Part shown: positions 1 to 64,000 of the stretch, in pieces
How the letters are laid out: each line of letters opens with the position of its first letter
Numbering within the stretch: position 1 is the first letter of the stretch
Assembly: GCF_001617365.1 (NCBI RefSeq)
Contig: NZ_LVJR01000027.1
Span: 1-64,000, forward strand
Length of the DNA: 64,000 nt
Source of the DNA: Rhodanobacter sp. FW104-R8
GTDB lineage: Bacteria; Pseudomonadota; Gammaproteobacteria; Xanthomonadales; Rhodanobacteraceae
Direction of reading: 5' to 3'
The notes under the pieces: model-generated
Told to the model about the DNA's origin: nothing
What the model saw: the letters and a program-made list of their open reading frames with translations, nothing else
Databases searched by the model: none
Translations under genes and position numbers: made by a program

Positions 1-2292
1 CCGCAGGCGGTGCCGGACACGTTCGCCGACCGCGCCCGCCGCGACGGCTTGCAGGTCAGCCGCACCGCCGGCTTTCCCAGCGTGGCGTTCGCCCATGAGC
101 AGACCCAGCTGCTCGACGTGCAGGCGGTCGATCCGCCCTATCCGCTGCGCGGCAAGCTGGAGCTGCGCGACGCCGCCGGCCGCACGCGCAATGGCCATGC
201 CCCGGCCGCGGGCGAGGTCTATCTCGACCATCGCGCCCTGGTCGCGCTGGGCCTCAAGGTCGGCCAGACGCTGCAACTCGGTGGCCGCGAGCTGACCATC
301 GCCGCCGAACTGCTGCGCCAACCCGACGGCGGCGAGCTGCTGGCGCTGGCGCCGCGCGCGCTGATGAGCCTGGCCGATGCCGAACAGGCCGGCCTGCTCG
401 GCGTGGGCAGCCGCGCCCGCCACCGCCTGCTGCTGGCCGGCGCGCCGGCCGCGGTGCAGGCCTGGCGCGACTGGGCGCAGGCGACCGCGCTGCCGCAGGG
501 CGCCGAGCTGGTCACGCCGGAGCAGACCCAGGAGCGCATGCGCACCTCGTTCGACCGCGCCGGTGCGTTCCTGCGCCTCACCGCCCTGCTGTCGGCGCTG
601 CTGGCCGGCATCGCGATCGCGTTGTCCGCACAGCGCTACGCGCGGCGCAAGACCGCCGAAGTAGCGCTGCTGCGCGCGCTGGGCACGCCGCGCCGGCGTG
701 TGCTGGGCCTGCTGCTGGGCACGCTGGGCGCACTCGCTGTGCCGGCGACGGCACTCGGCATCCTGCTGGCGCTGGGCCTGGCGCAACTGGCCTGGCTGCT
801 GGCCAGCCAGCTGTTCGGCAACGTGCCGACCGTGCTGCCGCTGGCGCCCTCGTTCGCCGCCGCCGCGATGGGTATCGCGGTGCTGGTCGGCTTCGCCCTG
901 CCGCCGCTGGCGCGGCTGGCCGAGGTGCCACCGGTGGCGGTGTTCCGCCAGAGCATGCAACGGCGGGTGCGGCGCTTCGATGCGCTGTACCTGATCCCCG
1001 CCGTGGTGGCGCTGGGCCTGATCTGGAGCCAGAGCAGTTCGCTCACCCTGGCCGGCATCCTCGCCGCCAGCCTGCTCGGCGTGGCGTTGATCGCGGCGCT
1101 GCTGGCCAGCCTGCTGCTGTGGCTGGCCCGGCGCATCGCACCGGGCGCGCACCCCGCGTTGCGGCTGGGCCTGGCCGCATTGGCGCGGCGGCCGGCGCTG
1201 AGCGTGATCCAGGCCACCGCGCTCAGCCTCGGCCTGTGCGCGCTGCTGTTGCTGGCGATCGTGGCGCCGGCGCTGCTGCAGGGCTGGCGCCAGGAGCTGC
1301 CAGCGGACACGCCGAACTGGTTCGCGCTGAACCTGCAGGACGACCAGCGCACCGGCTTCCCGCAGGCGCTGACGACCATCGGCGGCGACCAGCTCAACAT
1401 GCTGCCGCTGGCGGTAGGCAAGCTCACCGCGATCAACGGCCGCCCGGTCGACCAGCTCGGCTTCGCCGACGAACGCGCCAAGGACTGGGCCGACCGCCAG
1501 CTGCGATTGTCCTGGTCCGCCGCGTTGCCGCCGGCGAACGAGGTGATCGCCGGCCGCTGGCACGGCGCGCAGCCGGCGCAGGCCGAGGTCTCGATCGACA
1601 CCATGTGGCGCGACATGTTCGCGTTGAAGCTCGGCGACACCATGCGCTTCGACGTGGGCGAAGGCAGCATCGAGGCGAAGGTCGGCAGCGTGCGCAAGGT
1701 CGACTGGAGTTCGTTCCGGGTCAACTTCTTCCTGCTGCTCGACCCGGCCCACGCCGGCGCGCTGCCGCATACCTGGCTGGCCAGTTTCCACCTGCCGCGC
1801 GGGCACGCCGCCGGCCTGGCGCAGCTGTCGCGCGACTACCCCAACCTCAGCCTGGTCGACGTCGACTCGCTGCTCGACCGCGTGCGCGAGATCGTCGACC
1901 GGGTCGGCAACGCGGTGCGCTGGATACTCGGCTTCAGCCTGCTCGCCGGCGCGCTGGTGCTGGCCGCGGCACTCGCCGCCAGCGCCGCCGAGCGCCGCCA
2001 CGAAGCCGCCCTGCTGCGCACGCTGGGCGCACGCCGCGCGCAGCTGCGCGTGGCCGCCGCCTGCGAGTTCGCCCTGCTCGGGCTGGTCGCCGGCCTCACC
2101 GCCGCACTCGGCGCCGCCGGTGCCGGCTTGTGGCTGGGTCAGGCCGTGTTCCACATCGAGGGCTTCGTGCCGCCGCTGTGGCCGCTGCTCGGCGGTGCCG
2201 CGGGCGCGGCGCTGGTGGTGATGCTGCTGGGCCTGGCCGGCACCCGCAAGGTCAGCCGCACGCCGCCGATGCGGTTGCTGCGCGAGGGCTGA
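1..2292 (+). CDS. ABC transporter permease, FtsX/YbbP type (5' end outside window)
   Basis: This is the C-terminal part of a large inner-membrane permease of the MacB/FtsX superfamily, the YbbP-like branch usually paired with an ATPase such as YbbA. The reading frame is open from the first base, so the true start lies upstream. About 764 residues are visible. Two FtsX-like units can be seen, one around residues 195-315 and one at the C-terminus (about 640-755). Each begins with a membrane helix followed by the basic signature that typically reads ...R+xExALLRALG (VALLRALGTPRRR near base 670, AALLRTLGARRAQ near base 2010). A helical segment lies between them near residues 330-420, and a long non-membrane region follows it. 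The substrate is unknown; related systems move lipids, lipoproteins or peptides, and that extension here is inference. Confidence 0.9.
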   Translation, partial: PQAVPDTFADRARRDGLQVSRTAGFPSVAFAHEQTQLLDVQAVDPPYPLRGKLELRDAAGRTRNGHAPAAGEVYLDHRALVALGLKVGQTLQLGGRELTIAAELLRQPDGGELLALAPRALMSLADAEQAGLLGVGSRARHRLLLAGAPAAVQAWRDWAQATALPQGAELVTPEQTQERMRTSFDRAGAFLRLTALLSALLAGIAIALSAQRYARRKTAEVALLRALGTPRRRVLGLLLGTLGALAVPATALGILLALGLAQLAWLLASQLFGNVPTVLPLAPSFAAAAMGIAVLVGFALPPLARLAEVPPVAVFRQSMQRRVRRFDALYLIPAVVALGLIWSQSSSLTLAGILAASLLGVALIAALLASLLLWLARRIAPGAHPALRLGLAALARRPALSVIQATALSLGLCALLLLAIVAPALLQGWRQELPADTPNWFALNLQDDQRTGFPQALTTIGGDQLNMLPLAVGKLTAINGRPVDQLGFADERAKDWADRQLRLSWSAALPPANEVIAGRWHGAQPAQAEVSIDTMWRDMFALKLGDTMRFDVGEGSIEAKVGSVRKVDWSSFRVNFFLLLDPAHAGALPHTWLASFHLPRGHAAGLAQLSRDYPNLSLVDVDSLLDRVREIVDRVGNAVRWILGFSLLAGALVLAAALAASAAERRHEAALLRTLGARRAQLRVAAACEFALLGLVAGLTAALGAAGAGLWLGQAVFHIEGFVPPLWPLLGGAAGAALVVMLLGLAGTRKVSRTPPMRLLREG

Positions 2293-2438
2293 AAACAGGC
2301 ATCGGCAGGAGCAGATCCCGTCGATGGCGAAGCCATGCGAGACTGGCAACCGTGGGCGCATGGAGCAACCCTCTTCCGGCGTACCGCGGCTCCACCAGGC
2401 CAACCCCATTTCCAACTTGAAGCCACGGGAATCCGCCC

Positions 2439-2933
2439 ATGCTCGGTGTCGTCCTGCTTTTTGTCGGTGTCGTCCTGATCGTCAACGGCCTGACCCTCGC
2501 CGGACGCATCGAGGCGAAGGAAGCCGCCGTGCTCAACCTGCTGGTCGGCAGCCTCTCGGCATTCGCCGCGGTACTGGGCGCCATCCAGGCTTCCACGCCG
2601 GCGGATTTTCTCGCCGTGGGTTCGGGCCTGCTGTTTGCATTCACTTACCTGTACGTGGCCGGCGTGCATTGGTTCAAGCTGAGCGGCACCGGGCTGGGCT
2701 GGTACTGCCTGTTCGTCGCGATCACCGCGCTGCCCCTGAGCTGGGACGCGTACACCCTCGGCGAGCTGCGCATGGCCGGCATCTGGCTGGTCTGGTCGAG
2801 CCTGTGGCTGCTGTTCTTCATCGACCTGTGCACCAGCGTGCGGGTGAAACGCTTCCTCGCGCCTTATGCGGTGATCGTGGGGATCGTCACCTGCTGGATA
2901 CCCGGCATGCTCATGCTGCTGGCGCGCTGGTGA
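2439..2933 (+). CDS. AmiS/UreI family membrane channel
   Basis: The 164-residue protein is almost entirely hydrophobic, with about six predicted membrane helices, and matches the AmiS/UreI family of small-amide and urea channels in length and pattern. It opens with MLGVVLLFVGVVLIVNGL, and has the family-like run LYVAGVHWFKL near residue 70 and a WLVWSSLWLLFF helix near residue 112. Family members pass urea or short-chain amides across the inner membrane. No urease or amidase gene lies next to it here, so the substrate is not shown by context. The upstream 146 bases contain two short hairpins that could be a leader structure. The start codon is the first in a long open frame, with a weak purine-rich ribosome site. 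Confidence 0.8.
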   Translation: MLGVVLLFVGVVLIVNGLTLAGRIEAKEAAVLNLLVGSLSAFAAVLGAIQASTPADFLAVGSGLLFAFTYLYVAGVHWFKLSGTGLGWYCLFVAITALPLSWDAYTLGELRMAGIWLVWSSLWLLFFIDLCTSVRVKRFLAPYAVIVGIVTCWIPGMLMLLARW

Positions 2934-3016
2934 TGCCCGGCCGCCCGGGTCACTGAAAGCATCCCGATGCAGGGCATGCACGATGATGGCGTGGTTTCCA
3001 GGCCCGCGTTGAAACC

Positions 3017-4150
3017 ATGAATCCATCCACGCAAAAGCCACCCGGCTGGGCCCGGCACCTGCAGAACGAATGGCTGCTGCTGGTGTTCGCGCTGCTGGCG
3101 CTGGCGCTTGCCGTGCTGGATCCCCGTCCCGCGAGCGACTACCGGCGCTGGCTGCAGTTGCCCACGCTGGCCGGCCTGACGGGCCTGCTGATCGCGATCC
3201 AGGGCATCCGCGACAGCGGACGGGTGCAGCACGCGGCGGTGGCCGTGGTGGCGCGCGCGCATTCGCTGCGCAGCCTGGGCCTGCTGCTGGTGGTGGCGAC
3301 GGCACTCCTGTCGATGGTGCTGACCAACGACGTGAGCCTGTTCCTGATCGTGCCGCTGACCCTGGCGATCGGTGGCGTCTCGAACCTGCCGGTGCTGCGC
3401 ATGGTGGTGCTGGAGGCGCTGGCGGTGAACGCGGGCTCCACCCTGAGCCCGATCGGCAACCCGCAGAACCTGCTGCTGTGGCAGCACTCGCGGCTGTCGT
3501 TCCTGCATTTCGCGGCGGCGATGCTGCCGGCCGCCACGGTGACGTTCGTGCTGCTGGCGGCGCTCGCCTGGCTGTGGCTGCCGCGCGATCGCGTGGCGTT
3601 GAACCCGGAACGGATCGACGGCATCGCGGCCTCGACCCGCCTCGGCGCGTGCTCGATGGCCGCACTGGTGGGCATGGTGCTGCTGATGGAATACGGCCAC
3701 GCGCTGCCCGGCGCGCTGCTGATGCTGGCGCTGTTCGCCCTGCTGGCGCGATCGAGCCTGGCGCGGATCGACTGGCTGCTGCTGCTCACCTTCGCCGCGA
3801 TCTTCCTGGCCGTGGGCCACCTCGCCGAGCTGCCGCTGGTACAGCGGATGCTGGACCGGCTGGACTTCAGCCAGCCGCTGACCCTGTACGCCAGCGGCAT
3901 CGTCGCCTCGCAGCTGATCAGCAACGTGCCGGCGACAGTGCTGCTGCTCGAGCGCACGCCCGATGCGACCGCGCTGGCGGTGGCGGTGAACGTGGGCGGC
4001 TTTGGCACCGCGATCGGTTCGCTGGCGAACCTGATCGCGCTGCGCTTGGCGAAGCAGCCGCATGGCCTGCGGCTGCTACACCTGGTGTCGATTCCGTTCC
4101 TGCTGGTGTGCGCGCCGCTGGTGTACCTGGCCTGGCGCTGGGTGGGCTGA
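3017..4150 (+). CDS. ArsB/NhaD (SLC13-like) family anion transporter
   Basis: This 377-residue polytopic membrane protein has about ten hydrophobic segments. The sequence MVLTNDVSLFLIVPL near residue 100 and the later GIVASQLISNVPATVLLLE near residue 295 are the two inverted NDV / SNVPAT loops that line the substrate site in the ArsB/NhaD/citrate-transporter superfamily. STLSPIGNPQNL near residue 145 is the typical S-x-x-x-x-x-GNPQN segment. It resembles E. coli YbiR more than true ArsB because it is shorter and has no arsenic genes nearby. The likely role is ion-coupled anion transport; the ion is unknown. It is preceded by the AmiS-like channel gene on the same strand with an 83-base gap, so the two may be co-transcribed. 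Confidence 0.8.
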   Translation: MNPSTQKPPGWARHLQNEWLLLVFALLALALAVLDPRPASDYRRWLQLPTLAGLTGLLIAIQGIRDSGRVQHAAVAVVARAHSLRSLGLLLVVATALLSMVLTNDVSLFLIVPLTLAIGGVSNLPVLRMVVLEALAVNAGSTLSPIGNPQNLLLWQHSRLSFLHFAAAMLPAATVTFVLLAALAWLWLPRDRVALNPERIDGIAASTRLGACSMAALVGMVLLMEYGHALPGALLMLALFALLARSSLARIDWLLLLTFAAIFLAVGHLAELPLVQRMLDRLDFSQPLTLYASGIVASQLISNVPATVLLLERTPDATALAVAVNVGGFGTAIGSLANLIALRLAKQPHGLRLLHLVSIPFLLVCAPLVYLAWRWVG

Positions 4151-4159
4151 CGGCCGCGC

Positions 4160-4936
4160 TCAATCGTCGCCGTGCGGCACGCTGACCTTGCCCTTCACGC
4201 CGGAGTGGCCGACGTCGCCGCTGCCCTTGGCGCCGAGACTGAGATCGCCGGCCACGTCGTGCACGTTCAGGTCGCCCGAGCCCAGCGTATCGGCGCGCAC
4301 GCTGCCGCCGACGTTGCGCAACGTGACGTCGCCCGAGCCGATGCTGCCGATCCGGGCGTCGCCCTTGATGCCCGCGGCCTTGAAGTCGCCGGAGCCGACC
4401 GAGCCCAGCTCCAGGCTGCCGATATCGGTGGCATCGACGTCGCCCGAGCCCACGCTGGTGGCGAACTTGCCGGACACCTGGCGCACGTGCAGGTCGCCCG
4501 AGCCCACGCTGGTCTGCAGCTGCTGCACGCCGCTGACGTCGGCGTCGCCGGAACCCACGCGCACGGTGACCGGCAGGTTCGCCGGCAGTTGCACGGTGAC
4601 GTCGAGGCTGCTGTAGGAACTGCCGCCGAACAGGCTGAAACTGAAGCCGCCGCTGCCGCCGATATCGATCAGCAGCTGGTCGCCCTCGCGCCGCTGGGTG
4701 ACCTGCAGCTTGTCCAGCGCCGCCTGCTCGGAGGCGCAGGCGCGGCCGTGAAGGGTGAGGCCCCTGGCGTTGCCGCTACCGGTCAGGTGCAGGTCGTGGC
4801 TGTTCACCTCGATCTGCACGCCGCGCACGTCGGCCAGGTCGAGTTGCAGGTTGCGCGGCGCCTCGTACTTGCACGGCGTGGCGGCGAAGGCGGCGATCGG
4901 TGCGAACAGCAGGGCTGTGGTGAGAAGGCGGCGCAT
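4160..4936 (-). CDS. Exported DUF2807 (head GIN domain) protein with GSGD repeats
   Basis: The start was set at MRRLLTTALLFAPIAAFAA, which gives a clear Sec signal peptide and has an AAGGAGAG ribosome site just upstream; the frame is open 28 codons further but that part has no coding character. The mature protein (about 240 residues) is built of short repeats of roughly 20 residues, with seven GSGD tetrapeptides plus looser versions (GSGN, GGSGG). This is the pattern of DUF2807, the putative auto-transporter adhesin head domain, which folds as a right-handed beta helix. Cysteines occur only near the N-terminus. Location is periplasm or cell surface. Function in this family is not established. 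It is convergent with the transporter gene, ten bases away. Confidence 0.75.
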   Translation of the reverse strand: MRRLLTTALLFAPIAAFAATPCKYEAPRNLQLDLADVRGVQIEVNSHDLHLTGSGNARGLTLHGRACASEQAALDKLQVTQRREGDQLLIDIGGSGGFSFSLFGGSSYSSLDVTVQLPANLPVTVRVGSGDADVSGVQQLQTSVGSGDLHVRQVSGKFATSVGSGDVDATDIGSLELGSVGSGDFKAAGIKGDARIGSIGSGDVTLRNVGGSVRADTLGSGDLNVHDVAGDLSLGAKGSGDVGHSGVKGKVSVPHGDD

Positions 4937-5097
4937 GGGACTCTCCTTGAGTGGTCGGCCCGCCTGGGATGCGGCCGGCGGGAGAAAGGTTGCAAGAGCC
5001 TGCTCATGGTCTCCAGGCACGACGGATGCATGAGCGTCCCGGTCAACGCGCCCGGGCCGGTCGCGTTTCCCTGGTCTACCTGCCGAGGAGATTTACC

Positions 5098-5568
5098 ATG
5101 CACCGCAAAACCCTGTTCGCTTCCGCGCTGGCCGTGCTGATCGCCGGATCGGCCTCGTTCGTGATGGCCCAGAATACGCCGCCCCCGCCATCGGCTCCCC
5201 ACGCAGTAGCCAGCAGGGACATGCACGTGATCCGCGGCGATCGCGGCCACGGCATGCGCATGCACGGCTTCGACCACCGGCGCAGCGGCGTGATCGGCGA
5301 CCTGCGTGGGCTGGAACGGTTGTACATGCAGGCCGGCCGCAGCAAGGAAATGGCGTCGGTCTACAACGACGTACTGGCCAGGTCGCAGGATCCGCGCGTG
5401 CGCGACTATGTCTACCACCGGCTGGCCCGCCTGCAGGCGCAGCCGGCCAACGTGGACCAGGCCATCGCCACGCTGCGCAAGGGGCTGGACGAGAACCTGG
5501 CCGACGAGGCGAAGATGCGTGCCGCCTGGCAGCAGCGTGCCGGCGAGGCGGCACCGGCGGCCAGGTAA
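5098..5568 (+). CDS. Small exported protein of unknown function
   Basis: The start at MHRKTLFASALAVLIAGSASFVMAQ gives a clean signal peptide with cleavage expected after AxA-like VMA, and GAGGAG lies eight bases upstream. The mature part is about 130 residues. It begins with a proline-rich and histidine/methionine-rich stretch (HGMRMHGFDH) that could bind metal, then helical sequence whose spacing (YNDVLARSQDPRVRDYVYHRLARLQ) looks like tetratricopeptide helices. I do not recognise a named family. It is divergent from the DUF2807 gene across 161 bases, so the two exported proteins could share a control region. Confidence 0.6.
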   Translation: MHRKTLFASALAVLIAGSASFVMAQNTPPPPSAPHAVASRDMHVIRGDRGHGMRMHGFDHRRSGVIGDLRGLERLYMQAGRSKEMASVYNDVLARSQDPRVRDYVYHRLARLQAQPANVDQAIATLRKGLDENLADEAKMRAAWQQRAGEAAPAAR

Positions 5569-5623
5569 CTTCCGCGAAAGTCCGCCCTGGCCGGCGCGCT
5601 GGCCTGGCGCCATCGTGCCGGCT

Positions 5624-6427
5624 CTACGGTTGGCGTTCCATCTGCTTGGCGCGCTGCCAGAGCTGTTCCTGTTCGGCCAGCGTGCGCTCGCCGAACGCGG
5701 TGCCCTCGGCCGCGGCCAGGTGTTCCATCCGGCGGAAACGCCGCTCGAACTTGGCATTGGCGTGGCGCAATGCCTGCGAGAAATCCACCCCGGCGTGGCG
5801 CGCCAGGTTCACCGCCACGAACAGCACGTCGCCGACCTCGTCCTGCAGCCGCGCCGGATCGGCGCCGTCGGCGAACTCGGCGCGCACCTCGTCCAGTTCC
5901 TCGGCCAGCTTGGCCAGCACCGGCTCGGGACCGGGCCAGGTGAAGCCGGTGGCGGCGGCACGCTGCTGCAGCTTGTGCGCCCGCTTCCATTCCGGCAGCC
6001 CAGCGGAGACGCCGGCCAGCGCGCTGTGGTCGACGGCGTCGCCCTTGTCGGCACGCTCGGCCGCCTTGATCGCCTCCCACGCCTGCATCTGCTCGCCGAG
6101 ATCGGCGTAGCGCGTGTCGCCGAACACGTGCGGATGGCGCCGCACCATTTTGGCGCCGATCGCGTGCACCACGTCGGCGAAATCGAACAGCCCCTGCTCT
6201 GCCGCCATCTGCGCGTGGAATGCCACCTGCAGCAGCAGGTCGCCCAGCTCGTCGCGCAGGTCGTGCCAGTCGCGGCGATCGATCGCGTCGGCCACCTCGT
6301 AGGCTTCCTCGATCGTGTACGCCGCGATCGAGGCGAAATCCTGCCGCACGTCCCATGGGCAGCCGCGCTCGGGATCGCGCAGGCGCGCCATGATCGCGAG
6401 CAGATCATCGAGGGAGTGTCGGGTCAT
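5624..6427 (-). CDS. mazG: Nucleoside triphosphate pyrophosphohydrolase MazG
   Basis: This is a 267-residue MazG of the usual two-domain length. The protein hydrolyses all canonical nucleoside triphosphates to monophosphate and pyrophosphate, and in E. coli lowers ppGpp after MazF action. The metal-binding motif appears twice: EEAYEVADAI followed by DELGDLLLQ in the N-terminal domain (residues about 40-65), and EELDEVRAEF followed by DEVGDVLFV in the C-terminal domain (about 175-205). RGCPWD near residue 20 is the usual N-terminal signature. It is the last gene of a minus-strand group with cysQ, nudE and an IMPase-like gene, all acting on nucleotide or phosphate-ester metabolites. No mazEF is present here. 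Confidence 0.95.
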   Translation of the reverse strand: MTRHSLDDLLAIMARLRDPERGCPWDVRQDFASIAAYTIEEAYEVADAIDRRDWHDLRDELGDLLLQVAFHAQMAAEQGLFDFADVVHAIGAKMVRRHPHVFGDTRYADLGEQMQAWEAIKAAERADKGDAVDHSALAGVSAGLPEWKRAHKLQQRAAATGFTWPGPEPVLAKLAEELDEVRAEFADGADPARLQDEVGDVLFVAVNLARHAGVDFSQALRHANAKFERRFRRMEHLAAAEGTAFGERTLAEQEQLWQRAKQMERQP

Positions 6428-6435
6428 GGGAAAGC

Positions 6436-6540
6436 GAGAAGTGAGTGGAGAGGAGTGAGAAAGGAGAGAGAGCGGCTTGACGCAAGGACGTCCGACCGGC
6501 CGGATGCGGGATGGCTTTTACTCACTTCTCACTCCCCGTT
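6436..6540. repeat. Purine/pyrimidine-rich inverted repeat between cysQ and mazG
   Basis: GAGAAGTGAGT at 6436-6446 is an exact inverse of ACTCACTTCTC at 6520-6530. The arms lie in gagtgagaag-type purine-rich sequence that recurs around them. The right arm runs into the last codons of cysQ. There is no T-run, so it is not an obvious intrinsic terminator. Confidence 0.45.
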
Positions 6541-7350
6541 CCTCGCTCCTCGTTCTAGGCGCGCGGCCCAGTCGATATCGCGGTCGCCCACCGCGACGAA
6601 CTCGGGGTTCAGCAGCGACTCGCCGCGGTTGTAGCGGAACGGCTGTCCCGCCAGGTCGAGCACGGCGCCGCCGGCCTCGTCCAGCACGCACTGCGCGGCG
6701 GCGGTGTCCCATTCGCTGGTGGGACCGAGGCGCAGGTACAGGTCCGCCGCGCCGCGCGCGATCAGGCAGAACTTCAGCGACGAGCCCAGCGGCACCAGCT
6801 GGTAGTCGCTGCCGACCAGCGACCGCAGCCGCTCGCCCTGCGCGCCGCCGTGCGAACGGCTGCCGGCCACCAACGGCGGCTGCGCCAGCGCGCGGGTGCG
6901 GATGCGTTGCCAGGGGCCGCCGGCTTCGGCCTGCAGCCATGCCCCCTGCCCTTGCTCGGCGACGTAGAGCTCGCCGGTCACCGGCGCCAGCACCACGCCG
7001 AGCGCGCTGCGCCGGTCGTCGATCAGGGCGATGTTGACGGTGAACTCGCCGTTGCGCTTGATGAACTCGCGGGTGCCATCGAGCGGATCGACCAGCCAGT
7101 AGCGCGACCAGTGCCGGCGCTCGGACCACGGCAGCGCCTTCGCCTCCTCCGACAGCACCGGCAGCACCGGATCGAGCGCGGCCAGGCCGGCCATGATGAC
7201 CCGCTGCGCGGCCAGGTCGGCGGCGGTCAACGGCGAGGCATCGTCCTTGGTCTGCACCGCGAAGTCGCCGCGGTAGACCTCGAGGATGGCGGCCCCGGCG
7301 GCGCGGGCGATCTCGCCGACTTTCCGGGCGAAAGCGGGCGCCATGCTCAT
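6529..7350 (-). CDS. cysQ: 3'(2'),5'-bisphosphate nucleotidase CysQ
   Basis: The 273-residue protein belongs to the inositol monophosphatase superfamily. It hydrolyses 3'-phosphoadenosine 5'-phosphate, a by-product of sulfate assimilation, to AMP. WLVDPLDGTREFIKRNGEF near residue 85 contains the metal-binding D-P-L-D-G-T motif with the CysQ-type REFI continuation, and the C-terminal WDTAAAQCVLDEAGG is the second metal/substrate motif. The start was placed at MSMAPAF because its ATG overlaps the nudE stop (ATGA), which indicates translational coupling; the longer open frame upstream is out-of-frame nudE sequence. It acts in the cytoplasm. Confidence 0.92.
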   Translation of the reverse strand: MSMAPAFARKVGEIARAAGAAILEVYRGDFAVQTKDDASPLTAADLAAQRVIMAGLAALDPVLPVLSEEAKALPWSERRHWSRYWLVDPLDGTREFIKRNGEFTVNIALIDDRRSALGVVLAPVTGELYVAEQGQGAWLQAEAGGPWQRIRTRALAQPPLVAGSRSHGGAQGERLRSLVGSDYQLVPLGSSLKFCLIARGAADLYLRLGPTSEWDTAAAQCVLDEAGGAVLDLAGQPFRYNRGESLLNPEFVAVGDRDIDWAARLERGARNGE

Positions 7351-7904
7351 GTGCGCGGGAAGCGCCCGGCGAGGTACTCGCGGGCCATGAACAGCGCGGC
7401 GATCGAGCGCCCTTCGGTCACGTCGTCGCGGCCGAGCAGGGTGTGCAGCTCGGACAGCTTCCACGGCACCACTTCGAGTTCCTCCGGTTCGTCGCCGGCC
7501 AGCTTCTCCGGATACAGGTCCTGCGCCAGCACCACGTGCGCCATGTGCGTCATGTACGAGGGCGACAGCGACAGGTTGTGCAGGATCTTCAGCCGGCGCG
7601 CGCCGTAGCCGATCTCCTCCTTCAGCTCGCGCTCGGCACCCTGCTCGGCGGTCTCGTCCTGGTCCAGCCGCCCTTTCGGCAGGCCCAGTTCGTAGCGGCC
7701 GAGCCCGCCGGCGTACTCGCGCACCAGCAGCACCGTGTCGTCGTCCAGCATCGGCACGATGATCACCGCGCCCAGGCCGCTGCCCTTCAGCCGCTCGTAG
7801 GTGCGGCGCTCGCCGTTGGAGAACTCCAGGTCGAGCTGCTCGACGTGCAGGAAGTGGCTATCGCTGACGTCGCGCGTGGCGTGGATGACGGGTAGTTTGC
7901 GCAT
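7347..7904 (-). CDS. nudE: ADP compounds hydrolase NudE (Nudix)
   Basis: The 185-residue protein has a full Nudix box, from GRLDQDETAEQGAER to ELKEEIGYGA (residues about 95-118), fitting G-x5-E-x7-REUXEEXGU. Length and the N-terminal DLEFSNGERRTYERL segment match NudE, which hydrolyses ADP-ribose, Ap3A and NADH to AMP-containing products. It is tightly coupled to cysQ by an ATGA overlap and lies 23 bases after the IMPase-like gene, so the three probably form one transcription unit that recycles nucleotide by-products. Confidence 0.9.
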   Translation of the reverse strand: MRKLPVIHATRDVSDSHFLHVEQLDLEFSNGERRTYERLKGSGLGAVIIVPMLDDDTVLLVREYAGGLGRYELGLPKGRLDQDETAEQGAERELKEEIGYGARRLKILHNLSLSPSYMTHMAHVVLAQDLYPEKLAGDEPEELEVVPWKLSELHTLLGRDDVTEGRSIAALFMAREYLAGRFPRT

Positions 7905-7927
7905 CGGGGCATTCTAGCCTGCACGGC

Positions 7928-8704
7928 TCAGCGCCGCAGGCGCCGCAACGCCTGCGCGTGGATCGCCGGCGTGCCGGCCAGCACGCTGCGCGTATCCAGC
8001 GTGGGCGGCGCACCGTCGAGGTCGGTGAATTCGCCGCCGGCCTCGCGCACGATCACCGCCAGCGCGGCGATGTCGAGGATGTTCACGTCCGACTCGATCA
8101 CCAGGTCCAGGCTGCCGCGCGCCAGCAGGTGGTAATGGCAGAAATCGCCGTAGCCGCGGATGCGGTTCGAGTCGCGGATCAGCGCGCCCAGCGCCCCCCA
8201 GCGCGCGTCGCCGGTGAGCGTCTTGACGTTGCCGGTGGAGATCGAGGCCTGCGCCATCTCCGTCGTGTCCGCCACGCGCACGCGCTCGCCGTCGAGCCAG
8301 GCACCCTGGGCCGCGCTAGCCCACATCGTCTCGCCGTAGACCGGTGCGCTGGACACGCCGAGCACCAGTTGGCCGCGCTCCATCAGCGCGATCTGGGTGG
8401 AGAAGAACGGCGTGCGGCGCACGAAGCTCTTGGTGCCGTCGAGCGGATCGACCAGCCACAGCAGGCCGTCGCGCTCGCCGTCCAGGCCGAACTCTTCGCC
8501 GTAGATCGACGCCTGCGGCAGCGCGGCCTGCAGGATCCGGCGGATCGCCTGCTCGGCCTCGCGGTCGGCGACGGTCACCGGGGTCGCGTCGGATTTCAGC
8601 TCCACCTCGACGCCGCGCCGCCAGTAGTGCCGGATCACCTCGGCGGCGGCGGCCGCCGCTTCACGTGCGGCGGCCAGGGCGGTGGCGGCGATGTCGGCAT
8701 TCAT
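7928..8704 (-). CDS. Inositol monophosphatase family phosphatase (HisN-like)
   Basis: This 258-residue enzyme is a second member of the IMPase superfamily in the same operon. LWLVDPLDGTKSFVRRTPFF (near residue 85) carries the D-P-L-D-G-T metal motif, and VNILDIAALAVIVREAGG near residue 210 is the C-terminal metal/substrate motif. The GTKSFV continuation and length fit the HisN-like histidinol-phosphatase branch of the superfamily better than CysQ or SuhB. Histidinol phosphate is therefore a possible substrate, but no his genes lie in the window, so this is inference. It follows gspN by 15 bases. Confidence 0.75.
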   Translation of the reverse strand: MNADIAATALAAAREAAAAAAEVIRHYWRRGVEVELKSDATPVTVADREAEQAIRRILQAALPQASIYGEEFGLDGERDGLLWLVDPLDGTKSFVRRTPFFSTQIALMERGQLVLGVSSAPVYGETMWASAAQGAWLDGERVRVADTTEMAQASISTGNVKTLTGDARWGALGALIRDSNRIRGYGDFCHYHLLARGSLDLVIESDVNILDIAALAVIVREAGGEFTDLDGAPPTLDTRSVLAGTPAIHAQALRRLRR

Positions 8705-8719
8705 GTTCGTCTCGCGTCC

Positions 8720-9532
8720 TCAGTTCGTGGGTGATGCCGGCACGCTGCCGGCCAGGCCGCCGCCACGGCGGACATGCACGCTGCCGTCGGCCGCGACCGG
8801 TCCCAGCGCGGCCAGCCAGCGGCGCAGGGTCGGGTCAGTCTGTCGGGCGCGCAGCGTCGCGTCCAGTCGCCAGCCGAGCGGGCTCAGTTGCAGCTCGCCG
8901 GCGGCCTGCAGCGGACCGTGGCCGTCGTCCTGCAGTTGGACACGGATCACTCCGCTGGTTGCCTGCGCTTGTCCCTGCAGCGCGCCCAGCGCGAGGTTGC
9001 CGTCGCGGGTACGCACGACCGCCTCCGGCCATCGCGCCCACGCCTGCAACTGCACGGGCCAGCCGCCCTGCAGCAGCGCGTGCGCGATGGCCAGTTGCAG
9101 TTCGCCACGCGGCTGGCCCAGCGGCGACCTCGTGTAGGCATCCAGCGCGGCCAGTTGCACGCGCGCGTCGAGGTCGTCGATCGCGAGGCGCGCATCGGCG
9201 AGGCGCCGCACGCCGCCGGAAAACCACAGTTGCGCGCCCTCGAAGCGCAATTGCCCTTGCGGTTGCCCGAGCAGGCTGCGCCGCGACAGCCGCCATTGCA
9301 GCTGTCCCAGCCTGCGTCCATCGGCGGCCATCACCGCGCCGGCGCGGCCATCCCACAGGCTGCCCTGCACCTGCTGCAGCTGCAGCCCGTGCAGTCGCGG
9401 CTCGATCCACGGCAGCGCCCAGCGCGCCGGCAGGAACCACAGCAGCAGGGCCGCGGCCGGCGCCAGCACGCCGAGACCGACCAGGCATGTTCGCAGGGGC
9501 TTCAAGGGTCGCTTCCCGGGACTGTCATCCAT
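8720..9532 (-). CDS. gspN: Type II secretion system protein N (GspN)
   Basis: The 270-residue protein has one N-terminal membrane helix (residues about 15-37, CLVGLGVLAPAAALLLWFLP) followed by a periplasmic domain. LQQVQGSLWDGRAG near residue 60 is the characteristic V-x-G-x-x-W-x-G segment of the GspN family. GspN is an accessory inner-membrane component of type II secretion in xanthomonads and pseudomonads. The rest of the gsp operon is not in this window, so it sits apart from its partners. The start was placed at MDDSPGKR; an upstream in-frame codon is possible. Confidence 0.75.
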   Translation of the reverse strand: MDDSPGKRPLKPLRTCLVGLGVLAPAAALLLWFLPARWALPWIEPRLHGLQLQQVQGSLWDGRAGAVMAADGRRLGQLQWRLSRRSLLGQPQGQLRFEGAQLWFSGGVRRLADARLAIDDLDARVQLAALDAYTRSPLGQPRGELQLAIAHALLQGGWPVQLQAWARWPEAVVRTRDGNLALGALQGQAQATSGVIRVQLQDDGHGPLQAAGELQLSPLGWRLDATLRARQTDPTLRRWLAALGPVAADGSVHVRRGGGLAGSVPASPTN

Positions 9533-9575
9533 GCGCGGGCTTGAGCGCCCGTCACGCAAAGCCGATCATAGCCGG

Positions 9576-10967
9576 ATGAACAACCCCGCAAGCGGCAATG
9601 CCGCCCTCGCCGCGCGCGACCTGCGACACATCTGGCATCCCTGCACGCAGATGCACGACCACGAGAGCGTGCCGATGCTGCCGATCGTGCGCGGCGACGG
9701 CGCCTGGCTGGTCGATGCCGACGGCCATCGCTACCTGGACGGCATCAGTTCGTGGTGGACCAACCTGTTCGGCCACGCCAACCCGCGCATCGCCGCCGCC
9801 CTCGCCGACCAGGCGCAGCGGCTGGAGCACGTGATCTTCGCCGGCTTCACCCACGAACCGGCGATCGAGCTGGCCGAGGAGCTGGTGCGGATCACGCCGC
9901 CCGGGCTCGACCGGGTGTTCTACGCCGACAACGGTTCGGCGGCGATCGAGGTGGCGCTGAAGATGAGCTTCCACTACTGGCTCAACCAGGGCCATGGCGA
10001 GAAGACCCGCTTCATCGCGCTGACCGGCAGCTACCACGGCGAGACGCTGGGCGCGCTGTCGGTGAGCGACGTGGCGCTGTACCGCAAGACCTATGCGCCG
10101 CTGCTGCTGACGCCGTTCCTGGCGCCGTCGCCGGACGCGTACGAAGGCGAGCCGGGCGAGTCCGCCGAACAGACGGCCGTGCGCCGCCTCGGCGAATTGC
10201 GCACACTGCTGGAACGCCACGCCCACAAGACCTGCGCGGTGATCGTCGAGCCGCTGGTGCAATGCGCCGGCGGCATGCGCATGTACCACCCCAGTTACCT
10301 CAGTGGCCTGCGTGCGCTGTGCGACGAGTTCGCGGTGCACTTCATCGCCGACGAGATCGCGGTGGGCTTCGGCCGCACCGGCACCCTATTCGCCTGCGAA
10401 CAGGCCTGTCCTGAGCCCGGTCGAAGGGCCGGCGTGACGCCGGACTTCATGTGCCTGTCGAAAGGCCTCACCGGCGGTTTCCTGCCGCTGTCGGCGGTGC
10501 TGACCCGCGACGCGGTCTACCAGGCGTTCTACGCCGAATACGGCGCCGGCAAGGCGTTCCTGCACTCGCACAGCTACACCGGCAACCCGCTGGCCTGCCG
10601 GGTGGCGCTGGAGACCCTGGCGATCTTCCGCGACGAGCCGGTGCTCGCGCGCAACCGCGAACTGGCCACGCACCTGGCCCGGCGGCTGGAGCCGCTGCGC
10701 GACCACCCGCATGTCGCCGACGTGCGCCAGACCGGCATGATCGCCGCCGTCGAACTGGTCGCCGACAAGCCCAGCCGCCGGCCGTATCCCGCGGCGGAAC
10801 GGCGCGGCCTGCGCGTCTACCTGCACGGCCTGCAACACGGCGCGCTGCTGCGCCCGCTCGGCGACGTGGTGTACTTCATGCCGCCGTTCGTGATCACCGA
10901 GCCGGAGATCGACCGGCTGGTGGAGATCGCCACGGTCGGCATCGCCAAAGCCGTGGCCGGTTCGTAA
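9576..10967 (+). CDS. bioA: Adenosylmethionine-8-amino-7-oxononanoate aminotransferase BioA
   Basis: This 463-residue class III PLP aminotransferase makes 7,8-diaminononanoate in biotin synthesis. WHPCTQMHDHE near residue 20, GISSWWTNLFGHANP near residue 55 and the PLP-lysine segment CLSKGLTGGFLPLSA near residue 295 are BioA signatures. It is longer than the E. coli enzyme (about 430). Part of the extra length is a short in-frame insertion (around residues 277-287, ACPEPGRRAG) encoded by a dispersed palindromic repeat, placed in a loop just before the PLP lysine segment. The start at MNNPAS was chosen over the upstream codon because the latter lies inside gspN. It is divergent from gspN by 43 bases. 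Confidence 0.95.
   Translation: MNNPASGNAALAARDLRHIWHPCTQMHDHESVPMLPIVRGDGAWLVDADGHRYLDGISSWWTNLFGHANPRIAAALADQAQRLEHVIFAGFTHEPAIELAEELVRITPPGLDRVFYADNGSAAIEVALKMSFHYWLNQGHGEKTRFIALTGSYHGETLGALSVSDVALYRKTYAPLLLTPFLAPSPDAYEGEPGESAEQTAVRRLGELRTLLERHAHKTCAVIVEPLVQCAGGMRMYHPSYLSGLRALCDEFAVHFIADEIAVGFGRTGTLFACEQACPEPGRRAGVTPDFMCLSKGLTGGFLPLSAVLTRDAVYQAFYAEYGAGKAFLHSHSYTGNPLACRVALETLAIFRDEPVLARNRELATHLARRLEPLRDHPHVADVRQTGMIAAVELVADKPSRRPYPAAERRGLRVYLHGLQHGALLRPLGDVVYFMPPFVITEPEIDRLVEIATVGIAKAVAGS
10403..10433. repeat. Small palindromic repeat inserted in bioA
   Basis: The core CCTGAGCCCGGTCGAAGG lies in an imperfect palindrome with GGCC-type ends. The same CCTGAGC..GGTCGAAGGGCC core occurs in valS at 58414-58448. 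In bioA it adds about ten residues without breaking the frame. Related CTGAGC-GTCGAAGG elements are common in several proteobacterial genomes. Confidence 0.75.
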
Positions 10968-10979
10968 GCGGCCTCCCGG

Positions 10980-11303
10980 TCAATGGCCGACGCTGATGCC
11001 CGGGTCGAGCATCTGCAGGGCACGCGCCGTGTTGTTGACGCCGGTACGCCGCAGCTCGTCGCCGCTGTAGCTGCGTCCCGCCACCGGCAGGCATTGACCT
11101 TCCTTGACCGGAATCAGGCTGCCGGTGCTGCGCAGGCAATTGCGGTCGCCGGGCCGGAGGGGCGACCTGTCCGCCGCGGCCGCGGATCGGCCGGCGTGGC
11201 TGGCCGGCGCCGTGCCGGCCGGCGACACGTCCTGGGCGAACGCCGTCGCGCCGGCGGCGATGCCGGCGAACAGGATGAACGAAACGAGAGTCGGTCTGGA
11301 CAT
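10980..11303 (-). CDS. Small exported protein of unknown function
   Basis: The start at MSRPTLVSFILFAGIAAGATAFAQ gives a signal peptide with an AFA-Q cleavage site, and GGAGG lies six bases upstream. The longer open frame upstream of this codon runs into the transposon and was rejected. The mature protein is about 83 residues and has two cysteines (RNCLRS and GQCLPV), which could form one disulfide. The segment ELRRTGVNNTARALQMLDP ends the protein. I recognise no named family. The transposon inserted about 100 bases upstream of its start and may have separated it from its promoter. Confidence 0.6.
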   Translation of the reverse strand: MSRPTLVSFILFAGIAAGATAFAQDVSPAGTAPASHAGRSAAAADRSPLRPGDRNCLRSTGSLIPVKEGQCLPVAGRSYSGDELRRTGVNNTARALQMLDPGISVGH

Positions 11304-11404
11304 GGCGGGAACCTCCGGTGGCACGGGGAAGAGGCACCTCCATGCTGCGCCGATCCCGCGCTCCGGGCAACCGCATCCGCGGCGGGAATCCCGTTCCGCG
11401 CCAC

Positions 11405-11423
11405 GGTAGTGTCTCAGTTTGAA
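11405..11423 (+). repeat. Left terminal inverted repeat of the transposon
   Basis: GGTAGTGTCTCAGTTTGAA, exact inverse of 14427-14445. Similarity continues a few bases inward with a one-base gap (ATCT versus TCTT). The GG start is typical of IS1-family ends. Confidence 0.9.
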
Positions 11424-11433
11424 ATCTGCGTTT

Positions 11434-11943
11434 TTAGCGCCTGACTTTGGACTTTTTCGAAGCTGAAGTCGCCGGCTTGACCTGCTGCCCTTGCTCTTGT
11501 TTAGCACTGAAATGCCGCGCCAAGATGAAGGCCCCCCCAAAGACCGTAATGGCTGTTCCGCCAATAGATCCGGCTGCGATGTACGCGCCGACGTATGCGA
11601 GGAAACATGTCGCGCCCATTGCAAGCGCGAACGCCGCGATGGCACATAGTTGGCCTCGTTTGATCGCATCCACTTCCGAGCGCATGCAATGATGCCTCGT
11701 GATCTGCTCACTCTTGGCCATCCCCACTATTTCAAGAGCCAGTCCGGGGCTAGCTTGCTCATACTCAGCTAGTTGCTGGGGGGACGGGAGCGGCCCAGAA
11801 TGAACAGCGACCTGCAAAAAATATTGCTTCGCAGCCTGAAACGCCTTGGGATCAAGACGCTGTAATTCAGGCGGAACAGGTGGAAGTTTTGTGGGGGCGT
11901 TTTTCGGATCGTTGTCCGGCGTCGCTATTTCGCTGTTCATCAT
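11434..11943 (-). CDS. DUF2335 family membrane protein
   Basis: The 169-residue protein matches DUF2335 (predicted membrane protein): a proline-rich N-terminus, the hallmark GPLPSPQQLAEYEQASPG near residue 50, an amphipathic segment GMAKSEQITRHH, then two C-terminal membrane helices (about residues 100-145) and a basic tail ending KKSKVRR. DUF2335 proteins are often found on phages and mobile elements; their role is not established. It lies just inside the left end of the transposon, transcribed outward. Its N-terminus overlaps the end of a small upstream ORF by 77 bases, which suggests coupling if that ORF is real. Confidence 0.75.
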   Translation of the reverse strand: MMNSEIATPDNDPKNAPTKLPPVPPELQRLDPKAFQAAKQYFLQVAVHSGPLPSPQQLAEYEQASPGLALEIVGMAKSEQITRHHCMRSEVDAIKRGQLCAIAAFALAMGATCFLAYVGAYIAAGSIGGTAITVFGGAFILARHFSAKQEQGQQVKPATSASKKSKVRR

Positions 11944-12100
11944 AAGAGCTTAGCGCATGGCGCAAGTCATTGCCGACTGCCTGCCAATCACGCTCAGGAC
12001 CGTTTGCCCAACGCTGCTTAGAGCAAAAATTCGGGTCTGGGTACAGGTCAAGAATGCTCGTGAACCCGTACCAGAAGTACGTTTTTCCTAGCTTCTTCAC
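11867..12100 (-). CDS. Possible small protein upstream of the DUF2335 gene
   Basis: This ORF encodes 77 residues from a GTG start preceded by GGGAAGGAAC, a good ribosome site. It begins KKLGKTYFWYGFTSILDLYP and contains DWQAVGNDLRHAL, which reads like a real folded protein rather than random translation. The last 25 codons overlap the DUF2335 gene in another frame. No family is recognised. It would be the first gene of a two-gene minus-strand unit, 72 bases downstream of the transposase stop. Confidence 0.45.
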   Translation of the reverse strand: MKKLGKTYFWYGFTSILDLYPDPNFCSKQRWANGPERDWQAVGNDLRHALSSYDEQRNSDAGQRSEKRPHKTSTCSA

Positions 12101-12172
12101 TGTTCCTTCCCTCTGTCCTTAAATCACCAGTTGATGATAGCCCCATAGTAGACACGGAATGCGTATCTAAGT

Positions 12173-13042
12173 TCAAGTGGAAGATAGATTTTTTTTGTAC
12201 GGGCCGCGCTTCTTGGCAATCGGCACAGGCACTAGCGCCGCAATCTCTTCCAGCGACCATACATGGTCAGAGACGCCAGCCTCCATCGCAGGCGTGACGC
12301 GCAGCGTCTTGTGGATACGGCCAAAGTTGTAGTACATGAAGTGTAGCGCGACGGCGTGCGCGTGGTTCTCGATCTTCTTGCTGAAACCGTTGGTTAGGCG
12401 GGTGAAGCGGCGCATGGACATGCGCATGGTCAGGTTCTGGCGCTCGACGTAGCTGGTTGAAACCTTCGCCAGATCTGGGACGCCCTCGACCTTCACGATC
12501 TTGGTGCCGATCTGGCTGGCGGGACTGTATTTGCGTTCCGGTGATGCGGGGCCTTCGCCAAAGAGCTTGATGAGCATGGCGTAGTCGATATCCGCACCGA
12601 AGGCGCGTTCCACGGCATCGACGTAGACCTTGTGGCCGTCCGTCGTGAGCTGCACGCGGTTCGCCAAGCGGCCAGCCAGATCGGCAATGAAGGTATTAGC
12701 GGCCTCGCCATCGCGGCTCCCGACCATCCACGAAGCGACCAACTTGGTATCGGCGCAGATCGCCGTCCACGTCCATACGTCACCATAGCCGTTCGCGCCC
12801 TGCGCCACATTCTTTTGCTTAGCGCCGACGAACGACCATATTTCGTCGCACTGAACGCGCTTGCAGGGCAGATTGCACAGCGCGCTGTCCTGAAACTCGG
12901 CGCAGGCGGTGCCCACGTCCACAAGCAACTTGGTCACGGTATTGATAGAGCAGTCAGCCAGGCGGGAGGCTGCGCGAAGGCTCATCCCTTCAACGAGGAA
13001 GCCGAGGATTTTGGCGCGATCTTGGATGGACATGCAGTTCAT
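12173..13042 (-). CDS. IS1-family DDE transposase
   Basis: The protein has about 289 residues from MNCMSIQDR. An N-terminal helix-turn-helix (ILGFLVEGMSLRAASRLADCS and on to SINTVTKLL) is followed by the catalytic core. The likely DDE residues are D in VQCDEIWSF (near residue 75), D in LTTDGHKVYVD (near 145) and E in TSYVERQNLTMRM (near 205). The Y-x-E-R-Q-N-L-T-x-R motif and the later FSKKIENHAHAVALHFMYYNF match the IS1 family. Two upstream in-frame starts (to 13078) and MSIQ (13033) are alternatives. Unlike classical IS1, it is one uninterrupted frame with no frameshift. It is complete and shows no missing motif. Confidence 0.85.
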   Translation of the reverse strand: MNCMSIQDRAKILGFLVEGMSLRAASRLADCSINTVTKLLVDVGTACAEFQDSALCNLPCKRVQCDEIWSFVGAKQKNVAQGANGYGDVWTWTAICADTKLVASWMVGSRDGEAANTFIADLAGRLANRVQLTTDGHKVYVDAVERAFGADIDYAMLIKLFGEGPASPERKYSPASQIGTKIVKVEGVPDLAKVSTSYVERQNLTMRMSMRRFTRLTNGFSKKIENHAHAVALHFMYYNFGRIHKTLRVTPAMEAGVSDHVWSLEEIAALVPVPIAKKRGPYKKNLSST

Positions 13043-13060
13043 AATGAACATTATGCATGA
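13040..13060. repeat. Short palindrome at the transposase start
   Basis: ATAATG-AA-CATTAT occupies 13041-13054, with an outer CATGCA/TGCATG pair at 13031-13036 and 13054-13059. It covers the start codon region of the transposase and could be an operator or a hairpin limiting translation. Confidence 0.4.
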
Positions 13061-13072
13061 CCGGTCAAGTAA

Positions 13073-13161
13073 ATGCAAGCATAGTTACGTTTCTCATGCT
13101 TGCATTGTTGGCATGGATGCCAGTAGGATGCAAGCACTGACCTAGCGGAGCATGCTTGCAT
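13073..13161. promoter_or_regulatory. Four ATGCAAGCAT boxes in two inverted pairs
   Basis: The boxes are ATGCAAGCAT (13073-13082), ATGCTTGCAT (13096-13105), ATGCAAGCAC (13128-13137) and ATGCTTGCAT (13152-13161). They alternate in orientation and form two inverted pairs with almost equal spacing (23 and 24 bases start to start). They lie between the divergent transposase and P63C genes, and the last box includes the A and T of the P63C start codon, with the AGCGGAG ribosome site just before it. The arrangement suggests binding of a dimeric protein that could control both genes. A role as iterons is less likely, since no replication initiator is recognised. Confidence 0.6.
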
Positions 13162-14134
13162 GACAAAGAAGGACGAATCCAAGGTTGCTGGCGGCCAAGC
13201 GCGCGCGCTGGCTTTGTCCCCCGAGCAAAGGAAGGAAATTGCAATGACAGCAGCAGCGGCACGCTGGAAAGAGCGCCCCTTGCAAGCTACGCACAAGGGC
13301 AATTTCGAGAAGGACTTTGGCATCAACGTGGACTGCTATGTCCTGAATGATGCCGGTAAGACAGCTGTAATCAGCCAGCGAGGCATGGGGGATGCACTCG
13401 GCTTGACGAGCAGCGGTCAGGCATTCATCCGGTTCACGGCGGGAAAATCAATCGCGCCTTTCCTTGGTGCTGAAGTTCAGGAAAAAATCCAAAATCCCCT
13501 TAAATTTCAATGGTCGCCTCGTGGTGCTGAAAAGCAGTTTCCAGGCGATATCCACGGCTACGACGTGACGTTGCTGATCGACATTTGCAAGGCAATCATC
13601 GCGGCAGAGACAAACGGAAGCCTTCGTCCTAGCCAAGCCGGCATCGCTCAGCAGGCTCACATTATTCTCGGAGCCTCCGCCAAAGCTGGCATCAAGGGTC
13701 TTGTATACGCACTCTCTGGCTACGATGCCACTCGTGAAGAAGTCATTGCTGCCTTCAAGCTATATGTGAGGGACGAGGCGCGCGAATATGAAAAAGAGTT
13801 CCCAGCGCAGTTGTACGAAGAGTGGTATCGCCTCTATAAGCTACCGAAGCCTGAGCGCAACAAGCCGTGGAAATTCATGCACCTTACGATTGACCATGTG
13901 TACAAACCACTGGCGAATAGCAGCGGCAAGGTGTTGGATTTGACACGGCAAAAGCGCGATGCCAGTGGTGATCGGCACAAGCGTCTGCATCTTTTCCTGT
14001 CGGAAGTAGGCGTCAAAGCATTGCGCACGCAGCTTGGTCAGCTACTTGGCATTGCGCGCGTATCGAAGAACAGCGAGGAGTACGAAACATTCGTGAACAG
14101 ACTCTTCGGCGTCCAACAAGACTTGTTCAAGTAG
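13160..14134 (+). CDS. P63C-domain protein (phage Mx8 p63-type)
   Basis: This 324-residue protein carries a C-terminal P63C-like region (about residues 195-290, with RLYKLPKPERNKPWKFMHL and the following LTIDHVYKPLA), named after a Myxococcus phage Mx8 protein. The N-terminus has a basic GG-x-AR-x-LS-x-EQR-x-x-IA-x-x-AA-x-x-RW segment (residues about 11-36) that is also present in the small basic protein encoded convergently next to it. The middle contains FIRFTAGKSIAPFLG, suggesting a folded domain. P63C proteins are found in phages and mobile elements, and their function is not established. Its start is embedded in the fourth ATGCAAGCAT-type box, so self- or cross-regulation is plausible. 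It is a passenger gene of the transposon. Confidence 0.75.
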   Translation: MTKKDESKVAGGQARALALSPEQRKEIAMTAAAARWKERPLQATHKGNFEKDFGINVDCYVLNDAGKTAVISQRGMGDALGLTSSGQAFIRFTAGKSIAPFLGAEVQEKIQNPLKFQWSPRGAEKQFPGDIHGYDVTLLIDICKAIIAAETNGSLRPSQAGIAQQAHIILGASAKAGIKGLVYALSGYDATREEVIAAFKLYVRDEAREYEKEFPAQLYEEWYRLYKLPKPERNKPWKFMHLTIDHVYKPLANSSGKVLDLTRQKRDASGDRHKRLHLFLSEVGVKALRTQLGQLLGIARVSKNSEEYETFVNRLFGVQQDLFK

Positions 14135-14369
14135 GTTTCGTCCACCGCTTCTTTGCAGCCTTCTTCGCAATAGCTGACCGTTCCTCAGCGGTCAGCTTTT
14201 TTGCGCGCGCCTTCCCACCCTTGAGCCCACCCTTCCGGCCAAGCGCGACCGCTGCCGGGTTCTTCCCGTCGTCCGTCTTGGCATCATCCACTTCCCCCGT
14301 CGCTATCGCAGCGATGAGGTGAGCTAGCTGGTTCGGGTCGCGTGGACGCTTGGGCTTTGATGTGTTCAT
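14127..14369 (-). CDS. Small basic (histone-like) protein
   Basis: The protein has 80 residues from MNTSKPKRPRDPNQLAHLI. The second half is lysine/alanine-rich: GRKGGLKGGKARAKKLTAEE followed by RSAIAKKAAKKRW. It resembles small KGG-type or histone H1-like DNA-binding proteins. The GGKARA...RW segment is shared with the N-terminus of the P63C protein. The gene converges with the P63C gene and their stop codons overlap by eight bases. A CATAC-N5-GTATG palindrome (14367-14381) covers its start. An upstream ATG in the same frame (14420) lacks coding character. Confidence 0.65.
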   Translation of the reverse strand: MNTSKPKRPRDPNQLAHLIAAIATGEVDDAKTDDGKNPAAVALGRKGGLKGGKARAKKLTAEERSAIAKKAAKKRWTKPT

Positions 14370-14426
14370 ACAGGAAGTATGCGTCCGCATGCCTGAGCGC
14401 TCAAGGAATCGGCAGAGCAATCAAGA

Positions 14427-14445
14427 TTCAAACTGAGACACTACC
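14427..14445 (-). repeat. Right terminal inverted repeat of the transposon
   Basis: TTCAAACTGAGACACTACC, exact inverse of 11405-11423, followed directly by the second CGCGCCAC target copy. Confidence 0.9.
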
Positions 14446-14512
14446 CGCGCCACCGGCGCCGTGCCGCGGCCGGCAGGCTCGGCTATGCTGGAATTTTGCC
14501 GCCCGTCGTTCC

Positions 14513-15247
14513 ATGCGAAACATCCGCATCCATGTCGACCTGCCGCTTGCCGCCGGCGCCGAACGCATCTTGCCGGCGCAGGCCGGCGAGCACGTCGCGC
14601 GCGTGCTGCGCATGGCCGCCGGCGACCCGCTGACGCTGTTCAACGGCGATGGCAACGACTACCCCGCCACGATCCTCGCCGTCGGCAAGCGCGAAGTCGT
14701 CGTGCGGGTGGATGGCTGCCACGCACTGGCCAACGAGTCGCCGCTGCCGCTGACCCTGGCCCAGGGCGTCGCCCGCGGCGAGAAGATGGACCTGATCGTG
14801 CAGAAGGCCACCGAGCTTGGCGTGACCCGCATCGTGCCGCTGCTGACCGAGCGCGCCGAGGTGAAACTCGACGCGGCCCGCGCGGAGAAGCGGCTGGCGC
14901 ACTGGCGCGCGGTGGCGGCCAGCGCCTGCGAGCAGAGCGGTCGTGCGCGTCTCCCCGAAATCGTCCAGGCGCTGCCGTTGCCGGCCTGGCTGAACGGCCT
15001 GGCTGCGGACGGCGCGCTGCGCCTGGCGCTGCTGCCGGAAGCCGGCCGCTCGTCCCGGGAACTGCGCTTCGGCGCGGCCGGCGGCCTGCTGGTGGTCGGC
15101 CCGGAAGGCGGGCTGGGCGAACGCGATGCCGGCGCACTGGCGGCCGCCGGTTTCGAAGGCCTGCGGCTGGGCCCGCGCATCCTGCGCACGGAGACGGCCG
15201 GGCTGGCCGCGCTGGCGGCGCTGCAGGCCCTGCACGGCGACGGCTAG
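14513..15247 (+). CDS. rsmE: 16S rRNA (uracil-1498-N3)-methyltransferase RsmE
   Basis: The 244-residue SPOUT methyltransferase modifies U1498 of 16S rRNA in the decoding region. It has an N-terminal PUA-like domain (residues 1-70, with HVARVLRMAAGDPLTLFNGD), LVVGPEGGLGERDAGAL near residue 190 and LGPRILRTETAGLAAL near residue 225; the last two form the knotted SAM-binding site. The chosen ATG (MRNIRIH) gives the normal family length, whereas the longer open frame starts inside the transposon. The transposon right end lies 68 bases upstream, so the native promoter may be disturbed. Confidence 0.95.
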   Translation: MRNIRIHVDLPLAAGAERILPAQAGEHVARVLRMAAGDPLTLFNGDGNDYPATILAVGKREVVVRVDGCHALANESPLPLTLAQGVARGEKMDLIVQKATELGVTRIVPLLTERAEVKLDAARAEKRLAHWRAVAASACEQSGRARLPEIVQALPLPAWLNGLAADGALRLALLPEAGRSSRELRFGAAGGLLVVGPEGGLGERDAGALAAAGFEGLRLGPRILRTETAGLAALAALQALHGDG

Positions 15248-15269
15248 CCTGCCGTCATCGCCTGCCGGC

Positions 15270-15779
15270 TCAGCCTTCCGTGGCGGACGATGCCGCAGCT
15301 TGCGCCGGCTCGCCATCGTCGAACAGATCGAGCAGGGTGGCTTCGATCCATTCCAGGTCCGGGATCACCGCCACGTCGTCGCGCACCAGCACGTGGGCAC
15401 GCACGCCCGGCGGCAACTGCCTGCCGTCGTGGGTGGGGATGATCAGCTCGGCATTGAGCGTGGTCAGGCGCGGGAAGCCCTGGGTCTGCACCGCGATGAA
15501 CGGCATCGCCGGGTTGCCGCCGAGCGCCTTCAGCACGGCCACGCGCACGACCAGCTCGGCGTCGCCCTCTTCGGTGCCGGCCAGTTCGGTGAACGACACC
15601 AGCGGCACGCGCCAGCCGCGCCAGGCGATCCGGCCGAGCAGCCAGGAGGGGCCGCCGGGTACCGGCTCGGGCCGGCTCTGGGTGATCACCTCGGCGATGG
15701 TCGCATTCGGCAACAGCAGGCGCAGGTTGCCGACCGGCACCAGGACGCAGCGGATTTCACGCGGCAGCGGATCACTCAT
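15270..15779 (-). CDS. chpC: CheW-like protein ChpC of the Pil-Chp system
   Basis: The 169-residue protein has one CheW fold (residues about 8-150). The recognisable pieces are EIRCVLVPVGNLRLLLPNAT and WLLGRIAWRGWRVPLVSF. CheW-type adaptors link receptors to the kinase. In Pseudomonas, ChpC is an accessory adaptor of the chemosensory pili system encoded after chpB, as here. Its ATG overlaps the chpB stop (ATGA), so it is translationally coupled and is the last gene of the operon. Confidence 0.85.
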   Translation of the reverse strand: MSDPLPREIRCVLVPVGNLRLLLPNATIAEVITQSRPEPVPGGPSWLLGRIAWRGWRVPLVSFTELAGTEEGDAELVVRVAVLKALGGNPAMPFIAVQTQGFPRLTTLNAELIIPTHDGRQLPPGVRAHVLVRDDVAVIPDLEWIEATLLDLFDDGEPAQAAASSATEG

Positions 15780-17404
15780 GGGAACACCTCGATCAGGCGC
15801 GCCGCCAGTTCGGGCGGCGTACCGGAGAAACTGACCAGCCGTTCGGCGAGGATTCCGCTGACCATGTCGGCAAAATGCTCACCGGACGACGACTCTACCC
15901 AGACCTGGCCGCCACGGTCATGGATCGCCTGCGCACCGGCCACGGCATCGTTGCCGCGCCCGGCGAACACGATCGCCAGCGCATCGCGACCGAACGCGAT
16001 GGCGGCCATGGTGAGGCTGGCGTCGATCGAGGGCTCCTGCGCGACACCGGCCTGCAACTCGACACCGCCGTCACGACGTAGGCGCACCTGCTGCCCGGCG
16101 GGAACGACCAGCACCTCGCCGAAGCCGACGCGGCTGCCCTGGCTGGCCAGCCGCACCGGCAGCGCGCAGTGCGCCGCCAATTTTTCCACCAGACCCGCGT
16201 CCGGCCGCCCGCCCAGGTGCTGGGTGTGCAGGAAGGTGAGCCGGGTGGTCGCCGGCAACGCCGACAGGAAACCGCATACCGAATCGACACCGTCGGTCGC
16301 GGCACCCAGCAGCACGATCCGGCTCAGCGCGCTGCCGAACTCGTCGAGCACCATCGCGTGGTCGTGCTCGTACACCTGCGGGGCGATCGCCTCCTCCATC
16401 GACACCAGCTCGAGGCTCATGGTCGGTTCGAGGTCGGGCGCGACCGTCTCGATATCGGGCGCGAGGAAATCGGCGGCGCTCAATTTCTCGATGCCGAACG
16501 CCGCGGCCTGGGACTTTTCGGCGGCGGGCGCAGCCGCCGGAGGATCGTCGTCCAGCAGCGCCCAGTTGTCCGGCGCGCGCACGGCCGGCGCGGCGGCGGC
16601 ACGCGCCGGGCCAGCCGGCACGGCGGTTTTCGTGGCATCCGCCGGATCGGGCAGCGGCGACAACTGCAGGTGGTCGAGCTGGAACGCCGGCGCCGGCGCG
16701 CCTGCCGCGGGCTTCGCGGCCGCGACGGGCGTGGGCGCGGCCGGCCCGGGCCGCGACTCGCCGAAATGGCCATCGTGCAGCGGCGGCAGCTCGTCGTCGT
16801 CGCGGTAGCGCAGGCCGGGGCCGGTCTCGTCGGCGCCGTCATCCGGCGGCTCGCCGGCGGCCAGCAGGGCCTCCAGTTCCGCCGCCAGGTTCTCCGATTC
16901 GGCCGCGGCGACCTGCTCGTGCCGGCTGTCGGGATCGTGGTAGGCCGGGAGGTCGATCCCGGGCTCCGCGACGAAGGAGGCGACGGCCGGTTCCGCCGCC
17001 GCTTCGGCGGCCACAACGGCCGCCGGTGTCTCGACGCCGCGGGCATCGCCCGGACGCGGCGGATCGATGTCGCCCATCGCCATCACCTTGACCGCGAGGT
17101 GGCGCGCCCAGCGCGCGCGATCCCAGCCGGTCAGCTCGCGGCTGGCCTGGGCGTCATTGAAGACCACCCGCGGCCGGTCGTCGTCGATCACTTCGTACAG
17201 GCGGTCGAGCGCGTCGTCGGCGCCATCGTCCAGGTTGACCACCAGCACGTCCGCGCCGACCTGCTGCAGCAACTCCCGGCTGAGGCTGGAGACCCCGCCT
17301 TCGTGGACGATCCGGGCGCCGCGCTCGTGCAGCGCGTGGCGCAACTGGCCGCCCAGGTCGGTGTCGTCGAACAGCAGGGCCACCGCCGGAACGGTATCAG
17401 TCAT
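15776..17404 (-). CDS. chpB: CheB-like protein ChpB with altered active site
   Basis: The 542-residue protein begins with a degenerate receiver-like domain (residues 1-110), followed by a long Ala/Pro/Asp-rich linker (about 120-310) and a C-terminal CheB methylesterase fold (about 345-540). CheB enzymes use Ser-His-Asp. Here the Ser loop reads LLGAATDGVDS, with Ala where the family GASTGG has Ser. The His loop (LHTQHLGG) and the Asp loop (GRGNDAVAG) are kept. Methylesterase activity is therefore doubtful. It overlaps chpA by eight bases. The start at MTDTVPA was preferred over a codon inside chpA. Confidence 0.85.
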   Translation of the reverse strand: MTDTVPAVALLFDDTDLGGQLRHALHERGARIVHEGGVSSLSRELLQQVGADVLVVNLDDGADDALDRLYEVIDDDRPRVVFNDAQASRELTGWDRARWARHLAVKVMAMGDIDPPRPGDARGVETPAAVVAAEAAAEPAVASFVAEPGIDLPAYHDPDSRHEQVAAAESENLAAELEALLAAGEPPDDGADETGPGLRYRDDDELPPLHDGHFGESRPGPAAPTPVAAAKPAAGAPAPAFQLDHLQLSPLPDPADATKTAVPAGPARAAAAPAVRAPDNWALLDDDPPAAAPAAEKSQAAAFGIEKLSAADFLAPDIETVAPDLEPTMSLELVSMEEAIAPQVYEHDHAMVLDEFGSALSRIVLLGAATDGVDSVCGFLSALPATTRLTFLHTQHLGGRPDAGLVEKLAAHCALPVRLASQGSRVGFGEVLVVPAGQQVRLRRDGGVELQAGVAQEPSIDASLTMAAIAFGRDALAIVFAGRGNDAVAGAQAIHDRGGQVWVESSSGEHFADMVSGILAERLVSFSGTPPELAARLIEVFP

Positions 17405-20400
17405 GTATCGGCTCCACCGCACGTTGCTCCAGCACCTCGGCGATCTGCGCCAGCAGCTCGGCCTCCTGGTACGGCTTGCCGAGGTAGCGATCCACGCCGA
17501 TGTCGAACGCCCGCTGGCGATGCTTGTCGCCGCTGCGCGAGGTGATCATGATGATCGGCACGTCGCGCAGCCGCGGGTCGGCCTTCATGTGTGTGGCCAG
17601 TTCGTAGCCGTCCATGCGTGGCATCTCGATGTCCAGCAGCATCAGGTCGGGCACGCGCTCGTGCAGCTTCTCCAGCGCGTCGACGCCGTCCTTCGCGGTG
17701 CTGACCTCGTACTCGTGGCGCTCCAGCACGCGGCCGGTGACCTTGCGCATGGTGATCGAGTCGTCCACCACCATCACCAGCGGCCGCACCTGTGCCTCCT
17801 CGACCTCCGGCGTCTGCACGGCGCTGAGGCCTTCGGCCAGGCGCTGCTCGCGACGGATGATGCCGTGACGGACCAGCGGCGCCAGATCCAGAATGATCAG
17901 CACCGAGCCATCGCCCATGATGGTCGCGCCGAGCAGGCCGGGCACCGAGCTGATCTGCGGGCCGACCGACTTGACCACGATCTCGCGCGAACCGAGCACG
18001 GCGTCGATGCGGATCGCCGCGCGCAGGTCGCCGGCGCGGGTCAGCAGCAGCGGCTGCTGCTCGTCCTCGGCCGGCAGCCCCGGCGGCAGGCCCAGCAGCT
18101 CGGCCAGGTCGTGGATGCCGTAGGCCTCGCTGCCGTAGCGGAACGACGGCTCGTCCTCGGCCATCAGTGCGGCCAGGTCGGCCGGATTGACCCGCGCCAC
18201 GCCCTGTACCGAGGTCATCGGGATCGCGAACGTGGCCTCGCCGATGCGCACCAGGATCGCCTGGGTCACCGCGAGGGTGAACGGCAGGCGCAGCACGAAG
18301 GTGGTGCCCTTGCCCTCTTCCGACTCGATCGACAGCGAACCGCCGAGCTGCTTGATCTCGTTCGCCACCACGTCCATGCCGACGCCGCGCCCGGCCAGCT
18401 GGGTGACCTGGCTGGCGGTGGAGAAGCCCGGCTGGGCGATCAGCGAGAGCAGCTGGTTGTCGGTCGGCCGGGTCTCCGGGCGCAGCAGGCCGCGCTCGAC
18501 GCCGCGCTTGCGGATCGCCTCGCGGTTCAGGCCGCGGCCGTCGTCGCTGACGCGCACCACCACCTCGGTGGCCTCGCGCGCCACGGTGATGTGCACCGCG
18601 CCCTCGGCCGGCTTGCCCAGCTTGCGGCGTTCGGCAGGAGCTTCGATGCCGTGCGCGATCGCGTTGCGCAGCATGTGCTCGAACGGCGCCTTGATGCGGT
18701 CGAGCAGGTTGCGGTCCATTTCGCCGTGGGCACCGTCCACGTAGAGCTGGGCGTGCTTGCCTTCCTCCTGCGCGGCCTGGCGCAGCGTGCGGCGCAGGTT
18801 CGGCACCATCGTGTCGAACGGCAGCATGCGCGTGCGCAGCAGGCCGTCCTGCAGCTCGGTGCTGACGCGCGACTGCTGGATCAGCAGCGTCTCGGCCTGG
18901 CGGGTCAGTTCGTCCAGCATGTTCTGGATGGACACCAGATCGGATACCGACTCGGCCAGCGCACGCGAGTACTGCTGCAACTGCGAATAGCGGTCGAGCT
19001 CGAGCGGATCGAACGCCGCCATGCCCGCTTCGCGGTGCTCGCGCTGGAAGCGCGCGATGATCTGCGCCTCGGTCTCGATCTCCAGCATGCGCAGCTGGCT
19101 GCGCAGGCGCGAGACGGTCTGCTCCAGCTCGACCAGGTTGAAGCGGTACCCGGCAACCTGCTGCTCCAGTCGCGAACGGTAGATCGCCACTTCGCCGGCA
19201 TGGTTGACCAGGTTGTCGAGCAGGTCGGCGCGGACGCGGATCTGCTCCTGCGAGGAACGCACCTCCTCTTCCACCTCCGGCATCAGCTCGGGCAGATGAT
19301 CGGTGCCCTCCGCCGCGACGGCCGCCAGCGACGGCGGCACGGCCGGTGCCGGTGCCGCGGCTGCCGTTGCGGCCACATGCGGCTGGGCGTCGTCGGCCAG
19401 CGCCGTTTCGCCGGCCAATGCCAGCAGGCGGTTGATCATGGCCTGCGGGTAATCGGGCGTGCGGCCCTGCGACACCTGCTGCACCAAGGCATGCAGCTGA
19501 TCGAAGCTCGCCTCGAGTGCGGCGATCAGCGGGCCGGTCCCCGACGAGTCACGGATCGGCTTTTCGAGCAGGGTCTCGATCGCGTGGCTGAGGTCACCCA
19601 CCGGCACCAGGCCGGCGATGCGCGCACCTCCCTTCAGCGTGTGCAGGTCGCGCTGCAACTCGGGCACGTGCACCAGGTTGCCCGGCTCGGCATGCCACTG
19701 GGCCAACACGCCATCGGCGTGGTCGAGGATCTCGCGCGCCTCGTCGATGAACACTTCCAGCAGGTCGGCGTCGATCTGGCCGGACCCCGCCAGGGCATGA
19801 ACCGGGGCCTGCGTGGCGGCAACTTCGGTAGCGGCCTTGCCCGCCGCGGCGAGCCGTTCGGCCTCCGCACGCTCGGCCGCCCGTTTCCCGGCGGCGACCC
19901 GCTCGGCTTCCGTACGCTCGGCCGCCTGCTTCTCGGCGGCAGCCCGCTCGGCTTCCGCACGCTCGGCCGCCTGCTTCTCGGCGGCAGCCCGCTCGGCTTC
20001 CGCACGCTCGGCCGCCTGTCTCTCGGCAGCGGCCCGCTCGGCTTCCGCACGCTCGGCCGCCTGTTTCTCGGCGGCCAGTTTTCCGGCCATGGCCTGCACG
20101 GGGTCGAAGGCGCCCAGGGCCGCCATCAATTCCGCCGTCACCTCGTCATGGTGGGCCTGGTCCGGATGGACATCGGACGCCTGCCCGACGGCAGGCGACT
20201 CGTCCGACGGCGCGCTGGTGGCTTCGAGCATGCCAGCCTCGAGCGAGGCGGTCATGACCGCCTCGTCGACGCCGGCATGATCCGCGGCGGTAGCGAGCTC
20301 CTCGGGTTCCATCTCGTCGGCCCGCGGCTCGTACACGACGTGCGCGACCTTGGATTCGGGATAGCGGTCGCGCAGGTTGACGATCTGCGCGGTCAGCGGG

Positions 20401-23336
20401 TCGGCGTTGGGCAACCGCGGCTCGGCGGCGTCGAACTGGCCCATCACGCGGTCGACCACGTCGACCGCCTGGTCGAGCAGGTGCACGCCTTCGGAGGTCA
20501 GTGGCAGGTTGGCCGCACGCAAACGCTTGAACAGGCCCTCCAGCGGCGACAGCAATTGCGTGAGCAACGGGATGTCCACCATCGCGATCGCGCCATGCAA
20601 GGTGTGCACGGCACGCAGCAGCTCCTCGCCGATCGGCAGCTCGATGTCGCTGCGCTGGACCGCGGCGCGGATGGTCTGCAGGTATTGCGCCACTTCGCTG
20701 CGCAGGATCTCCAGCAGCACCGGATCCACCGGCGGCATCACCGGCTCCGCCATGACGGGCTCGACCGGCGCCTGCGCGGCGGCGGTTTCCCGATCGGTCA
20801 CGGCCGCCACCGGTACCGCTCCCGCGGCCGCCTCGAAGCGCGGCACGCGTCGGCGCACGATGCGGCGGACCGTTTCGGTGGCCCGCGGCGCATGATCCTC
20901 CACGCGCGCCGGCTTGCCGGCCGCCAGTTGCTCGGCGGTATGCATGATCGCGCTGAGCGGCGCCACCGGCGCGCCCTCGCCCTTGAGCGCGGCCAGCAGC
21001 TGCGGCAATGCGTCGATCGCGTGCTGCACCAGCGCCTGCACGTTCGCGTTCGGCTCGATGGTGTTGTCGAGCACGCGGTTGAGCATGTCCTCCACCTTCC
21101 ACGCGAACTCGCCCAGCACGCCGGCGCCGACCAGCCGGCCCGAGCCCTTCAGCGTGTGGAACGAGCGGCGGATGCCGACCAGGGACGCGGTCTGCGCCGG
21201 ATCGACCAACCACGCCTGCTCGGCGGTGCGCAGGTTGTCGATCTCCTCCTGCATTTCCTCCAGGAAGATCTCGCGGATGTCGTCGTCGATGCCTTCGGCG
21301 CTGGTGTTGAAGCGGGTGTTCGCGGCCAGTGCGTCGCGCACCGGCACCTGTTCGACGACCTCTTCCTCGATCTCGACCCAGTCGTCCTGGTCGACTGCGG
21401 CATGCCCCCCCCACCCGGCCGCCGCGGTCGCCTCGGTCGGTGCCAGGCGCAAGCCGTCCAGGTCGTGGACGGGCCCGGCAGGCGACGCGCTGTCGCCGAC
21501 GAACAGGTGTCCCAGATCCTGGCCCGGCAGCAGGCTGACGGATTCGGACAGTTCCGGATGCTCCTCGTCATCGATCCGCCGGCTGATCGGCACGGCCGCT
21601 TCGGCGGCGGCGGGCGCCACGCGCGCCGACGGCACCGGCCAGTAGCCGAGCAGGCCGAGGCTGTGTTCCGCCACGTCGAGGATGTGCTCCAGGCCGCCGC
21701 GGTGCTCGCGCGCAGCCTCGAGGTAGTACTCCAGCGCCGCCAGCGCATCGGCCAGCTGATCCATCTGCGCGCCGCTCGGCACGCGCCGGTCGTCCAGCAG
21801 CTCATAATGGATGAAGCGGCCGATGCCCTGCGCCAGCTCGGCCGGCCGCGGCGACGACAGCATGTTCATGGCGCCGGCGACTTCGTCCATCAACGCCGGT
21901 GCGCCGGCAAGGCGATCGTGCTCCCAGCCGGATTCGACGAACGCCACGATCGCGTCCTTGACCCGGCCGGTATTGCTGATCGCTTCCTGCATCAGGGTGG
22001 TGACCACCCCCAGCGCCTCGCTGCGCGGCAGGCCATGCGTGGCTTCGGAACTGCCCGACTCCTCCTCGGAGCCGAGGCTTTCGATGTGGTCGTCCAACGA
22101 CGCCTCGACGTACAGCAGCGCGCCGGCCACGTCGAGCAGGGTCTCCTCGTCGGCCGGGCGCATGCGGTTGGCGATCTCGTCGAGCACCCGGCGCTGCTCG
22201 CCGACCACCCGGCGCGGCACCGACAGCGCCAGCATGCCGAGCGTGTCGCCCACGCGCTCGAGCACTTCGCCCTGCGCGGCGAGCTGTGCCGGGTCGCCGT
22301 TCTGCTGGCGCAGGAACAGATCCAGCGCCTCCTTGACGCGCAGCAGGTCATCCTTCAGCGCGCGCGAGACGGAATCGAGCAGTGCGCGGTTGTGCCCGGC
22401 CATCGAACCGCGGGCATGTTCCAGCTCGCCGGCGTCGGGCAGCAGGCTGTCCAGCGCATAGGTCGCGCGCAGCAGCTCCATCTGCGGGCTGCGCGGCTTG
22501 GCCTGCGCCACGATGTAGAGCAGCTTGCAGGCCACCTCGTCGGCTTCGCCGCCGCGCAGGCTGCCCTCGCCGTGCTCGATCAGCTGGCGGATGTTGCGGT
22601 CGACCTTGCCGACCAGCTGGCGTATCTCGCCGGCAAAGCCCTTGAGCTGGCCCTGCTCCAGGCCTTCCAGCACGCCGGAGGCGATCCACCACAGGCGCCG
22701 GCCGTGCACGTGATGGCAGCGGGCGGTGATCGCCAGCAGGGTCTTGCGCATGTTGGCCAGCTGCACCGCCGCGTTCTGCCCGCGGAACCAGCCCAGCAAC
22801 TGCTGCTGGAAGCGCAGGCGCAGATCCACCAGCTCGCCGCGATGCGCCTCGGCGTAGGCCTCGCTCATCGCGGCGGGCGCCTGCTCCGGCAGGAACGCGT
22901 CGAGGTTGGGGTGGAACATCGCCGACTCGGGCAGCGGCTCCAGCCCGCGACTGGCGCGCAGGTCGTTCAACAGCGGCAGCAGCACCACCGGCACGTCGCG
23001 ATGGCCGCCGGACAGGCGCTCTAGATAGTCGGGCAGTTGCATCAGGCCGCGCATCAGCGCGGCATAGGCTTCCTCGCGCTGGGCGACGCGGTCCCCCAGC
23101 AGCGCGATGGCCAGCTCCTCCATCTCCGCGGCCACCGTCGCCGCGCCGTACAGTTCGACCATCTGCAAGGTGCCACGCACCTGGTGCAGGTGGTCGGCGC
23201 AGGTGCGCATGTAGTCGCGCTTGCCCGGATTGTCGACGTAGGACTCCAGCGCCTCGCGGGCGATCGACAGGGTGTCGTCGAGCTCCGGCTTGACCCACTG
23301 CAGCGTGGTGAAATCGATGTGGTCTTGAAGTCTCAT
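17397..23336 (-). CDS. chpA: Hybrid sensor kinase ChpA (chemosensory pili)
   Basis: At 1,979 residues this is the giant CheA-type kinase of the Pil-Chp system. Visible histidine phosphotransfer sites include H51 (HQVRG), H727 (FHTLKGSG), H911 (VHTLHGA) and H1232 (LHTLKGG). An Ala/Glu-rich linker of five 15-residue repeats lies at about residues 1085-1165. Then come the dimerisation region (NHAGEVAIYRSRLEQQ), the ATPase domain with N-box HMLRNAIAHGIEAP near 1550 and DDGRGLN, a CheW-like domain, and a C-terminal receiver with phospho-acceptor in LMLLDIEMPRMDG near 1900. It phosphorylates PilG and PilH to control type IV pilus extension and retraction. Confidence 0.96.
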   Translation of the reverse strand: MRLQDHIDFTTLQWVKPELDDTLSIAREALESYVDNPGKRDYMRTCADHLHQVRGTLQMVELYGAATVAAEMEELAIALLGDRVAQREEAYAALMRGLMQLPDYLERLSGGHRDVPVVLLPLLNDLRASRGLEPLPESAMFHPNLDAFLPEQAPAAMSEAYAEAHRGELVDLRLRFQQQLLGWFRGQNAAVQLANMRKTLLAITARCHHVHGRRLWWIASGVLEGLEQGQLKGFAGEIRQLVGKVDRNIRQLIEHGEGSLRGGEADEVACKLLYIVAQAKPRSPQMELLRATYALDSLLPDAGELEHARGSMAGHNRALLDSVSRALKDDLLRVKEALDLFLRQQNGDPAQLAAQGEVLERVGDTLGMLALSVPRRVVGEQRRVLDEIANRMRPADEETLLDVAGALLYVEASLDDHIESLGSEEESGSSEATHGLPRSEALGVVTTLMQEAISNTGRVKDAIVAFVESGWEHDRLAGAPALMDEVAGAMNMLSSPRPAELAQGIGRFIHYELLDDRRVPSGAQMDQLADALAALEYYLEAAREHRGGLEHILDVAEHSLGLLGYWPVPSARVAPAAAEAAVPISRRIDDEEHPELSESVSLLPGQDLGHLFVGDSASPAGPVHDLDGLRLAPTEATAAAGWGGHAAVDQDDWVEIEEEVVEQVPVRDALAANTRFNTSAEGIDDDIREIFLEEMQEEIDNLRTAEQAWLVDPAQTASLVGIRRSFHTLKGSGRLVGAGVLGEFAWKVEDMLNRVLDNTIEPNANVQALVQHAIDALPQLLAALKGEGAPVAPLSAIMHTAEQLAAGKPARVEDHAPRATETVRRIVRRRVPRFEAAAGAVPVAAVTDRETAAAQAPVEPVMAEPVMPPVDPVLLEILRSEVAQYLQTIRAAVQRSDIELPIGEELLRAVHTLHGAIAMVDIPLLTQLLSPLEGLFKRLRAANLPLTSEGVHLLDQAVDVVDRVMGQFDAAEPRLPNADPLTAQIVNLRDRYPESKVAHVVYEPRADEMEPEELATAADHAGVDEAVMTASLEAGMLEATSAPSDESPAVGQASDVHPDQAHHDEVTAELMAALGAFDPVQAMAGKLAAEKQAAERAEAERAAAERQAAERAEAERAAAEKQAAERAEAERAAAEKQAAERTEAERVAAGKRAAERAEAERLAAAGKAATEVAATQAPVHALAGSGQIDADLLEVFIDEAREILDHADGVLAQWHAEPGNLVHVPELQRDLHTLKGGARIAGLVPVGDLSHAIETLLEKPIRDSSGTGPLIAALEASFDQLHALVQQVSQGRTPDYPQAMINRLLALAGETALADDAQPHVAATAAAAPAPAVPPSLAAVAAEGTDHLPELMPEVEEEVRSSQEQIRVRADLLDNLVNHAGEVAIYRSRLEQQVAGYRFNLVELEQTVSRLRSQLRMLEIETEAQIIARFQREHREAGMAAFDPLELDRYSQLQQYSRALAESVSDLVSIQNMLDELTRQAETLLIQQSRVSTELQDGLLRTRMLPFDTMVPNLRRTLRQAAQEEGKHAQLYVDGAHGEMDRNLLDRIKAPFEHMLRNAIAHGIEAPAERRKLGKPAEGAVHITVAREATEVVVRVSDDGRGLNREAIRKRGVERGLLRPETRPTDNQLLSLIAQPGFSTASQVTQLAGRGVGMDVVANEIKQLGGSLSIESEEGKGTTFVLRLPFTLAVTQAILVRIGEATFAIPMTSVQGVARVNPADLAALMAEDEPSFRYGSEAYGIHDLAELLGLPPGLPAEDEQQPLLLTRAGDLRAAIRIDAVLGSREIVVKSVGPQISSVPGLLGATIMGDGSVLIILDLAPLVRHGIIRREQRLAEGLSAVQTPEVEEAQVRPLVMVVDDSITMRKVTGRVLERHEYEVSTAKDGVDALEKLHERVPDLMLLDIEMPRMDGYELATHMKADPRLRDVPIIMITSRSGDKHRQRAFDIGVDRYLGKPYQEAELLAQIAEVLEQRAVEPIHD
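19842..20079 (-). repeat. 45-bp tandem repeats inside chpA
   Basis: Five near-identical 45-bp units encode AAERAEAERAAAEKQ-type repeats. The marker GCTCGGCTTC recurs at 19901, 19946, 19991 and 20036, exactly 45 bases apart. The repeat encodes a charged helical linker and could vary in number between strains. Confidence 0.85.
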
Positions 23337-23425
23337 GCGCCTCTCTCAGCGGTTGCGCCATGCATGCATCATGCAACCAACGAGACTACTCCCCGTCAAA
23401 ATGCCCATACCAGCCAGGCCCGTTG

Positions 23426-25456
23426 TCAGCCCGGCAGCTTGAAGTGCGCCACCGAGCGCCGCAGGTCGCTCGCCAACTGCGCCAGCGTACCGATCGAGTC
23501 AGCCGTCTGGCTGGCGCCCTGCGAGGTCTGCGAGGTGATTTCCTGGATCGCGTTCATCGAATGCGAAATGTCGGTCGCCGCCGCGGACTGCTCGCGCGCC
23601 GCGGTGGAGATGTTCTGAATCAGCGAGGACAGGTCGTGCGAGACGCGCTCGATGTCGCCCAGCGCGCTGCCGGCGTCCTCCGCCTTGCGTGCGCCGGCGA
23701 CCACCTCGGCGGTGGTCTGCTCCATCGAGTTCACCGCCTCGTTGGTATCGGACTGAATGGTCTGCACCAGCGCCTCGATGCGCTTGGTGGCGCTGGTGGA
23801 GCGTTCCGCCAGCCGCTGCACTTCGTCCGCGACCACCGCGAAGCCGCGGCCCGCCTCGCCGGCCGAGGCCGCCTGGATCGCCGCGTTCAACGCCAGGATG
23901 TTGGTCTGCTCGGCGATGTCGTTGATCAGTTCCACGATCGAGCCGATCTCCTGCGAGGATTCACCCAGCCGCTTGATGCGCTTGGAGGTCTCCTGGATCT
24001 GGTCGCGGATCGAGTCCATGCCGGAGATCGTCTCGCGCACCACCTCGGCGCCGTGCGAGGCGATCTTCACCGAGCGTTCCGCCACGTCGGCCGACTCGGC
24101 GGAATTCTTCGACACGTCGTCCATCGAGCTGGCGATCTGGTTGATCGCCGAGGTCGCGGTGCTGATCTGCTGCGCCTGCTGCTCGGCCGCATTGGCCAGG
24201 TGGCGGGCGGTGGTCTGGGTTTCCTGCGCCGAGGACGATACCTGCTCGGAGGTCTCGTTGATGGTGGTCACCAGGGATCGCAGCTCGTCGATGGCGTAGT
24301 TCACCGAGTCGGCGATGGCGCCGGTGATGTCCTCCGACACCGTGGTCTTCACGGTCAGGTCGCCTTCCGCCAGCGAACCCATCTCGTCCAGCAGGCGCAT
24401 GATCGCCTCCTGGTTGCGCTGGTTCAGCTCGGTACTCTGGGCGAACCGGCGACGCTGGTCGCGCACCAGGGTAATGACCAGCAGCAGGGCGAACGCCACC
24501 GCGGCGATCGCGCCGAGCAGGCCCCACCACACGTTCGGGAACAGCCGGCGCAGCGGCAGCTTGCCGATCTGCTCGGACAGGTCGTTCGCGCGCAGCAGCA
24601 CGGTCTGCGAATCCAGCGAGGCCTGGTTGCCCGCGCGCTTCACGTCGGCGATGTTGCCGGCGGCGGCGACCAGCCTGGCCACCGGGTCGGCTAGATGGGT
24701 CCAGCCGGCATCCATTTCGGTGAGGATCTTGCGCGCGTTCGCGTCGTTGATCGGCCGCACGCCGCTGTCGGGGTTGCCCTCGATCAGGCCCTTCAGCACG
24801 CTGCCGTACAGCTGCGCGTCGCGGGACAGGCCGTCAGCCGCCGACTGGGCATTGTCGCCGCCCTGCAACACTTCCTGCACGCGGCGGATGATGCGGTCGG
24901 CGGACAGCATCTGGCGGGACGTACCCAGCATCTGTTCGGCGCTGCCGTTGCGCTGCTGCAGGATGTTGACGACCTGCTCCATGCTCGAGTTGAGCAGCGG
25001 CATTTGCTGCGACAGCGTGGCGGCGCGCTGGCCGGAGTCGAGCACGACGGCCTTGTTGGAGAGGATCTTGCCGATGTCGGCGTCGAGCTGCTTCCATGAG
25101 GCATCGAGCGCGCTCACGGCGCGGCCGGCCGGCGTGGCGTTGTTGTCCGCATAGGGCTTCATGCTGCCGCTGGGATCGCCCCTGCCCAGCTTCTGCACGG
25201 CCGAATCGATCGCGTTGCGGGTGGATTCGAGCTCCTTGAAGGAGTCGGTGTTGCCGTCCGCCGACTCCAGCGCGAACTTCGCCGTCTGCTGCGACAGCAC
25301 CTGGATCTGCGTGGTCAGCGCGATCGCCTGGCGGTCCTCGCCGTTCTTCTGGTTGAGCATGAAGAAATCCAGCGCGGCAAAACCCATCGCTATCAGCAGC
25401 AGGACAATGAGTACGGTGTAACCGCGCTCCCGGCTGACGCCCCCTGTAGTGCTCAT
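23426..25456 (-). CDS. pilJ: Methyl-accepting chemotaxis protein PilJ
   Basis: The protein has 676 residues from MSTTGGVS. One membrane helix lies near residues 12-32 ([18 protein letters not shown]) and a second near 310-332 ([20 protein letters not shown]). Between them is the periplasmic PilJ-type sensing region with repeated helical Q-M-L/S segments. A HAMP-like segment and the cytoplasmic signalling hairpin follow, with the conserved tip [15 protein letters not shown]. PilJ senses surface contact or ligands and drives ChpA. The last residues (HFKLPG) do not form the usual CheR-binding pentapeptide. ATG at 25456 was preferred to the GTG six bases upstream because GAGGTG is well placed for it. 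Confidence 0.95.
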
Positions 25457-25584
25457 GTTCACCTCATCCGTCTAACTGATTACGTCACCGGCTCCGCAGA
25501 GCGCGCACCGCCAGGGAATGCCCGTCCCGAGATCGCCGGCCCTGCAGGCGCCGGCCCTTCATGCCACTGCGGCAAGCCGCGGCC

Positions 25585-26124
25585 TCAGGCCGCGGCTTGC
25601 CGGAAATCCGGTGCGCGCACCAGCCGGTTCATGCTGAACATCGCCAGCTGCTGCTCGCCCACGCGGCTGTCGACGAAACGGGCAAGCCGCGGATCATCCT
25701 CGGGCCCGGCCTCGCGCCGCTGTTCCTCGTCCACGGTGCGCTGGCCGAACACCTCGTCCACCATCAGCGCCACGCTGCCGCCGCTCTGGCGCACCACCAG
25801 CAGGCGGGTACGGTCGGTGTACTGCGTGCGTTCGCCGAACAGGAAGCGGCCGAAGTCGATCACCGGCACCAGGTTGCCGCGCACGTTGGCCACGCCCAGC
25901 AGCCACGGCTGCGTCCCCGGCACCGGGGTGAGCACCGGCACCGCGAGCAGTTCGTTGATCTCGTCGATGCCGCTGACCAACAGGCGCGAGCCGACCCGGA
26001 AGCCGATCCCGCGCCACAAGCCGGGCGCCTCGAACTTCTCCTGCGTATCCGATGCGTGCGCCAGCGACAGCCGCTCGTACTGCGCCAGGATCTCGAACGG
26101 CGTGCGGTTGACGGGCTCGTTCAT
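25585..26124 (-). CDS. pilI: CheW-like adaptor PilI
   Basis: This 179-residue protein has a single CheW domain (about residues 35-165) with WLLGVANVRGNLVPVIDFGR as the hallmark. PilI couples PilJ to ChpA in the twitching chemosensory array. Its ATG overlaps the pilH stop (ATGA). The 128-base gap to pilJ contains a GC-rich hairpin-prone stretch but no T-run terminator. Confidence 0.93.
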   Translation of the reverse strand: MNEPVNRTPFEILAQYERLSLAHASDTQEKFEAPGLWRGIGFRVGSRLLVSGIDEINELLAVPVLTPVPGTQPWLLGVANVRGNLVPVIDFGRFLFGERTQYTDRTRLLVVRQSGGSVALMVDEVFGQRTVDEEQRREAGPEDDPRLARFVDSRVGEQQLAMFSMNRLVRAPDFRQAAA

Positions 26125-26492
26125 GTCGCGCTCGGCAGCAATTCGTTGATGCAGGCCAGCAGTTCTTTTTCGTTCACCGGCTTGGTGATGAACGCGCGGG
26201 CGCCCTGGCGCAGGCCCCAGACGCGATCGGTTTCCATCGACTTGGTGGTGATCATCACGATCGGCACCGCCGAGGTGGCCGGATCGCGGGTCAGCGTACG
26301 GGTGGCCTGGAAGCCGTTCATGCCTGGCATGATGACGTCCATGATGACCAGTGCCGGAAGGTCGGCGCGCACGCGCTCGATGCCTTCCTCGGCGGAGCTT
26401 ACGGCGACGACCTGGTGCCCGGCCCGTTCAAGCAGCGTGGTGAACACGCGCACGTCGGTCGGCGAATCGTCGATGATGAGAATATTGGCCAC
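26121..26492 (-). CDS. pilH: Twitching motility response regulator PilH
   Basis: A single receiver domain of 123 residues. The acidic pair is in LIIDDSPTD, the phospho-acceptor Asp is in LVIMDVIMPGMNG near residue 51, the Thr is in MITTKS, and the Lys is in FITKPV. It starts with GTG preceded by GAGGGG. PilH acts with PilG downstream of ChpA; in Pseudomonas it favours retraction via PilT. It lies 22 bases after pilG. Confidence 0.93.
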   Translation of the reverse strand: MANILIIDDSPTDVRVFTTLLERAGHQVVAVSSAEEGIERVRADLPALVIMDVIMPGMNGFQATRTLTRDPATSAVPIVMITTKSMETDRVWGLRQGARAFITKPVNEKELLACINELLPSAT

Positions 26493-26514
26493 GGGCCCCC
26501 CTCAGAATCTGCAG

Positions 26515-26913
26515 TCAGCGGCTCGATACCGCGCCGACATGGCGATGGATGGCACCCAGCAGTTCGTCACGCGTGAACGGCTTGGTCAGGTACTGTTCGG
26601 CGCCCACGATGCGGCCGCGCGCCTTGTCGAACAGGCCGTCCTTCGAACTCAGCATGATCACCGGCGTGGCGCGGAACTGCGGATTGTTCTTGATCAGCGC
26701 GCAGGTCTGGTAGCCGTCCAGCCGCGGCATCATGATGTCGACGAAGATGATCGCGGGCTTCTGGTCGGAGATCTTGGCCAATGCCTCGAAGCCGTCGACG
26801 GCGGTCAGTACTTCGCAGCCCTCTTTCTTGAGCAGGGTCTCCGCGGTGCGGCGGATGGTCTTGGAGTCATCGATCACCATGACCTTGAGACCAGCCAAGT
26901 CATTAGCACTCAT
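26515..26913 (-). CDS. pilG: Twitching motility response regulator PilG
   Basis: A receiver-domain protein of 132 residues from MSANDLAG. It has VMVIDDSKTIRRTAETLLKK, the acceptor in IIFVDIMMPRLDGYQ near residue 55, MLSSKDG and LTKPF. These match PilG of xanthomonads almost word for word. PilG stimulates pilus extension. It is the first gene of the chemosensory operon. A GTG four codons upstream (26925), with a G-rich ribosome site, is an alternative start. Confidence 0.94.
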   Translation of the reverse strand: MSANDLAGLKVMVIDDSKTIRRTAETLLKKEGCEVLTAVDGFEALAKISDQKPAIIFVDIMMPRLDGYQTCALIKNNPQFRATPVIMLSSKDGLFDKARGRIVGAEQYLTKPFTRDELLGAIHRHVGAVSSR

Positions 26914-26925
26914 GTTCAAATTCAC

Positions 26926-27258
26926 CTACTCCCCCCTGCGGCTCACCCGAGCTCAGGATAGGCACCATGGCATGCAATGGTCATGCCGGACGGTGCGCAG
27001 CAAAAAAAGTCGAAACGAACCACCCGAATAAGACCGTGCTGTAGCGGGATATCCAAGGCTTTGCTGTTTACTGCCTGCCCGCCGAGACTGTCAAGCAATA
27101 ATCACCCCTGCTGCCTGCTGCCCGCACAAGGTGCCCCATATTGGCACCATCCGGCCGTCGGCGACAGCGACGCGGCACGGGATTTCCCGCATCCGCCTTA
27201 GTATAGCGGCCTGACGATCCCGACCCGCCCCACGGGTAGCCACCCACGGAGAATCCCG
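26926..27258. other. Divergent intergenic region between pilG and gshB
   Basis: No gene is supported here. The region must hold the promoters of the minus-strand chemosensory operon and of gshB. I see no -35/-10 pair good enough to call. A run of seven A residues lies near 27002, and CGGAG lies just before the gshB start. Confidence 0.5.
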
Positions 27259-28236
27259 ATGACCCTTTCGGTCGGCGTGCTGATGGACCCCATCGGCGCG
27301 ATCAAGATAGCCAAGGACACCAGCTTCGCGATGCTGCTGGAAGCCCGGCGCCGCGGCCACTCGCTGCATTACTTCGAGCAGGGCGACCTGGCCCTGCGCA
27401 ATGGCGAGCCCTGGGCGCGGACCGCCCCGCTCGAGGTGCGCGAGGACCCGCAGCGCTGGTTCACGCTGGGCCCGGCGCAATGGCGCGACCTGCGCGAGCT
27501 CGACGTGGTGCTGATGCGCAAGGACCCGCCGGTCGACGCCCAGTTCATCTACGACACGATGGTGCTCGAAGCGGCCCAGCGCGGCGGCGTGGCCGTGATC
27601 AACGACCCGCGCTCGCTGCGCGACAGCAACGAGAAGCTGTTCTCGCTGGAATTCCCGCAATGCATCGTGCCGACCCTGGTCGCGCGCGATGCGGGCGAAC
27701 TGCGCCGGTTCGCCGCCGAGCACGGTGAGGTGGTGCTGAAGCCGCTGGACGGCATGGGCGGGCGCGGCATCTTCCGGGCCAGGACCGGCGACGGCAACCT
27801 CAATTCGATGCTGGAGACCCTGCTGGGCGGCGATGCCCACGGCGAGGGGCGGCAATTCACCGTTGCGCAGAAATACATCCCGCAGATCAGCGCCGGCGAC
27901 AAGCGCATCCTGGTGATCGACGGCGAACCGGTGCCGTACGCGCTGGCGCGCATTCCGCAAGGCGACGAATTCCGCGGCAACCTTGCCGCCGGCGGCCGCG
28001 GCGTCGGCGTGCCGCTGTCCGAGCGCGACCGCTGGATCGTGGGCCAGGTGGCGCCTGAGCTGCGTCGGCGCGGCCTGCTGTTCGTGGGGCTGGACGTGAT
28101 CGGCGACTACCTGACCGAGATCAACGTCACATCCCCGACCTGCGTGCGTGAGCTGGACGCGCAGTTCGGGCTTAACATTGCCGGCCAGCTGTTCGATGTC
28201 GTCGAGCGGCACGTCTCCGGAAACCGCAACGCGTGA
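27259..28236 (+). CDS. gshB: Glutathione synthetase GshB
   Basis: The 325-residue ATP-grasp enzyme joins glycine to gamma-glutamylcysteine. Family signatures are LMDPIGAIKIAKDTSFAMLL at the N-terminus, LMRKDPPVDAQFIYDT near residue 82, LKPLDGMGGRGIFR near residue 160 (ATP loop) and LTEINVTSPTCVRE near residue 290 (metal site). A CGGAG ribosome site precedes the ATG. Its stop overlaps the GTG of the TonB-like gene. Confidence 0.97.
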   Translation: MTLSVGVLMDPIGAIKIAKDTSFAMLLEARRRGHSLHYFEQGDLALRNGEPWARTAPLEVREDPQRWFTLGPAQWRDLRELDVVLMRKDPPVDAQFIYDTMVLEAAQRGGVAVINDPRSLRDSNEKLFSLEFPQCIVPTLVARDAGELRRFAAEHGEVVLKPLDGMGGRGIFRARTGDGNLNSMLETLLGGDAHGEGRQFTVAQKYIPQISAGDKRILVIDGEPVPYALARIPQGDEFRGNLAAGGRGVGVPLSERDRWIVGQVAPELRRRGLLFVGLDVIGDYLTEINVTSPTCVRELDAQFGLNIAGQLFDVVERHVSGNRNA

Positions 28237-29108
28237 GCGCCACCGCAACCGTCAACGTCGACTCGCCGCCCGATCCGATCGGCGCCACCCTGCTGTTCTC
28301 GCTGCTGCTGCACGGCGTGCTGCTGCTGGGCATCACGTTCCACTTCGTGAAGCCCACGCCCAGCCTGCCCACGCTGGACGTGACCCTGGTCAACGTGGCC
28401 AACCAGCAGGCGCCGGACAAGGCGGATTTCCTGGCCCAGGCCAACAACACCGGCGGCGGCCGCAGCGACCGCGCCGCACGGCCGTCGGAGCCGTTCTCCG
28501 GCGCCATCCCGAAGCCCGACCCCGGCATCGCGGCACAACCCGTCGAGGCCACCACGCCGCGGCCGCGCGAGGCCACCCCGACACGCATGGTCACCACCAG
28601 CGGCGCCACCGATTTCCGCGTGACCAGCGATACCGCGCAAACCGCGGTCGACCCGCACGAGCAGACCCCGACGGCCGCCGAACTGAGGCGCCAGCAGGCG
28701 ATCGCCCAGCTGGCCGCCGAGCTGAGCAGGAAGAAGGTGGACTACGCCAAGCGGCCGAAGGTGAAATACCTCACCGCCAGCACCCGCGAATATGCCTATG
28801 CCGCCTACATGCGCGGCTGGTCCGACCGGGTCGAGCGGGTCGGCAACCTCAACTACCCGGAAGAAGCCCGCAGCCGCGGCCTGCACGGCGATGTGCTGCT
28901 CACCGTGGTGCTCAACCTCGACGGCAGCATCAAGAACATCGAGGTGATCCAGAGTTCCGGGCAGAAGGTGCTGGACGCCGCCGCCGAGCGCATCGTGCGC
29001 CTGGCCGCCCCGTTTCCGCCCGCGCCACGGAGCAACGAGCGCATCGACGAACTCAACATCACCCGTACCTGGCGCTTCCAGCCGAACAACGTGCTGCAGA
29101 CTCGCTGA
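28233..29108 (+). CDS. TonB-family energy transducer
   Basis: The 291-residue protein has one N-terminal membrane anchor (residues about 17-37, LLFSLLLHGVLLLGITFHFV), a variable Pro/Ala/Thr-rich periplasmic spacer and a C-terminal TonB fold (about 200-290). The TonB fold includes YPEEARSRGLHGDVLLTVVL and the final W-x-F-x-P-x-x-x-L. It transmits proton-motive energy to outer-membrane receptors. The gene after gshB is a TonB-like gene in many gamma-proteobacteria, often without exbBD nearby, as here. It starts with GTG in a GTGA overlap with gshB. Possible partners are the TonB receptors at 35.6 and 41 kb. Confidence 0.88.
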   Translation: MSATATVNVDSPPDPIGATLLFSLLLHGVLLLGITFHFVKPTPSLPTLDVTLVNVANQQAPDKADFLAQANNTGGGRSDRAARPSEPFSGAIPKPDPGIAAQPVEATTPRPREATPTRMVTTSGATDFRVTSDTAQTAVDPHEQTPTAAELRRQQAIAQLAAELSRKKVDYAKRPKVKYLTASTREYAYAAYMRGWSDRVERVGNLNYPEEARSRGLHGDVLLTVVLNLDGSIKNIEVIQSSGQKVLDAAAERIVRLAAPFPPAPRSNERIDELNITRTWRFQPNNVLQTR

Positions 29109-29160
29109 ACGGCCGCCCCGGCCTTCAGCGCGCGCCGCGCCGTGCGCTTACAATGCGCGC

Positions 29161-29730
29161 ATGACCGCCGTGCAGTCCTCGACCCTCACCGGGCACTTCC
29201 TGATCGCCATGCCGGGCCTGGCCGATCCGCCGTTCTCCCGCGGCGTGGCGCTGTTGTGCCAGCACGACGAGGGCGGCGCGGTGGGCCTGCTGGTGAACCA
29301 GCTGTCCGAATACCGTTTCGGCGACGTGCTGGCGCAGATGAAACTCGAGTGCGCGGACAGCGAGCTGGCCGACGCGCCGGTGCTGATCGGCGGACCGGTG
29401 CAGCAGGAGCGCGGCTTCGTGCTGCACCGCGAGCCCGGCGACTGGGATTCCAGCTACCGCGTCAACGCCGAATGGTCGGTCACCACCTCGCGCGACATCC
29501 TCGTCGCGATGGCCGCCGGCGAAGGCCCACGCCAGGCCATCATGGTGCTCGGCTACGCCGGCTGGGACGCCGGCCAGCTGGAACAGGAACTGATGGCGAA
29601 CGCCTGGCTCACCGCCGAGGCGTGCGGCCGCGTGGTGTTCGACACCCCGCTGGAGGAACGCTGGAGCGCCGCCGCCGGACTGGTCGGGGTGGACCCGCGC
29701 CAGCTGTCCGGCTACGCGGGCCACGCATGA
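29161..29730 (+). CDS. YqgE/AlgH family protein
   Basis: A 189-residue protein of UPF0301 (DUF179). Hallmarks are LTGHFLIAMPGLADPPFSR at the N-terminus, VGLLVNQ, LIGGPVQQERGFVLH near residue 80 and VLGYAGWDAGQLEQEL near residue 128. Its biochemical role is unsettled; in Pseudomonas AlgH was linked to alginate regulation. It overlaps ruvX by ATGA, a pairing conserved in many proteobacteria. Confidence 0.92.
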   Translation: MTAVQSSTLTGHFLIAMPGLADPPFSRGVALLCQHDEGGAVGLLVNQLSEYRFGDVLAQMKLECADSELADAPVLIGGPVQQERGFVLHREPGDWDSSYRVNAEWSVTTSRDILVAMAAGEGPRQAIMVLGYAGWDAGQLEQELMANAWLTAEACGRVVFDTPLEERWSAAAGLVGVDPRQLSGYAGHA

Positions 29731-30176
29731 GCTGCGTGTTCGGCTTCGACGTGGGCAGCCGGCTCACCGGCGTGGCCATCGGCAATACCTTCACGGCCAG
29801 CGCCCGCGCGCTGGCCGCGCTGGCGGTGCATGACGGCGAACCGGACTGGAACCGGCTCGACGCGCTCAACCGGGAATGGCGGCCCGACACCCTGGTGGTC
29901 GGCCTGCCGCTGACCCTGGACGGCGCCGAGCAGGCCGCCAGCCGCCGTGCCCGCCGGTTCGCCGCCACCTTGCAGCAGCGCTACGGCCTGCCCGTGGTGC
30001 TCGTCGACGAGCGACACAGCTCGCAGGAAGCCGCGCGGCGCTTCGCCGCTGCCCGAGCTGTCGGCCTCAGGCACCGCCGCGATGCGGCCGACATCGACGC
30101 CGAGGCGGCAGCGGTCATCCTGGAGCGCTGGCTCGCCGGCGCCGAAACGCCACCGGCCGAAAGCCCGGGCCACTGA
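29727..30176 (+). CDS. ruvX: Holliday junction resolvase-like RuvX (YqgF)
   Basis: The 149-residue RNase H-fold protein is implicated in 16S rRNA 5'-end processing. FGFDVGSRLTGVAIGN holds the first catalytic Asp, VVGLPLTLDG is near residue 58, VLVDERHSSQEA is near residue 93, and D-I-D-A-E-A-A-A-V-I-L near residue 120 supplies the C-terminal acid. The start was fixed by the ATGA overlap with yqgE; the longer open frame upstream is out-of-frame yqgE. Confidence 0.93.
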   Translation: MSCVFGFDVGSRLTGVAIGNTFTASARALAALAVHDGEPDWNRLDALNREWRPDTLVVGLPLTLDGAEQAASRRARRFAATLQQRYGLPVVLVDERHSSQEAARRFAAARAVGLRHRRDAADIDAEAAAVILERWLAGAETPPAESPGH

Positions 30177-30213
30177 ACGGACATTCCCCTTTCCACCCCC
30201 AGACCCTGCCGCC

Positions 30214-31140
30214 ATGAGCCCTCGCCTGCGCCACCTGACCACCCTGGAAAACCTGCCGCGCGAGACGATCGAGCGCCTGCTCGACCGCGCCGAGTCCCTG
30301 CGCGACGCCTGCGCGCACGGCACGCGCAAGCTCGACGTGCTGGCCGGACGCACCGTGCTGAACCTGTTCTTCGAACCGTCCACGCGCACGCGCACCTCGT
30401 TCGAACTGGCCGCGCGGCGACTGGGCGCCGACGTGGTCAACTTCGACATCGGGCTGTCCTCCACCAGCAAGGGCGAGGAGCTGTTCGACACCCTGCACAC
30501 GCTGGAGGCGATGCACCTCGACGCGATCGTGGTGCGCCACAAGCACTCGGGCACTCCGGAAGAGCTGGTGCGCCACGCCATGAGCGGGGTTTCGGTGATC
30601 AACGCCGGCGACGGCAACCGCGCACACCCCACCCAGGGCCTGCTGGATGCGCTGACGATCCGCCAGCACCGGCCGGACTTCGGCAACCTCACCGTGGTCA
30701 TCTGCGGCGACATCAAGCATTCGCGGGTGGCCCGCTCGGACATCCACGCCTTCACCGCGCTGGGCGTGAAGGAGATCCGCCTGTGCGGCCCGGCCGAACT
30801 GATGCCGGCGGCGGACGACATGCCGCTCGGCCGCCGCTACGACGACTTCGACCAGGCCATCGACGGCGCCGACGCGGTGATCATGCTGCGCCTGCAGAAG
30901 GAGCGCATGGCCAGTATCGAACTACCGGACGAGGCGGCCTATTTCGCCCATTACGGACTGGACCGGCGGCGCCTGGCACTGGCCGCCCCGGGTTGCCTGG
31001 TGATGCATCCGGGGCCGATCAACCGTGGCATCGAGATCGCCTCCGAAGTGGCCGACGGCGCGCAGTCGCGCATCCTCGAACAGGTCGGCAACGGCGTGTT
31101 CGTGCGCATGGCGGTGCTGAACGAAGTGCTGGCCCGCTGA
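30214..31140 (+). CDS. pyrB: Aspartate carbamoyltransferase catalytic subunit PyrB
   Basis: The 308-residue enzyme forms carbamoyl-aspartate in pyrimidine synthesis. NLFFEPSTRTRTSFELAARR near residue 50 is the carbamoyl-phosphate site (S-T-R-T), HPTQGLLDALTI is near residue 134, and MHPGPINRGIEIASEVAD near residue 265 contains the H-P-G-P-x-N-R-G motif. No pyrI regulatory chain is adjacent, consistent with the class that works with a PyrC-like partner or alone. It lies 37 bases after ruvX. Confidence 0.96.
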   Translation: MSPRLRHLTTLENLPRETIERLLDRAESLRDACAHGTRKLDVLAGRTVLNLFFEPSTRTRTSFELAARRLGADVVNFDIGLSSTSKGEELFDTLHTLEAMHLDAIVVRHKHSGTPEELVRHAMSGVSVINAGDGNRAHPTQGLLDALTIRQHRPDFGNLTVVICGDIKHSRVARSDIHAFTALGVKEIRLCGPAELMPAADDMPLGRRYDDFDQAIDGADAVIMLRLQKERMASIELPDEAAYFAHYGLDRRRLALAAPGCLVMHPGPINRGIEIASEVADGAQSRILEQVGNGVFVRMAVLNEVLAR

Positions 31141-31208
31141 GCCGCCTCCGCGCGACGCAAGCGGGCATAATGGCGAGTGCGGCACCCACCACCTCTCTGG
31201 GGATCAAC

Positions 31209-32993
31209 ATGCGATCGATGACGCGATACATCGCGCTGGGTCTGGCCGGCGCCATGCTGGCCGCCTGCGGGCACAAGGACAAGGATGCGCCGCTGGCTTT
31301 CGTGCCGGCGGACACGCCGTACGTGGTGGCCAATCTGGAGGTGCTCGACGACGGCACCCGCACCGCGCTGCTCGCCCAGGCGGACGCGCAGCTGCCATCC
31401 CAGCTGGCCCAGCTCGAGGCGACCGCCGACCGGCTGGCGGTGAAGGACCCCGACGGCGCCCGGCTGTTGCGCGCGCTGCGCGCCGAGTTCGACGGCAAGA
31501 CGGTCGAGGGCTTCGCCCGGGGCGCCGGCCTGAACCTCAAGGGCCACTCCGCGCTGTACGGCCTGGGCCTGGCGCCGGTGCTGCGCTTCGAGCTGAGCGA
31601 CCCGGCCGCCTTCGACGGCTTCGTCGGCCGGCTGGAAACCGCCTACGGCAGGAAGCTCGACGTCGCCAAGGTGGGCCAGCAGGGCTACCGCAAATACGCG
31701 TTCCCGGCCTCGGGCACCGAAATGGTCCTCGCCACGGTCGGCAAGCAGGCCGTGGCCGCCTTGCTGCCCGCCGATGCCTCGGCGACCCTGCTGCGCCAGG
31801 CGCTGGGCCTGGACCGGCCGCAGAAAAACCTGCAGGACGACGGCCGCCTGGCTGCGCTGGCCAAGGCCAAGGGCTATCAGAAGTGGCTGGTCGGCGAGCT
31901 GGACCTGGCCCGCGCGCTGCCGCTGGCAATCAGCGGCAAGGATGCATTGATCGGCGCGATCCAGAAGGCCCATGCCGAAGCCATCGCGGCCAAGACCGGC
32001 GAGCCGGTCGCCACGCAGCTGCAGACCTCGCCCAGTTGCACCACCGACGCCGCGCGCATCGCCGCCCGCGTTCCGGCGATGAGCTTCGGCTACACCCGGC
32101 TCGACGCCAAGCACCAGGACGTGCGCTTCGACGTGGCGCTGGCCGACGACATCAGCAAGGCGTTCGCCGGCCTCAAGGTGGAACTGCCCGGCCTGGGCCG
32201 CGCCGGCACGGCGCCGTTCGACCTGAGCCTCGCCCTGCCGGTCGCCAGCCTGCGCACGTTCTGGCTGGCCCAGGCCGATGCGGTGGCCGCCAAGCCGTTC
32301 AGCTGCCCCTCGCTGACCGACCTCAACGACAGCTTCGCCAAGCTCGGCCCGGTCATGCAGAAGGCGGCGATCCCGCCGTTCGGCGACATGCTCGGCCTGC
32401 GCGTCGCGCTGGATTCGCTGGTGCCGCCGGCCAAGGATTCCAGCCTGCCCACGTTCAGCGGGCGCCTCGTGCTGGGCACCAACAACCCCGACGGCCTGTT
32501 CGCGATGGGCCAGATGATGGTGCCAGCACTGGCCCAGCTGAAGCCGGGCCACGACGGCAAGCCGCTGCCGCTGCCGAAAGACATGGTCGGCATACTGGGC
32601 CAGCCCGCCTGGATCGCCATGAGCGCCAAGGCGCTCGCTCTCGGTGTCGGCACCGGCGAGGATGCACACCTCGGCGACACGCTGAAGGATCCGGCCGGCG
32701 ACGCCGGACAGGTCGGCCGCATGCACATCAGCGGGGCGATGTACCTGAGCTGGCTGCAGCTGATGGAAGAAAAGATCGACAACCTGGCCGCCGTCACCGC
32801 GACACTGGGCAAGAACGACCAGCCCTCGGTCGACGACAGCGACGATGCCGCCAGTGCCGCCGCGGAGCTGAAGCACTCCAAGGCACAGTTCGCCGCGATG
32901 AAGTTCCAGGCCGAACGCGTCGACCGCATCGACGCGGAGATGCACGTGGACAGCAGCGGCATGGTGATCACCAGCCAGACCGCACTGAAGTAG
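31209..32993 (+). CDS. Large predicted lipoprotein of unknown function
   Basis: The protein has 594 residues from MRSMTRYIALGLAGAMLAAC. MLAAC is a lipobox with Cys at position 20, followed by Gly rather than Asp, which favours the outer membrane under E. coli rules. The mature protein has repeated alpha/beta segments and the start APLAFVPADTPYVVANLEVL, typical of a conserved but uncharacterised lipoprotein group in this order. Two cysteines (PSCTTD and FSCPSL) could form a disulfide. GGGG lies eight bases before the ATG. An intrinsic terminator follows directly, so it is probably transcribed alone or as the end of the pyrB unit. Confidence 0.7.
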   Translation: MRSMTRYIALGLAGAMLAACGHKDKDAPLAFVPADTPYVVANLEVLDDGTRTALLAQADAQLPSQLAQLEATADRLAVKDPDGARLLRALRAEFDGKTVEGFARGAGLNLKGHSALYGLGLAPVLRFELSDPAAFDGFVGRLETAYGRKLDVAKVGQQGYRKYAFPASGTEMVLATVGKQAVAALLPADASATLLRQALGLDRPQKNLQDDGRLAALAKAKGYQKWLVGELDLARALPLAISGKDALIGAIQKAHAEAIAAKTGEPVATQLQTSPSCTTDAARIAARVPAMSFGYTRLDAKHQDVRFDVALADDISKAFAGLKVELPGLGRAGTAPFDLSLALPVASLRTFWLAQADAVAAKPFSCPSLTDLNDSFAKLGPVMQKAAIPPFGDMLGLRVALDSLVPPAKDSSLPTFSGRLVLGTNNPDGLFAMGQMMVPALAQLKPGHDGKPLPLPKDMVGILGQPAWIAMSAKALALGVGTGEDAHLGDTLKDPAGDAGQVGRMHISGAMYLSWLQLMEEKIDNLAAVTATLGKNDQPSVDDSDDAASAAAELKHSKAQFAAMKFQAERVDRIDAEMHVDSSGMVITSQTALK

Positions 32994-33018
32994 ACGCCAG
33001 CCAGCGATCGACGGGACG

Positions 33019-33048
33019 CCGGGACATTGCAACGTCCCGGTTTTTTTT
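33019..33048 (+). terminator. Intrinsic terminator after the lipoprotein gene
   Basis: CCGGGAC (33019-33025) pairs exactly with GTCCCGG (33034-33040) across an eight-base loop, followed by eight T residues (33041-33048). It is 26 bases downstream of the stop codon. Confidence 0.9.
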
Positions 33049-33170
33049 CATGCATCGCGCCCGGCATCGAACGCGGTCCCTGCACCGCCGTGACCCTTCT
33101 CCGCCTCGGCAATCCCCCTGAGCCCGCTGGACCGAGGAAGGGTGCCGAGGCCCGCAGGCGTTAGCCAAAG

Positions 33171-33456
33171 CTAGGGATGCCCTGATCTATCCAGCGCAGG
33201 CGGCATGATATCCAGAAGGCTCGCAGCCGGCAGTGCGTGGCGCAGGCAGGGCTGGCCGCCTTGGCAAGCCGCGCGCTGCCGGCTGCGGGCCTTCTGGATA
33301 TCACCCCATCATTGTGTTTCAAGCTATGGGGCCGGCCCGGTCTGTCCGCATCTCCGCGGCGCGCGCCCTCGACAGGCGGACGCCTGCCTTGCACCACGAA
33401 TCTGCGGACAGACCGGGCCGGTGACGCCTGCGCTGGATAGATCAGGGCATCCCTAG
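33171..33456. repeat. 286-bp nested inverted-repeat (cloverleaf) element
   Basis: A perfect 32-bp outer inverted repeat (33171-33202 with 33425-33456) encloses three side hairpins. Hairpin A is 33206-33237 with 33272-33303 (32 bp, two mismatches, both G-U pairs in a plus-strand RNA). Hairpin B is CCCCAT/ATGGGG (33304-33309 with 33326-33331). Hairpin C is 33332-33350 with 33403-33421 (19 bp, exact), with a further CAGGCG-GA-CGCCTG hairpin in its loop. The arms abut with gaps of only 0-3 bases, giving a four-way junction. Both ends are CTAG, and the right CTA is the stop codon of the kinase gene on the minus strand. It could be a non-autonomous mobile element or a structured RNA. Confidence 0.85.
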
Positions 33457-34721
33457 TGCGCAAAGGCCAGCGATGCCGTCGTGCCGGTGCCTCCGCCCGA
33501 AGTCAGTTCAAGCGTCCAGCCCAGGTGCTCACATAAACGTCCTATGAGTTCCAAACCGATGCCATCGCGGCCCAGTCCACTCTCCCGTGCATGCCGTGAA
33601 TAGACGCGGGAGATTTCTTCCGCCGTCATTCCGTGCCCGGGGTCGGAAATAACGACCTCGGCCGGCAGCTCCAGGCTGACCCGAATCGTGCCGGCATCGC
33701 TGTTCTCGATCGCGTTGCGAACCAAGTTTCCGATGGCTGCCCGTACGATCTGCGGCGGTGCCTCGATCCAAGCGCTCGGCAACGTTCCTATTTCAAACGC
33801 CAAAGCCTTGCCGCTCATCAGGGGGCGGTGGTCGTTCACTATCTCTGGAACCAATGCAGCCAGGTCCGTCATTTCGGAATGTTTCAGCAATCGCACAGGG
33901 TCCTTCGCCAGGACCAGGACCAGGGCCAGCAGTTCGTCCATGCCTTCGGCCGTGTGGCGGATGCGCTGCAGGTAACGCTGTGTCATTTCGGAGATGTCAT
34001 GCTGCGAGAGAGCAAGTTCGGTCGAACTGCGGATTACCGCTACTGGCGTACGCAGTTCATGGCTGGCCATGTTCAAGAACGTTCTTTCGCGTTCCACGGT
34101 CTGGTCCATCCGTCCGAGGTAGCCATTGAATGCCCTCATCACCACACCGATCTCGGCGGATTCGCCCTCGGCCATGACCAGCCTCTGGCCGGATATCGCC
34201 GGCTGCAGGTCGACGATGCGGCGAGCCAGATCGCTCAATGGCTTTGTCAGTCGTCCAACACCCATGGCTGTGGCAAAGGTCAAGAGTGCGACCATGGCCG
34301 CGGCTGAGCCGATGACAAGCGCATTCAGCCCCGATTTGCTGGACCTCATGCCCGATATGTTCAGCGCGAGGATCGCATTGTCTCCTCCGACCGAACGCAC
34401 CAGGACGACGTACTCCTTGCTGCCGACGACGACCTCATCATGCACCCCGACATCGAGCGAACGGAATTCGATGGGCGGTTCCTGCCCCATCAGCGTGCCG
34501 TAGAGCGTCAAGGTCTCGGAGTCGTTCCACCGGTAGTTGGGGTCGAGCGAGTGGCGCCCCAGGAAATGGTCCATCTCCGTATTGAGCAGGGATTCCCAGA
34601 CCAATGCCCCGGCCCGCTTATTGACGAGGTAACCGTGCGCCAACAGCGCCAAGGTCAGGAACAGGCTGTAGATGACGATGCCGCTGACCATCCGCTGCTT
34701 GAGGCTGGTCTCAGTGGCCAC
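33453..34721 (-). CDS. Sensor histidine kinase of an OmpR-type two-component system
   Basis: The protein has 422 residues from a GTG preceded by GGAGG at good spacing; the in-frame TTG further upstream was rejected. The first membrane helix is near residues 12-32 and a second near 140-162, with about 105 residues of periplasmic sensor between. A HAMP-like segment, the H-box FLNMASHELRTPVAVIRSS (near residue 215), N-box NLVRNAIENS, G1 VISDPGHGMT and G2 GRDGIGLELIG follow. The gene overlaps the response regulator by 11 bases. Its stop codon is formed by the end of the inverted-repeat element. The signal is unknown; the neighbouring siderophore receptor suggests iron or a siderophore, or a cell-envelope cue. 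Confidence 0.9.
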   Translation of the reverse strand: MATETSLKQRMVSGIVIYSLFLTLALLAHGYLVNKRAGALVWESLLNTEMDHFLGRHSLDPNYRWNDSETLTLYGTLMGQEPPIEFRSLDVGVHDEVVVGSKEYVVLVRSVGGDNAILALNISGMRSSKSGLNALVIGSAAAMVALLTFATAMGVGRLTKPLSDLARRIVDLQPAISGQRLVMAEGESAEIGVVMRAFNGYLGRMDQTVERERTFLNMASHELRTPVAVIRSSTELALSQHDISEMTQRYLQRIRHTAEGMDELLALVLVLAKDPVRLLKHSEMTDLAALVPEIVNDHRPLMSGKALAFEIGTLPSAWIEAPPQIVRAAIGNLVRNAIENSDAGTIRVSLELPAEVVISDPGHGMTAEEISRVYSRHARESGLGRDGIGLELIGRLCEHLGWTLELTSGGGTGTTASLAFAH

Positions 34722-35406
34722 CGATGGCCTCCGAAGCAATGATCCGGTAGCCAACTTTCGGCACCGTTTGGATCAGCTTGCTTTCGTGGGGCCCGTCGAT
34801 GGCCTTTCGCAAGTCATAGACATGCGAGCGCAACAAGTCGGTGTCCGGCGGGTTGTCGCCCCACAGCGCGGACTCCAGGGTGCTGCGGGCGACGACCAAG
34901 GGACTGGCTGTCATCAACAACGCCAGTATCTTCTTGCAGCTGGCGTTGAGTTGAAGTGCCGCTCCATTCCGATCTATCTCCTGCGTTGATGTATTGAAGC
35001 TCAGGTCACCGATTCGCAGTGTCTTGCAGGCAACACGGCCCTGCGACCGCACTATCAAAGCTTCCACTCGTGCAGCGAGTTCGTCGAAGGCAAAGGGCTT
35101 GGTGAGATAGTCGTCCACGCCAGCACCAAAACCGGCCAGTTTGTCGGGCAGTTCGTCGCGCACGGTGAGCATCAGGATCGGGAGGTCCGACCCCGACGCA
35201 CGCAGCCGCCTGGCGACTTCCTTGCCCTCCAGGCGCGGAAGCATCCAGTCCAGGACCATCGCGTCGTAGTTACCCGTTTGCGCCAATTGCAGGCCGACAA
35301 CGCCATCGGGCGCTGCGTCGAGCGTGTAGCCGCGCTGCTCGAAGAACGCGAACAGGTTCGAGACCAGGCTGTGGTTGTCTTCGACGACCAATAACCGACT
35401 GAGCAT
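34711..35406 (-). CDS. OmpR/PhoB-family response regulator
   Basis: The protein has 231 residues from MLSRLLVVEDN. The receiver domain has E-D near residues 9-10, the acceptor Asp in AMVLDWMLPRLEG near residue 51, MLTVRDE and LTKPF. A C-terminal winged helix (about 130-225) follows, with LRSHVYDLRKAIDGP and the final VPKVGYRI. The longer open frame upstream has no coding character. It is divergent from the TonB receptor gene across 190 bases, so it may act on that promoter. Confidence 0.92.
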   Translation of the reverse strand: MLSRLLVVEDNHSLVSNLFAFFEQRGYTLDAAPDGVVGLQLAQTGNYDAMVLDWMLPRLEGKEVARRLRASGSDLPILMLTVRDELPDKLAGFGAGVDDYLTKPFAFDELAARVEALIVRSQGRVACKTLRIGDLSFNTSTQEIDRNGAALQLNASCKKILALLMTASPLVVARSTLESALWGDNPPDTDLLRSHVYDLRKAIDGPHESKLIQTVPKVGYRIIASEAIGGH

Positions 35407-35528
35407 GGGGCATCCAAAGGCGAGGGCCGGGAAGCGGGCCGGAATATCGGGCCAAACAAGAGCGCGCGCGGGGCGCCGGGGACCCGCCAACGGCCCATCC
35501 GACAAAAATCCGACATCACGGCGCGCAT

Positions 35529-35547
35529 CTTAATACGAATCATTCTT
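35529..35547 (+). promoter_or_regulatory. Probable Fur box upstream of the siderophore receptor
   Basis: CTTAATACGAATCATTCTT matches the 19-base Fur consensus (GATAATGATAATCATTATC) at 12 positions, including the whole AATCATT half. It lies 50 bases before the receptor start, in the divergent region with the response-regulator gene. Confidence 0.55.
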
Positions 35548-35596
35548 GTCCGCATCCTTGATTCAACCCACCTTCCATCCCTTCCGGAGTCTTTCA

Positions 35597-37756
35597 ATGA
35601 GTTCCCTCTCGCACCTCTCGACGAGTACTGTCGCTCGCGCCATCCGCAACGCCCTGTACGGTCTGCCGATCCTGGCTGCCGCGTACGTGGCCCCCGCGAT
35701 GGCGATCGATACGGCTGCCGCGGACGCAGGTCGCGATGTCAAAACGCTTGGTACCGTGAAAGTCCAGGGCGAGCTCCAGCACTACGAGGTAAAGCGCAGC
35801 TCGACGGCCACCAAGACCGACACGCCATTGCTGGACGTGCCGCAGTCGATCACGGTCATCACCGGCGACCTGATCCGCGACCAGTCGATGCAGACCATGG
35901 GCGATGTCGTTCGCTACGTGCCCGGCGTGCAGATGGCGCAGGGCGAAGGCCACCGTGACGCGCCGATCCTGCGCGGCAACACCTCCACTGCCGATTTCTT
36001 CCTCAACGGCGTGCGCGACGACGTCCAGTACTACCGGGATCTGTACAACGTCGAGCGGGTCGAAGTCCTCAAAGGTCCGAGCGGCATGATCTTCGGCCGC
36101 GGCGGTTCCGGTGGACTGATCAATCGCGTCACCAAGCAGGCCAACTGGACCGATGCCGGGAGCCTGAATCTCACGCTGGGCTCGTGGGACGGTCGCCGCG
36201 TTACCGGCGATTTCAACCACGTGGTCAGGGAATCCGTGGCGTTCCGGATCACGGGCATGTACGAAAACGCGGACAGCTACCGCGACTTCGCGCACGTCGA
36301 GCGCTGGGCAATCAACCCGACCCTGACGATCCGCGCCAGCGATGCCACCACGCTTGCGTTCGGCTACGAGCATTTCGAGGACGACCGCGTGACCGATCGC
36401 GGCATCCCGTCCCAGCTGCCGCTGCTCGGCCGTCCGCTGCCGACCGCCAGCTCGACCTTTTTCGGCAAGCCGTCCGACAGCCCGATGCGGGCGCGCATCA
36501 ATGCGCTGAACTCGGTGATTACGCACGACTTCAGCGACGGCGCCAGGCTCACCAACACCACGCGCATCGCCGACTACGAGAAGTTCTACCAAAACGTATT
36601 CCCCGGCGCGTACACGGCCGCCAACGGCCGCGTCGCGATCAGTGGCTACAACAATCTGACCGGCCGCAAGAACTTCCAGAACCAGACCGACCTGACCTTC
36701 TCGGCCAGGACCGGCTCAGTCAGCCACGAATTCCTCGTTGGCCTCGAACTCAACCGCCAGGAAACCGACAATTTCCGCAACACGGCGTTCTTCCCGGCGG
36801 TGGGCCCGGACGCGCGGGGCGATTTCGTCACGATCCAGAACCCGATCTACACCGGCCCGGTCGTGTTCCGGCAGGTCGCCAGCGACTCCGACAACCGCAG
36901 CGTCGCCAAAACGGCCGGCGCCTACGTCCAGGACCAGATCGAGTTCTCACCGAAGTGGAAGGCCGTCCTGGGCGCACGCTTCGACCGCTTCGATGCCACC
37001 CTGCACAACAACCGCAACGGCGTCGAGCTGTCCAGCAGCGACAACCTGCTCTCACCGCGGGCGGGCTTGATCTTCAAGCCGCAAGAAAACGTTTCGTTGT
37101 ACACGAGCTACTCCATCGCCTACGTCCCGCGCGCTGGCGAGCAGCTGGCGTCGCTGACGGCCACCAATCGCAACCTCGACCCGGAGCGTTTCAAAAACGT
37201 CGAGATCGGCGCGAAGTGGGACGTCAACGGCCGCATGTCGACGACCGCCGCGATCTATCGCCTCGACCGCACGAACGTCGCGATCGTGGACCCGAACAAC
37301 CCAGCGCAGCAGATCCTCGTCGACGGCCAGCAGGTCAAAGGCGTCGAGTTGGGCCTGAGCGGCCAGGTCACCGATTCCTGGCAGATCATGGCCGGCTACG
37401 CCCATCAGAACAGTGAGGTACAGATCCCGGGCGCAACCAACGGCAAAGAGCTCGGCCAGGTGCCGCGCAACTCGGCTTCGTTGTGGAACCGCCTTGATTT
37501 CAACCCGCAGTGGGGCGTCGGCCTCGGAGCCGTCTATCAGGACAAGGTGTTCGTGTCGACCGACAACGCCGTCGTCCTGCCCAGCTTCACGCGGGTGGAT
37601 GCCGCGCTGTTCTACACCATCAACAGCAGCTTCAAATTGCAGTTGAACGTCGAGAACTTGCTGGACAAGAAATACTACGCGACGGCTCATAGCAACAACA
37701 ACATCATGCCGGGTTCGCCCCGAGCGGTGCGCCTCGGTCTCAATCTGACGTTCTGA
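35597..37756 (+). CDS. TonB-dependent siderophore receptor (Fiu-like)
   Basis: The protein has 719 residues from MSSLSHLS, with CCGGAG eight bases before the ATG. A signal peptide (cleavage near PAMA) precedes the plug domain: LDVPQSITVITGDLIRDQ near residue 75, YVPGVQMAQGEG, and the VERVEVLKGPSGMIFGRGG segment near residue 152. The barrel ends VRLGLNLTF with a C-terminal Phe. The VPQSI plug start and length place it with catecholate or hydroxamate siderophore receptors such as Fiu, FhuE and FcuA. Fur control is likely from the upstream box. A terminator follows. Confidence 0.9.
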   Translation: MSSLSHLSTSTVARAIRNALYGLPILAAAYVAPAMAIDTAAADAGRDVKTLGTVKVQGELQHYEVKRSSTATKTDTPLLDVPQSITVITGDLIRDQSMQTMGDVVRYVPGVQMAQGEGHRDAPILRGNTSTADFFLNGVRDDVQYYRDLYNVERVEVLKGPSGMIFGRGGSGGLINRVTKQANWTDAGSLNLTLGSWDGRRVTGDFNHVVRESVAFRITGMYENADSYRDFAHVERWAINPTLTIRASDATTLAFGYEHFEDDRVTDRGIPSQLPLLGRPLPTASSTFFGKPSDSPMRARINALNSVITHDFSDGARLTNTTRIADYEKFYQNVFPGAYTAANGRVAISGYNNLTGRKNFQNQTDLTFSARTGSVSHEFLVGLELNRQETDNFRNTAFFPAVGPDARGDFVTIQNPIYTGPVVFRQVASDSDNRSVAKTAGAYVQDQIEFSPKWKAVLGARFDRFDATLHNNRNGVELSSSDNLLSPRAGLIFKPQENVSLYTSYSIAYVPRAGEQLASLTATNRNLDPERFKNVEIGAKWDVNGRMSTTAAIYRLDRTNVAIVDPNNPAQQILVDGQQVKGVELGLSGQVTDSWQIMAGYAHQNSEVQIPGATNGKELGQVPRNSASLWNRLDFNPQWGVGLGAVYQDKVFVSTDNAVVLPSFTRVDAALFYTINSSFKLQLNVENLLDKKYYATAHSNNNIMPGSPRAVRLGLNLTF

Positions 37757-37775
37757 TTGATACAGGAACCGAGAT

Positions 37776-37807
37776 AAGGGCGCCCGACTGGCGCCCTTCT
37801 TCTTTTT
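37776..37807 (+). terminator. Intrinsic terminator after the siderophore receptor
   Basis: AAGGGCGCC (37776-37784) pairs exactly with GGCGCCCTT (37790-37798), loop CGACT, followed by CTTCTTTTT. Confidence 0.9.
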
Positions 37808-37893
37808 GACGCTGTTCGGTAGCCGACTTCCCCCAAGTCGACACGTTGACGGCGCCTTGTCTATGTCCGATTCCCATACTTCCGCGTAGAACC

Positions 37894-37929
37894 AAAAAAA
37901 AAAAAACGCCGCCGAAACGTTCGGCGGCG
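37894..37929 (-). terminator. Intrinsic terminator of the Oar-like receptor gene
   Basis: On the minus strand CGCCGCCGAA and TTCGGCGGCG form an exact 10-bp stem (37907-37929) with a three-base loop, followed by thirteen T residues. It lies 66 bases after the stop codon. Confidence 0.92.
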
Positions 37930-37995
37930 AATCTCGGGAGACAGGCTCCACCCCGGCATGCGGAGCAGAGCCGATTCCTTGCAAGTGAAGCGTCG

Positions 37996-40900
37996 TCAGA
38001 AGTCGTAACGCACGGTGAAGCGTACCGTGCGCGGATCGGTGTAGTTCAGCACCCGTCCGTAGAGCTGATTCACCGTGCTGCGATTGGTCGCATAGCGCAT
38101 GTTGTAGTACTGGGGCGTCTGGCGGTTCAGCAGGTTGAACACATCGACCTGCAGCGTCAGCTTGTTGTCCGCCCAACCCGGGGTGTACGCCGCATTGAGG
38201 TCCAGCTTGTAGGTCCAGGGCGTGGTCCCGCTGGTGCCACGCGGGGCGTACACGACCTGCGAACCCGGGATATTCAGGCCGCAGTAGTGGTAGCTCGACG
38301 AGTTGTAGATGCCCTTGGTGGTCGGATCAGGCCAGAAGCTGAGGCAGCTCTTGGGGCGGCCGGAAGCCACCTGCAGGGTCGAGCCGAAGCGCCATTCCTT
38401 GGTGGGCTGGTAATAGCCGAACGCGCGGATCTGGTGCTTGCGGTCGTTCGGCAGCGAACCGTTGGAGCCCACCATCAGCTGCGGCTTGTCCCAGTCCTGG
38501 GTCACCGACACGTCCGACTGGCCGCCGGCGCCGGTGTCCAGGTCGGAGAGCAGCTGACCTTCGGTGTTGCCGTAGTTGTGCGAGAAGGTGTAGCCGATCT
38601 TGCCGTACCACTTGTCGGCAAACGGATGCTCCACGAACAGATCCAGCGCGGCGTACTTGCGCTTCAGCTTGGGAAAGCCGAGCTGGGCGTTGGTGTAGTG
38701 CGCCTCGGTGAAGCTGCCGTCGGGCTGCTCCAGCAGGAAGGTGTTGGCCTGGCCGGGATTGAACAGGAAGCAGCGGCCGCCAAGGGCCTGGGTGCAGGTG
38801 TCGTCGATGGCACTGCGCAGCTTGCGCACCGTGACCTTGGCGCCGGTCACGAAGGCCGGGCTGACCTGGTATTCCGCGCCCAGGATGTACTCGTCCTGGA
38901 AGTGCGACTTCAGGCCCTTGGCCGCCACCGTGCGCGGGTCCGGAGCCTGGCCGCACTCGAGGTTGGTCGAGACCAGGTTGGTGTTGCCGCAGGTCGCCCC
39001 CTTGCTCCGGTCCACGCTGATCGGGCTGAGGCCGGTCGGCGCACCGGTCCGCGGGTCGACGCCGGTATAGGTGAAGTACTCGCTGGTGATCAGCGAGCCG
39101 GAAGCACCGCGCACCGCCACGTTGTTCGGCATGGCCAGGTGGTAGCGACCGGCGTTGGCGAACACCTTGAGGCTGGAGTCGCCGAACACGTCCCACGAGA
39201 GGCCCAGTCGCGGAGCCAGCTGATGACGCTGGCGCGCATAGGGCTGGCCACTGTTGTTGTAGTTGGTGAACTGCTCGTTGCGCAGGCCGAGCGACAGCAG
39301 CAGGTGGTCGTTCACCTGCCAGCGGTCCTCGATGTACTGGGCCTCCTGCTCGGTCTTCACGCGGGCCAGCTGGGTATTGTAGTAGCGATAGACGTAGTAG
39401 CCCTGCGGGCCGAGGCCCCCCGCCAACTTCGGCGAGCCCACGCCGTTGCCGGCGTCGATCGCCGCGGCCGGGTCCTTCTGCCAGCCGTAGGTCCAGCGGT
39501 AACCACCGGCAATGCTGCCGCCGGTCAGCGAATCGGCGATCTGCTTGTCGAAGCCCACGCGGACGTCGTGGTCACCGATGCGGTACTCGACGTCCAGGCG
39601 GCCACCGCGGGTCTTGTCGTTGGCGCCGGGCACCAGGATGGTAGCGGTGGTGTTCTGGCAGGTGTTGTAGGCCAGACCGGGAGCGGAGGTCTGGGCGTTC
39701 ACCGAAATTTGCGGGCAGCTCGGATCATAGCCCCAGGGCAAGCTGACATGGTCGATCTTCTGCGTGCCGTAGAGCGCCGACAGGGTCAGATCGTCGGTCA
39801 GGTAGCTGGTGTACTTGCCGATGTAGAGTTCGCCGCCATCCTTGGTATACACGCCGGCGGTCTGCGTGTTGGTATGGGTGTCGGTGGCGTAGCTGTACGG
39901 CGAGTACTTCGCTTCGTACTGGGTCTTGTCGGAGATGCCGGTCAACTCGACGATGTTGCTGTCGTTGATGTTCCAGTCGATCTTCGCCGTCCAGCGCGGA
40001 CTCTTGTAGGCGTAGTCGTTCCAGCCCTGCCGGAGGCTCGCCGCGGTGGAGTTGGTGTAGTAGCGGACGCTGTTGCCTTCCTGCCGGCTCTGCTCCACGT
40101 TCGCGTAGAAGAACAGCCTGTCCTGGATCAGCGGGCCGCTGACGTAGGCGCCCACCTTGGTGGTCCAGAACTGCGCGCGATTGCGGTTCAGGTACAGCGT
40201 GCCGTCGGTGTGGTCCTTGGCCAGCGGGCTGGGATTGGCGTTGCCGTAGAAGCCGGTGTTGGCGAAGTAGATGTTATGGGGATCGGAGCGCAGCGTTTCC
40301 GGCGCCCAAGTGCTGTAGACGCCGGCCTTCCATTCGTTGCTGCCGCGTTTGGTCACGATGTTGATCACGCCGCCGGTGGAGCGGCCGAATTCGGCGCCGT
40401 AGCCGCCAGTCAGCACCTGCTCCTGGTCGATGGCATCGAACGGCAGGGTCGAGAGGCCGATCGAGGTCAGCGGATTGGTGACCGCATAACCATTGATGTA
40501 GTAGGCGTTCTCGGAAGCCGCCGACCCGCCGAAACTCGGGGCGTTGTAGCTCGATCCCTGGATGACGCCTGGCGCCAGCAAGGCCGCCGCCAACACGCTC
40601 TGCGAGAGCGGCAGCTTCCCCAGCTGATCCGCCGTCAGCACGGTCCGGGTATCCACCGACGACACGTCAATGGCCGGCAACGAGGAGGCCGTGACTGAAA
40701 CCACGCCCAACTCGGTGGTCTGTTCCGGCGAAGCGAACGATACTTCCGAACCGCCCGAGATCACCACGGTGACGTTGTCACGACTACTGACCGTGGTCCC
40801 GTGGTTCTGCAGCGTGACCTTGTACTTGCCGACCGGCAGCGACGAAAAGCGGTAGCGGCCGCTGGCGTCCACCGTGGTCGAGCGGGCGAAGCCGGTATCC

Positions 40901-41067
40901 GCGTTCTGGATCAGTACCGTATCGCCCTGCTTCGCACCGACCTGGCCGAAGATCGAGCCCGTGATATTGGACTGCGCCAGCGCGGTGCCGGTCAGGGACA
41001 TGCCCAGCGCCACCGACAGCGCGGAAAGGCGCAGCAGGGGCCGCGCGTTACTCGAAAACTTGTTCAT
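37996..41067 (-). CDS. TonB-dependent receptor with carboxypeptidase-like domain (Oar-like)
   Basis: The protein has 1,023 residues from MNKFSSNARP, with GGGGA six bases before the ATG. A signal peptide ends near TALAQ. A carboxypeptidase-regulatory-like beta-sandwich follows (residues about 35-105, with DASGRYRFSSLPVGKYKVTL), then the plug (ADQLGKLPLSQSVLAAALLAP, EVLTGGYGAEFGRSTGGVIN) and a large barrel ending RTVRFTVRYDF. This is the Oar-like group that is greatly expanded in xanthomonads; substrates are mostly unknown (carbohydrates, peptides or siderophores). A sigma70-type promoter is visible about 190 bases upstream of the start. Confidence 0.9.
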   Translation of the reverse strand: MNKFSSNARPLLRLSALSVALGMSLTGTALAQSNITGSIFGQVGAKQGDTVLIQNADTGFARSTTVDASGRYRFSSLPVGKYKVTLQNHGTTVSSRDNVTVVISGGSEVSFASPEQTTELGVVSVTASSLPAIDVSSVDTRTVLTADQLGKLPLSQSVLAAALLAPGVIQGSSYNAPSFGGSAASENAYYINGYAVTNPLTSIGLSTLPFDAIDQEQVLTGGYGAEFGRSTGGVINIVTKRGSNEWKAGVYSTWAPETLRSDPHNIYFANTGFYGNANPSPLAKDHTDGTLYLNRNRAQFWTTKVGAYVSGPLIQDRLFFYANVEQSRQEGNSVRYYTNSTAASLRQGWNDYAYKSPRWTAKIDWNINDSNIVELTGISDKTQYEAKYSPYSYATDTHTNTQTAGVYTKDGGELYIGKYTSYLTDDLTLSALYGTQKIDHVSLPWGYDPSCPQISVNAQTSAPGLAYNTCQNTTATILVPGANDKTRGGRLDVEYRIGDHDVRVGFDKQIADSLTGGSIAGGYRWTYGWQKDPAAAIDAGNGVGSPKLAGGLGPQGYYVYRYYNTQLARVKTEQEAQYIEDRWQVNDHLLLSLGLRNEQFTNYNNSGQPYARQRHQLAPRLGLSWDVFGDSSLKVFANAGRYHLAMPNNVAVRGASGSLITSEYFTYTGVDPRTGAPTGLSPISVDRSKGATCGNTNLVSTNLECGQAPDPRTVAAKGLKSHFQDEYILGAEYQVSPAFVTGAKVTVRKLRSAIDDTCTQALGGRCFLFNPGQANTFLLEQPDGSFTEAHYTNAQLGFPKLKRKYAALDLFVEHPFADKWYGKIGYTFSHNYGNTEGQLLSDLDTGAGGQSDVSVTQDWDKPQLMVGSNGSLPNDRKHQIRAFGYYQPTKEWRFGSTLQVASGRPKSCLSFWPDPTTKGIYNSSSYHYCGLNIPGSQVVYAPRGTSGTTPWTYKLDLNAAYTPGWADNKLTLQVDVFNLLNRQTPQYYNMRYATNRSTVNQLYGRVLNYTDPRTVRFTVRYDF

Positions 41068-41258
41068 CGTTTTCCCCATGAAGAATTGCGAATGGCAACA
41101 GGTGTCTCGAAAATTTTTACGAAACGCAGGCAAAAAGAGGCCCTCGCCGGGCACGGCGAACTCACAGACAAAGCCCGGGAAACGGCCGGCCGCATCCCCC
41201 TAAGTAGCTAGACCGGCGCGGGAAATCCTCTCCGGGATCAGATTCTCGACCCTGGAAT

Positions 41259-41287
41259 TTGATAACAAGAAAATACGAAAGTGTCAA
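41259..41287 (-). promoter_or_regulatory. Sigma70-type promoter of the Oar-like receptor
   Basis: On the minus strand, TTGACA (41287-41282) and TATCAA (41264-41259) are separated by 17 bases. The -35 is a perfect match and the -10 matches four of six. Expected transcription start is near 41252. Confidence 0.65.
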
Positions 41288-41375
41288 CAATTTCGTAACA
41301 AAACGCGCAGCCATATTCCCCCGGCGCGAAGGACTCCAACGCCTCGCCCCTCCATCGACCACCATTCGGTCGCGC

Positions 41376-41407
41376 CAAAAACGAAAAGGCGCCCGCAGGC
41401 GCCTTTC
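41376..41407 (-). terminator. Intrinsic terminator of pilU
   Basis: AAAGGCGCC (41386-41394) pairs exactly with GGCGCCTTT (41399-41407) across a four-base loop; on the minus strand it is followed by TCGTTTTTGG. It starts 22 bases after the pilU stop. Confidence 0.85.
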
Positions 41408-41428
41408 GCGATGCCGCAGTTGCGGCGT

Positions 41429-42595
41429 TCAGCGGTTCAGGAAATTGCTGCTGAAATTCTGCGAGTCGCGGGTTTCCTCCAGCTCCACGCCGTCCAGGCC
41501 CTGTGACAGGGTATGGGCGTCGCCCCCCTGCGCCAGCTTGATGCGCAAGCGCACTTCGTTGGAGCTGTCGGCGTAACGCAGCGCGTCCTCGTAGCTGATC
41601 TCGCCGGCGTGGTACAGCTCGACCAGGCTCTGGTCGAAGGTCTTCATGCCGAGCAGGGTGGATTCCTTCATCACTTCCTTCAGCTTGTGGATCTCGCCCT
41701 GGCGGATGTAGTCCTGCACCAGCGGCGTGCCCAGCAGGATCTCCACCGCCACCCGGCGCGCCTTGCCGTCGGGGGTGGGGATCAGCATCTGCGCCACGAT
41801 GCCCTTCAGGTTCAGCGACAGGTCCATCAGCAGCTGTTGGCGGCGATCTTCCGGGAAGAAGTGCAGGATGCGGTCCATCGCCTGGTTCGCGTTGTTCGCA
41901 TGCAGCGTGCACAGCACCAGATGGCCGGTTTCGGCGAAGGCGATCGCGTGGTCCATGCCCTCGCGCGTGCGCACTTCGCCGATCATGATCACATCCGGCG
42001 CCTGGCGCAGGGTGTTCTTCAGCGCGTTGTCCCAGCTGTCGGTGTCGATGCCGACCTCGCGCTGGGTGATGATGCAGCCCTCGTGCTTGTGCACGTACTC
42101 GATCGGGTCCTCGATCGTGATGATGTGGCCGGTCGAGTTCTGGTTGCGGTAGCCGATCATCGACGCCAGCGAGGTCGATTTGCCCGAGCCGGTGGCGCCG
42201 ACGAAGACGATGATGCCGCGCTTGGTCATCGCCAGCTGCTTGATCACCGGCGGCAGCGTCAGTTCCTCGATCGTGGGGATCTTCGACTCGATCCGGCGCA
42301 GCACCATGCCCACGCAGTTGCGCTGGTAGAAGCACGACACGCGGAAGCGGCCCACGCCCTGCGCGGAGATCGCGAACTGGCACTCGTGGGTCTTCTCGAA
42401 CTCCTCGCGCTGGCCCGGCGTCATCACGTTGAGCACCATGTCGCGCGCCTGCTGGATGCTCAGCGGGCTCTGCGTGATCGGCACGATCCGGCCCTGCACC
42501 TTCATTGATGGCGCCACGCCGGCCGTGATGAACAGGTCGGAGGCCTTCTTGTGCACCATCAGTTTCAGGAATGAGGTGAAATCGAAGTCGCTCAT
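41429..42595 (-). CDS. pilU: Type IV pilus ATPase PilU
   Basis: This 388-residue PilT-type AAA-like motor has the Walker A GATGSGKSTSLASM (near residue 135), an Asp box (IITIEDPIEYVHKHEG), Walker B VIMIGEVRTREGMD near residue 205 and the His box LVLCTLHANNANQA. The C-terminal extension after residue 345 (ending SQNFSSNFLNR) is PilU-like and absent from PilT. PilU aids PilT in pilus retraction under load. It follows pilT on the same strand and is controlled at the output end by the Pil-Chp system. Confidence 0.95.
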   Translation of the reverse strand: MSDFDFTSFLKLMVHKKASDLFITAGVAPSMKVQGRIVPITQSPLSIQQARDMVLNVMTPGQREEFEKTHECQFAISAQGVGRFRVSCFYQRNCVGMVLRRIESKIPTIEELTLPPVIKQLAMTKRGIIVFVGATGSGKSTSLASMIGYRNQNSTGHIITIEDPIEYVHKHEGCIITQREVGIDTDSWDNALKNTLRQAPDVIMIGEVRTREGMDHAIAFAETGHLVLCTLHANNANQAMDRILHFFPEDRRQQLLMDLSLNLKGIVAQMLIPTPDGKARRVAVEILLGTPLVQDYIRQGEIHKLKEVMKESTLLGMKTFDQSLVELYHAGEISYEDALRYADSSNEVRLRIKLAQGGDAHTLSQGLDGVELEETRDSQNFSSNFLNR

Positions 42596-42786
42596 GACGG
42601 TACCTCAGGGATTCGAGATTCGGGATGACCAGACATTCGTCTGTTGAAAGCCGGGATTCGTCAACACCAATGGCATCCCGCATTGCCGACCCGATCCATT
42701 GGAATTTGCAAAGATCCGGAAAACCGAGACCGGAGCCCGGGCTTTGGCACTTGCCAATCCCGAATCCCCTATCGCCAATCCCGGCT
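42596..42786. other. pilT-pilU spacer with short repeats
   Basis: The spacer contains recurring GGGATTCG / AATCCCGAATCCC words, giving weak inverted repeats. This is a common low-complexity intergenic pattern. No gene or clear terminator is seen. Confidence 0.4.
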
Positions 42787-43824
42787 TCACTTGAAACCGT
42801 CCTTGTTCTTGGCGTAGCTGGAAGCCTCCTGCCGGGTCACCAGGCCGCGCTTGACCAGGTCCTGCAGGCACTGGTCCAGCGTCTGCATGCCGAACTGCTG
42901 GCCGGTCTGGATCGACGAATACATCTGCGCCACCTTGTCCTCGCGGATCAGGTTGCGGATGGCCGGGATGCCGACCATGATCTCGTGCGCCGCGATGCGC
43001 CCGCCGCCCACCTTCTTCAGCAGCGACTGCGAGATCACCGCGCGCAACGACTCGGACAGCATCGAGCGCACCATCGGCTTCTCGCCGGCGGGGAACACGT
43101 CGATGATGCGGTCGATGGTCTTCGCCGCCGAACTGGTGTGCACGGTGGCGAATACCAGGTGGCCGGTTTCCGCGGCGGTCAGCGCCAGGCGGATGGTTTC
43201 CAGGTCGCGCAACTCGCCGACCAGGATGAAGTCCGGGTCCTCGCGCAGCGCCGAGCGCAGCGCCTCGTTGAAGCCGTGCGTGTCGCGGTGCACCTCGCGC
43301 TGGTTGACCAGGCACTTCTGCGAGGTGTGCACGAACTCGATCGGATCCTCGATCGTGAGCATGTGCCCGTATTCGCTCTTGTTGATGTGGTCGACCATCG
43401 CCGCCAGCGTGGTCGACTTACCCGAGCCGGTCGGCCCGGTCACCAGGATCAGGCCCTGCGGTTGCTCGATCAGTTCCTTGAACACGCGCGGCGCGCCGAG
43501 ATCCTCCAGCGTCAGCACCTCGGAGGGAATGGTGCGGAACACCGCGCCGGCGCCGCGGTTCTGGGTGAACGCGTTGACGCGGAAGCGCGCCAGGCCGGGA
43601 ATCTCGAACGAGAAGTCGGTTTCAAGGAACTCCTCGTAGTCGCGCCGCTGCTTGTCCGACATGATGTCGTAGACCAGCGAGTGCACCTGCTTGTGCTCGA
43701 GCGCGGGGATGTTGATGCGGCGCACGTCGCCGTCAACGCGGATCATCGGCGGCAAGCCGGCGGACAGGTGCAAGTCCGAGGCCTTGTTCTTCACCGAGAA
43801 GGCAAGCAGTTCGGCAATGTCCAT
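42787..43824 (-). CDS. pilT: Type IV pilus retraction ATPase PilT
   Basis: This 345-residue hexameric ATPase depolymerises the pilus for twitching motility, DNA uptake and surface sensing. It begins MDIAELLAFSVKNKASDLHL. Walker A is GPTGSGKSTTLAAM near residue 135, followed by MLTIEDPIEFVH, Walker B FILVGELRDLETIRLA near residue 205, and LVFATVHTSSAAKTIDR. The AIRNLIREDKVAQMYSSIQT segment near residue 290 is the PilT-specific motif needed for retraction. It is upstream of pilU, as in other gamma-proteobacteria. Confidence 0.97.
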   Translation of the reverse strand: MDIAELLAFSVKNKASDLHLSAGLPPMIRVDGDVRRINIPALEHKQVHSLVYDIMSDKQRRDYEEFLETDFSFEIPGLARFRVNAFTQNRGAGAVFRTIPSEVLTLEDLGAPRVFKELIEQPQGLILVTGPTGSGKSTTLAAMVDHINKSEYGHMLTIEDPIEFVHTSQKCLVNQREVHRDTHGFNEALRSALREDPDFILVGELRDLETIRLALTAAETGHLVFATVHTSSAAKTIDRIIDVFPAGEKPMVRSMLSESLRAVISQSLLKKVGGGRIAAHEIMVGIPAIRNLIREDKVAQMYSSIQTGQQFGMQTLDQCLQDLVKRGLVTRQEASSYAKNKDGFK

Positions 43825-44169
43825 CTGTCGTTTCCCTCAATCCGATCGTCTGGATGGCGTAAATTCGCGCACCACACCGGGGTTTCGATGACTCTCGCGG
43901 GCGTGGTGTGCCGCAGCGCATGGCGCAGGCGCCACCGAACCACCTGGACGAACGGCCCGAATCCCCCTGTAGCCGCGTCGATACTACTCGCGCGACCGGC
44001 CGTGCGACCAGTCTTGACGGGTGCCGTGACGCAAACTGTCGACCCGGTTTGCGGAGCGGGTCGAAAAAACGTCATCCGGCGGCCCCTCGAGGCGCGCCGG
44101 CCGGCAAAAACTCTCATCGCGACGCCGGCTCCGGTAAGGTAAGCGGCCTGGACGGACGAGGAACCCCGC
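43825..44169. other. Divergent intergenic region between pilT and proC
   Basis: No gene is supported. It must contain the pilT and proC promoters, but no convincing -35/-10 pair was found on either strand. Confidence 0.45.
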
Positions 44170-44994
44170 ATGACACGACTAGCCTTCATCGGCGGCGGCA
44201 ACATGGCGCGCAGCCTGATCGGCGGCCTGCTGAAAAACGGCGTGGCGCCGGCCACCCTCAGCGTGGCCGAACCGCTGGCCGAAGCACGCCAGGCGCTCGG
44301 CCGCGACTTCGGCGTCGCCTGCTACGCCGAGAACCGGTTGGCCGTGGCTGACGCCGAGATCATCCTGCTGGCGGTGAAGCCGCAGGTGATGCCGGCAATC
44401 CACGCCGAGTTGCGCGACATCCTGCAGCGCCACCGGCCGCTGCTGATCTCGATCGCCGCCGGCGTGCGGCTGGACCAGCTGGAGCGCTGGTTCGGAACCA
44501 CCCTGCCGATCGTTCGCTGCATGCCGAACACGCCCGCGCTGATCGGCGCCGGCGCCACCGGCCTGTGCGCGAACAGCCGGGTCAGCCCGGCGCAGAAGGC
44601 GCAGGCGCAGCACATCCTCGATGCCGCCGGGATTACCCGCTGGATCGACGACGAGGCGTCGATGGATACCGTCACCGCCCTGTCCGGTTCCGGGCCCGCC
44701 TACTTCTTCGCCCTGGTCGAGGCGCTGGAAGCGGCCGCGGTGGCGCAAGGCCTCCCGCGCGACACTGCCCGCGCACTCGCCGCGCAGACCTGCCTCGGCG
44801 CCGGCCGCATGCTGGTCGAGGGTGGCGAAGATCCGGCCGTGCTGCGCCGGCGCGTCACCTCGCCCAACGGCACCACCCAGGCCGCGCTGGAAAGCTTCGC
44901 CGCCGACGGCCTGCCGCACGTCGTCGCCCGCGCCGTCGCCGCCGCTACGCGGCGCGGCACGGAACTCGCCGCCGAACTGGACAAGCTGCCGTGA
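44170..44994 (+). CDS. proC: Pyrroline-5-carboxylate reductase ProC
   Basis: The 274-residue enzyme does the last step of proline synthesis. The NAD(P)-binding fold starts AFIGGGNMARSLIGGLLKNG. MPNTPALIGAGATGL is near residue 118, and the signature ALSGSGPAYFFALVEALEAA near residue 173 continues to the conserved LAAQTCLGAGRML. The gene is coupled to yggT by a GTGA overlap, a pairing seen in many gamma-proteobacteria. Confidence 0.96.
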   Translation: MTRLAFIGGGNMARSLIGGLLKNGVAPATLSVAEPLAEARQALGRDFGVACYAENRLAVADAEIILLAVKPQVMPAIHAELRDILQRHRPLLISIAAGVRLDQLERWFGTTLPIVRCMPNTPALIGAGATGLCANSRVSPAQKAQAQHILDAAGITRWIDDEASMDTVTALSGSGPAYFFALVEALEAAAVAQGLPRDTARALAAQTCLGAGRMLVEGGEDPAVLRRRVTSPNGTTQAALESFAADGLPHVVARAVAAATRRGTELAAELDKLP

Positions 44995-45566
44995 GCTATC
45001 TGCTGAATGCACTATCCATGCTGGTCGACCTGGCATTCGACGCCGTCATCACCCTGCTGCTGCTGCGCGTGGCCGCCGAGGCCTGCCGCGCGGACTTCCA
45101 CAACCCGCTGAGCCAGTTCGTCTACCGCACCACCAACCCGGTGCTGACGCCCATCCGCCGCGTGCTGCCGAACTGGCGCCGGATCAACCTGGCCGCCCTG
45201 CTGCTGGCGTGGCTGGCGATGCTGGTCAAGCGCCTGCTGCTGTTCGCCCTGCTCGGCGCGATGCCGCACCCGCTTGGCCTGATCGTGCTGTCACTGGCCG
45301 AACTGCTCGACTTCGTGCTGCTGTTCTACTTGGTGCTGATCTTCGGCTGGTCGCTGCTGAGCATGTTCTCGGTGGACCGCCGCCATCCCCTGCTGCAGCT
45401 CGCCGACCGCATCGTCGCCCCGCTGCTGCGCCCGCTGCACGGCAAGCTGATCGTCGGCCAGATCGACTTCGCGCCGATGGCGGTGATGATCGTGCTGCTG
45501 CTGGCGCGGCTGCTGGTGGCGGCGCCGCTGATTGATCTGGGGACTCGCCTGGCAGTGGGCGCTTGA
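44991..45566 (+). CDS. YggT family membrane protein
   Basis: The 191-residue protein, from a GTG overlapping the proC stop, has two copies of the YggT domain. Each has paired membrane helices and an F/Y-x-x-T-x-P-x-L-x-P-x-R-R-x-L-P-type loop: VYRTTNPVLTPIRRVLPNW near residue 40 and the looser LADRIVAPLLRPLHGKL near residue 135. YggT proteins are linked to osmotic tolerance, potassium uptake and chloroplast/cell division in different organisms; the molecular role is open. Confidence 0.88.
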   Translation: MSYLLNALSMLVDLAFDAVITLLLLRVAAEACRADFHNPLSQFVYRTTNPVLTPIRRVLPNWRRINLAALLLAWLAMLVKRLLLFALLGAMPHPLGLIVLSLAELLDFVLLFYLVLIFGWSLLSMFSVDRRHPLLQLADRIVAPLLRPLHGKLIVGQIDFAPMAVMIVLLLARLLVAAPLIDLGTRLAVGA

Positions 45567-45647
45567 GTTTTCTCTTGCACCAGATACTTACTCATTCTTG
45601 AAGCGAGAGCACTTTTGAAGCAAAGGCTTTCGTCCTCCTTCGGAGGC

Positions 45648-45896
45648 CGAGTCACTTTCTCTTTGCGTGGCCAAAGAGAAAGTAACCAAAGAGAAAGGCC
45701 ACCCCGCTTGCGCGCTTTCCGGGCATCCTGCCCGGAAAGTTCGCGTGCGGGCTACGGGGTTTGTCGACAGGGCATCCTGCCCTGACGCCAAACTGGTCGG
45801 CATCCATGCCGGCCACCCTGCGGGCTTTTCCTCCACCCGCCCGCCGCTTCACAGGGGACCCGGTAGAGCAGCGGGCCATCGTGGCCCGCACTATTC
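45648..45896 (+). repeat. Long intergenic repeat, copy 1
   Basis: It starts with CTTTCTCTTTG and AAAGAGAAAGTAACCAAAG hairpin words, passes through GGGCATCCTGCCCGGAAAG, and ends CACAGGGGACCCGG...GCGGGCCATCGTGGCCCGC. Copy 2 has the same landmarks in inverted order. The type is common between genes in Xanthomonadales. Confidence 0.75.
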
Positions 45897-45929
45897 AGAA
45901 GAGCCGGATCAAAAGTAGAGCAACGGCAG

Positions 45930-45943
45930 AGCAACGCGTTGCT
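45930..45943. repeat. 14-bp palindrome between the two repeat copies
   Basis: AGCAACGCGTTGCT is a perfect palindrome in the spacer between the inverted repeat copies. Confidence 0.6.
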
Positions 45944-45981
45944 CAGGCTGCTGCCTTGCTTCGCTTCCGAGCTTTATCACC

Positions 45982-46222
45982 GAGTGCGGGCCACGATGGC
46001 CCGCGACTTTACCCGGGGCCCCTGTGCGGCGGTGAGGCGGGGTCGACAGGCCGCGTAGCGGGAGTCGACAGGGAGGTCGACTCCTTTTCGCACGGGCAGG
46101 ATGCCCGTTCGAAAAGCCCGACCCCGACTCACGGACTTGCCGGGCGGGAAGCCCGGCAAGCGCCAAGCGGGAGGGTCGTTTTCTCTTGGTTACTTCTCTT
46201 TTGGACAAGCAAAAGAGAAGTA
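45982..46222 (-). repeat. Long intergenic repeat, copy 2 (inverted)
   Basis: Read on the minus strand it has the same order as copy 1: the TTCTCTTTTG/AAAAGAGAAGTAACC hairpin, GCCGGGCTTCCCGCCCGGCAAG, CACAGGGGCCCCGGGTAAAG and GCGGGCCATCGTGGCCCGCA. Copies differ by scattered substitutions and small gaps. Confidence 0.75.
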
Positions 46223-46318
46223 ACTCGGCTGCCGCAGGCAGACGAAAACTCTTCGCCCTGAACCAACCAAACGAAAGAGCAGTCGCAGCTAAAGCCGCTC
46301 CCGCAAGACCCAGGAAAT

Positions 46319-47143
46319 TCAGCGCAGCGCCCACCTGGCGATGATCCGATGGATCTCGTCCAACCCGTCAAACAATGCCGCCGGCCCCGGCTGCAGGATG
46401 ATCGGCGACTTGACCTCGTGCAGCTCGCCGTCGCGCACGGCAGGGATCGCGCCCCAGCCGGGGCGGGCCGCCATCTTCTCCGGGCGGAAGCGCTTGCCGC
46501 ACCACGAGCCGAGGATGATGTCCGGCGCGCGGCGCACCACCTCGTCGCCGTTCGGCAGGATGCGCTGCTTCGCCAGCGGTTCGCAGGCCAGTTCGGGGAA
46601 GCAGTCGTTGCCACCGGCGAGCTGGATCAGTTCGGCCACCCAGCGGATGCCGGTGATGATGGGTTCGTCCCATTCCTCGAAGTACACTTTCGGTCGACGC
46701 GGCAGTTGCGCCGCGGCGGCGCGAACGTCGGCGATGTGCCGCTCGGCGCGCTGCGCGTAGGCCTCGGCCTTGACATGCGCGCCGACCATTGCGCCCAGCC
46801 GGCGGATGTAGGCAAGAATGCCGTCCACGCTGCGGTGGTTGCTGATCCACACCTCGACGCCGGCCTTGACCAGCTCGCGGGCGATATCGGCCTGGATGTC
46901 GGAGAAGCCGATCGCCAAGTCCGGCTCCAGCTTCAGGATCTCGCCGATCTTCGCGCTGGTGAAGGCGGAGACCTTCGGCTTCTCCTTGCGCGCGCGCGGC
47001 GGCCGCACGGTGAAGCCGGAGATGCCGACGATGCGGCGCTCCTCGCCCAGCGCATACAGCACCTCGGTGGGCTCCTCGGTGAGGCAGACGATGCGCTGGG
47101 GGAAGTGGTCAGGCAAGCCGGAATCCGCTGCGACGTGATCCAT
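46319..47143 (-). CDS. Cobalamin-binding-like (BtuF-type) protein without signal peptide
   Basis: The 274-residue protein has the fold pattern of type III periplasmic binding proteins: RIVCLTEEPTEVLYALGEER near residue 17, GISGFTV, the helix IGEILKLEPDLAIGFSD near residue 65 and VYFEEWDEPIITG near residue 150. It resembles BtuF and cobalamin-binding proteins. No signal peptide or lipobox is present; the N-terminus (MDHVAADSGLPDHFPQR) is polar. No btuCD genes are adjacent. It may be a cytoplasmic corrinoid- or heme-related protein, or have an unannotated export route. It lies just upstream of yjbQ's end on the same strand. Confidence 0.7.
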   Translation of the reverse strand: MDHVAADSGLPDHFPQRIVCLTEEPTEVLYALGEERRIVGISGFTVRPPRARKEKPKVSAFTSAKIGEILKLEPDLAIGFSDIQADIARELVKAGVEVWISNHRSVDGILAYIRRLGAMVGAHVKAEAYAQRAERHIADVRAAAAQLPRRPKVYFEEWDEPIITGIRWVAELIQLAGGNDCFPELACEPLAKQRILPNGDEVVRRAPDIILGSWCGKRFRPEKMAARPGWGAIPAVRDGELHEVKSPIILQPGPAALFDGLDEIHRIIARWALR

Positions 47144-47147
47144 GCGC

Positions 47148-47588
47148 TCAATTCCCCAGCACGGTCACCACCACCTTGCGCTGGTGCGGATCGATGCGGT
47201 GTTCCCACAGATAGATGCCCTGCCAGGCGCCCAGCATCAGCTTGCCGCCATGCACCGGCACCGTGAGGCTGACCCCGGTGAGGATCGAGCGGACGTGCGC
47301 CGGCATGTCATCCGGGCCTTCCGCATCGTGCTGGAAGATCGCGTCGCCGTCCGGCACCGTGCGGGCGAACCAGCGTTCGAGATCGTCGCGCACGGCAGGG
47401 TCCGCATTCTCGCTGATCAGCAGCGAGCAACTGGTATGCGCGGTGAACACCTGCGCGATGCCGGTCTGCACATGGCTGGCCGCCACCGCGTCGCCGACCT
47501 GCACGGTGATCTCGCTGAAACCGCGCCCGCGCGTGTGCACGGTGAAGCCACCCTGCGCCACATGCTCCGCGGGCAGTGCCCTGGTCAT
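47148..47588 (-). CDS. YjbQ family protein (UPF0047)
   Basis: The protein has 146 residues from MTRALPAEH. Family marks are FTAHTSCSLLISENADPAVR near residue 48, HDAEGPDDMPAHVRSILTG near residue 88, and LGAWQGIYLWEHR near residue 118. The conserved His/Glu residues are those proposed for a metal site. YjbQ members show weak thiamine-phosphate synthase activity in vitro; their real role is unclear. The ATG overlaps the pdxH stop (ATGA), so it is coupled to a vitamin B6 gene. Confidence 0.9.
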   Translation of the reverse strand: MTRALPAEHVAQGGFTVHTRGRGFSEITVQVGDAVAASHVQTGIAQVFTAHTSCSLLISENADPAVRDDLERWFARTVPDGDAIFQHDAEGPDDMPAHVRSILTGVSLTVPVHGGKLMLGAWQGIYLWEHRIDPHQRKVVVTVLGN

Positions 47589-48172
47589 GGGTAGAGCAAC
47601 CGGCTGGTCCAGGTCTGGCCGTGGCGGTCCCAGCGCACGCGCTCGTGCAGGCGGAACTCGGCGCCGTACCAGAATTCGACCATGTCCGGCTCGACCACGT
47701 AGCCGCCCCAGTGCGGCGGCCGGGTCACCTCGAGGCCATCGAACTGCTGCTCGTAGCGCGCCACGCGCTGCTCGAAGGCGATGCGGTCCGGCAGCGTCTG
47801 CGACTGCAGCGAAGCCCAGGCGCCGATCTGGCTCGGGCGCGGGCGGCTGGCGAAATAGGCGTCCGACTCCTCCGCCTGAAGCTTGCGCGCCACGCCCTCG
47901 GCACGCACCTGCACGCCCTCGCGCAGTTGCTTCCAGTGGAAGCACAACGCCACCTGCGGATGCGCCTCGAGCTGGCCGCCCTTGTCGCTCTCGTAATTGG
48001 TGTAGAAGCGGAAGCCACGCTCATCGGCCCCCTTCAGCAGCACGATGCGCGAGGCGACCCGGCCGGAGCCGTCCACGGTGGCCAGGTTCATCGCCGTCGG
48101 TTCGCGCTCGCCGCTGGCCCTGGCCTCGTCCAGCAGCTTGAGGAAGGTGTCGAGGATCTCGGATTTGAGCAT
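47585..48172 (-). CDS. pdxH: Pyridoxamine 5'-phosphate oxidase PdxH
   Basis: The 195-residue flavoprotein makes pyridoxal phosphate. MNLATVDGSGRVASRIVLLK near residue 28 and FYTNYESDKGGQLEAHPQVA near residue 55 form the FMN site. The C-terminal signature VEFWYGAEFRLHERVRW ends with the expected LYP. The start at MLKSEILDTFLKLL gives the usual xanthomonad length; the much longer open frame upstream lacks coding character. Confidence 0.95.
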   Translation of the reverse strand: MLKSEILDTFLKLLDEARASGEREPTAMNLATVDGSGRVASRIVLLKGADERGFRFYTNYESDKGGQLEAHPQVALCFHWKQLREGVQVRAEGVARKLQAEESDAYFASRPRPSQIGAWASLQSQTLPDRIAFEQRVARYEQQFDGLEVTRPPHWGGYVVEPDMVEFWYGAEFRLHERVRWDRHGQTWTSRLLYP

Positions 48173-48405
48173 GGCGTCTGAAACTTTCCTTTTGCATCGC
48201 GGCCGACACGCGCGATCATGGTGCGGATGAATCCGCCCAATGATAGTGCAATGCACCACCGATCCAGTACCAGGAAGGCACGGACGGTGCTGCCATCTTC
48301 CATCATGACGCGTGAAGGCGGCCGTGACGTCCCGGTTTGCGGGATACTCCGTCGCCACGGTCTGCCGATGGCCGACACCCCTTCCGGAACCATGGTGTCT
48401 TGCGG

Positions 48406-49236
48406 ATGACGTCCCACGCCGACATGCAGAACGAGGCCCTCGCCGGCCACCTGCTCGACCAGTACGCCGGGCGCATCGCCCGGTCCCGCCGCCCCTACAT
48501 CCTCGGCCTGTCCGGCCTGCAGGGCAGCGGCAAGAGCACGCTGGCGCGGGTGATGAAGGCTGCGGCCGAAGCCCGCGGCTGGCCCACCGAAGTGCTTTCG
48601 CTGGACGACTTCTACTACGCCCGCAGCGACCGCGAGGCGCTGGCCCGCGACGTGCATCCGCTGCTGCGCAGCCGCGGCGTGCCAGGCACCCACGAGATCG
48701 AGCTGCTGATGTCGGTGCTGGCCGCACTGCCGCAGGCCTCGGACAAGCTGCCGGTGTCGCACCCGCGCTTCGACAAGGGCCGCGACACCCGCTTCCCGCC
48801 GTCGCGCTGGCCGCGCAGCACGCGGCCGCCGAAGCTGGTGATCGTGGAGGGCTGGGCGCTGGGCATCCGCCCGCAGCTGCAATCCGCGCTGACGCGGCCG
48901 ATCAACGAGTTGGAGCGCGCCGAGGATCCCGACGGCAGCTGGCGGCACTGGGTCAACAAGCAGTTGCGCGGCTACCAGCCGCTGTGGCGCAAGTTCGACG
49001 CGCTGATCGTGCTGCAGGCGCCGGGCTGGGATATCGTGCGCCGCTGGCGCGGCGAGCAGGAACAGGAGTTGCTGGCCCGGCATGCGCCGCTGGCGATGGA
49101 CGCGGCCGCGCTGGAACGCTTCCTGGCGCACTTCGAGCGGCTCAGCCGGCATGCGCTGGCCATCCTGCCGGCGCTGGCCGATACCGTGGTGGAGTACGAC
49201 GACGAACGCCACGTGACCGGGCTCAGCCACGGTTGA
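48406..49236 (+). CDS. P-loop kinase similar to D-glycerate 3-kinase
   Basis: The protein has 276 residues from MTSHADMQNEA. Walker A is GLSGLQGSGKSTLARVM near residue 40, and the LSLDDFYYARSDREALA segment near residue 70 is typical of the GLYK/YggC/Tda10 kinase group. LVIVEGWALGIRP near residue 142 is the Walker B-like strand. Plant GLYK phosphorylates D-glycerate at position 3. The bacterial orthologue's substrate is likely the same but is not shown by context. The longer upstream frame was rejected because it has no coding character. Confidence 0.82.
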   Translation: MTSHADMQNEALAGHLLDQYAGRIARSRRPYILGLSGLQGSGKSTLARVMKAAAEARGWPTEVLSLDDFYYARSDREALARDVHPLLRSRGVPGTHEIELLMSVLAALPQASDKLPVSHPRFDKGRDTRFPPSRWPRSTRPPKLVIVEGWALGIRPQLQSALTRPINELERAEDPDGSWRHWVNKQLRGYQPLWRKFDALIVLQAPGWDIVRRWRGEQEQELLARHAPLAMDAAALERFLAHFERLSRHALAILPALADTVVEYDDERHVTGLSHG

Positions 49237-49291
49237 ACCGGGAGTCGGGGAAGCGTGGCGCTGCCCCGGCCCCGATCCCGGCATGGGCCGA

Positions 49292-49495
49292 TCAATCGAC
49301 CACGAAGTTGACCTTCATGTTGACGCGCCACTCGGCGACCGTGCCGTCGTCCTTCGTCACCACCTTGATCTCGTTGATCCAGGCGCCCTTGATGTTCTTC
49401 ACCGACTCGCCGGCCTTCTTCAGACCGTGCTTCACGGCATCCTCCATGCCCTTGCTGGACGAGGCGTTGATTTCGATGACCTTGGCTACCGACAT
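49292..49495 (-). CDS. Dodecin
   Basis: The 67-residue protein, from MSVAKVIEINASSSKGMEDA, is a standard dodecin, a hollow dodecamer that binds flavins (or CoA in some). WINEIKVVTKDDGTVAEWRV contains the Trp that stacks on the flavin and the conserved acidic/basic pattern, and the C-terminus is VNFVVD. It stands alone between the kinase and ybjQ genes. Confidence 0.93.
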   Translation of the reverse strand: MSVAKVIEINASSSKGMEDAVKHGLKKAGESVKNIKGAWINEIKVVTKDDGTVAEWRVNMKVNFVVD

Positions 49496-49604
49496 GGCGT
49501 CAATCTCCCGTGGAATCGTGCGTGCGGCACGCTGCGCTCCCCCGCCTGAAGCCTGAGTCTGGTCCGTGGCCGCCGCCCGGGACAAGCCGCACTGCAAAAT
49601 CACC

Positions 49605-49949
49605 TCACGTTGACGCTTCCACCTGCACCGCCGTGCCATAGGCGAGCACCTCGGTGACGCCCTGGGCCACCTCGTTCGCGTCGTAGCGCATCGCCACCAC
49701 GCCGTTCGCGCCCATCACGGCGGCATGCTGCAGCATCAGCTCGAACGCCTCCTCGCGCGCCTTCTCGCACAGCTCGGTGTAGATCGAGATGTTGCCGCCG
49801 ACGATGGTCTGCAGCGCTGCGCCGAGGTTGCCGACCACGCTGCGCGAACGCACCGTGATGCCGCGCACGATGCCGAACGAGCGCACGATGCGACAGCCGG
49901 GAATGTCGTTGCCGGTGCTGACTTGGTGATGCGGAATGGTGCGGGCCAT
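49605..49949 (-). CDS. YbjQ family (UPF0145) protein
   Basis: The protein has 114 residues from [19 protein letters not shown]. It matches the YbjQ family: [17 protein letters not shown] near residue 28, then ARE...[20 protein letters not shown] near residue 75. Members form pentameric rings, and a heavy-metal-binding role has been suggested. A 23-base gap separates it from the epimerase gene upstream, so they may be co-transcribed. Confidence 0.9.
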
Positions 49950-49972
49950 GACGGTTCTCCGTGGGGGACGAT

Positions 49973-50812
49973 TCAGTTGTCGAGCAGGGCGGCGTAGCCT
50001 TCGCGCGCATCCGGCCATTGCGGCGCCCAGCCACCGGCGCGCAGCCGCGCATTGCTGAGCCGCTTGCTGCCGATGCCGGCCGGGGCCGCACCTTCCGCCG
50101 GCAGCGGCGCGTCGACCAGTCCGGCGAGAAAATCGTACAACTCGTCGAGCGGCATCGGCGTGTCGTCGACGCCGAGGTACAGCGGCTGCGGCGACTTCAA
50201 TCCCAGCAGGTGCACGATCGCGGCGGCGGCATCGTCGACGTGGATCCGGTTGGCCCAGTGCGGCGTCTCGCGCGGTACCCGCAGCTGCCCCGCGCGCAGG
50301 CGCTCGATCAGCTGCAGCCGGCCCGGGCCGTACAGCCCGGCCAGCCGCAGCACGATCGAGCGCAATGGCCGCCCGGCCAGCCACTGCTCGGCCTCGTGCA
50401 GCACCGCGCCGTTGAAGCCCGTTGGGTCGGCGGGAGTGTCCTCGTCGACCCAATCGCCGTCGTGCTCGCCGTACACGGCGCTGGAGGACACCAGCAGCAC
50501 GCGCTCCAGCTTGCGGACATCGAGCGCGTCGAGCAGGTGGCGCAGGCCGTCGGCATACACCGCGCGATAGGTCGCCCTGTCGCGCGCCTCCGGCGCCGGC
50601 AGGTAAGCCAGCCGGGTGATCCCCTCCGGCAGGCCGCGCAGGGTTTCCGGCGCGGTGAGGTCGCCGCGCAGCCAGTGGATGCCGCGCTTGCCTGCCTCCG
50701 GCGGCCGCCGCCGCAAGGCCCATACCTCGTCGCCCTGCGCCAGCAGGCGCTGCGCCACGCGTTCGCCGAGATCGCCGCACCCGGCCAGCAATGTACGTTC
50801 GCTCACCGCCAC
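49973..50812 (-). CDS. NAD-dependent epimerase/dehydratase family protein (YeeZ-like)
   Basis: The 279-residue Rossmann-fold protein of the extended SDR family has the atypical nucleotide motif [16 protein letters not shown] at the N-terminus. [20 protein letters not shown] near residue 105 carries the S-S-x-x-V-Y-G segment. The usual Y-x-x-x-K catalytic pair is not evident where expected (reads HEAEQWL). YeeZ-type proteins have unknown substrates. It is divergent from aroK by 31 bases. Confidence 0.8.
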
Positions 50813-50843
50813 GTCCCGTTCACCTGCCTGTTAGCATTTGCCC

Positions 50844-51401
50844 ATGAATCCGTCGCGCAACCTGTTCATCATCGGTCCGACCGGCGCCGGCAAGACCTCG
50901 ATCGGGCGACGGCTTGCCGCGCATTATGGCCTGCCGTTCGTCGACCTCGACCAGGAAATCGAACGGCATTGCGGCGTGGATGTAAACACCGTCTTCGAGA
51001 TCGAGGGCGAGGCCGGCTTCCGCCAGCGCGAAAGCGCGCTGCTGGAGGAATTCAGCCGGCGCCCCGGAGTGCTGCTGGCTACCGGCGCCGGCGCGGTGCT
51101 GGCCAGCCACAACCGCCGTCAGCTGCGCGAGCAGGGCTACGTGGTATGGCTGCAGGCCACCATCGAGCAGCAGTTGGAGCGGCTGGAGCGCGACCACCAC
51201 CGCCCGCTGCTGGCAGTGCCGGACCGGCGCGGGCGGCTGCAGGCGATGGCGATGGCGCGCGACCCGCTCTACCGCGAGCTCGCCGACCTCGCCGTGCCCG
51301 GCGAGCACGGCAGCGTCGCCGCCGCCTGCGAGCGCTGCATCGAGCTGATCGACCGGCACTGGCGGCACCCATTCCCGGCAAGGCCACCGCAGACCGCATG
51401 A
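50844..51401 (+). CDS. aroK: Shikimate kinase AroK
   Basis: The 185-residue enzyme phosphorylates shikimate. Walker A is [18 protein letters not shown] near residue 9, the shikimate site is [13 protein letters not shown] near residue 31, [11 protein letters not shown] is near residue 58, and the lid Arg region is [16 protein letters not shown] near residue 115. ATG at 50844 was chosen over a TTG two codons upstream. Its stop overlaps the aroB start, the classical arrangement. Confidence 0.96.
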
Positions 51402-52489
51402 ACCCTCCCGCCCTCCAGACCGTCGACGTCACCCTCGGCCCGCGCAGCTATCCGGTATGGATCGGCGCCGGCCTGCTCGCCGAGCATGCGCGCTGGCGCG
51501 CCATGCTGCGCGGCCGGCATGCGCTGGTGGTCAGCAACACCACGGTGGCGCCGCTGTACCTGCCGCACATCGAGGCGGGGCTGTACGGCCTGCGCTGGGC
51601 CAGCTTCCTGCTCGACGACGGCGAGGCGCACAAGAGTTTCGCCAACGTGGGCCGCGTGCTGGAAGCGCTGGGCGAACTCGGCGCCACCCGCGACGCCTGC
51701 GTGATCGCGCTGGGCGGCGGCGTGGTCGGCGACCTGGCCGGCTTCAGCGCTGCCTGCTGGATGCGCGGCATCGACTTCATCCAGATGCCGACCACCCTGC
51801 TGGCGATGGTCGATTCCTCGGTCGGCGGCAAGACCGGGGTCAACCTGCCGGTCGGCAAGAACCTCGCCGGCGCGTTCCACCAGCCGCGCGCGGTGCTCGC
51901 CGACATCGACACCCTGGCCACTTTGCCGGAGCGCGAATACCGCGCCGGCCTGGCCGAGGTGATCAAGGGCGCGGCGATCGGCGACGAGCCGTTCTTCGCC
52001 TGGCTGGAACAGCACGCCGCCGCGCTGGCCGCGCGCGACCCCGCCACCGTGCAGGAGGCGATCGCGCGCAAGGTCGCCTACAAGGCCGGCGTGGTCGCCC
52101 GCGACGAGACCGAGCAGGGTGAACGCGCCCTGCTCAACTTCGGCCACACTTTCGGCCATGCGCTGGAAACCGCCGGCCACTACACCACCCTGCTGCACGG
52201 CGAGGGCGTGGCGATCGGCATGCTGCTGGCGGCGCGACTGTCCGAGCGGCTCGGCATGAGCGTGCCGGCCGCCACCATCCGCCTGCAGCGTCTGCTGGAA
52301 ACCCTCGGCCTGCCGGTGGCGATCCCGCCCGGCATGGACGCGCAGCAACTGCTGGCGCTGATGCGGCTGGACAAGAAGAACACCGCCGGCACGCTGCGGC
52401 TGATCCTGTGGCGCGGCATCGGCCACGCGGAGATCGTTGCCGGCGTGGACGAGGCCGACGTGCTGGCCACACTGCAAACCACCGGATAG
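51398..52489 (+). CDS. aroB: 3-Dehydroquinate synthase AroB
   Basis: The protein has 363 residues from [14 protein letters not shown]. The NAD site is [20 protein letters not shown] near residue 104. Metal and substrate residues are in [19 protein letters not shown] near residue 134, in LAEVIKGAA near residue 188, and in [13 protein letters not shown] near residue 248. It forms dehydroquinate for aromatic amino acids. It is coupled to aroK by an ATGA overlap. Confidence 0.97.
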
Positions 52490-52499
52490 CCCATGACGC

Positions 52500-52570
52500 C
52501 GTAGGGCGGGCACTGTCCGCCGGCTCTTGCCTTGCTACCACCGAGAGCGGCAGGCATTGCCTGCCCTACG
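52500..52570. repeat. Inverted repeat after aroB
   Basis: CGTAGGGCGGGCA (52500-52512) and TGCCTGCCCTACG (52558-52570) are inverse with one mismatch. This GTAGGGCGGGCA-type pair is a common intergenic repeat in proteobacteria and may form a hairpin at the end of the aro transcript. Confidence 0.55.
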
Positions 52571-52664
52571 GGCCTGCGGCATCCGCGGCCGAGGGTGTGC
52601 CCGCGCAAATCCTATAAACTGTGTCGTCCGGCTACGCGCCGTTCGTGCTGTACTCCTGGAACCC

Positions 52665-52925
52665 ATGCGCCTCTACCTGCAAACCGTGCCCGGCAGTACC
52701 GAGGCACCCCGCTACGTCCAGATCACGCTGGAGCAGGACCTGCTCGGCGGCTGGACGCTGTACCGCGAAGCCGGCACCCAGGGCGGCCGCGCCACCATGA
52801 AGCGCGAGCAGTTCCTGGAGCGCGACGAGGCGGTCGCCGCCTTCGAGAAGGCCCGCGACGCCCAGCTCAAGCGCGGCTTCCGCCTGATGTTTGCCCAGGG
52901 GCTGGAAGGCCCGTACGGACGTTGA
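52665..52925 (+). CDS. WGR-domain protein
   Basis: The 86-residue protein consists of a single WGR domain, named after its W-G-R motif. Here the motif region reads [20 protein letters not shown], with the following [19 protein letters not shown] helix. In larger proteins WGR domains bind nucleic acid, for example in PARPs and MolR. The start at [10 protein letters not shown] fits; upstream sequence is intergenic. It ends six bases before hemE, so the two are co-transcribed. Confidence 0.8.
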
Positions 52926-52930
52926 TCGAA

Positions 52931-54001
52931 ATGACCGATGCGTTGAAGAACGACCGCTTCCTGCGCGCGCTGCGCCGCGAACCCACCGACACCACGCCGA
53001 TCTGGGTGATGCGCCAGGCCGGCCGCTATCTGCCGGAGTACCGCGCCACCCGCGAGCGTGCCGGCAGCTTCATGGGGCTGGCGCAGAACCCCGAGTACGC
53101 CTGCGAGGTGACCCTGCAGCCGCTCGAGCGCTTCGAGCTGGATGCCGCGATCCTGTTCTCCGACATCCTCACCATTCCCGACGCGATGGGCCTGGGCCTG
53201 TCGTTCGCCCACGGCGAAGGCCCGCAGTTCGCCCACCCGGTGCGCAATGCCGCCGACGTCGCGAAACTCGCCGTACCCGACATGGACGGCGAGCTGCGCT
53301 ACGTGATGGACGCGGTGCGCCTGATCCGCCGGGAACTGCGCGGCCGCGTGCCGCTGATCGGCTTCTCCGGCAGCCCGTGGACGCTGGCCTGCTACATGGT
53401 CGAGGGCGCCGGCTCGCGCGATTTCGCCACGCTGAAGGCGATGTGCTGGAACGAACCGAAACTCGCCCACCAATTGCTCGACACGCTGGCGCAGTCCGTC
53501 GCCACCTACCTGATCGCCCAGGCCGCCGCCGGCGCGCAGGCGCTGATGATCTTCGACACCTGGGGCGGCCTGCTCGGCCCGGCGCCGTTCCGAGAATTTT
53601 CGCTGCGCTACATGGCGCAGATCGTCGCCGCGCTGAAGGCCGACGCGACCGCACGCGAGCTGCCGGTGATCCTGTTCTCCAAGGGCGCCGGCGCGCACCT
53701 GGCCGATATGGCCGGCTCGGGCTGCGCCGCGCTCGGCGTGGACTGGACCATCGACCTCGCCGACGCCCGCCGCGCCGTCGCCGGCAAGGTCGCCCTGCAA
53801 GGCAACCTCGACCCAGCGGTGATGCGCGCCAGCCCGGAAGTGATCCGCCGCGAGGCCCGCGCAGTGCTCGACAGCTACGGCAACCACCCCGGCCACGTGT
53901 TCAACCTCGGCCACGGCATCACGCCGGAAGTCGATCCGGACAACCTGAAGGTGCTGGTGGACGAGGTGCACGCGTACGGGTGCATCCTGCGCGGCAGCTG
54001 A
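52931..54001 (+). CDS. hemE: Uroporphyrinogen decarboxylase HemE
   Basis: The 356-residue heme-pathway enzyme converts uroporphyrinogen III to coproporphyrinogen [23 protein letters not shown] near residue 21 is family signature 1, [19 protein letters not shown] is near residue 72, and [16 protein letters not shown] is near residue 142. [18 protein letters not shown] closes the active site near residue 320. All expected Arg and Asp residues are present. Confidence 0.97.
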
Positions 54002-54025
54002 GCAAGGCTTCAACGGAGTCGGCCG

Positions 54026-54376
54026 ATGAGATGGCTCGTCGCCAAGTACCTGATCACCGCGGCCGTCGTCGTGCTCGTCTCCGAGGTCGCCAAACGCAAT
54101 GATCGCCTCGGCGGCCTGATCGCCGCGCTGCCGCTGGTCACCGTGCTGGCGCTGATCTGGCTGTACGTCGAGCGCCAGCCGCAAGTGAAGATCGCCAACC
54201 ACGCCTGGTACACGTTCTGGTACGTCGTGCCGACGCTGCCGATGTTCCTGGCCTTTCCTGTGCTGCTGCCGCGCCTCGGCTTCTGGCCGACATTGCTGGC
54301 CTGCGTGGTGATCACCGTGGTGTGTTTCTGGCTGTTTGCGCTGCTGGTGCGGCGGTTTGGGATTGAGCTGCTGTAA
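54026..54376 (+). CDS. DUF3147 family membrane protein
   Basis: The 116-residue protein has four hydrophobic helices. The sequence VVVLVSEVAKRNDRLGGLIA near residue 15 and ALPLVTVLALIWLYVE near residue 35 are typical of DUF3147, as is YTFWYVVPTLPMFL. Function is unknown. It follows hemE by 24 bases. Confidence 0.82.
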   Translation: MRWLVAKYLITAAVVVLVSEVAKRNDRLGGLIAALPLVTVLALIWLYVERQPQVKIANHAWYTFWYVVPTLPMFLAFPVLLPRLGFWPTLLACVVITVVCFWLFALLVRRFGIELL

Positions 54377-54488
54377 CTCTGCAGCCACTCCTTCTCTTTT
54401 GCACCGCAGCTCTCCGACAAAGCCCTTGCCTCAGCTACGAGTTTTTGATGAGTTCAACGAGTTTTCTCCTCTGGTCGTCGTCAAGACT

Positions 54489-54995
54489 CTATATCAAATG
54501 CTCGTGCAAAGTTTTCTCGTACAGATCAAGTCCGTTTGGCAGGCGCCGGTAACACATCATCCGTATGTCGGGAAGACACTCCAGACCATACAGCGTCTGA
54601 ATATCAGGCCATGAAGCAATGACAAGGCCTTCAATAGTGTCGTTCTTGGCAGCCAGTCGCGTTCTGACCCACCCCATGTAACGCAGTACTTGGCCAAGTA
54701 CTTGATCGCTCGTCTTACGCACTTTCAGTTCTATCACGAGCCAACCCGGCCGATTCCGGTGCTGTGCAAGAAGATCTATGATCCCAATCTCTCCGGCGTC
54801 GACGTGCCCCTTTTCATAGAGCTTCCACTCCTTTCCTAAGCTCGTTGCATCCCAATGCTGCGCCAAGTAGCTTTGCAAGTTTGCTTCCAACTCAAAAGGA
54901 CCAGCATCTGGCAAGTTTGGATGGCTAGTTGGAATTTCGTTAGCTATGGAAGTTAGTTTTCTCTGAGCTGCATCTTCGTTGCGACACAGCGCCAA
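54489..54995 (-). CDS. NucS-like PD-(D/E)XK nuclease domain protein
   Basis: The 168-residue protein resembles the catalytic half of endonuclease NucS. FELEANLQSYLAQHWDATSL is near residue 34. The active-site set follows: D in IGIIDLLAQHRNRPGWL near residue 72, E-x-K in LVIELKVRKTSD and Q in QVLGQVLRYMGWVR. NucS enzymes cleave mismatched or branched DNA, but single-domain relatives occur in defence and mobile contexts. The frame starts at a TTG that overlaps the end of the upstream zinc-ribbon/HTH gene by 43 bases, so translational coupling is likely. Base composition is lower in GC than the neighbours. Confidence 0.68.
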   Translation of the reverse strand: MALCRNEDAAQRKLTSIANEIPTSHPNLPDAGPFELEANLQSYLAQHWDATSLGKEWKLYEKGHVDAGEIGIIDLLAQHRNRPGWLVIELKVRKTSDQVLGQVLRYMGWVRTRLAAKNDTIEGLVIASWPDIQTLYGLECLPDIRMMCYRRLPNGLDLYEKTLHEHLI

Positions 54996-55297
54996 TTGCG
55001 GATAAAATCGAGAGACTTTGCCAATCGCACAGCGCGAGAAATAGTCATTGGACTGACGCCAAGCTGTGTCGCTGTTTGTCTCCCGGATCCACCTTTGCTT
55101 AACTGGACGCTATTTGCTGCGTGCACGAGTCTGACCCGTGTAGGCCACGAGCTACTAGGTATTGATGCAAGCTGCGCTTTCAACCTGCCCCAATCGACGA
55201 TCATGTCACCTTCAAAGGAGTATCCGCACACGCAAAGCGCGTCACCTCTAGCTACAGAACAGACAGGGCAGCATTCCATCGTGGCATCCCAGAGCAT
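54953..55297 (-). CDS. Small zinc-ribbon and helix-turn-helix protein
   Basis: A 114-residue protein (108 if it starts at MECCPVC, position 55279). The N-terminus has CPVC...CVCGY, a likely treble-clef or zinc ribbon. Residues about 70-95 (ATQLGVSPMTISRAVRLAKS) form a helix-turn-helix. It could be a DNA-binding regulator or the specificity partner of the overlapping nuclease gene. No named family is recognised. It lies in the accessory patch between DUF3147 and the toxin-antitoxin genes. Confidence 0.55.
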   Translation of the reverse strand: MLWDATMECCPVCSVARGDALCVCGYSFEGDMIVDWGRLKAQLASIPSSSWPTRVRLVHAANSVQLSKGGSGRQTATQLGVSPMTISRAVRLAKSLDFIRNWRCVATKMQLREN

Positions 55298-55336
55298 CGC
55301 AGTTAGGAATAATCATGGTGCCCTTGCGTCGGTTGC

Positions 55337-55654
55337 CTACGCTGCAACAGCCTGCAAGCGCACACCTAGCGCACTGAGTACCTTCAGCACAGTGTCGTAG
55401 CGTGGCTTGGCACCCGCGGAAAGCGCCTTGTACAGGCTTTCGCGGCCAAGCCCCGTGTCCCGCGCCAGCTGGGCCATGCCGCGGGCCCGGGCGACGTCCT
55501 TGATGGCGGTGAGGAACAGGTCGGGGTCGGGATCTTCCAGTGCTGCGGTCAGGTATTCGGCAACGGCTTCGTCGCTGTTGAGATAGTCGGCTGCATCGAA
55601 GGGTTTGACGCCCAGTGCCTTCAACGCTACAGGGTTGGCTTTGATGGTTTTCAT
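55337..55654 (-). CDS. HigA-type antitoxin (addiction module antidote)
   Basis: The 105-residue protein begins MKTIKANPVALKALGVKPFD and has DPDLFLTAIKDVARARGMAQ and an XRE-type helix-turn-helix in LARDTGLGRESLYKALS near residue 64. This matches the 'putative addiction module antidote' family that partners RelE/HigB-like toxins. It follows the toxin gene by four bases; toxin-first order is typical of higBA. It would bind the operator in front of the toxin gene. Confidence 0.85.
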   Translation of the reverse strand: MKTIKANPVALKALGVKPFDAADYLNSDEAVAEYLTAALEDPDPDLFLTAIKDVARARGMAQLARDTGLGRESLYKALSAGAKPRYDTVLKVLSALGVRLQAVAA

Positions 55655-55658
55655 GGGG

Positions 55659-55955
55659 TTACTCCTTCAGTGCGCGAGCTATATCCAGCGCTTGCTTGAT
55701 GTCGTGTCGCTGGCTGGTCTTGCTGCCGCCAGCCAGCAACAGATAGACCACGCTGCCGATCCGCATGTAGTACACGCGATATCCGGGGCCGGTGTTTATT
55801 CGCATTTCGGAAACGCCGTCGCCTACTGGCTTGGTATCACCGAAGTGACCGAACTCCGCCGCGCGAATGCGCTGCGCAATGCGCGCCTTGCCGATGCCGT
55901 CCTTGAGCGCCGAAAGCCAAGTATCGAACGCTGCCGTGCGATGGAATGTGTTCAC
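55659..55955 (-). CDS. RelE/HigB-type toxin
   Basis: The protein has 98 residues from a GTG (NTFHRTAAFDTWLSAL). FDTWLSALKDGIGKARIAQR and the following IRAAEFGHFGDTKPVGDGVSE carry the phage Gp49-like HigB pattern; GPGYRVYYMRI and LLLAGGSKTSQ complete it. Such toxins are ribosome-dependent mRNA nucleases. The in-frame ATG nine codons upstream (55982) lies inside the promoter, so GTG is favoured. With the predicted transcription start at or next to this GTG, the mRNA may be leaderless. Confidence 0.82.
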   Translation of the reverse strand: MNTFHRTAAFDTWLSALKDGIGKARIAQRIRAAEFGHFGDTKPVGDGVSEMRINTGPGYRVYYMRIGSVVYLLLAGGSKTSQRHDIKQALDIARALKE

Positions 55956-55961
55956 CGTAGT

Positions 55962-55989
55962 AGTGTATCTTTTTGGATACATCTGTCAA
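55962..55989 (-). promoter_or_regulatory. Promoter with operator for the toxin-antitoxin pair
   Basis: On the minus strand TTGACA (55989-55984) and TACACT (55967-55962) are 16 bases apart. An inverted repeat TGTATC-N6-GATACA (55964-55981) fills the spacer and reaches the -10, the usual site for antitoxin autorepression. Expected transcription start is at the GTG codon. Confidence 0.7.
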
Positions 55990-56103
55990 TACACCAAATT
56001 AAGGTACCGCTGGCCGGCGAGAATCCGTGGCTCGGGCGTTGCGCAATCACAGCTGGCTAAAGCATCAAGCACGAGCATTGAGGGCAAGAGCCCCTCTCCC
56101 CAG

Positions 56104-56127
56104 CCCTCCCCTGCAAACAGGGGAGGG
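56104..56127. repeat. Dispersed hairpin upstream of valS
   Basis: CCCTCCCCTG and CAGGGGAGGG form an exact 10-bp stem with a CAAA loop. This CTCCCC-type hairpin is a common dispersed intergenic repeat. No T-run follows. Confidence 0.6.
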
Positions 56128-56274
56128 AGCAAAGCGGCCCAGCGCCCCACCCGGCGCCGCCAGGCAACGACCGATATTCGCGGTTTTTGGCAGCCCGGCC
56201 CCCTCCCCGTACAATGACCCGCTTTCCCCCATGACAAAGCGCGCGCCCTGCGCGCGCCACCCGAGCCTACCCCG

Positions 56275-59127
56275 ATGGAAAAGAGTTTCGAACCCGCCCA
56301 GATCGAGTCGAAGTGGTATGAGCGCTGGGAAGCCAGCGGCGCGTTCCAGCCGTCGGGCAAGGGTGAGCCGTATTGCATCCTGCTGCCGCCGCCGAACGTC
56401 ACCGGCACGCTGCACATGGGGCATGCGTTCCAGCAGACCGTGATGGACATGCTGGTGCGCTACCACCGCATGCGCGGCTTCAACACGCTGTGGCAGGTCG
56501 GCACCGACCACGCCGGCATCGCCACCCAGAAGATCGTGGAGAACCAGCTCACAGCCGAGGAGCAGACTCGGCACGACCTGGGCCGCGACGCGTTCGTCGA
56601 GCGGGTGTGGCAGTGGAAGGAGGAGTCCGGCTCCACCATCACCAATCAGATGCGCCGCATCGGCGCCGCGGCGGACTGGTCGCGCGAGCGTTTCACCATG
56701 GACGAGGGGCTGTCGGCCGCTGTGCGCGAGGTGTTCATCGACTGGTATCGCGCGGGGCTGATCTATCGCGGCAACCGGCTGGTGAACTGGGATCCGGTGC
56801 TGGGCACGGCGGTGTCGGACCTGGAAGTTAACAACGTGGAGCGCGACGGCCATATGTGGTCGATCCGCTATCCGGTCGCGGGCAGCGGCGAGAGCGTCGT
56901 CGTGGCCACCACCCGCCCAGAGACGATGCTCGGCGACGTCGCGGTGGCGGTACATCCGGAAGACGAGCGCTACGCGCACCTGGTCGGCAAGACGCTGAAG
57001 CTGCCGCTCACCGACCGGCTTGTTCCAATCATCGCCGACGACTACGTCGACAAGGATTTCGGCACCGGCTGCGTGAAGATCACCCCGGCGCACGACTTCA
57101 ACGACTACGCGATCGGCCAGCGGCACAAGCTGGCGCCGATAACCATCTTCACGCTGGACGCCAAGGTCAACGACAACGCGCCACCGGAATACCGCGGCCT
57201 CGACCGCTACGACGCGCGCAAGGCCGTGTTGGCCGACCTCGACGCACTTGGCCTGCTGGTCGAAACCAGGCCGCACAAGCTGCAGGTGCCGGTGAGCCAG
57301 CGTTCGGACGCGGTGATCGAACCGATGCTGACCGACCAGTGGTTCGTCGACCTCACCTCCGACGTGCAGGCCGATGGCCGTCCGGGCGGCCGCAAGGCGA
57401 TCACCGAGCCGGCCCTGGATGCGGTGCGTTCGGGCGAGATCAAGTTCGTGCCGGAGAACTGGAGCACCACCTACACGCAGTGGCTGGACAATATCCAGGA
57501 CTGGTGCATCAGCCGCCAGCTGTGGTGGGGCCACCGCATTCCGGCGTGGTACGACGAGGCCGGCAACATCTACGTGGGCGAGGACGAGGCCGATGCGCGC
57601 GCCAGCGCCACCGCCGCACCGGTCGGCACGCTGCGCCAGGACGACGACGTGCTGGACACCTGGTTCAGCTCCGCGCTGTGGCCGTTCTCCACGCTGGGCT
57701 GGCCGGCCGACGGTCCGGTGAGGAACGAGCGTGGCGAGGTCGTCGCGAACTGGGAGCAGGACAAGATTTTCCTGCCCAGCGCGGTGCTGGTCACCGGCTT
57801 CGACATCATCTTCTTCTGGGTCGCCCGGATGGTGATGGCGACCAAGTACTTCACCGGCCAGATCCCGTTCCGCGAGGTCTACATCAACGCCATCGTGCGC
57901 GATGCGGAAGGCCAGAAGATGTCCAAGTCCAAGGGCAACACGCTGGACCCGCTGGACCTGATCGACGGCATCGCCTTGGAACCGCTGGTGGAAAAATCCA
58001 CCCGGTCACTGCTGATCCCGCAGGTGCGCGCCAAGGTCGAGAAGCGCATCCGCAAGGACTACCCCGACGGCATCCCGGCGATCGGCACGGACGCGCTGCG
58101 CTTCACCTTCGCCGCGCTGGCCAGCTACAGCCGCACGATCAACTTCGACATCAAGCGCGCCGAAGGCTACAAGGCGTTCTGCAACAAGCTGTGGAACGCG
58201 GCGCGGTTCGTGTTGATGAACCTGCCCGAGGGCGAGATCACCGCGCCGGCGAGCACCCCGGCCACCGAGGCCGAGCGCTGGATCCTCACGCGCCTCAAAC
58301 ACACTTTAGATTACGTCGAGCAGCATTTCGGCACTTACCGCTTCGATCAACTGGCACAGGCGTTGTACGAATTCGTCTGGAACGAGTACTGCGACTGGTT
58401 CCTCGAACTGGCCAAGCCTGCCCTGAGCAAGGTCGAAGGGCCAGCCTTGAACGGCGACGACGCCGCGGCGGCCACCTCGACCCGTCACACCTTGCTGGTG
58501 GTGCTGGAAAGCGTGCTGCGCGCGCTGCATCCGGTGATTCCGTTCATCACCGAGGAAATCTGGCAGTCGGTGGCACCGAAGCTTGGCCTGACCGAAGACA
58601 GCCTGATGCAGCGACCGTGGCCACACTCGGGGGAAATCACTGCCGACATCGCAGCCACGGCCGAAATCGAATGGTTCAAGAACGTGCTCTCCGGCATCCG
58701 CCGGATCCGCTCGGAAATGAACATCCAGCCCGCCAAGACGATCCCGCTGCTGCTTGCCGACGGCGATGCCGGCGATCGTGCCCGCGTGGCGAAGTTTGCC
58801 TCGCAGATCGCCTTCCTCGCCCGCACCGAGGCACCGCGGTGGATCGAAGCCGGAGCCGCGGAGCCCGCCGCGGCCGCCGCCGTGGTCGGCGCGCTGCGCG
58901 TGCTGATCCCGCTTGCCGGGCTGATCGACCTCGGCGCAGAGAAGGCGCGCCTGGCCAGGGAAATCACCCGCATCGAGGCCGAGATCAGGAAGTGCGAGGG
59001 CAAGCTCGGCAACGCCAGCTTCGTCGCCAACGCGCCCGCCGAGGTGGTGGCGCAGGAGCGCCAGCGCATCGCCGACTGGAATGCCACGCTGGGCGCGCTG
59101 CGCGAGCAGGCGCAAAAGCTGGGCTGA
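56275..59127 (+). CDS. valS: Valyl-tRNA synthetase ValS
   Basis: The 950-residue class I synthetase has the HIGH region [16 protein letters not shown] near residue 42, an editing domain in between, and [20 protein letters not shown] near residue 545. A C-terminal coiled coil (about 880-950) has [20 protein letters not shown]. An extra peptide ([14 protein letters not shown], around residues 713-726) in the anticodon-binding region is encoded by a dispersed palindromic repeat inserted in frame. The gene must still be functional, since valS is essential. Confidence 0.96.
58414..58448. repeat. Small palindromic repeat inserted in valS
   Basis: AAGCCTGCCCTGAGC and GGTCGAAGGGCCAGCCTT form an imperfect palindrome. 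The core CCTGAGC..GGTCGAAGGGCC is shared with the insertion in bioA (10403-10433). It adds about twelve in-frame residues. Confidence 0.78.
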
Positions 59128-59222
59128 AGAACTGCAAATAGGCGATGGACGATCTCTTCGTCGCCCCTGGACAAGACGCCCGGGCAGTCGCGACGATTGC
59201 CTCCGGCCGCCGCTCCAACGCC

Positions 59223-59966
59223 TCAGGTATCGTGGCCGACCTGCCCCGGCGAGAAATCGCGCGTCTTGCGCACGGCCAACTGGTTGCTGGTGCCCAGCAA
59301 TTCGTAATAACCGTCGAGCGTGGCCAGCAGCCCGTCCACGCCGAGCTTGGGCGTTTCGGTCTTCACGCTTTCGATCTGCTTCTTCAGCCCTTCGGTCCAC
59401 CACCGGCGGCCCGACCAGCGCAGCCACTTGCGCGTCAACCAGCCGGGACGCGGCGGGGATCCCAGCTTCGGCGGCACCCACAGGTAGTCGTCGAAGATCA
59501 TCACCCCGCCAACTTTCAGCAAGGGCCACGCCATGACGCCATCGGCCAGCGCGCCGAAAGCGGAATGCCAGCCGTCGATGTAGATGATGTCGTAGGGGCC
59601 TTCGACGCGCCGCAGCGAGTCGAAACTCGGTCCCGGGAACTCCCGGATCCGCTCGCCCCAAGCCGCCGTGTTGGCGCGGAAGCGCGCGTGGTAGTCGCCA
59701 TAGACCGGATCAACCTGAAAGAAGTCCAGGCAGTCGATCGAGCTGTCCGCGGCGGTCAGAATGTTCTCGCACAGCCAGAGGGTCGAACGCCCCTCGAAGC
59801 TGCCGATCTCCAGGGCACGCAGGCCGGATTTGCCGCGCAGCGAAGCCAGCCACTGCTCCCAATACGGAATGTTGTGGTGGAACCAATCGGTCGAAAACTG
59901 CCCTTGCACTGGCCAGAACCCTTCGCGTAAACGAAGGCGGCATGCTAGCACCGCCGGGAGCCTCAT
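59223..59966 (-). CDS. Class I SAM-dependent methyltransferase (Methyltransf_24-like)
   Basis: The protein has 247 residues from MRLPAVLAC; a GTG at 59912 (VQGQFSTDW), with GAAGGG upstream, is a plausible alternative. The SAM-binding motif I is LRALEIGSFEGRSTLWLCEN near residue 50. IDCLDFFQVDPVYGDYH is near residue 77. YDIIYIDGWHSAFGALADGV near residue 125 and MIFDDYLW near residue 155 give the acidic metal/substrate residues of the CmcI/O-methyltransferase group. The substrate is unknown. It is convergent with valS. Confidence 0.78.
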   Translation of the reverse strand: MRLPAVLACRLRLREGFWPVQGQFSTDWFHHNIPYWEQWLASLRGKSGLRALEIGSFEGRSTLWLCENILTAADSSIDCLDFFQVDPVYGDYHARFRANTAAWGERIREFPGPSFDSLRRVEGPYDIIYIDGWHSAFGALADGVMAWPLLKVGGVMIFDDYLWVPPKLGSPPRPGWLTRKWLRWSGRRWWTEGLKKQIESVKTETPKLGVDGLLATLDGYYELLGTSNQLAVRKTRDFSPGQVGHDT

Positions 59967-60007
59967 CCGTGCGAATGGCCCGATTGCGCTCCGGCCCCGC
60001 GCATACG

Positions 60008-60478
60008 TCAGGTGGCCGGCGGCTCCAGCGCCATGACGATCGCATCCTCGCGACCGTTGCGCGCCGGGTAGTAACGCGGCCGGCGGCCGATCTCGCGGAA
60101 CCCCGCCGATTCGTACAGCGCCTTCGCCAACGGGTTCGACGGGCGCACCTCCAGGAAGATCCGCTCGGCGCCGTTCCAGCGCGCGATGTCCAGCAGCCGA
60201 CCCAGCAGATGCCGGCCCAGGCCGCGGCCGCGCCAGTCGGGCCCGACGCAGAGGTTCAACACGTGCGCCTCGCCGGCACCCGTCGACAGGATGCCGTAGC
60301 CGGCGACCACCCCGTCCACGCACAGCACCCAGCACGGATGCCCGGCCTTCACGCAATCGCCGAAGATGCCCGGCGACCACGGAAACTCGTAGGAGGCCTT
60401 CTCCATCGCACCGACCGTATCCAGGTCCTCCATGCGCATGGCGCGCACCTGGATCACCGGTTTGATCACCGCGACCAC
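60008..60478 (-). CDS. rimI: Ribosomal protein S18 alanine N-acetyltransferase RimI
   Basis: The 156-residue GNAT acetyltransferase has the acetyl-CoA motif VGPDWRGRGLGRHLLGRLL near residue 78. YEFPWSPGIFGDCVKAGHP near residue 30 and FLEVRPSNPLAKALYESAGF near residue 107 are typical of RimI. It acetylates the N-terminal Ala of S18. It lies four bases after a HolD-like gene, matching the holD-rimI order of E. coli. Confidence 0.93.
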   Translation of the reverse strand: MVAVIKPVIQVRAMRMEDLDTVGAMEKASYEFPWSPGIFGDCVKAGHPCWVLCVDGVVAGYGILSTGAGEAHVLNLCVGPDWRGRGLGRHLLGRLLDIARWNGAERIFLEVRPSNPLAKALYESAGFREIGRRPRYYPARNGREDAIVMALEPPAT

Positions 60479-60481
60479 GGC

Positions 60482-60958
60482 TCACTTCCCCGCCGCGGCC
60501 AGCGCGCGACGCAGGCTGCGCAGCGCATTCCACAGCCGCCGCTTGGCCTCGGCGCGAGCCAGCACCAGGGCCGGTTCGTCGGCCAGCACGATCTGCGCAT
60601 CGCGCATCACCGCCGCCGGCAGCGCACGCCCCAGCGCGTGCGCCTGCGTTTCGCCGAATACCAGGTAGGCGCGCGCCACCGGCACCTCACCGGCGAGTCG
60701 CCCGCCGCTCACCGTGACCCGCGCGGCGCGCGCCAGGGCGGCGCCGCATGCGCCGAGGGCGCGGCCGACCAGGTCGAGTTCGCGTGTGCCGCAACCCTGC
60801 GGCAGCACCACCACGCAGGCGACGCTCCCCGCCGCCGCGACCGGCTCGTCACGCGCGGGGACAACCGCCGGCGGTGGTGCGCGCCGCACCCACGGCGTCA
60901 CGCCCAACGCGCGCAGCACGCGGGCACGGTGGGTGGCGCCGGCTTGCAACATGCTCAT
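60482..60958 (-). CDS. Possible DNA polymerase III psi subunit (HolD-like)
   Basis: The protein has 158 residues from MSMLQAGATHRARVLRALG. The N-terminal VLRALGVTPWVRRAPPPAVV is reminiscent of HolD's L-G-I-T-x-W-x-x-R-R-P start, which contacts SSB/chi. The C-terminal AEAKRRLWNALRSLRRAL resembles HolD's final A-x-x-x-L-W helix. HolD diverges fast, and the main support is position: directly before rimI, as in E. coli. If correct, it bridges the clamp loader to HolC/SSB. It overlaps the pssA stop (ATGA). Confidence 0.5.
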   Translation of the reverse strand: MSMLQAGATHRARVLRALGVTPWVRRAPPPAVVPARDEPVAAAGSVACVVVLPQGCGTRELDLVGRALGACGAALARAARVTVSGGRLAGEVPVARAYLVFGETQAHALGRALPAAVMRDAQIVLADEPALVLARAEAKRRLWNALRSLRRALAAAGK

Positions 60959-61737
60959 GTCGCGCTGCGCCGCGCGCGGCGCCGGTGCGTGGCCAGGCCC
61001 CAGATCGTCCACACCGGGCCAGACAGCAGGTAGACCGTGAAACCGACGAACAGCACCCGCGGCGTGTCCAGGATCAGCAGCGCCAGCAGCAGCACCGCGG
61101 CCACCATCCACACGAACGGCACCCGCTGGCGGTCGCCCATCGGCAGCGACTTGAAGCTGAAATAGCGGAAGCGGCTGACCATCAGCAGGCCGACCACGAT
61201 GGTGAGCCCCGGCGTGACGAAGCAGAAGTCGGCGCCGGTCAAGCCGAACTTCTCCACGCTCCACACGAACGACATGCACACCGCCGCAGCCGCCGGGCTG
61301 GCCAGCCCCTGGAAATAGCGCTTGTCGGCCACGCCGACCTGGGTGTTGAAGCGCGCCAGCCGCAAGGCGGCGCAGGCGGCGTAGATGAAGGCCGCCGCCC
61401 AGCCCAGCTTGCCCCACAACGGGCCGAACTCGCGCAGCGTCGACAGCGACCAGGTGTACATCACCAGCGACGGCGCCAGCCCGAAGCTGACCAGGTCCGA
61501 CAGCGAGTCGTACTGCACGCCGAATTCGCTCTGGGTGCCGGTCATCCGCGCCACCCGCCCGTCCATGCCGTCCAGCAACGCGGCAATGAACACCGCCACC
61601 GCGGCCTCGGTGTAGCGTCCGCCGATGCCGGCGATGATCGCGAAGAAACCGGCGAACATCGCTCCCGTGGTGAACAGGTTCGGCAACAGGTAGATACCCC
61701 GGTGCCGGGGCGGGCGAACGGGCGTGGTTTCGCTCAT
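60955..61737 (-). CDS. pssA: CDP-diacylglycerol-serine O-phosphatidyltransferase PssA
   Basis: The 260-residue membrane enzyme is of the CDP-alcohol phosphatidyltransferase type (not the soluble E. coli type). The catalytic motif D-G-x2-A-R-x8-F-G-x3-D-x3-D is read in DGRVARMTGTQSEFGVQYDS followed by LSD, near residue 58. About seven to eight helices follow. It makes phosphatidylserine, the precursor of phosphatidylethanolamine. It is first in a unit with the HolD-like gene and rimI. Confidence 0.95.
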   Translation of the reverse strand: MSETTPVRPPRHRGIYLLPNLFTTGAMFAGFFAIIAGIGGRYTEAAVAVFIAALLDGMDGRVARMTGTQSEFGVQYDSLSDLVSFGLAPSLVMYTWSLSTLREFGPLWGKLGWAAAFIYAACAALRLARFNTQVGVADKRYFQGLASPAAAAVCMSFVWSVEKFGLTGADFCFVTPGLTIVVGLLMVSRFRYFSFKSLPMGDRQRVPFVWMVAAVLLLALLILDTPRVLFVGFTVYLLSGPVWTIWGLATHRRRARRSAT

Positions 61738-61847
61738 GAATCAGGACCGTGACAGGATGCGCGCAGTGTAAACCATCGACCGCTTGAGTCCGGGTCGGCG
61801 GAGTGTTAACAAGGTAGCCAGAATTTTCCCGCGAAATGGAGAACGCC

Positions 61848-62264
61848 ATGCACCGCTTGCTGATCGTCCTGGCACTGTTGCTGCTGGCCCCGCTGGCCAC
61901 CGCCCAGGTCTACAAATGGACGGACGCCGGCGGCACCGTGCACTACTCGGAAACCCCGCCGGCGCAAGGCACAAAGTTCACCCGGGTGACCACCACCGGC
62001 ACCGTGGAGCCGCCGGCGCCCCCTGCAAGCAGCCAGCCCACGGATCACCAAGAAACCCAGGCCGGCCCGGCCAAGCCGGTGGCCGATACGCCGGAAAACC
62101 GCGGCAAGCTGTGCGCGTCGCTGAAAACCAACCTCGCCGCGCTGCAGGGCGGTGGACCCGTGGTGATGCAGCAGGACGGCAAATCCGTGGCCCTGGACGC
62201 CGACCAGCGCAAGCAGCAGACCGCCTCGACCCAGGCGCAGTACGACCAGTACTGCAGGAACTGA
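61848..62264 (+). CDS. DUF4124 domain exported protein
   Basis: The protein has 138 residues from [20 protein letters not shown], a strong signal peptide with GGAG six bases upstream; a further ATG four codons earlier is possible. [19 protein letters not shown] right after cleavage is the DUF4124 motif, a short beta-structured domain at the N-terminus of many exported proteins in proteobacteria. A Pro/Thr-rich linker and a helical C-terminus with two Cys follow. Function is unknown. Confidence 0.85.
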
Positions 62265-62376
62265 TCGCGCATGCCCCGCACCATGGCGCCGGCGGCAGCC
62301 GGCCACTGCCGGCGATGTCCGTCCGGCGACGGCGGGCCGCTACAATAAGCGTCTTCATCACGCCGGAACCGCTCGC

Positions 62377-64000
62377 ATGCGCCTCAGCCAATTCCACCTG
62401 GCCACCGTCAAGGAAGTCCCCGCCGACGCCGAAATCGCCAGCCACCGGCTGATGCTGCGTGCCGGCATGATCCGCAAGCTCGCCTCCGGCCTGTACACCT
62501 GGAGCCCGCTGGGCCTGCGCGTGCTGCGCAAGGTGGAAAACATTGTGCGCGAGGAAATGGACCGCGCCGGCGCGATCGAAATGCTGATGCCTTCGGTGCA
62601 GCCGAAGGAATTGTGGGAAGAAACCGGTCGCTGGGAAAAATTCGGTGGCCAATTGCTGAAAATCAAGGACCGCAAGGGCCAGGAATTCTGCTATGGCCCG
62701 ACCCACGAGGAAGTGGTTACCGACTTTGCCCGCAACGAGCTGAAAAGCTACAAGCAGCTGCCGGTCAACTTCTACCAGATCCAGACCAAGTTCCGCGACG
62801 AGATTCGCCCGCGTTTCGGTGTGATGCGCGCGCGCGAATTCCTGATGAAGGATGCGTATTCATTCCACCTGAGCCAGGATTCGCTGGCCGAAACCTACGC
62901 GGCGATGTACCAGGCTTATGTGCGCATTTTCACCCGCCTGGGATTGACCTTCCGCGCGGTGCAGGCCGACACCGGCGCGATCGGCGGCAATGCCAGCCAC
63001 GAATTCCAGGTGCTGGCCGATTCCGGCGAGGACGCCATCGCGTTTTCCGACGGCTCCGACTACGCCGCGAATCTCGAAAAGGCCGAGGCGCTGGCGCCGG
63101 CCACGGAACGCCCCGCTCCGGCCGCCGCCCTGCAGCGGGTCGACACGCCCACCCAGAAGACCATCGGCGACATCGCCGGCTTCCTCAAGGTCAGCCCGCG
63201 GCAATGCGTGAAGACCCTGCTGGTGCGCGGCCGCGACGGCCTGGTGGCGCTGTGCCTGCGCGGCGACCACGAGGTCAACGAGGTGAAAGCCGGCAAGCTG
63301 GCCGAACTGCCGGGCGAGTCGGTGCTAGCCAGCGAGGAGGAGATCCTCGCCGCCACCGGCACCCGCCCCGGCTTCATCGGCCCGGTCGGCCTGTCGGCGT
63401 CGATCCCGGTGATCGTCGACCGCGACGCCGCCGCGCTCGCCGACTTCGTCTGCGGCGGCAATGCCGACCGCACGCACTGCACCGGCGCCAACTGGGAACG
63501 CGATGCCCGCATCACCCGCGTCGCCGACCTGCGCAACGTGGTCGAGGGCGACCTCTCGCCCGACGGCAAGGGCACGCTGCATATCGCCCGCGGCATCGAG
63601 GTCGGCCACGTGTTCCAGCTGGGCACCAAGTACGCCGAGGCGCTAGGCGCCACCGTGGTGGACGAAACCGGCACGCCGCAGGTGATGACCATGGGCTGCT
63701 ACGGCATCGGCGTCAGCCGCATCGTCGCCGCCGCGATCGAGCAGCGCCACGACGAGGCCGGCATCCTCTGGCCGGAAGCGATGGCGCCCTGGCGCGTAGC
63801 GGTCTGCGTGATCAACCCGAAGAATTCGCCCGCCGTCGGCGCGGCCGGCGAAGCGCTCTACCAGGCGCTGCTCCAGCGCGGCGTCGAGGCCGTGCTGGAC
63901 GACCGCGGCCTGCGCGCGGGCAGCATGTTCGCCGACATGGAACTGATCGGCATACCGCATCGCGTGGTGGTCAGCGAGCGCGGGCTGGCCGCCGGCACGC
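62377..64000 (+). CDS. proS: Prolyl-tRNA synthetase ProS (3' end outside window)
   Basis: The first 541 residues of a bacterial-type ProRS (usually about 570) are visible, and the frame runs off the window. [20 protein letters not shown] starts the protein. [20 protein letters not shown] leads into class II motif 1, [20 protein letters not shown] near residue 138 is motif 2, and an editing (INS) domain spans about residues 225-395 with [27 protein letters not shown] near residue 440 is motif 3, and the anticodon-binding domain begins near residue 475. The window ends within it. Confidence 0.96.

What the first reader, a model, noticed from the sequence alone, without database searches (positions are those of the whole stretch)
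11405..14445. IS1-type transposon carrying an unusual passenger set
Directly visible: exact 19-bp terminal inverted repeats, an exact 8-bp target duplication (CGCGCCAC) and an intact IS1-type DDE transposase. The element is 3.04 kb, about four times the length of IS1, and carries a DUF2335 membrane protein, a small GTG-start ORF, a P63C-domain protein and a small basic protein. None is a known transposition gene. IS1-family members with passenger genes are rare, and the combination suggests a self-contained mobile module, possibly with a regulatory or host-interaction function. The novelty claim is inference.
Basis: partly seen in the sequence, partly recalled or inferred. Interest (0 to 1): 0.85.

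Follow-up and report, generated by a model that had tools for sequence, protein, structure and literature searches.

The report
Jumping gene ferrying swappable phage-defence cargo
This is an intact IS1-like jumping gene from a widespread group in which every complete copy examined carries extra genes, often anti-phage defence or toxin-antitoxin genes, next to one small conserved protein; it gives testable roles to two protein families (P63C and the small protein) for which I found no known function.

Summary
The element is real: 3,041 bp, perfect 19-bp inverted repeats, 8-bp CGCGCCAC duplication, one copy in the genome, uninterrupted site in two congeners. But passengers are not rare here. Of 97 loci with this transposase or a relative (window's own included), 72 (67 distinct) were complete elements with matching ends and an exact 8-bp duplication, 1.9-4.9 kb long; all hold further ORFs. 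66 of 67 also encode, at the end far from the transposase, a relative of the 'small basic protein', so that gene is core, not passenger. Cargo shows no inheritance on the transposase tree; at least 24 of 67 elements carry defence-type cargo (PD-Lambda-2-like, Rmr, GmrSD, AAA/STAND, PDC-M63). P63C is cargo in 11 of 67 and also a phage gene. P63C's N-terminus shares the small protein's GGxAR...ARW hairpin; phage P63C genes with a good hairpin have TGCAAGCA operators upstream (33 of 46; 0 of 6 without it), and the same half-site, ATGCTTG, precedes most transposase genes of elements lacking P63C. I infer a new DNA-binding domain that co-regulates transposase and cargo, and that P63C is an autoregulated phage-exclusion gene. 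Functions of P63C and DUF2335 are untested.

The parts
11397..11404 (.). target-site duplication, left copy (CGCGCCAC)
11405..11423 (.). terminal inverted repeat, end nearer the transposase's 3' side
   Evidence: consensus over 67 elements
11434..11943 (-). DUF2335 membrane protein, 169 aa; slot-2 cargo
   Evidence: Pfam PF10097, phrog_3996 'moron' category; 51% identical gene at the same place in a congener's element L191
11867..12100 (-). small GTG-start gene (77 aa) overlapping the DUF2335 start; slot-2 cargo
   Evidence: conserved in L191; third-position-biased substitutions; no Pfam family
12173..13078 (-). IS1-like DDE transposase; conserved start at 13042
   Evidence: PF03400; 68 bits to NCBIfam IS1, below cut-off 100; relatives aligned in A9
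13055..13069 (.). palindromic motif GCATGACCGGTCAAG in front of the transposase
13074..13160 (.). four copies of TGCAAGCA/TGCTTGCA (starting 13074, 13097, 13129, 13153): putative P63C operators between the divergent P63C and transposase genes
13160..14134 (+). P63C protein, 324 aa: GGxAR..ARW hairpin, mixed alpha/beta middle, P63C domain; slot-1 cargo
   Evidence: PF10546, phrog_2384 E 9e-87, model m0df1967e5647
14127..14369 (-). small basic core protein, 80 aa, with C-terminal GGKARA..ARW helical hairpin
   Evidence: separate gene in 66 of 67 elements, A8, model mc41eabcba3ab
14391..14405 (.). palindromic motif GCCTGAGCGCTCAAG in front of the small gene
14427..14445 (.). terminal inverted repeat, small-gene end
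14446..14453 (.). target-site duplication, right copy

Best explanation
The element is one member of a widespread group of IS1-like transposons with a two-gene core: an IS1-like DDE transposase towards one end and a small basic protein at the other, between GGTAGTGtcTCAGTTTGAA ends that duplicate 8 bp. Between and beside the core genes lie interchangeable cargo slots, often filled with defence or toxin-antitoxin genes (shown by comparison). Here slot 1 holds P63C and slot 2 a small gene plus DUF2335. Inferred: the small protein and the P63C N-terminus share a helical hairpin that binds the half-site ATGCTTG; the small protein controls the transposase and its own promoter through ATGCTTGA..TCAAGCAT-like sites, and P63C represses itself and the divergent transposase through four TGCAAGCA sites, so that cargo and transposition are coupled. 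Inferred with less certainty (about one in two): P63C is a one-gene, autoregulated phage-exclusion factor that has passed repeatedly between prophages and these transposons.
For: Ends with exact 8-bp duplications in 72 of 97 loci, 67 distinct; the other 25 lacked one or both ends or the duplication and were not counted; further ORFs in 67 of 67. Small gene: 66 of 67, on the transposase strand and on the far side of the transposase; in 274 genomes of the class, window's own included, 6 of 8 small-protein places have the transposase within 3 kb and 7 of 8 an end within about 320 bp. Cargo families; flank control. Swapping: congener element L191 shares both ends, small gene, transposase and slot 2 but not slot 1; L007 shares slot 1 but not slot 2; 36 cargo changes on the transposase tree, shuffle mean 38.0, 40 of 200 shuffles as low. 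Operators: upstream of the transposase in 7 of 11 P63C elements and 0 of 56 others; upstream of 39 of 80 viral P63C genes vs 13 of 1,681 background windows; with hairpin score >=30 bits 33 of 46, 5-30 bits 6 of 28, <5 bits 0 of 6. TCAAGCA in 40 and ATGCTTG in 37 of 56 non-P63C transposase upstreams. Phage positions: directly after cI in ST104; beside a putative regulatory gene, arc and ant in 611R6, 2 of 7 phage regions read.
Against: P63C, DUF2335 and the small protein match no PADLOC model; P63C and the small protein match nothing in the PDB convincingly by fold or sequence; DUF2335 was not searched there. In 5 of 7 phage regions P63C lies at other places. Some cargo has no defence link (Clp protease, aspartyl protease, several without any family). 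The stricter spaced palindrome was found upstream of the transposase in only 7 of 67 elements. Part of the GCTTGA signal may be a -35 box. L050 has a good hairpin but no operator; L044 lacks a separate small gene. 3 of 56 non-P63C elements have a single operator octamer elsewhere. The hairpin-operator statistics are not corrected for kinship.
Confidence: 0.78

Rival explanations
1. P63C is not defence cargo but a regulator of transposition: a second, cargo-slot repressor that shares the small protein's DNA-binding hairpin and sits on the transposase promoter.
For: Operators lie between P63C and the transposase; P63C shares the hairpin; the model resembles phage repressor/Bro-N proteins, weakly; P63C is the only long ORF besides the core genes in five elements of 2.2-2.5 kb (L007, L017, L021, L025, L044).
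Against: 56 of 67 elements do without it; the same gene, in about half of the loci with the same operators, stands in viral contigs without the transposase within the stretch held (80 of 81); it occupies the slot that other cargo fills in sister elements.
Confidence: 0.3
2. The cargo serves addiction or maintenance of the element, as proposed for toxin-antitoxin genes in Tn3 transposons, rather than defence of the host.
For: HigB, HicB, SocA, ImmA/IrrE-HTH and NYN families among cargo; the Tn3 precedent (PMC7157771, passages seen).
Against: Cargo matching models of anti-phage systems without an obvious addiction role (GmrSD/SspE, PtuA-like and STAND/AAA ATPases, RmrA-RmrT); two phage positions of P63C.
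Confidence: 0.3
3. An ordinary IS1-type element that captured neighbouring chromosomal genes once; the similarity of other cases is coincidence.
For: Single copy in this genome; transposase relatives annotated simply as 'IS1 family transposase'.
Against: 67 of 67 complete relatives carry further ORFs with the same core layout; elements are poorer in G+C than their flanks in 66 of 67.
Confidence: 0.02

Closest known systems
IS1 family insertion sequences
   Same: PF03400 DDE transposase, GG-starting ends, short 8-bp duplication
   Different: single-frame transposase below NCBIfam's IS1 cut-off, 1.9-4.9 kb, small partner gene in 66 of 67, cargo in 67 of 67
IS1595 family with passenger genes (recalled; Siguier, Gagnevin and Chandler 2009, not read)
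   Same: IS1-related elements with 8-bp duplications, some with passengers
   Different: no IS1595-type transposase domain was matched here
Tn3-family transposons with toxin-antitoxin genes (PMC7157771, passages seen)
   Same: toxin-antitoxin cargo next to the transposition genes with possibly shared promoters; related copies with different passengers
   Different: different transposase; no resolvase gene recognised here, res sites not searched for
Tn7-like transposons carrying defence cargo (recalled, nothing read)
   Same: mobile element with interchangeable defence systems
   Different: far smaller, IS1-like transposase, one core partner gene
P63C / phrog_2384 phage proteins
   Same: near full-length relatives, most with the hairpin and about half with the operators, in phages
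   Different: function unknown; here in a transposon

Membership tests
IS1 family | IS1 transposase domain PF03400 | tested here: met
   36.8 bits vs cut-off 24.1; IS240/IS6-type DDE models also match, below their cut-offs
IS1 family | NCBIfam IS1 family transposase equivalog NF033558 | tested here: not met
   68 bits vs cut-off 100: related but outside the curated limit
IS1 family | short terminal inverted repeats and an 8-9 bp duplication (range recalled) | tested here: met
   19-bp repeats (30 of 67 perfect), 8 bp in 67 of 67
IS1 family | insA/insB' frameshifted transposase (classical members; recalled, single-ORF members also exist by recall) | tested here: not met
   one uninterrupted ORF
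IS1 family | about 0.8 kb without passengers (typical; recalled) | tested here: not met
   1,947-4,908 bp, median 2,987
IS1595 family | IS1595/ISXO2-type DDE domain | tested here: not met
   no such Pfam family among matches up to E 1
known anti-phage system (P63C, DUF2335) | match to a PADLOC model | tested here: not met
   none up to E 1; the GTG gene was not scanned there
P63C family | Pfam PF10546 above cut-off | tested here: met
   42.8 vs 26.1 bits
DUF2335 family | Pfam PF10097 above cut-off | tested here: met
   36 vs 25 bits
active transposon | movement observed | not testable with these tools
   intact genes, ends and duplication only
listed ISfinder group | entry in ISfinder | not testable with these tools
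   ISfinder is not held; ISMhu11 (IS1 subgroup name, recalled) found in 0 papers

The most novel reading that the evidence does not exclude
The GGxAR...ARW hairpin is a new sequence-specific DNA-binding domain (half-site ATGCTTG) that serves as the common switch of a family of IS1-like defence transposons and of the phage gene P63C; P63C is an autoregulated, single-gene phage-exclusion system that has hopped repeatedly between prophages and transposons, and DUF2335 with its small partner gene is a second, membrane-acting exclusion module.
Probability: 0.4. Interest if true: 0.87.

Novelty: new variant of a known kind. Interest (0 to 1): 0.75.

Why it matters
It shows a minimal, IS-sized vehicle for defence and toxin-antitoxin genes in hosts labelled as many bacterial phyla. 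Because every complete copy examined brings a cassette, the family is a collecting net: unknown cargo (P63C, DUF2335 and the ORF clusters labelled c17, c22, c23 here) becomes a list of candidate defence genes. It also gives two uncharacterised protein families a predicted DNA site that a single binding assay can test.

Tried and rejected
Rejected: the ATG ORF 12048-12260 as a gene (no third-position bias, small numbers). Rejected: cargo following the transposase by descent. Led nowhere: PDB fold searches for P63C and the small protein (no match with E <= 0.001); PDB sequence searches (best E 0.73 and 0.62); the viral fold library gave weak repressor/Bro-N likenesses only, best E 2.4e-4 to an unnamed protein; DNA search of phages found no copy of the element; plasmids held matches in 12 records, all at the transposase stretch and none covering 80% of the query. 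Literature: P63C in 9 papers, judged from the listing alone (titles and starts of abstracts), none of them by title about the protein; DUF2335 in 2, listing only; ISMhu11 in 0; searches for IS1-family passengers or defence cargo listed no paper that by title describes this group. Only PMC7157771 was opened (passages). Subscription papers and ISfinder were not searchable, so absence from print is claimed for these searches only.

The flank control gives counts per family, not per protein: the commonest PADLOC family matched 2 of 143 flanking ORFs, while in cargo PD-Lambda-2_B matched 4 of 62 and 5 of 81 and RmrA models up to 3 of 62 and 6 of 81. Flanks still matched 105 families in all, mostly single ORFs such as methyltransferases and PDC-S01/S02, against 53 and 167 for the two cargo sets, so the number of families does not separate the groups; recurrence does. 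The 143 flank ORFs were a random draw from 317.
Full report
Observation. The element lies at 11405-14445 with 19-of-19 inverted repeats and CGCGCCAC at 11397-11404 and 14446-14453. It occurs once in the 3.72 Mb genome and its ends occur nowhere else there within 3 mismatches. It sits between a small secreted-protein gene and an RsmE-like methyltransferase gene (read from the ORFs; names recalled). In two congeners, G052 and G189, the same stretch is continuous at 72% and 70% identity; the octamer itself is not preserved there. 39 of 45 genomes of the genus, own included, matched the joined flanks, but the listed matches other than these two and the window's own cover only part of the probe, mostly the right flank, and do not bear on the empty site. 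The genus also holds Dyella sp. S184: G126, 'same genus', carries an element identical to that of the Dyella contig L005, on a contig of the same length, so the host is taken as a Dyella-like bacterium (inference).

A family in which cargo is the rule. These and the window's own copy make 97 loci, some of them the same genome twice. In 72, matching ends (up to 6 of 19 mismatches allowed) with an exact 8-bp duplication enclose the transposase; 5 are exact duplicates, leaving 67 distinct elements; the other 25 lack one or both ends or the duplication within the stretch held and were not counted. A 68th, L191, became complete when its flank was extended. Lengths run from 1,947 to 4,908 bp, median 2,987. 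All 67 hold at least one further ORF of 60 aa or more besides transposase and small gene (ORFs picked mechanically, longest first). Control shifts matched the duplication 2 of 25,214 times; 30 of 67 have perfect 19-bp repeats; elements are poorer in G+C than their flanks in 66 of 67. Hosts by record title include alpha-, beta-, gamma- and deltaproteobacteria, Acidobacteria, Verrucomicrobia, Nitrospirae, Planctomycetes and Sphingobacteriales; many are metagenome bins whose labels may err.

The small basic protein is core. A profile built from 46 small ORFs hit all 67 elements, but in L044 only inside the P63C-like ORF, so a separate gene is present in 66; L036 and L040 match only over the N-terminal part and L097 is split in two frames. 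In all 66 it is on the transposase strand and on the far side of the transposase; in 53 of 66 its open frame begins within 130 bp of the end. Its consensus is MxxxPKRPRDxNQLAKxIVDxATGE...KxPAAVALGRKGGLKGGKARAxxLTxExRxEIAxKAAxARW. In 274 genomes of the class it was found at 8 places in 7 genomes (two further matches are P63C N-termini): 6 of the 8 have the transposase within 3 kb, one of these transposases broken, and 7 of 8 have an end within about 320 bp. The transposase was found in 6 of the 274, one a fragment without the small gene. The window's genome is among them, and G425 is the genome of L010, so they are not all independent of the 67. The predicted model has three helices (12-24, 38-56, 61-76; mean pLDDT 77, pTM 0.35) and no PDB likeness.

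Cargo. 143 cargo ORFs were scanned (62 + 81). Pfam: HTH_3 in 8 + 13, ImmA/IrrE peptidase in 6 + 7, P63C in 6 + 5; in the first set NYN 3, GmrSD 2, SocA 2, HigB-like 2; in the second Abi_2 2, AAA_21 2, nSTAND1 2 (the 25 commonest of 28 and 69 families are shown). So ImmA/IrrE proteins and P63C are the two commonest kinds that are not bare HTH domains. PADLOC at E <= 1e-5: PD-Lambda-2_B 4 + 5, RmrA models up to 3 and up to 6, HEC-06 3, SspE 3, PtuA 2, AriA 2, RmrT 2 (25 of 53 and 167 families shown). Representatives scanned singly show RmrA beside RmrT in L048, PDC-M63A beside PDC-M63B in L041, PD-Lambda-2_B in L078 (its two neighbours matched nothing at E 1e-8, so a whole PD-Lambda-2 system is not shown), GmrSD in L036, STAND/AAA in L054, AAA_21 in L067. 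By ORF cluster this gives 9 PD-Lambda-2_B-like, 7 Rmr, and 2 each of GmrSD, STAND, AAA_21 and M63: 24 of 67 elements by cluster membership, most members not scanned singly. P63C adds 11. ImmA/IrrE-HTH models overlap, so system names are provisional. Several cargo genes have no family or a non-defence one (Clp protease, aspartyl protease). Flank control: told in Tried and rejected.

Exchange. The congener element L191 matches the window's at the small-gene end (1-158) and from the transposase into DUF2335 and again to the other end, but its slot 1 holds an unrelated 306-aa protein without a Pfam family; L007 matches small gene, P63C and transposase but lacks slot 2. On the transposase tree of 67 rows, 14 cargo labels on 53 rows need 36 changes; 200 label shuffles need 38.0 on average and 40 of 200 are as low, so no inheritance of cargo is detectable; P63C needs 10 changes for 11 carriers (shuffle mean 10.4). 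Transposases 95-96% identical carry different cargo (L085/L087, L057/L064). The tree is a quick one, 28 of 64 inner branches weak.

P63C in phages. 38 of 50,697 phage records hold a relative, and a profile scan found 434 viral stretches, best 80 kept. I read seven phage regions. In ST104 it lies directly downstream of cI and upstream of gene 24 and sieB, the place of rexAB in lambda (recalled). In 611R6 it lies beside a putative regulatory gene, arc and ant; P22 has mnt, arc and ant there, and its exclusion gene sieA nearby (recalled, not in the stretch fetched). In Pkon1 it is beside Arc-like genes; in the other four it is in the nin region or near integrase, RecT or tail genes. On a P63C tree the 12 transposon-borne rows are scattered among 57 phage rows with 10 changes; the window's protein groups with viral contigs, highest identity 68% (L102). 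Of 81 viral loci only L122 has the transposase, in the stretch held.

Operators and the shared hairpin. Between P63C and the transposase the window has four TGCAAGCA/TGCTTGCA sites within 90 bp and one other in the 64 kb. Such sites stand upstream of the transposase in 7 of 11 P63C elements and 0 of 56 others; 3 of the 56 have one elsewhere. In viral loci they stand upstream of P63C in 39 of 80 (one of 81 lacked upstream sequence; L122 is included), against 13 of 1,681 background windows; with no pattern given, GCAAGCA is the 7-mer most often found twice or more there, in 41 loci. In the 56 elements without P63C the commonest 7-mers upstream of the transposase are TCAAGCA (40) and ATGCTTG (37): the same half-site. 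GCTTGA/TCAAGC occurs 6.6 and 3.7 times per kb upstream of transposase and small gene in the 67 elements, against 0.8 elsewhere. The palindrome CTTGACCGGTCATGC within 3 mismatches is found in 20 and 17 of 67 such regions (shuffles 0 and 0.15); a stricter spaced form in 7 of 67 transposase upstreams and a looser one in 15 of 67 small-gene ends, with 0 of 556 background windows for the strict form. The one protein feature that I know to be common to both settings is the hairpin: a profile made from transposon small proteins alone scores viral P63C N-termini, and operators go with the score (33 of 46 at >=30 bits, 6 of 28 at 5-30, 0 of 6 below 5). Fisher test for hairpin present or absent p 0.026; Mann-Whitney p 1.5e-5 on 69 non-identical rows; neither corrected for kinship. 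Among element P63Cs, 7 of 8 with >=30 bits have operators and 0 of 3 below, including L087, whose hairpin is replaced by what reads as a helix-turn-helix. That the hairpin binds this DNA is inference.

P63C model. Mean pLDDT 75.6, pTM 0.55: N-terminal hairpin 6-36, a mixed alpha/beta middle about 42-135, a helical C-terminal part. PDB searches gave nothing; among viral models the matches are an unnamed protein, p63 of phage Mx8 and, weakly, repressor and Bro-N proteins.

Non-autonomous kin. In congener G105 a 478-bp element keeps both ends, an exact GGGTAGAC duplication and 84% identity to the small-gene end plus a transposase remnant, an internal-deletion, MITE-like derivative.

Verdict. Shown: an intact IS1-like transposon of a cargo-bearing group with a conserved small partner gene and exchanged cargo that often matches defence models. 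Inferred: transposase-cargo co-regulation by a shared DNA-binding hairpin. Inferred with lower confidence: P63C, and DUF2335 with its small partner, as phage-exclusion genes. I do not file it as a plain IS1 member (curated cut-off not met); it works like a miniature defence transposon.

Noticed in passing
L193:4765-5242: 478-bp MITE-like deletion derivative with both ends, exact 8-bp duplication and a transposase remnant in a congener.
   Followed up: partly
L122:3006-5283: A viral contig carrying small gene, P63C and the transposase: probably an element of this family inside a (pro)phage.
   Followed up: no
Brevundimonas phage vB_BpoS-Gurke ON529850.1:174794-175669: Unannotated relative (33% identity) of the transposase in a 321-kb phage genome.
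   Followed up: no
L191:5831-6751: 306-aa cargo protein with no Pfam family in the slot that P63C fills in the window; candidate defence gene.
   Followed up: partly
L003:5898-6698: Clp-protease-like cargo protein in an element of this family, unlike the usual defence cargo.
   Followed up: no
L220:1476-2018 and L221:2458-2870: One end plus the small gene without a detectable transposase: truncated or decayed elements.
   Followed up: partly
L087:350-1477: P63C whose N-terminal hairpin reads as a helix-turn-helix instead; the operators are missing too.
   Followed up: partly
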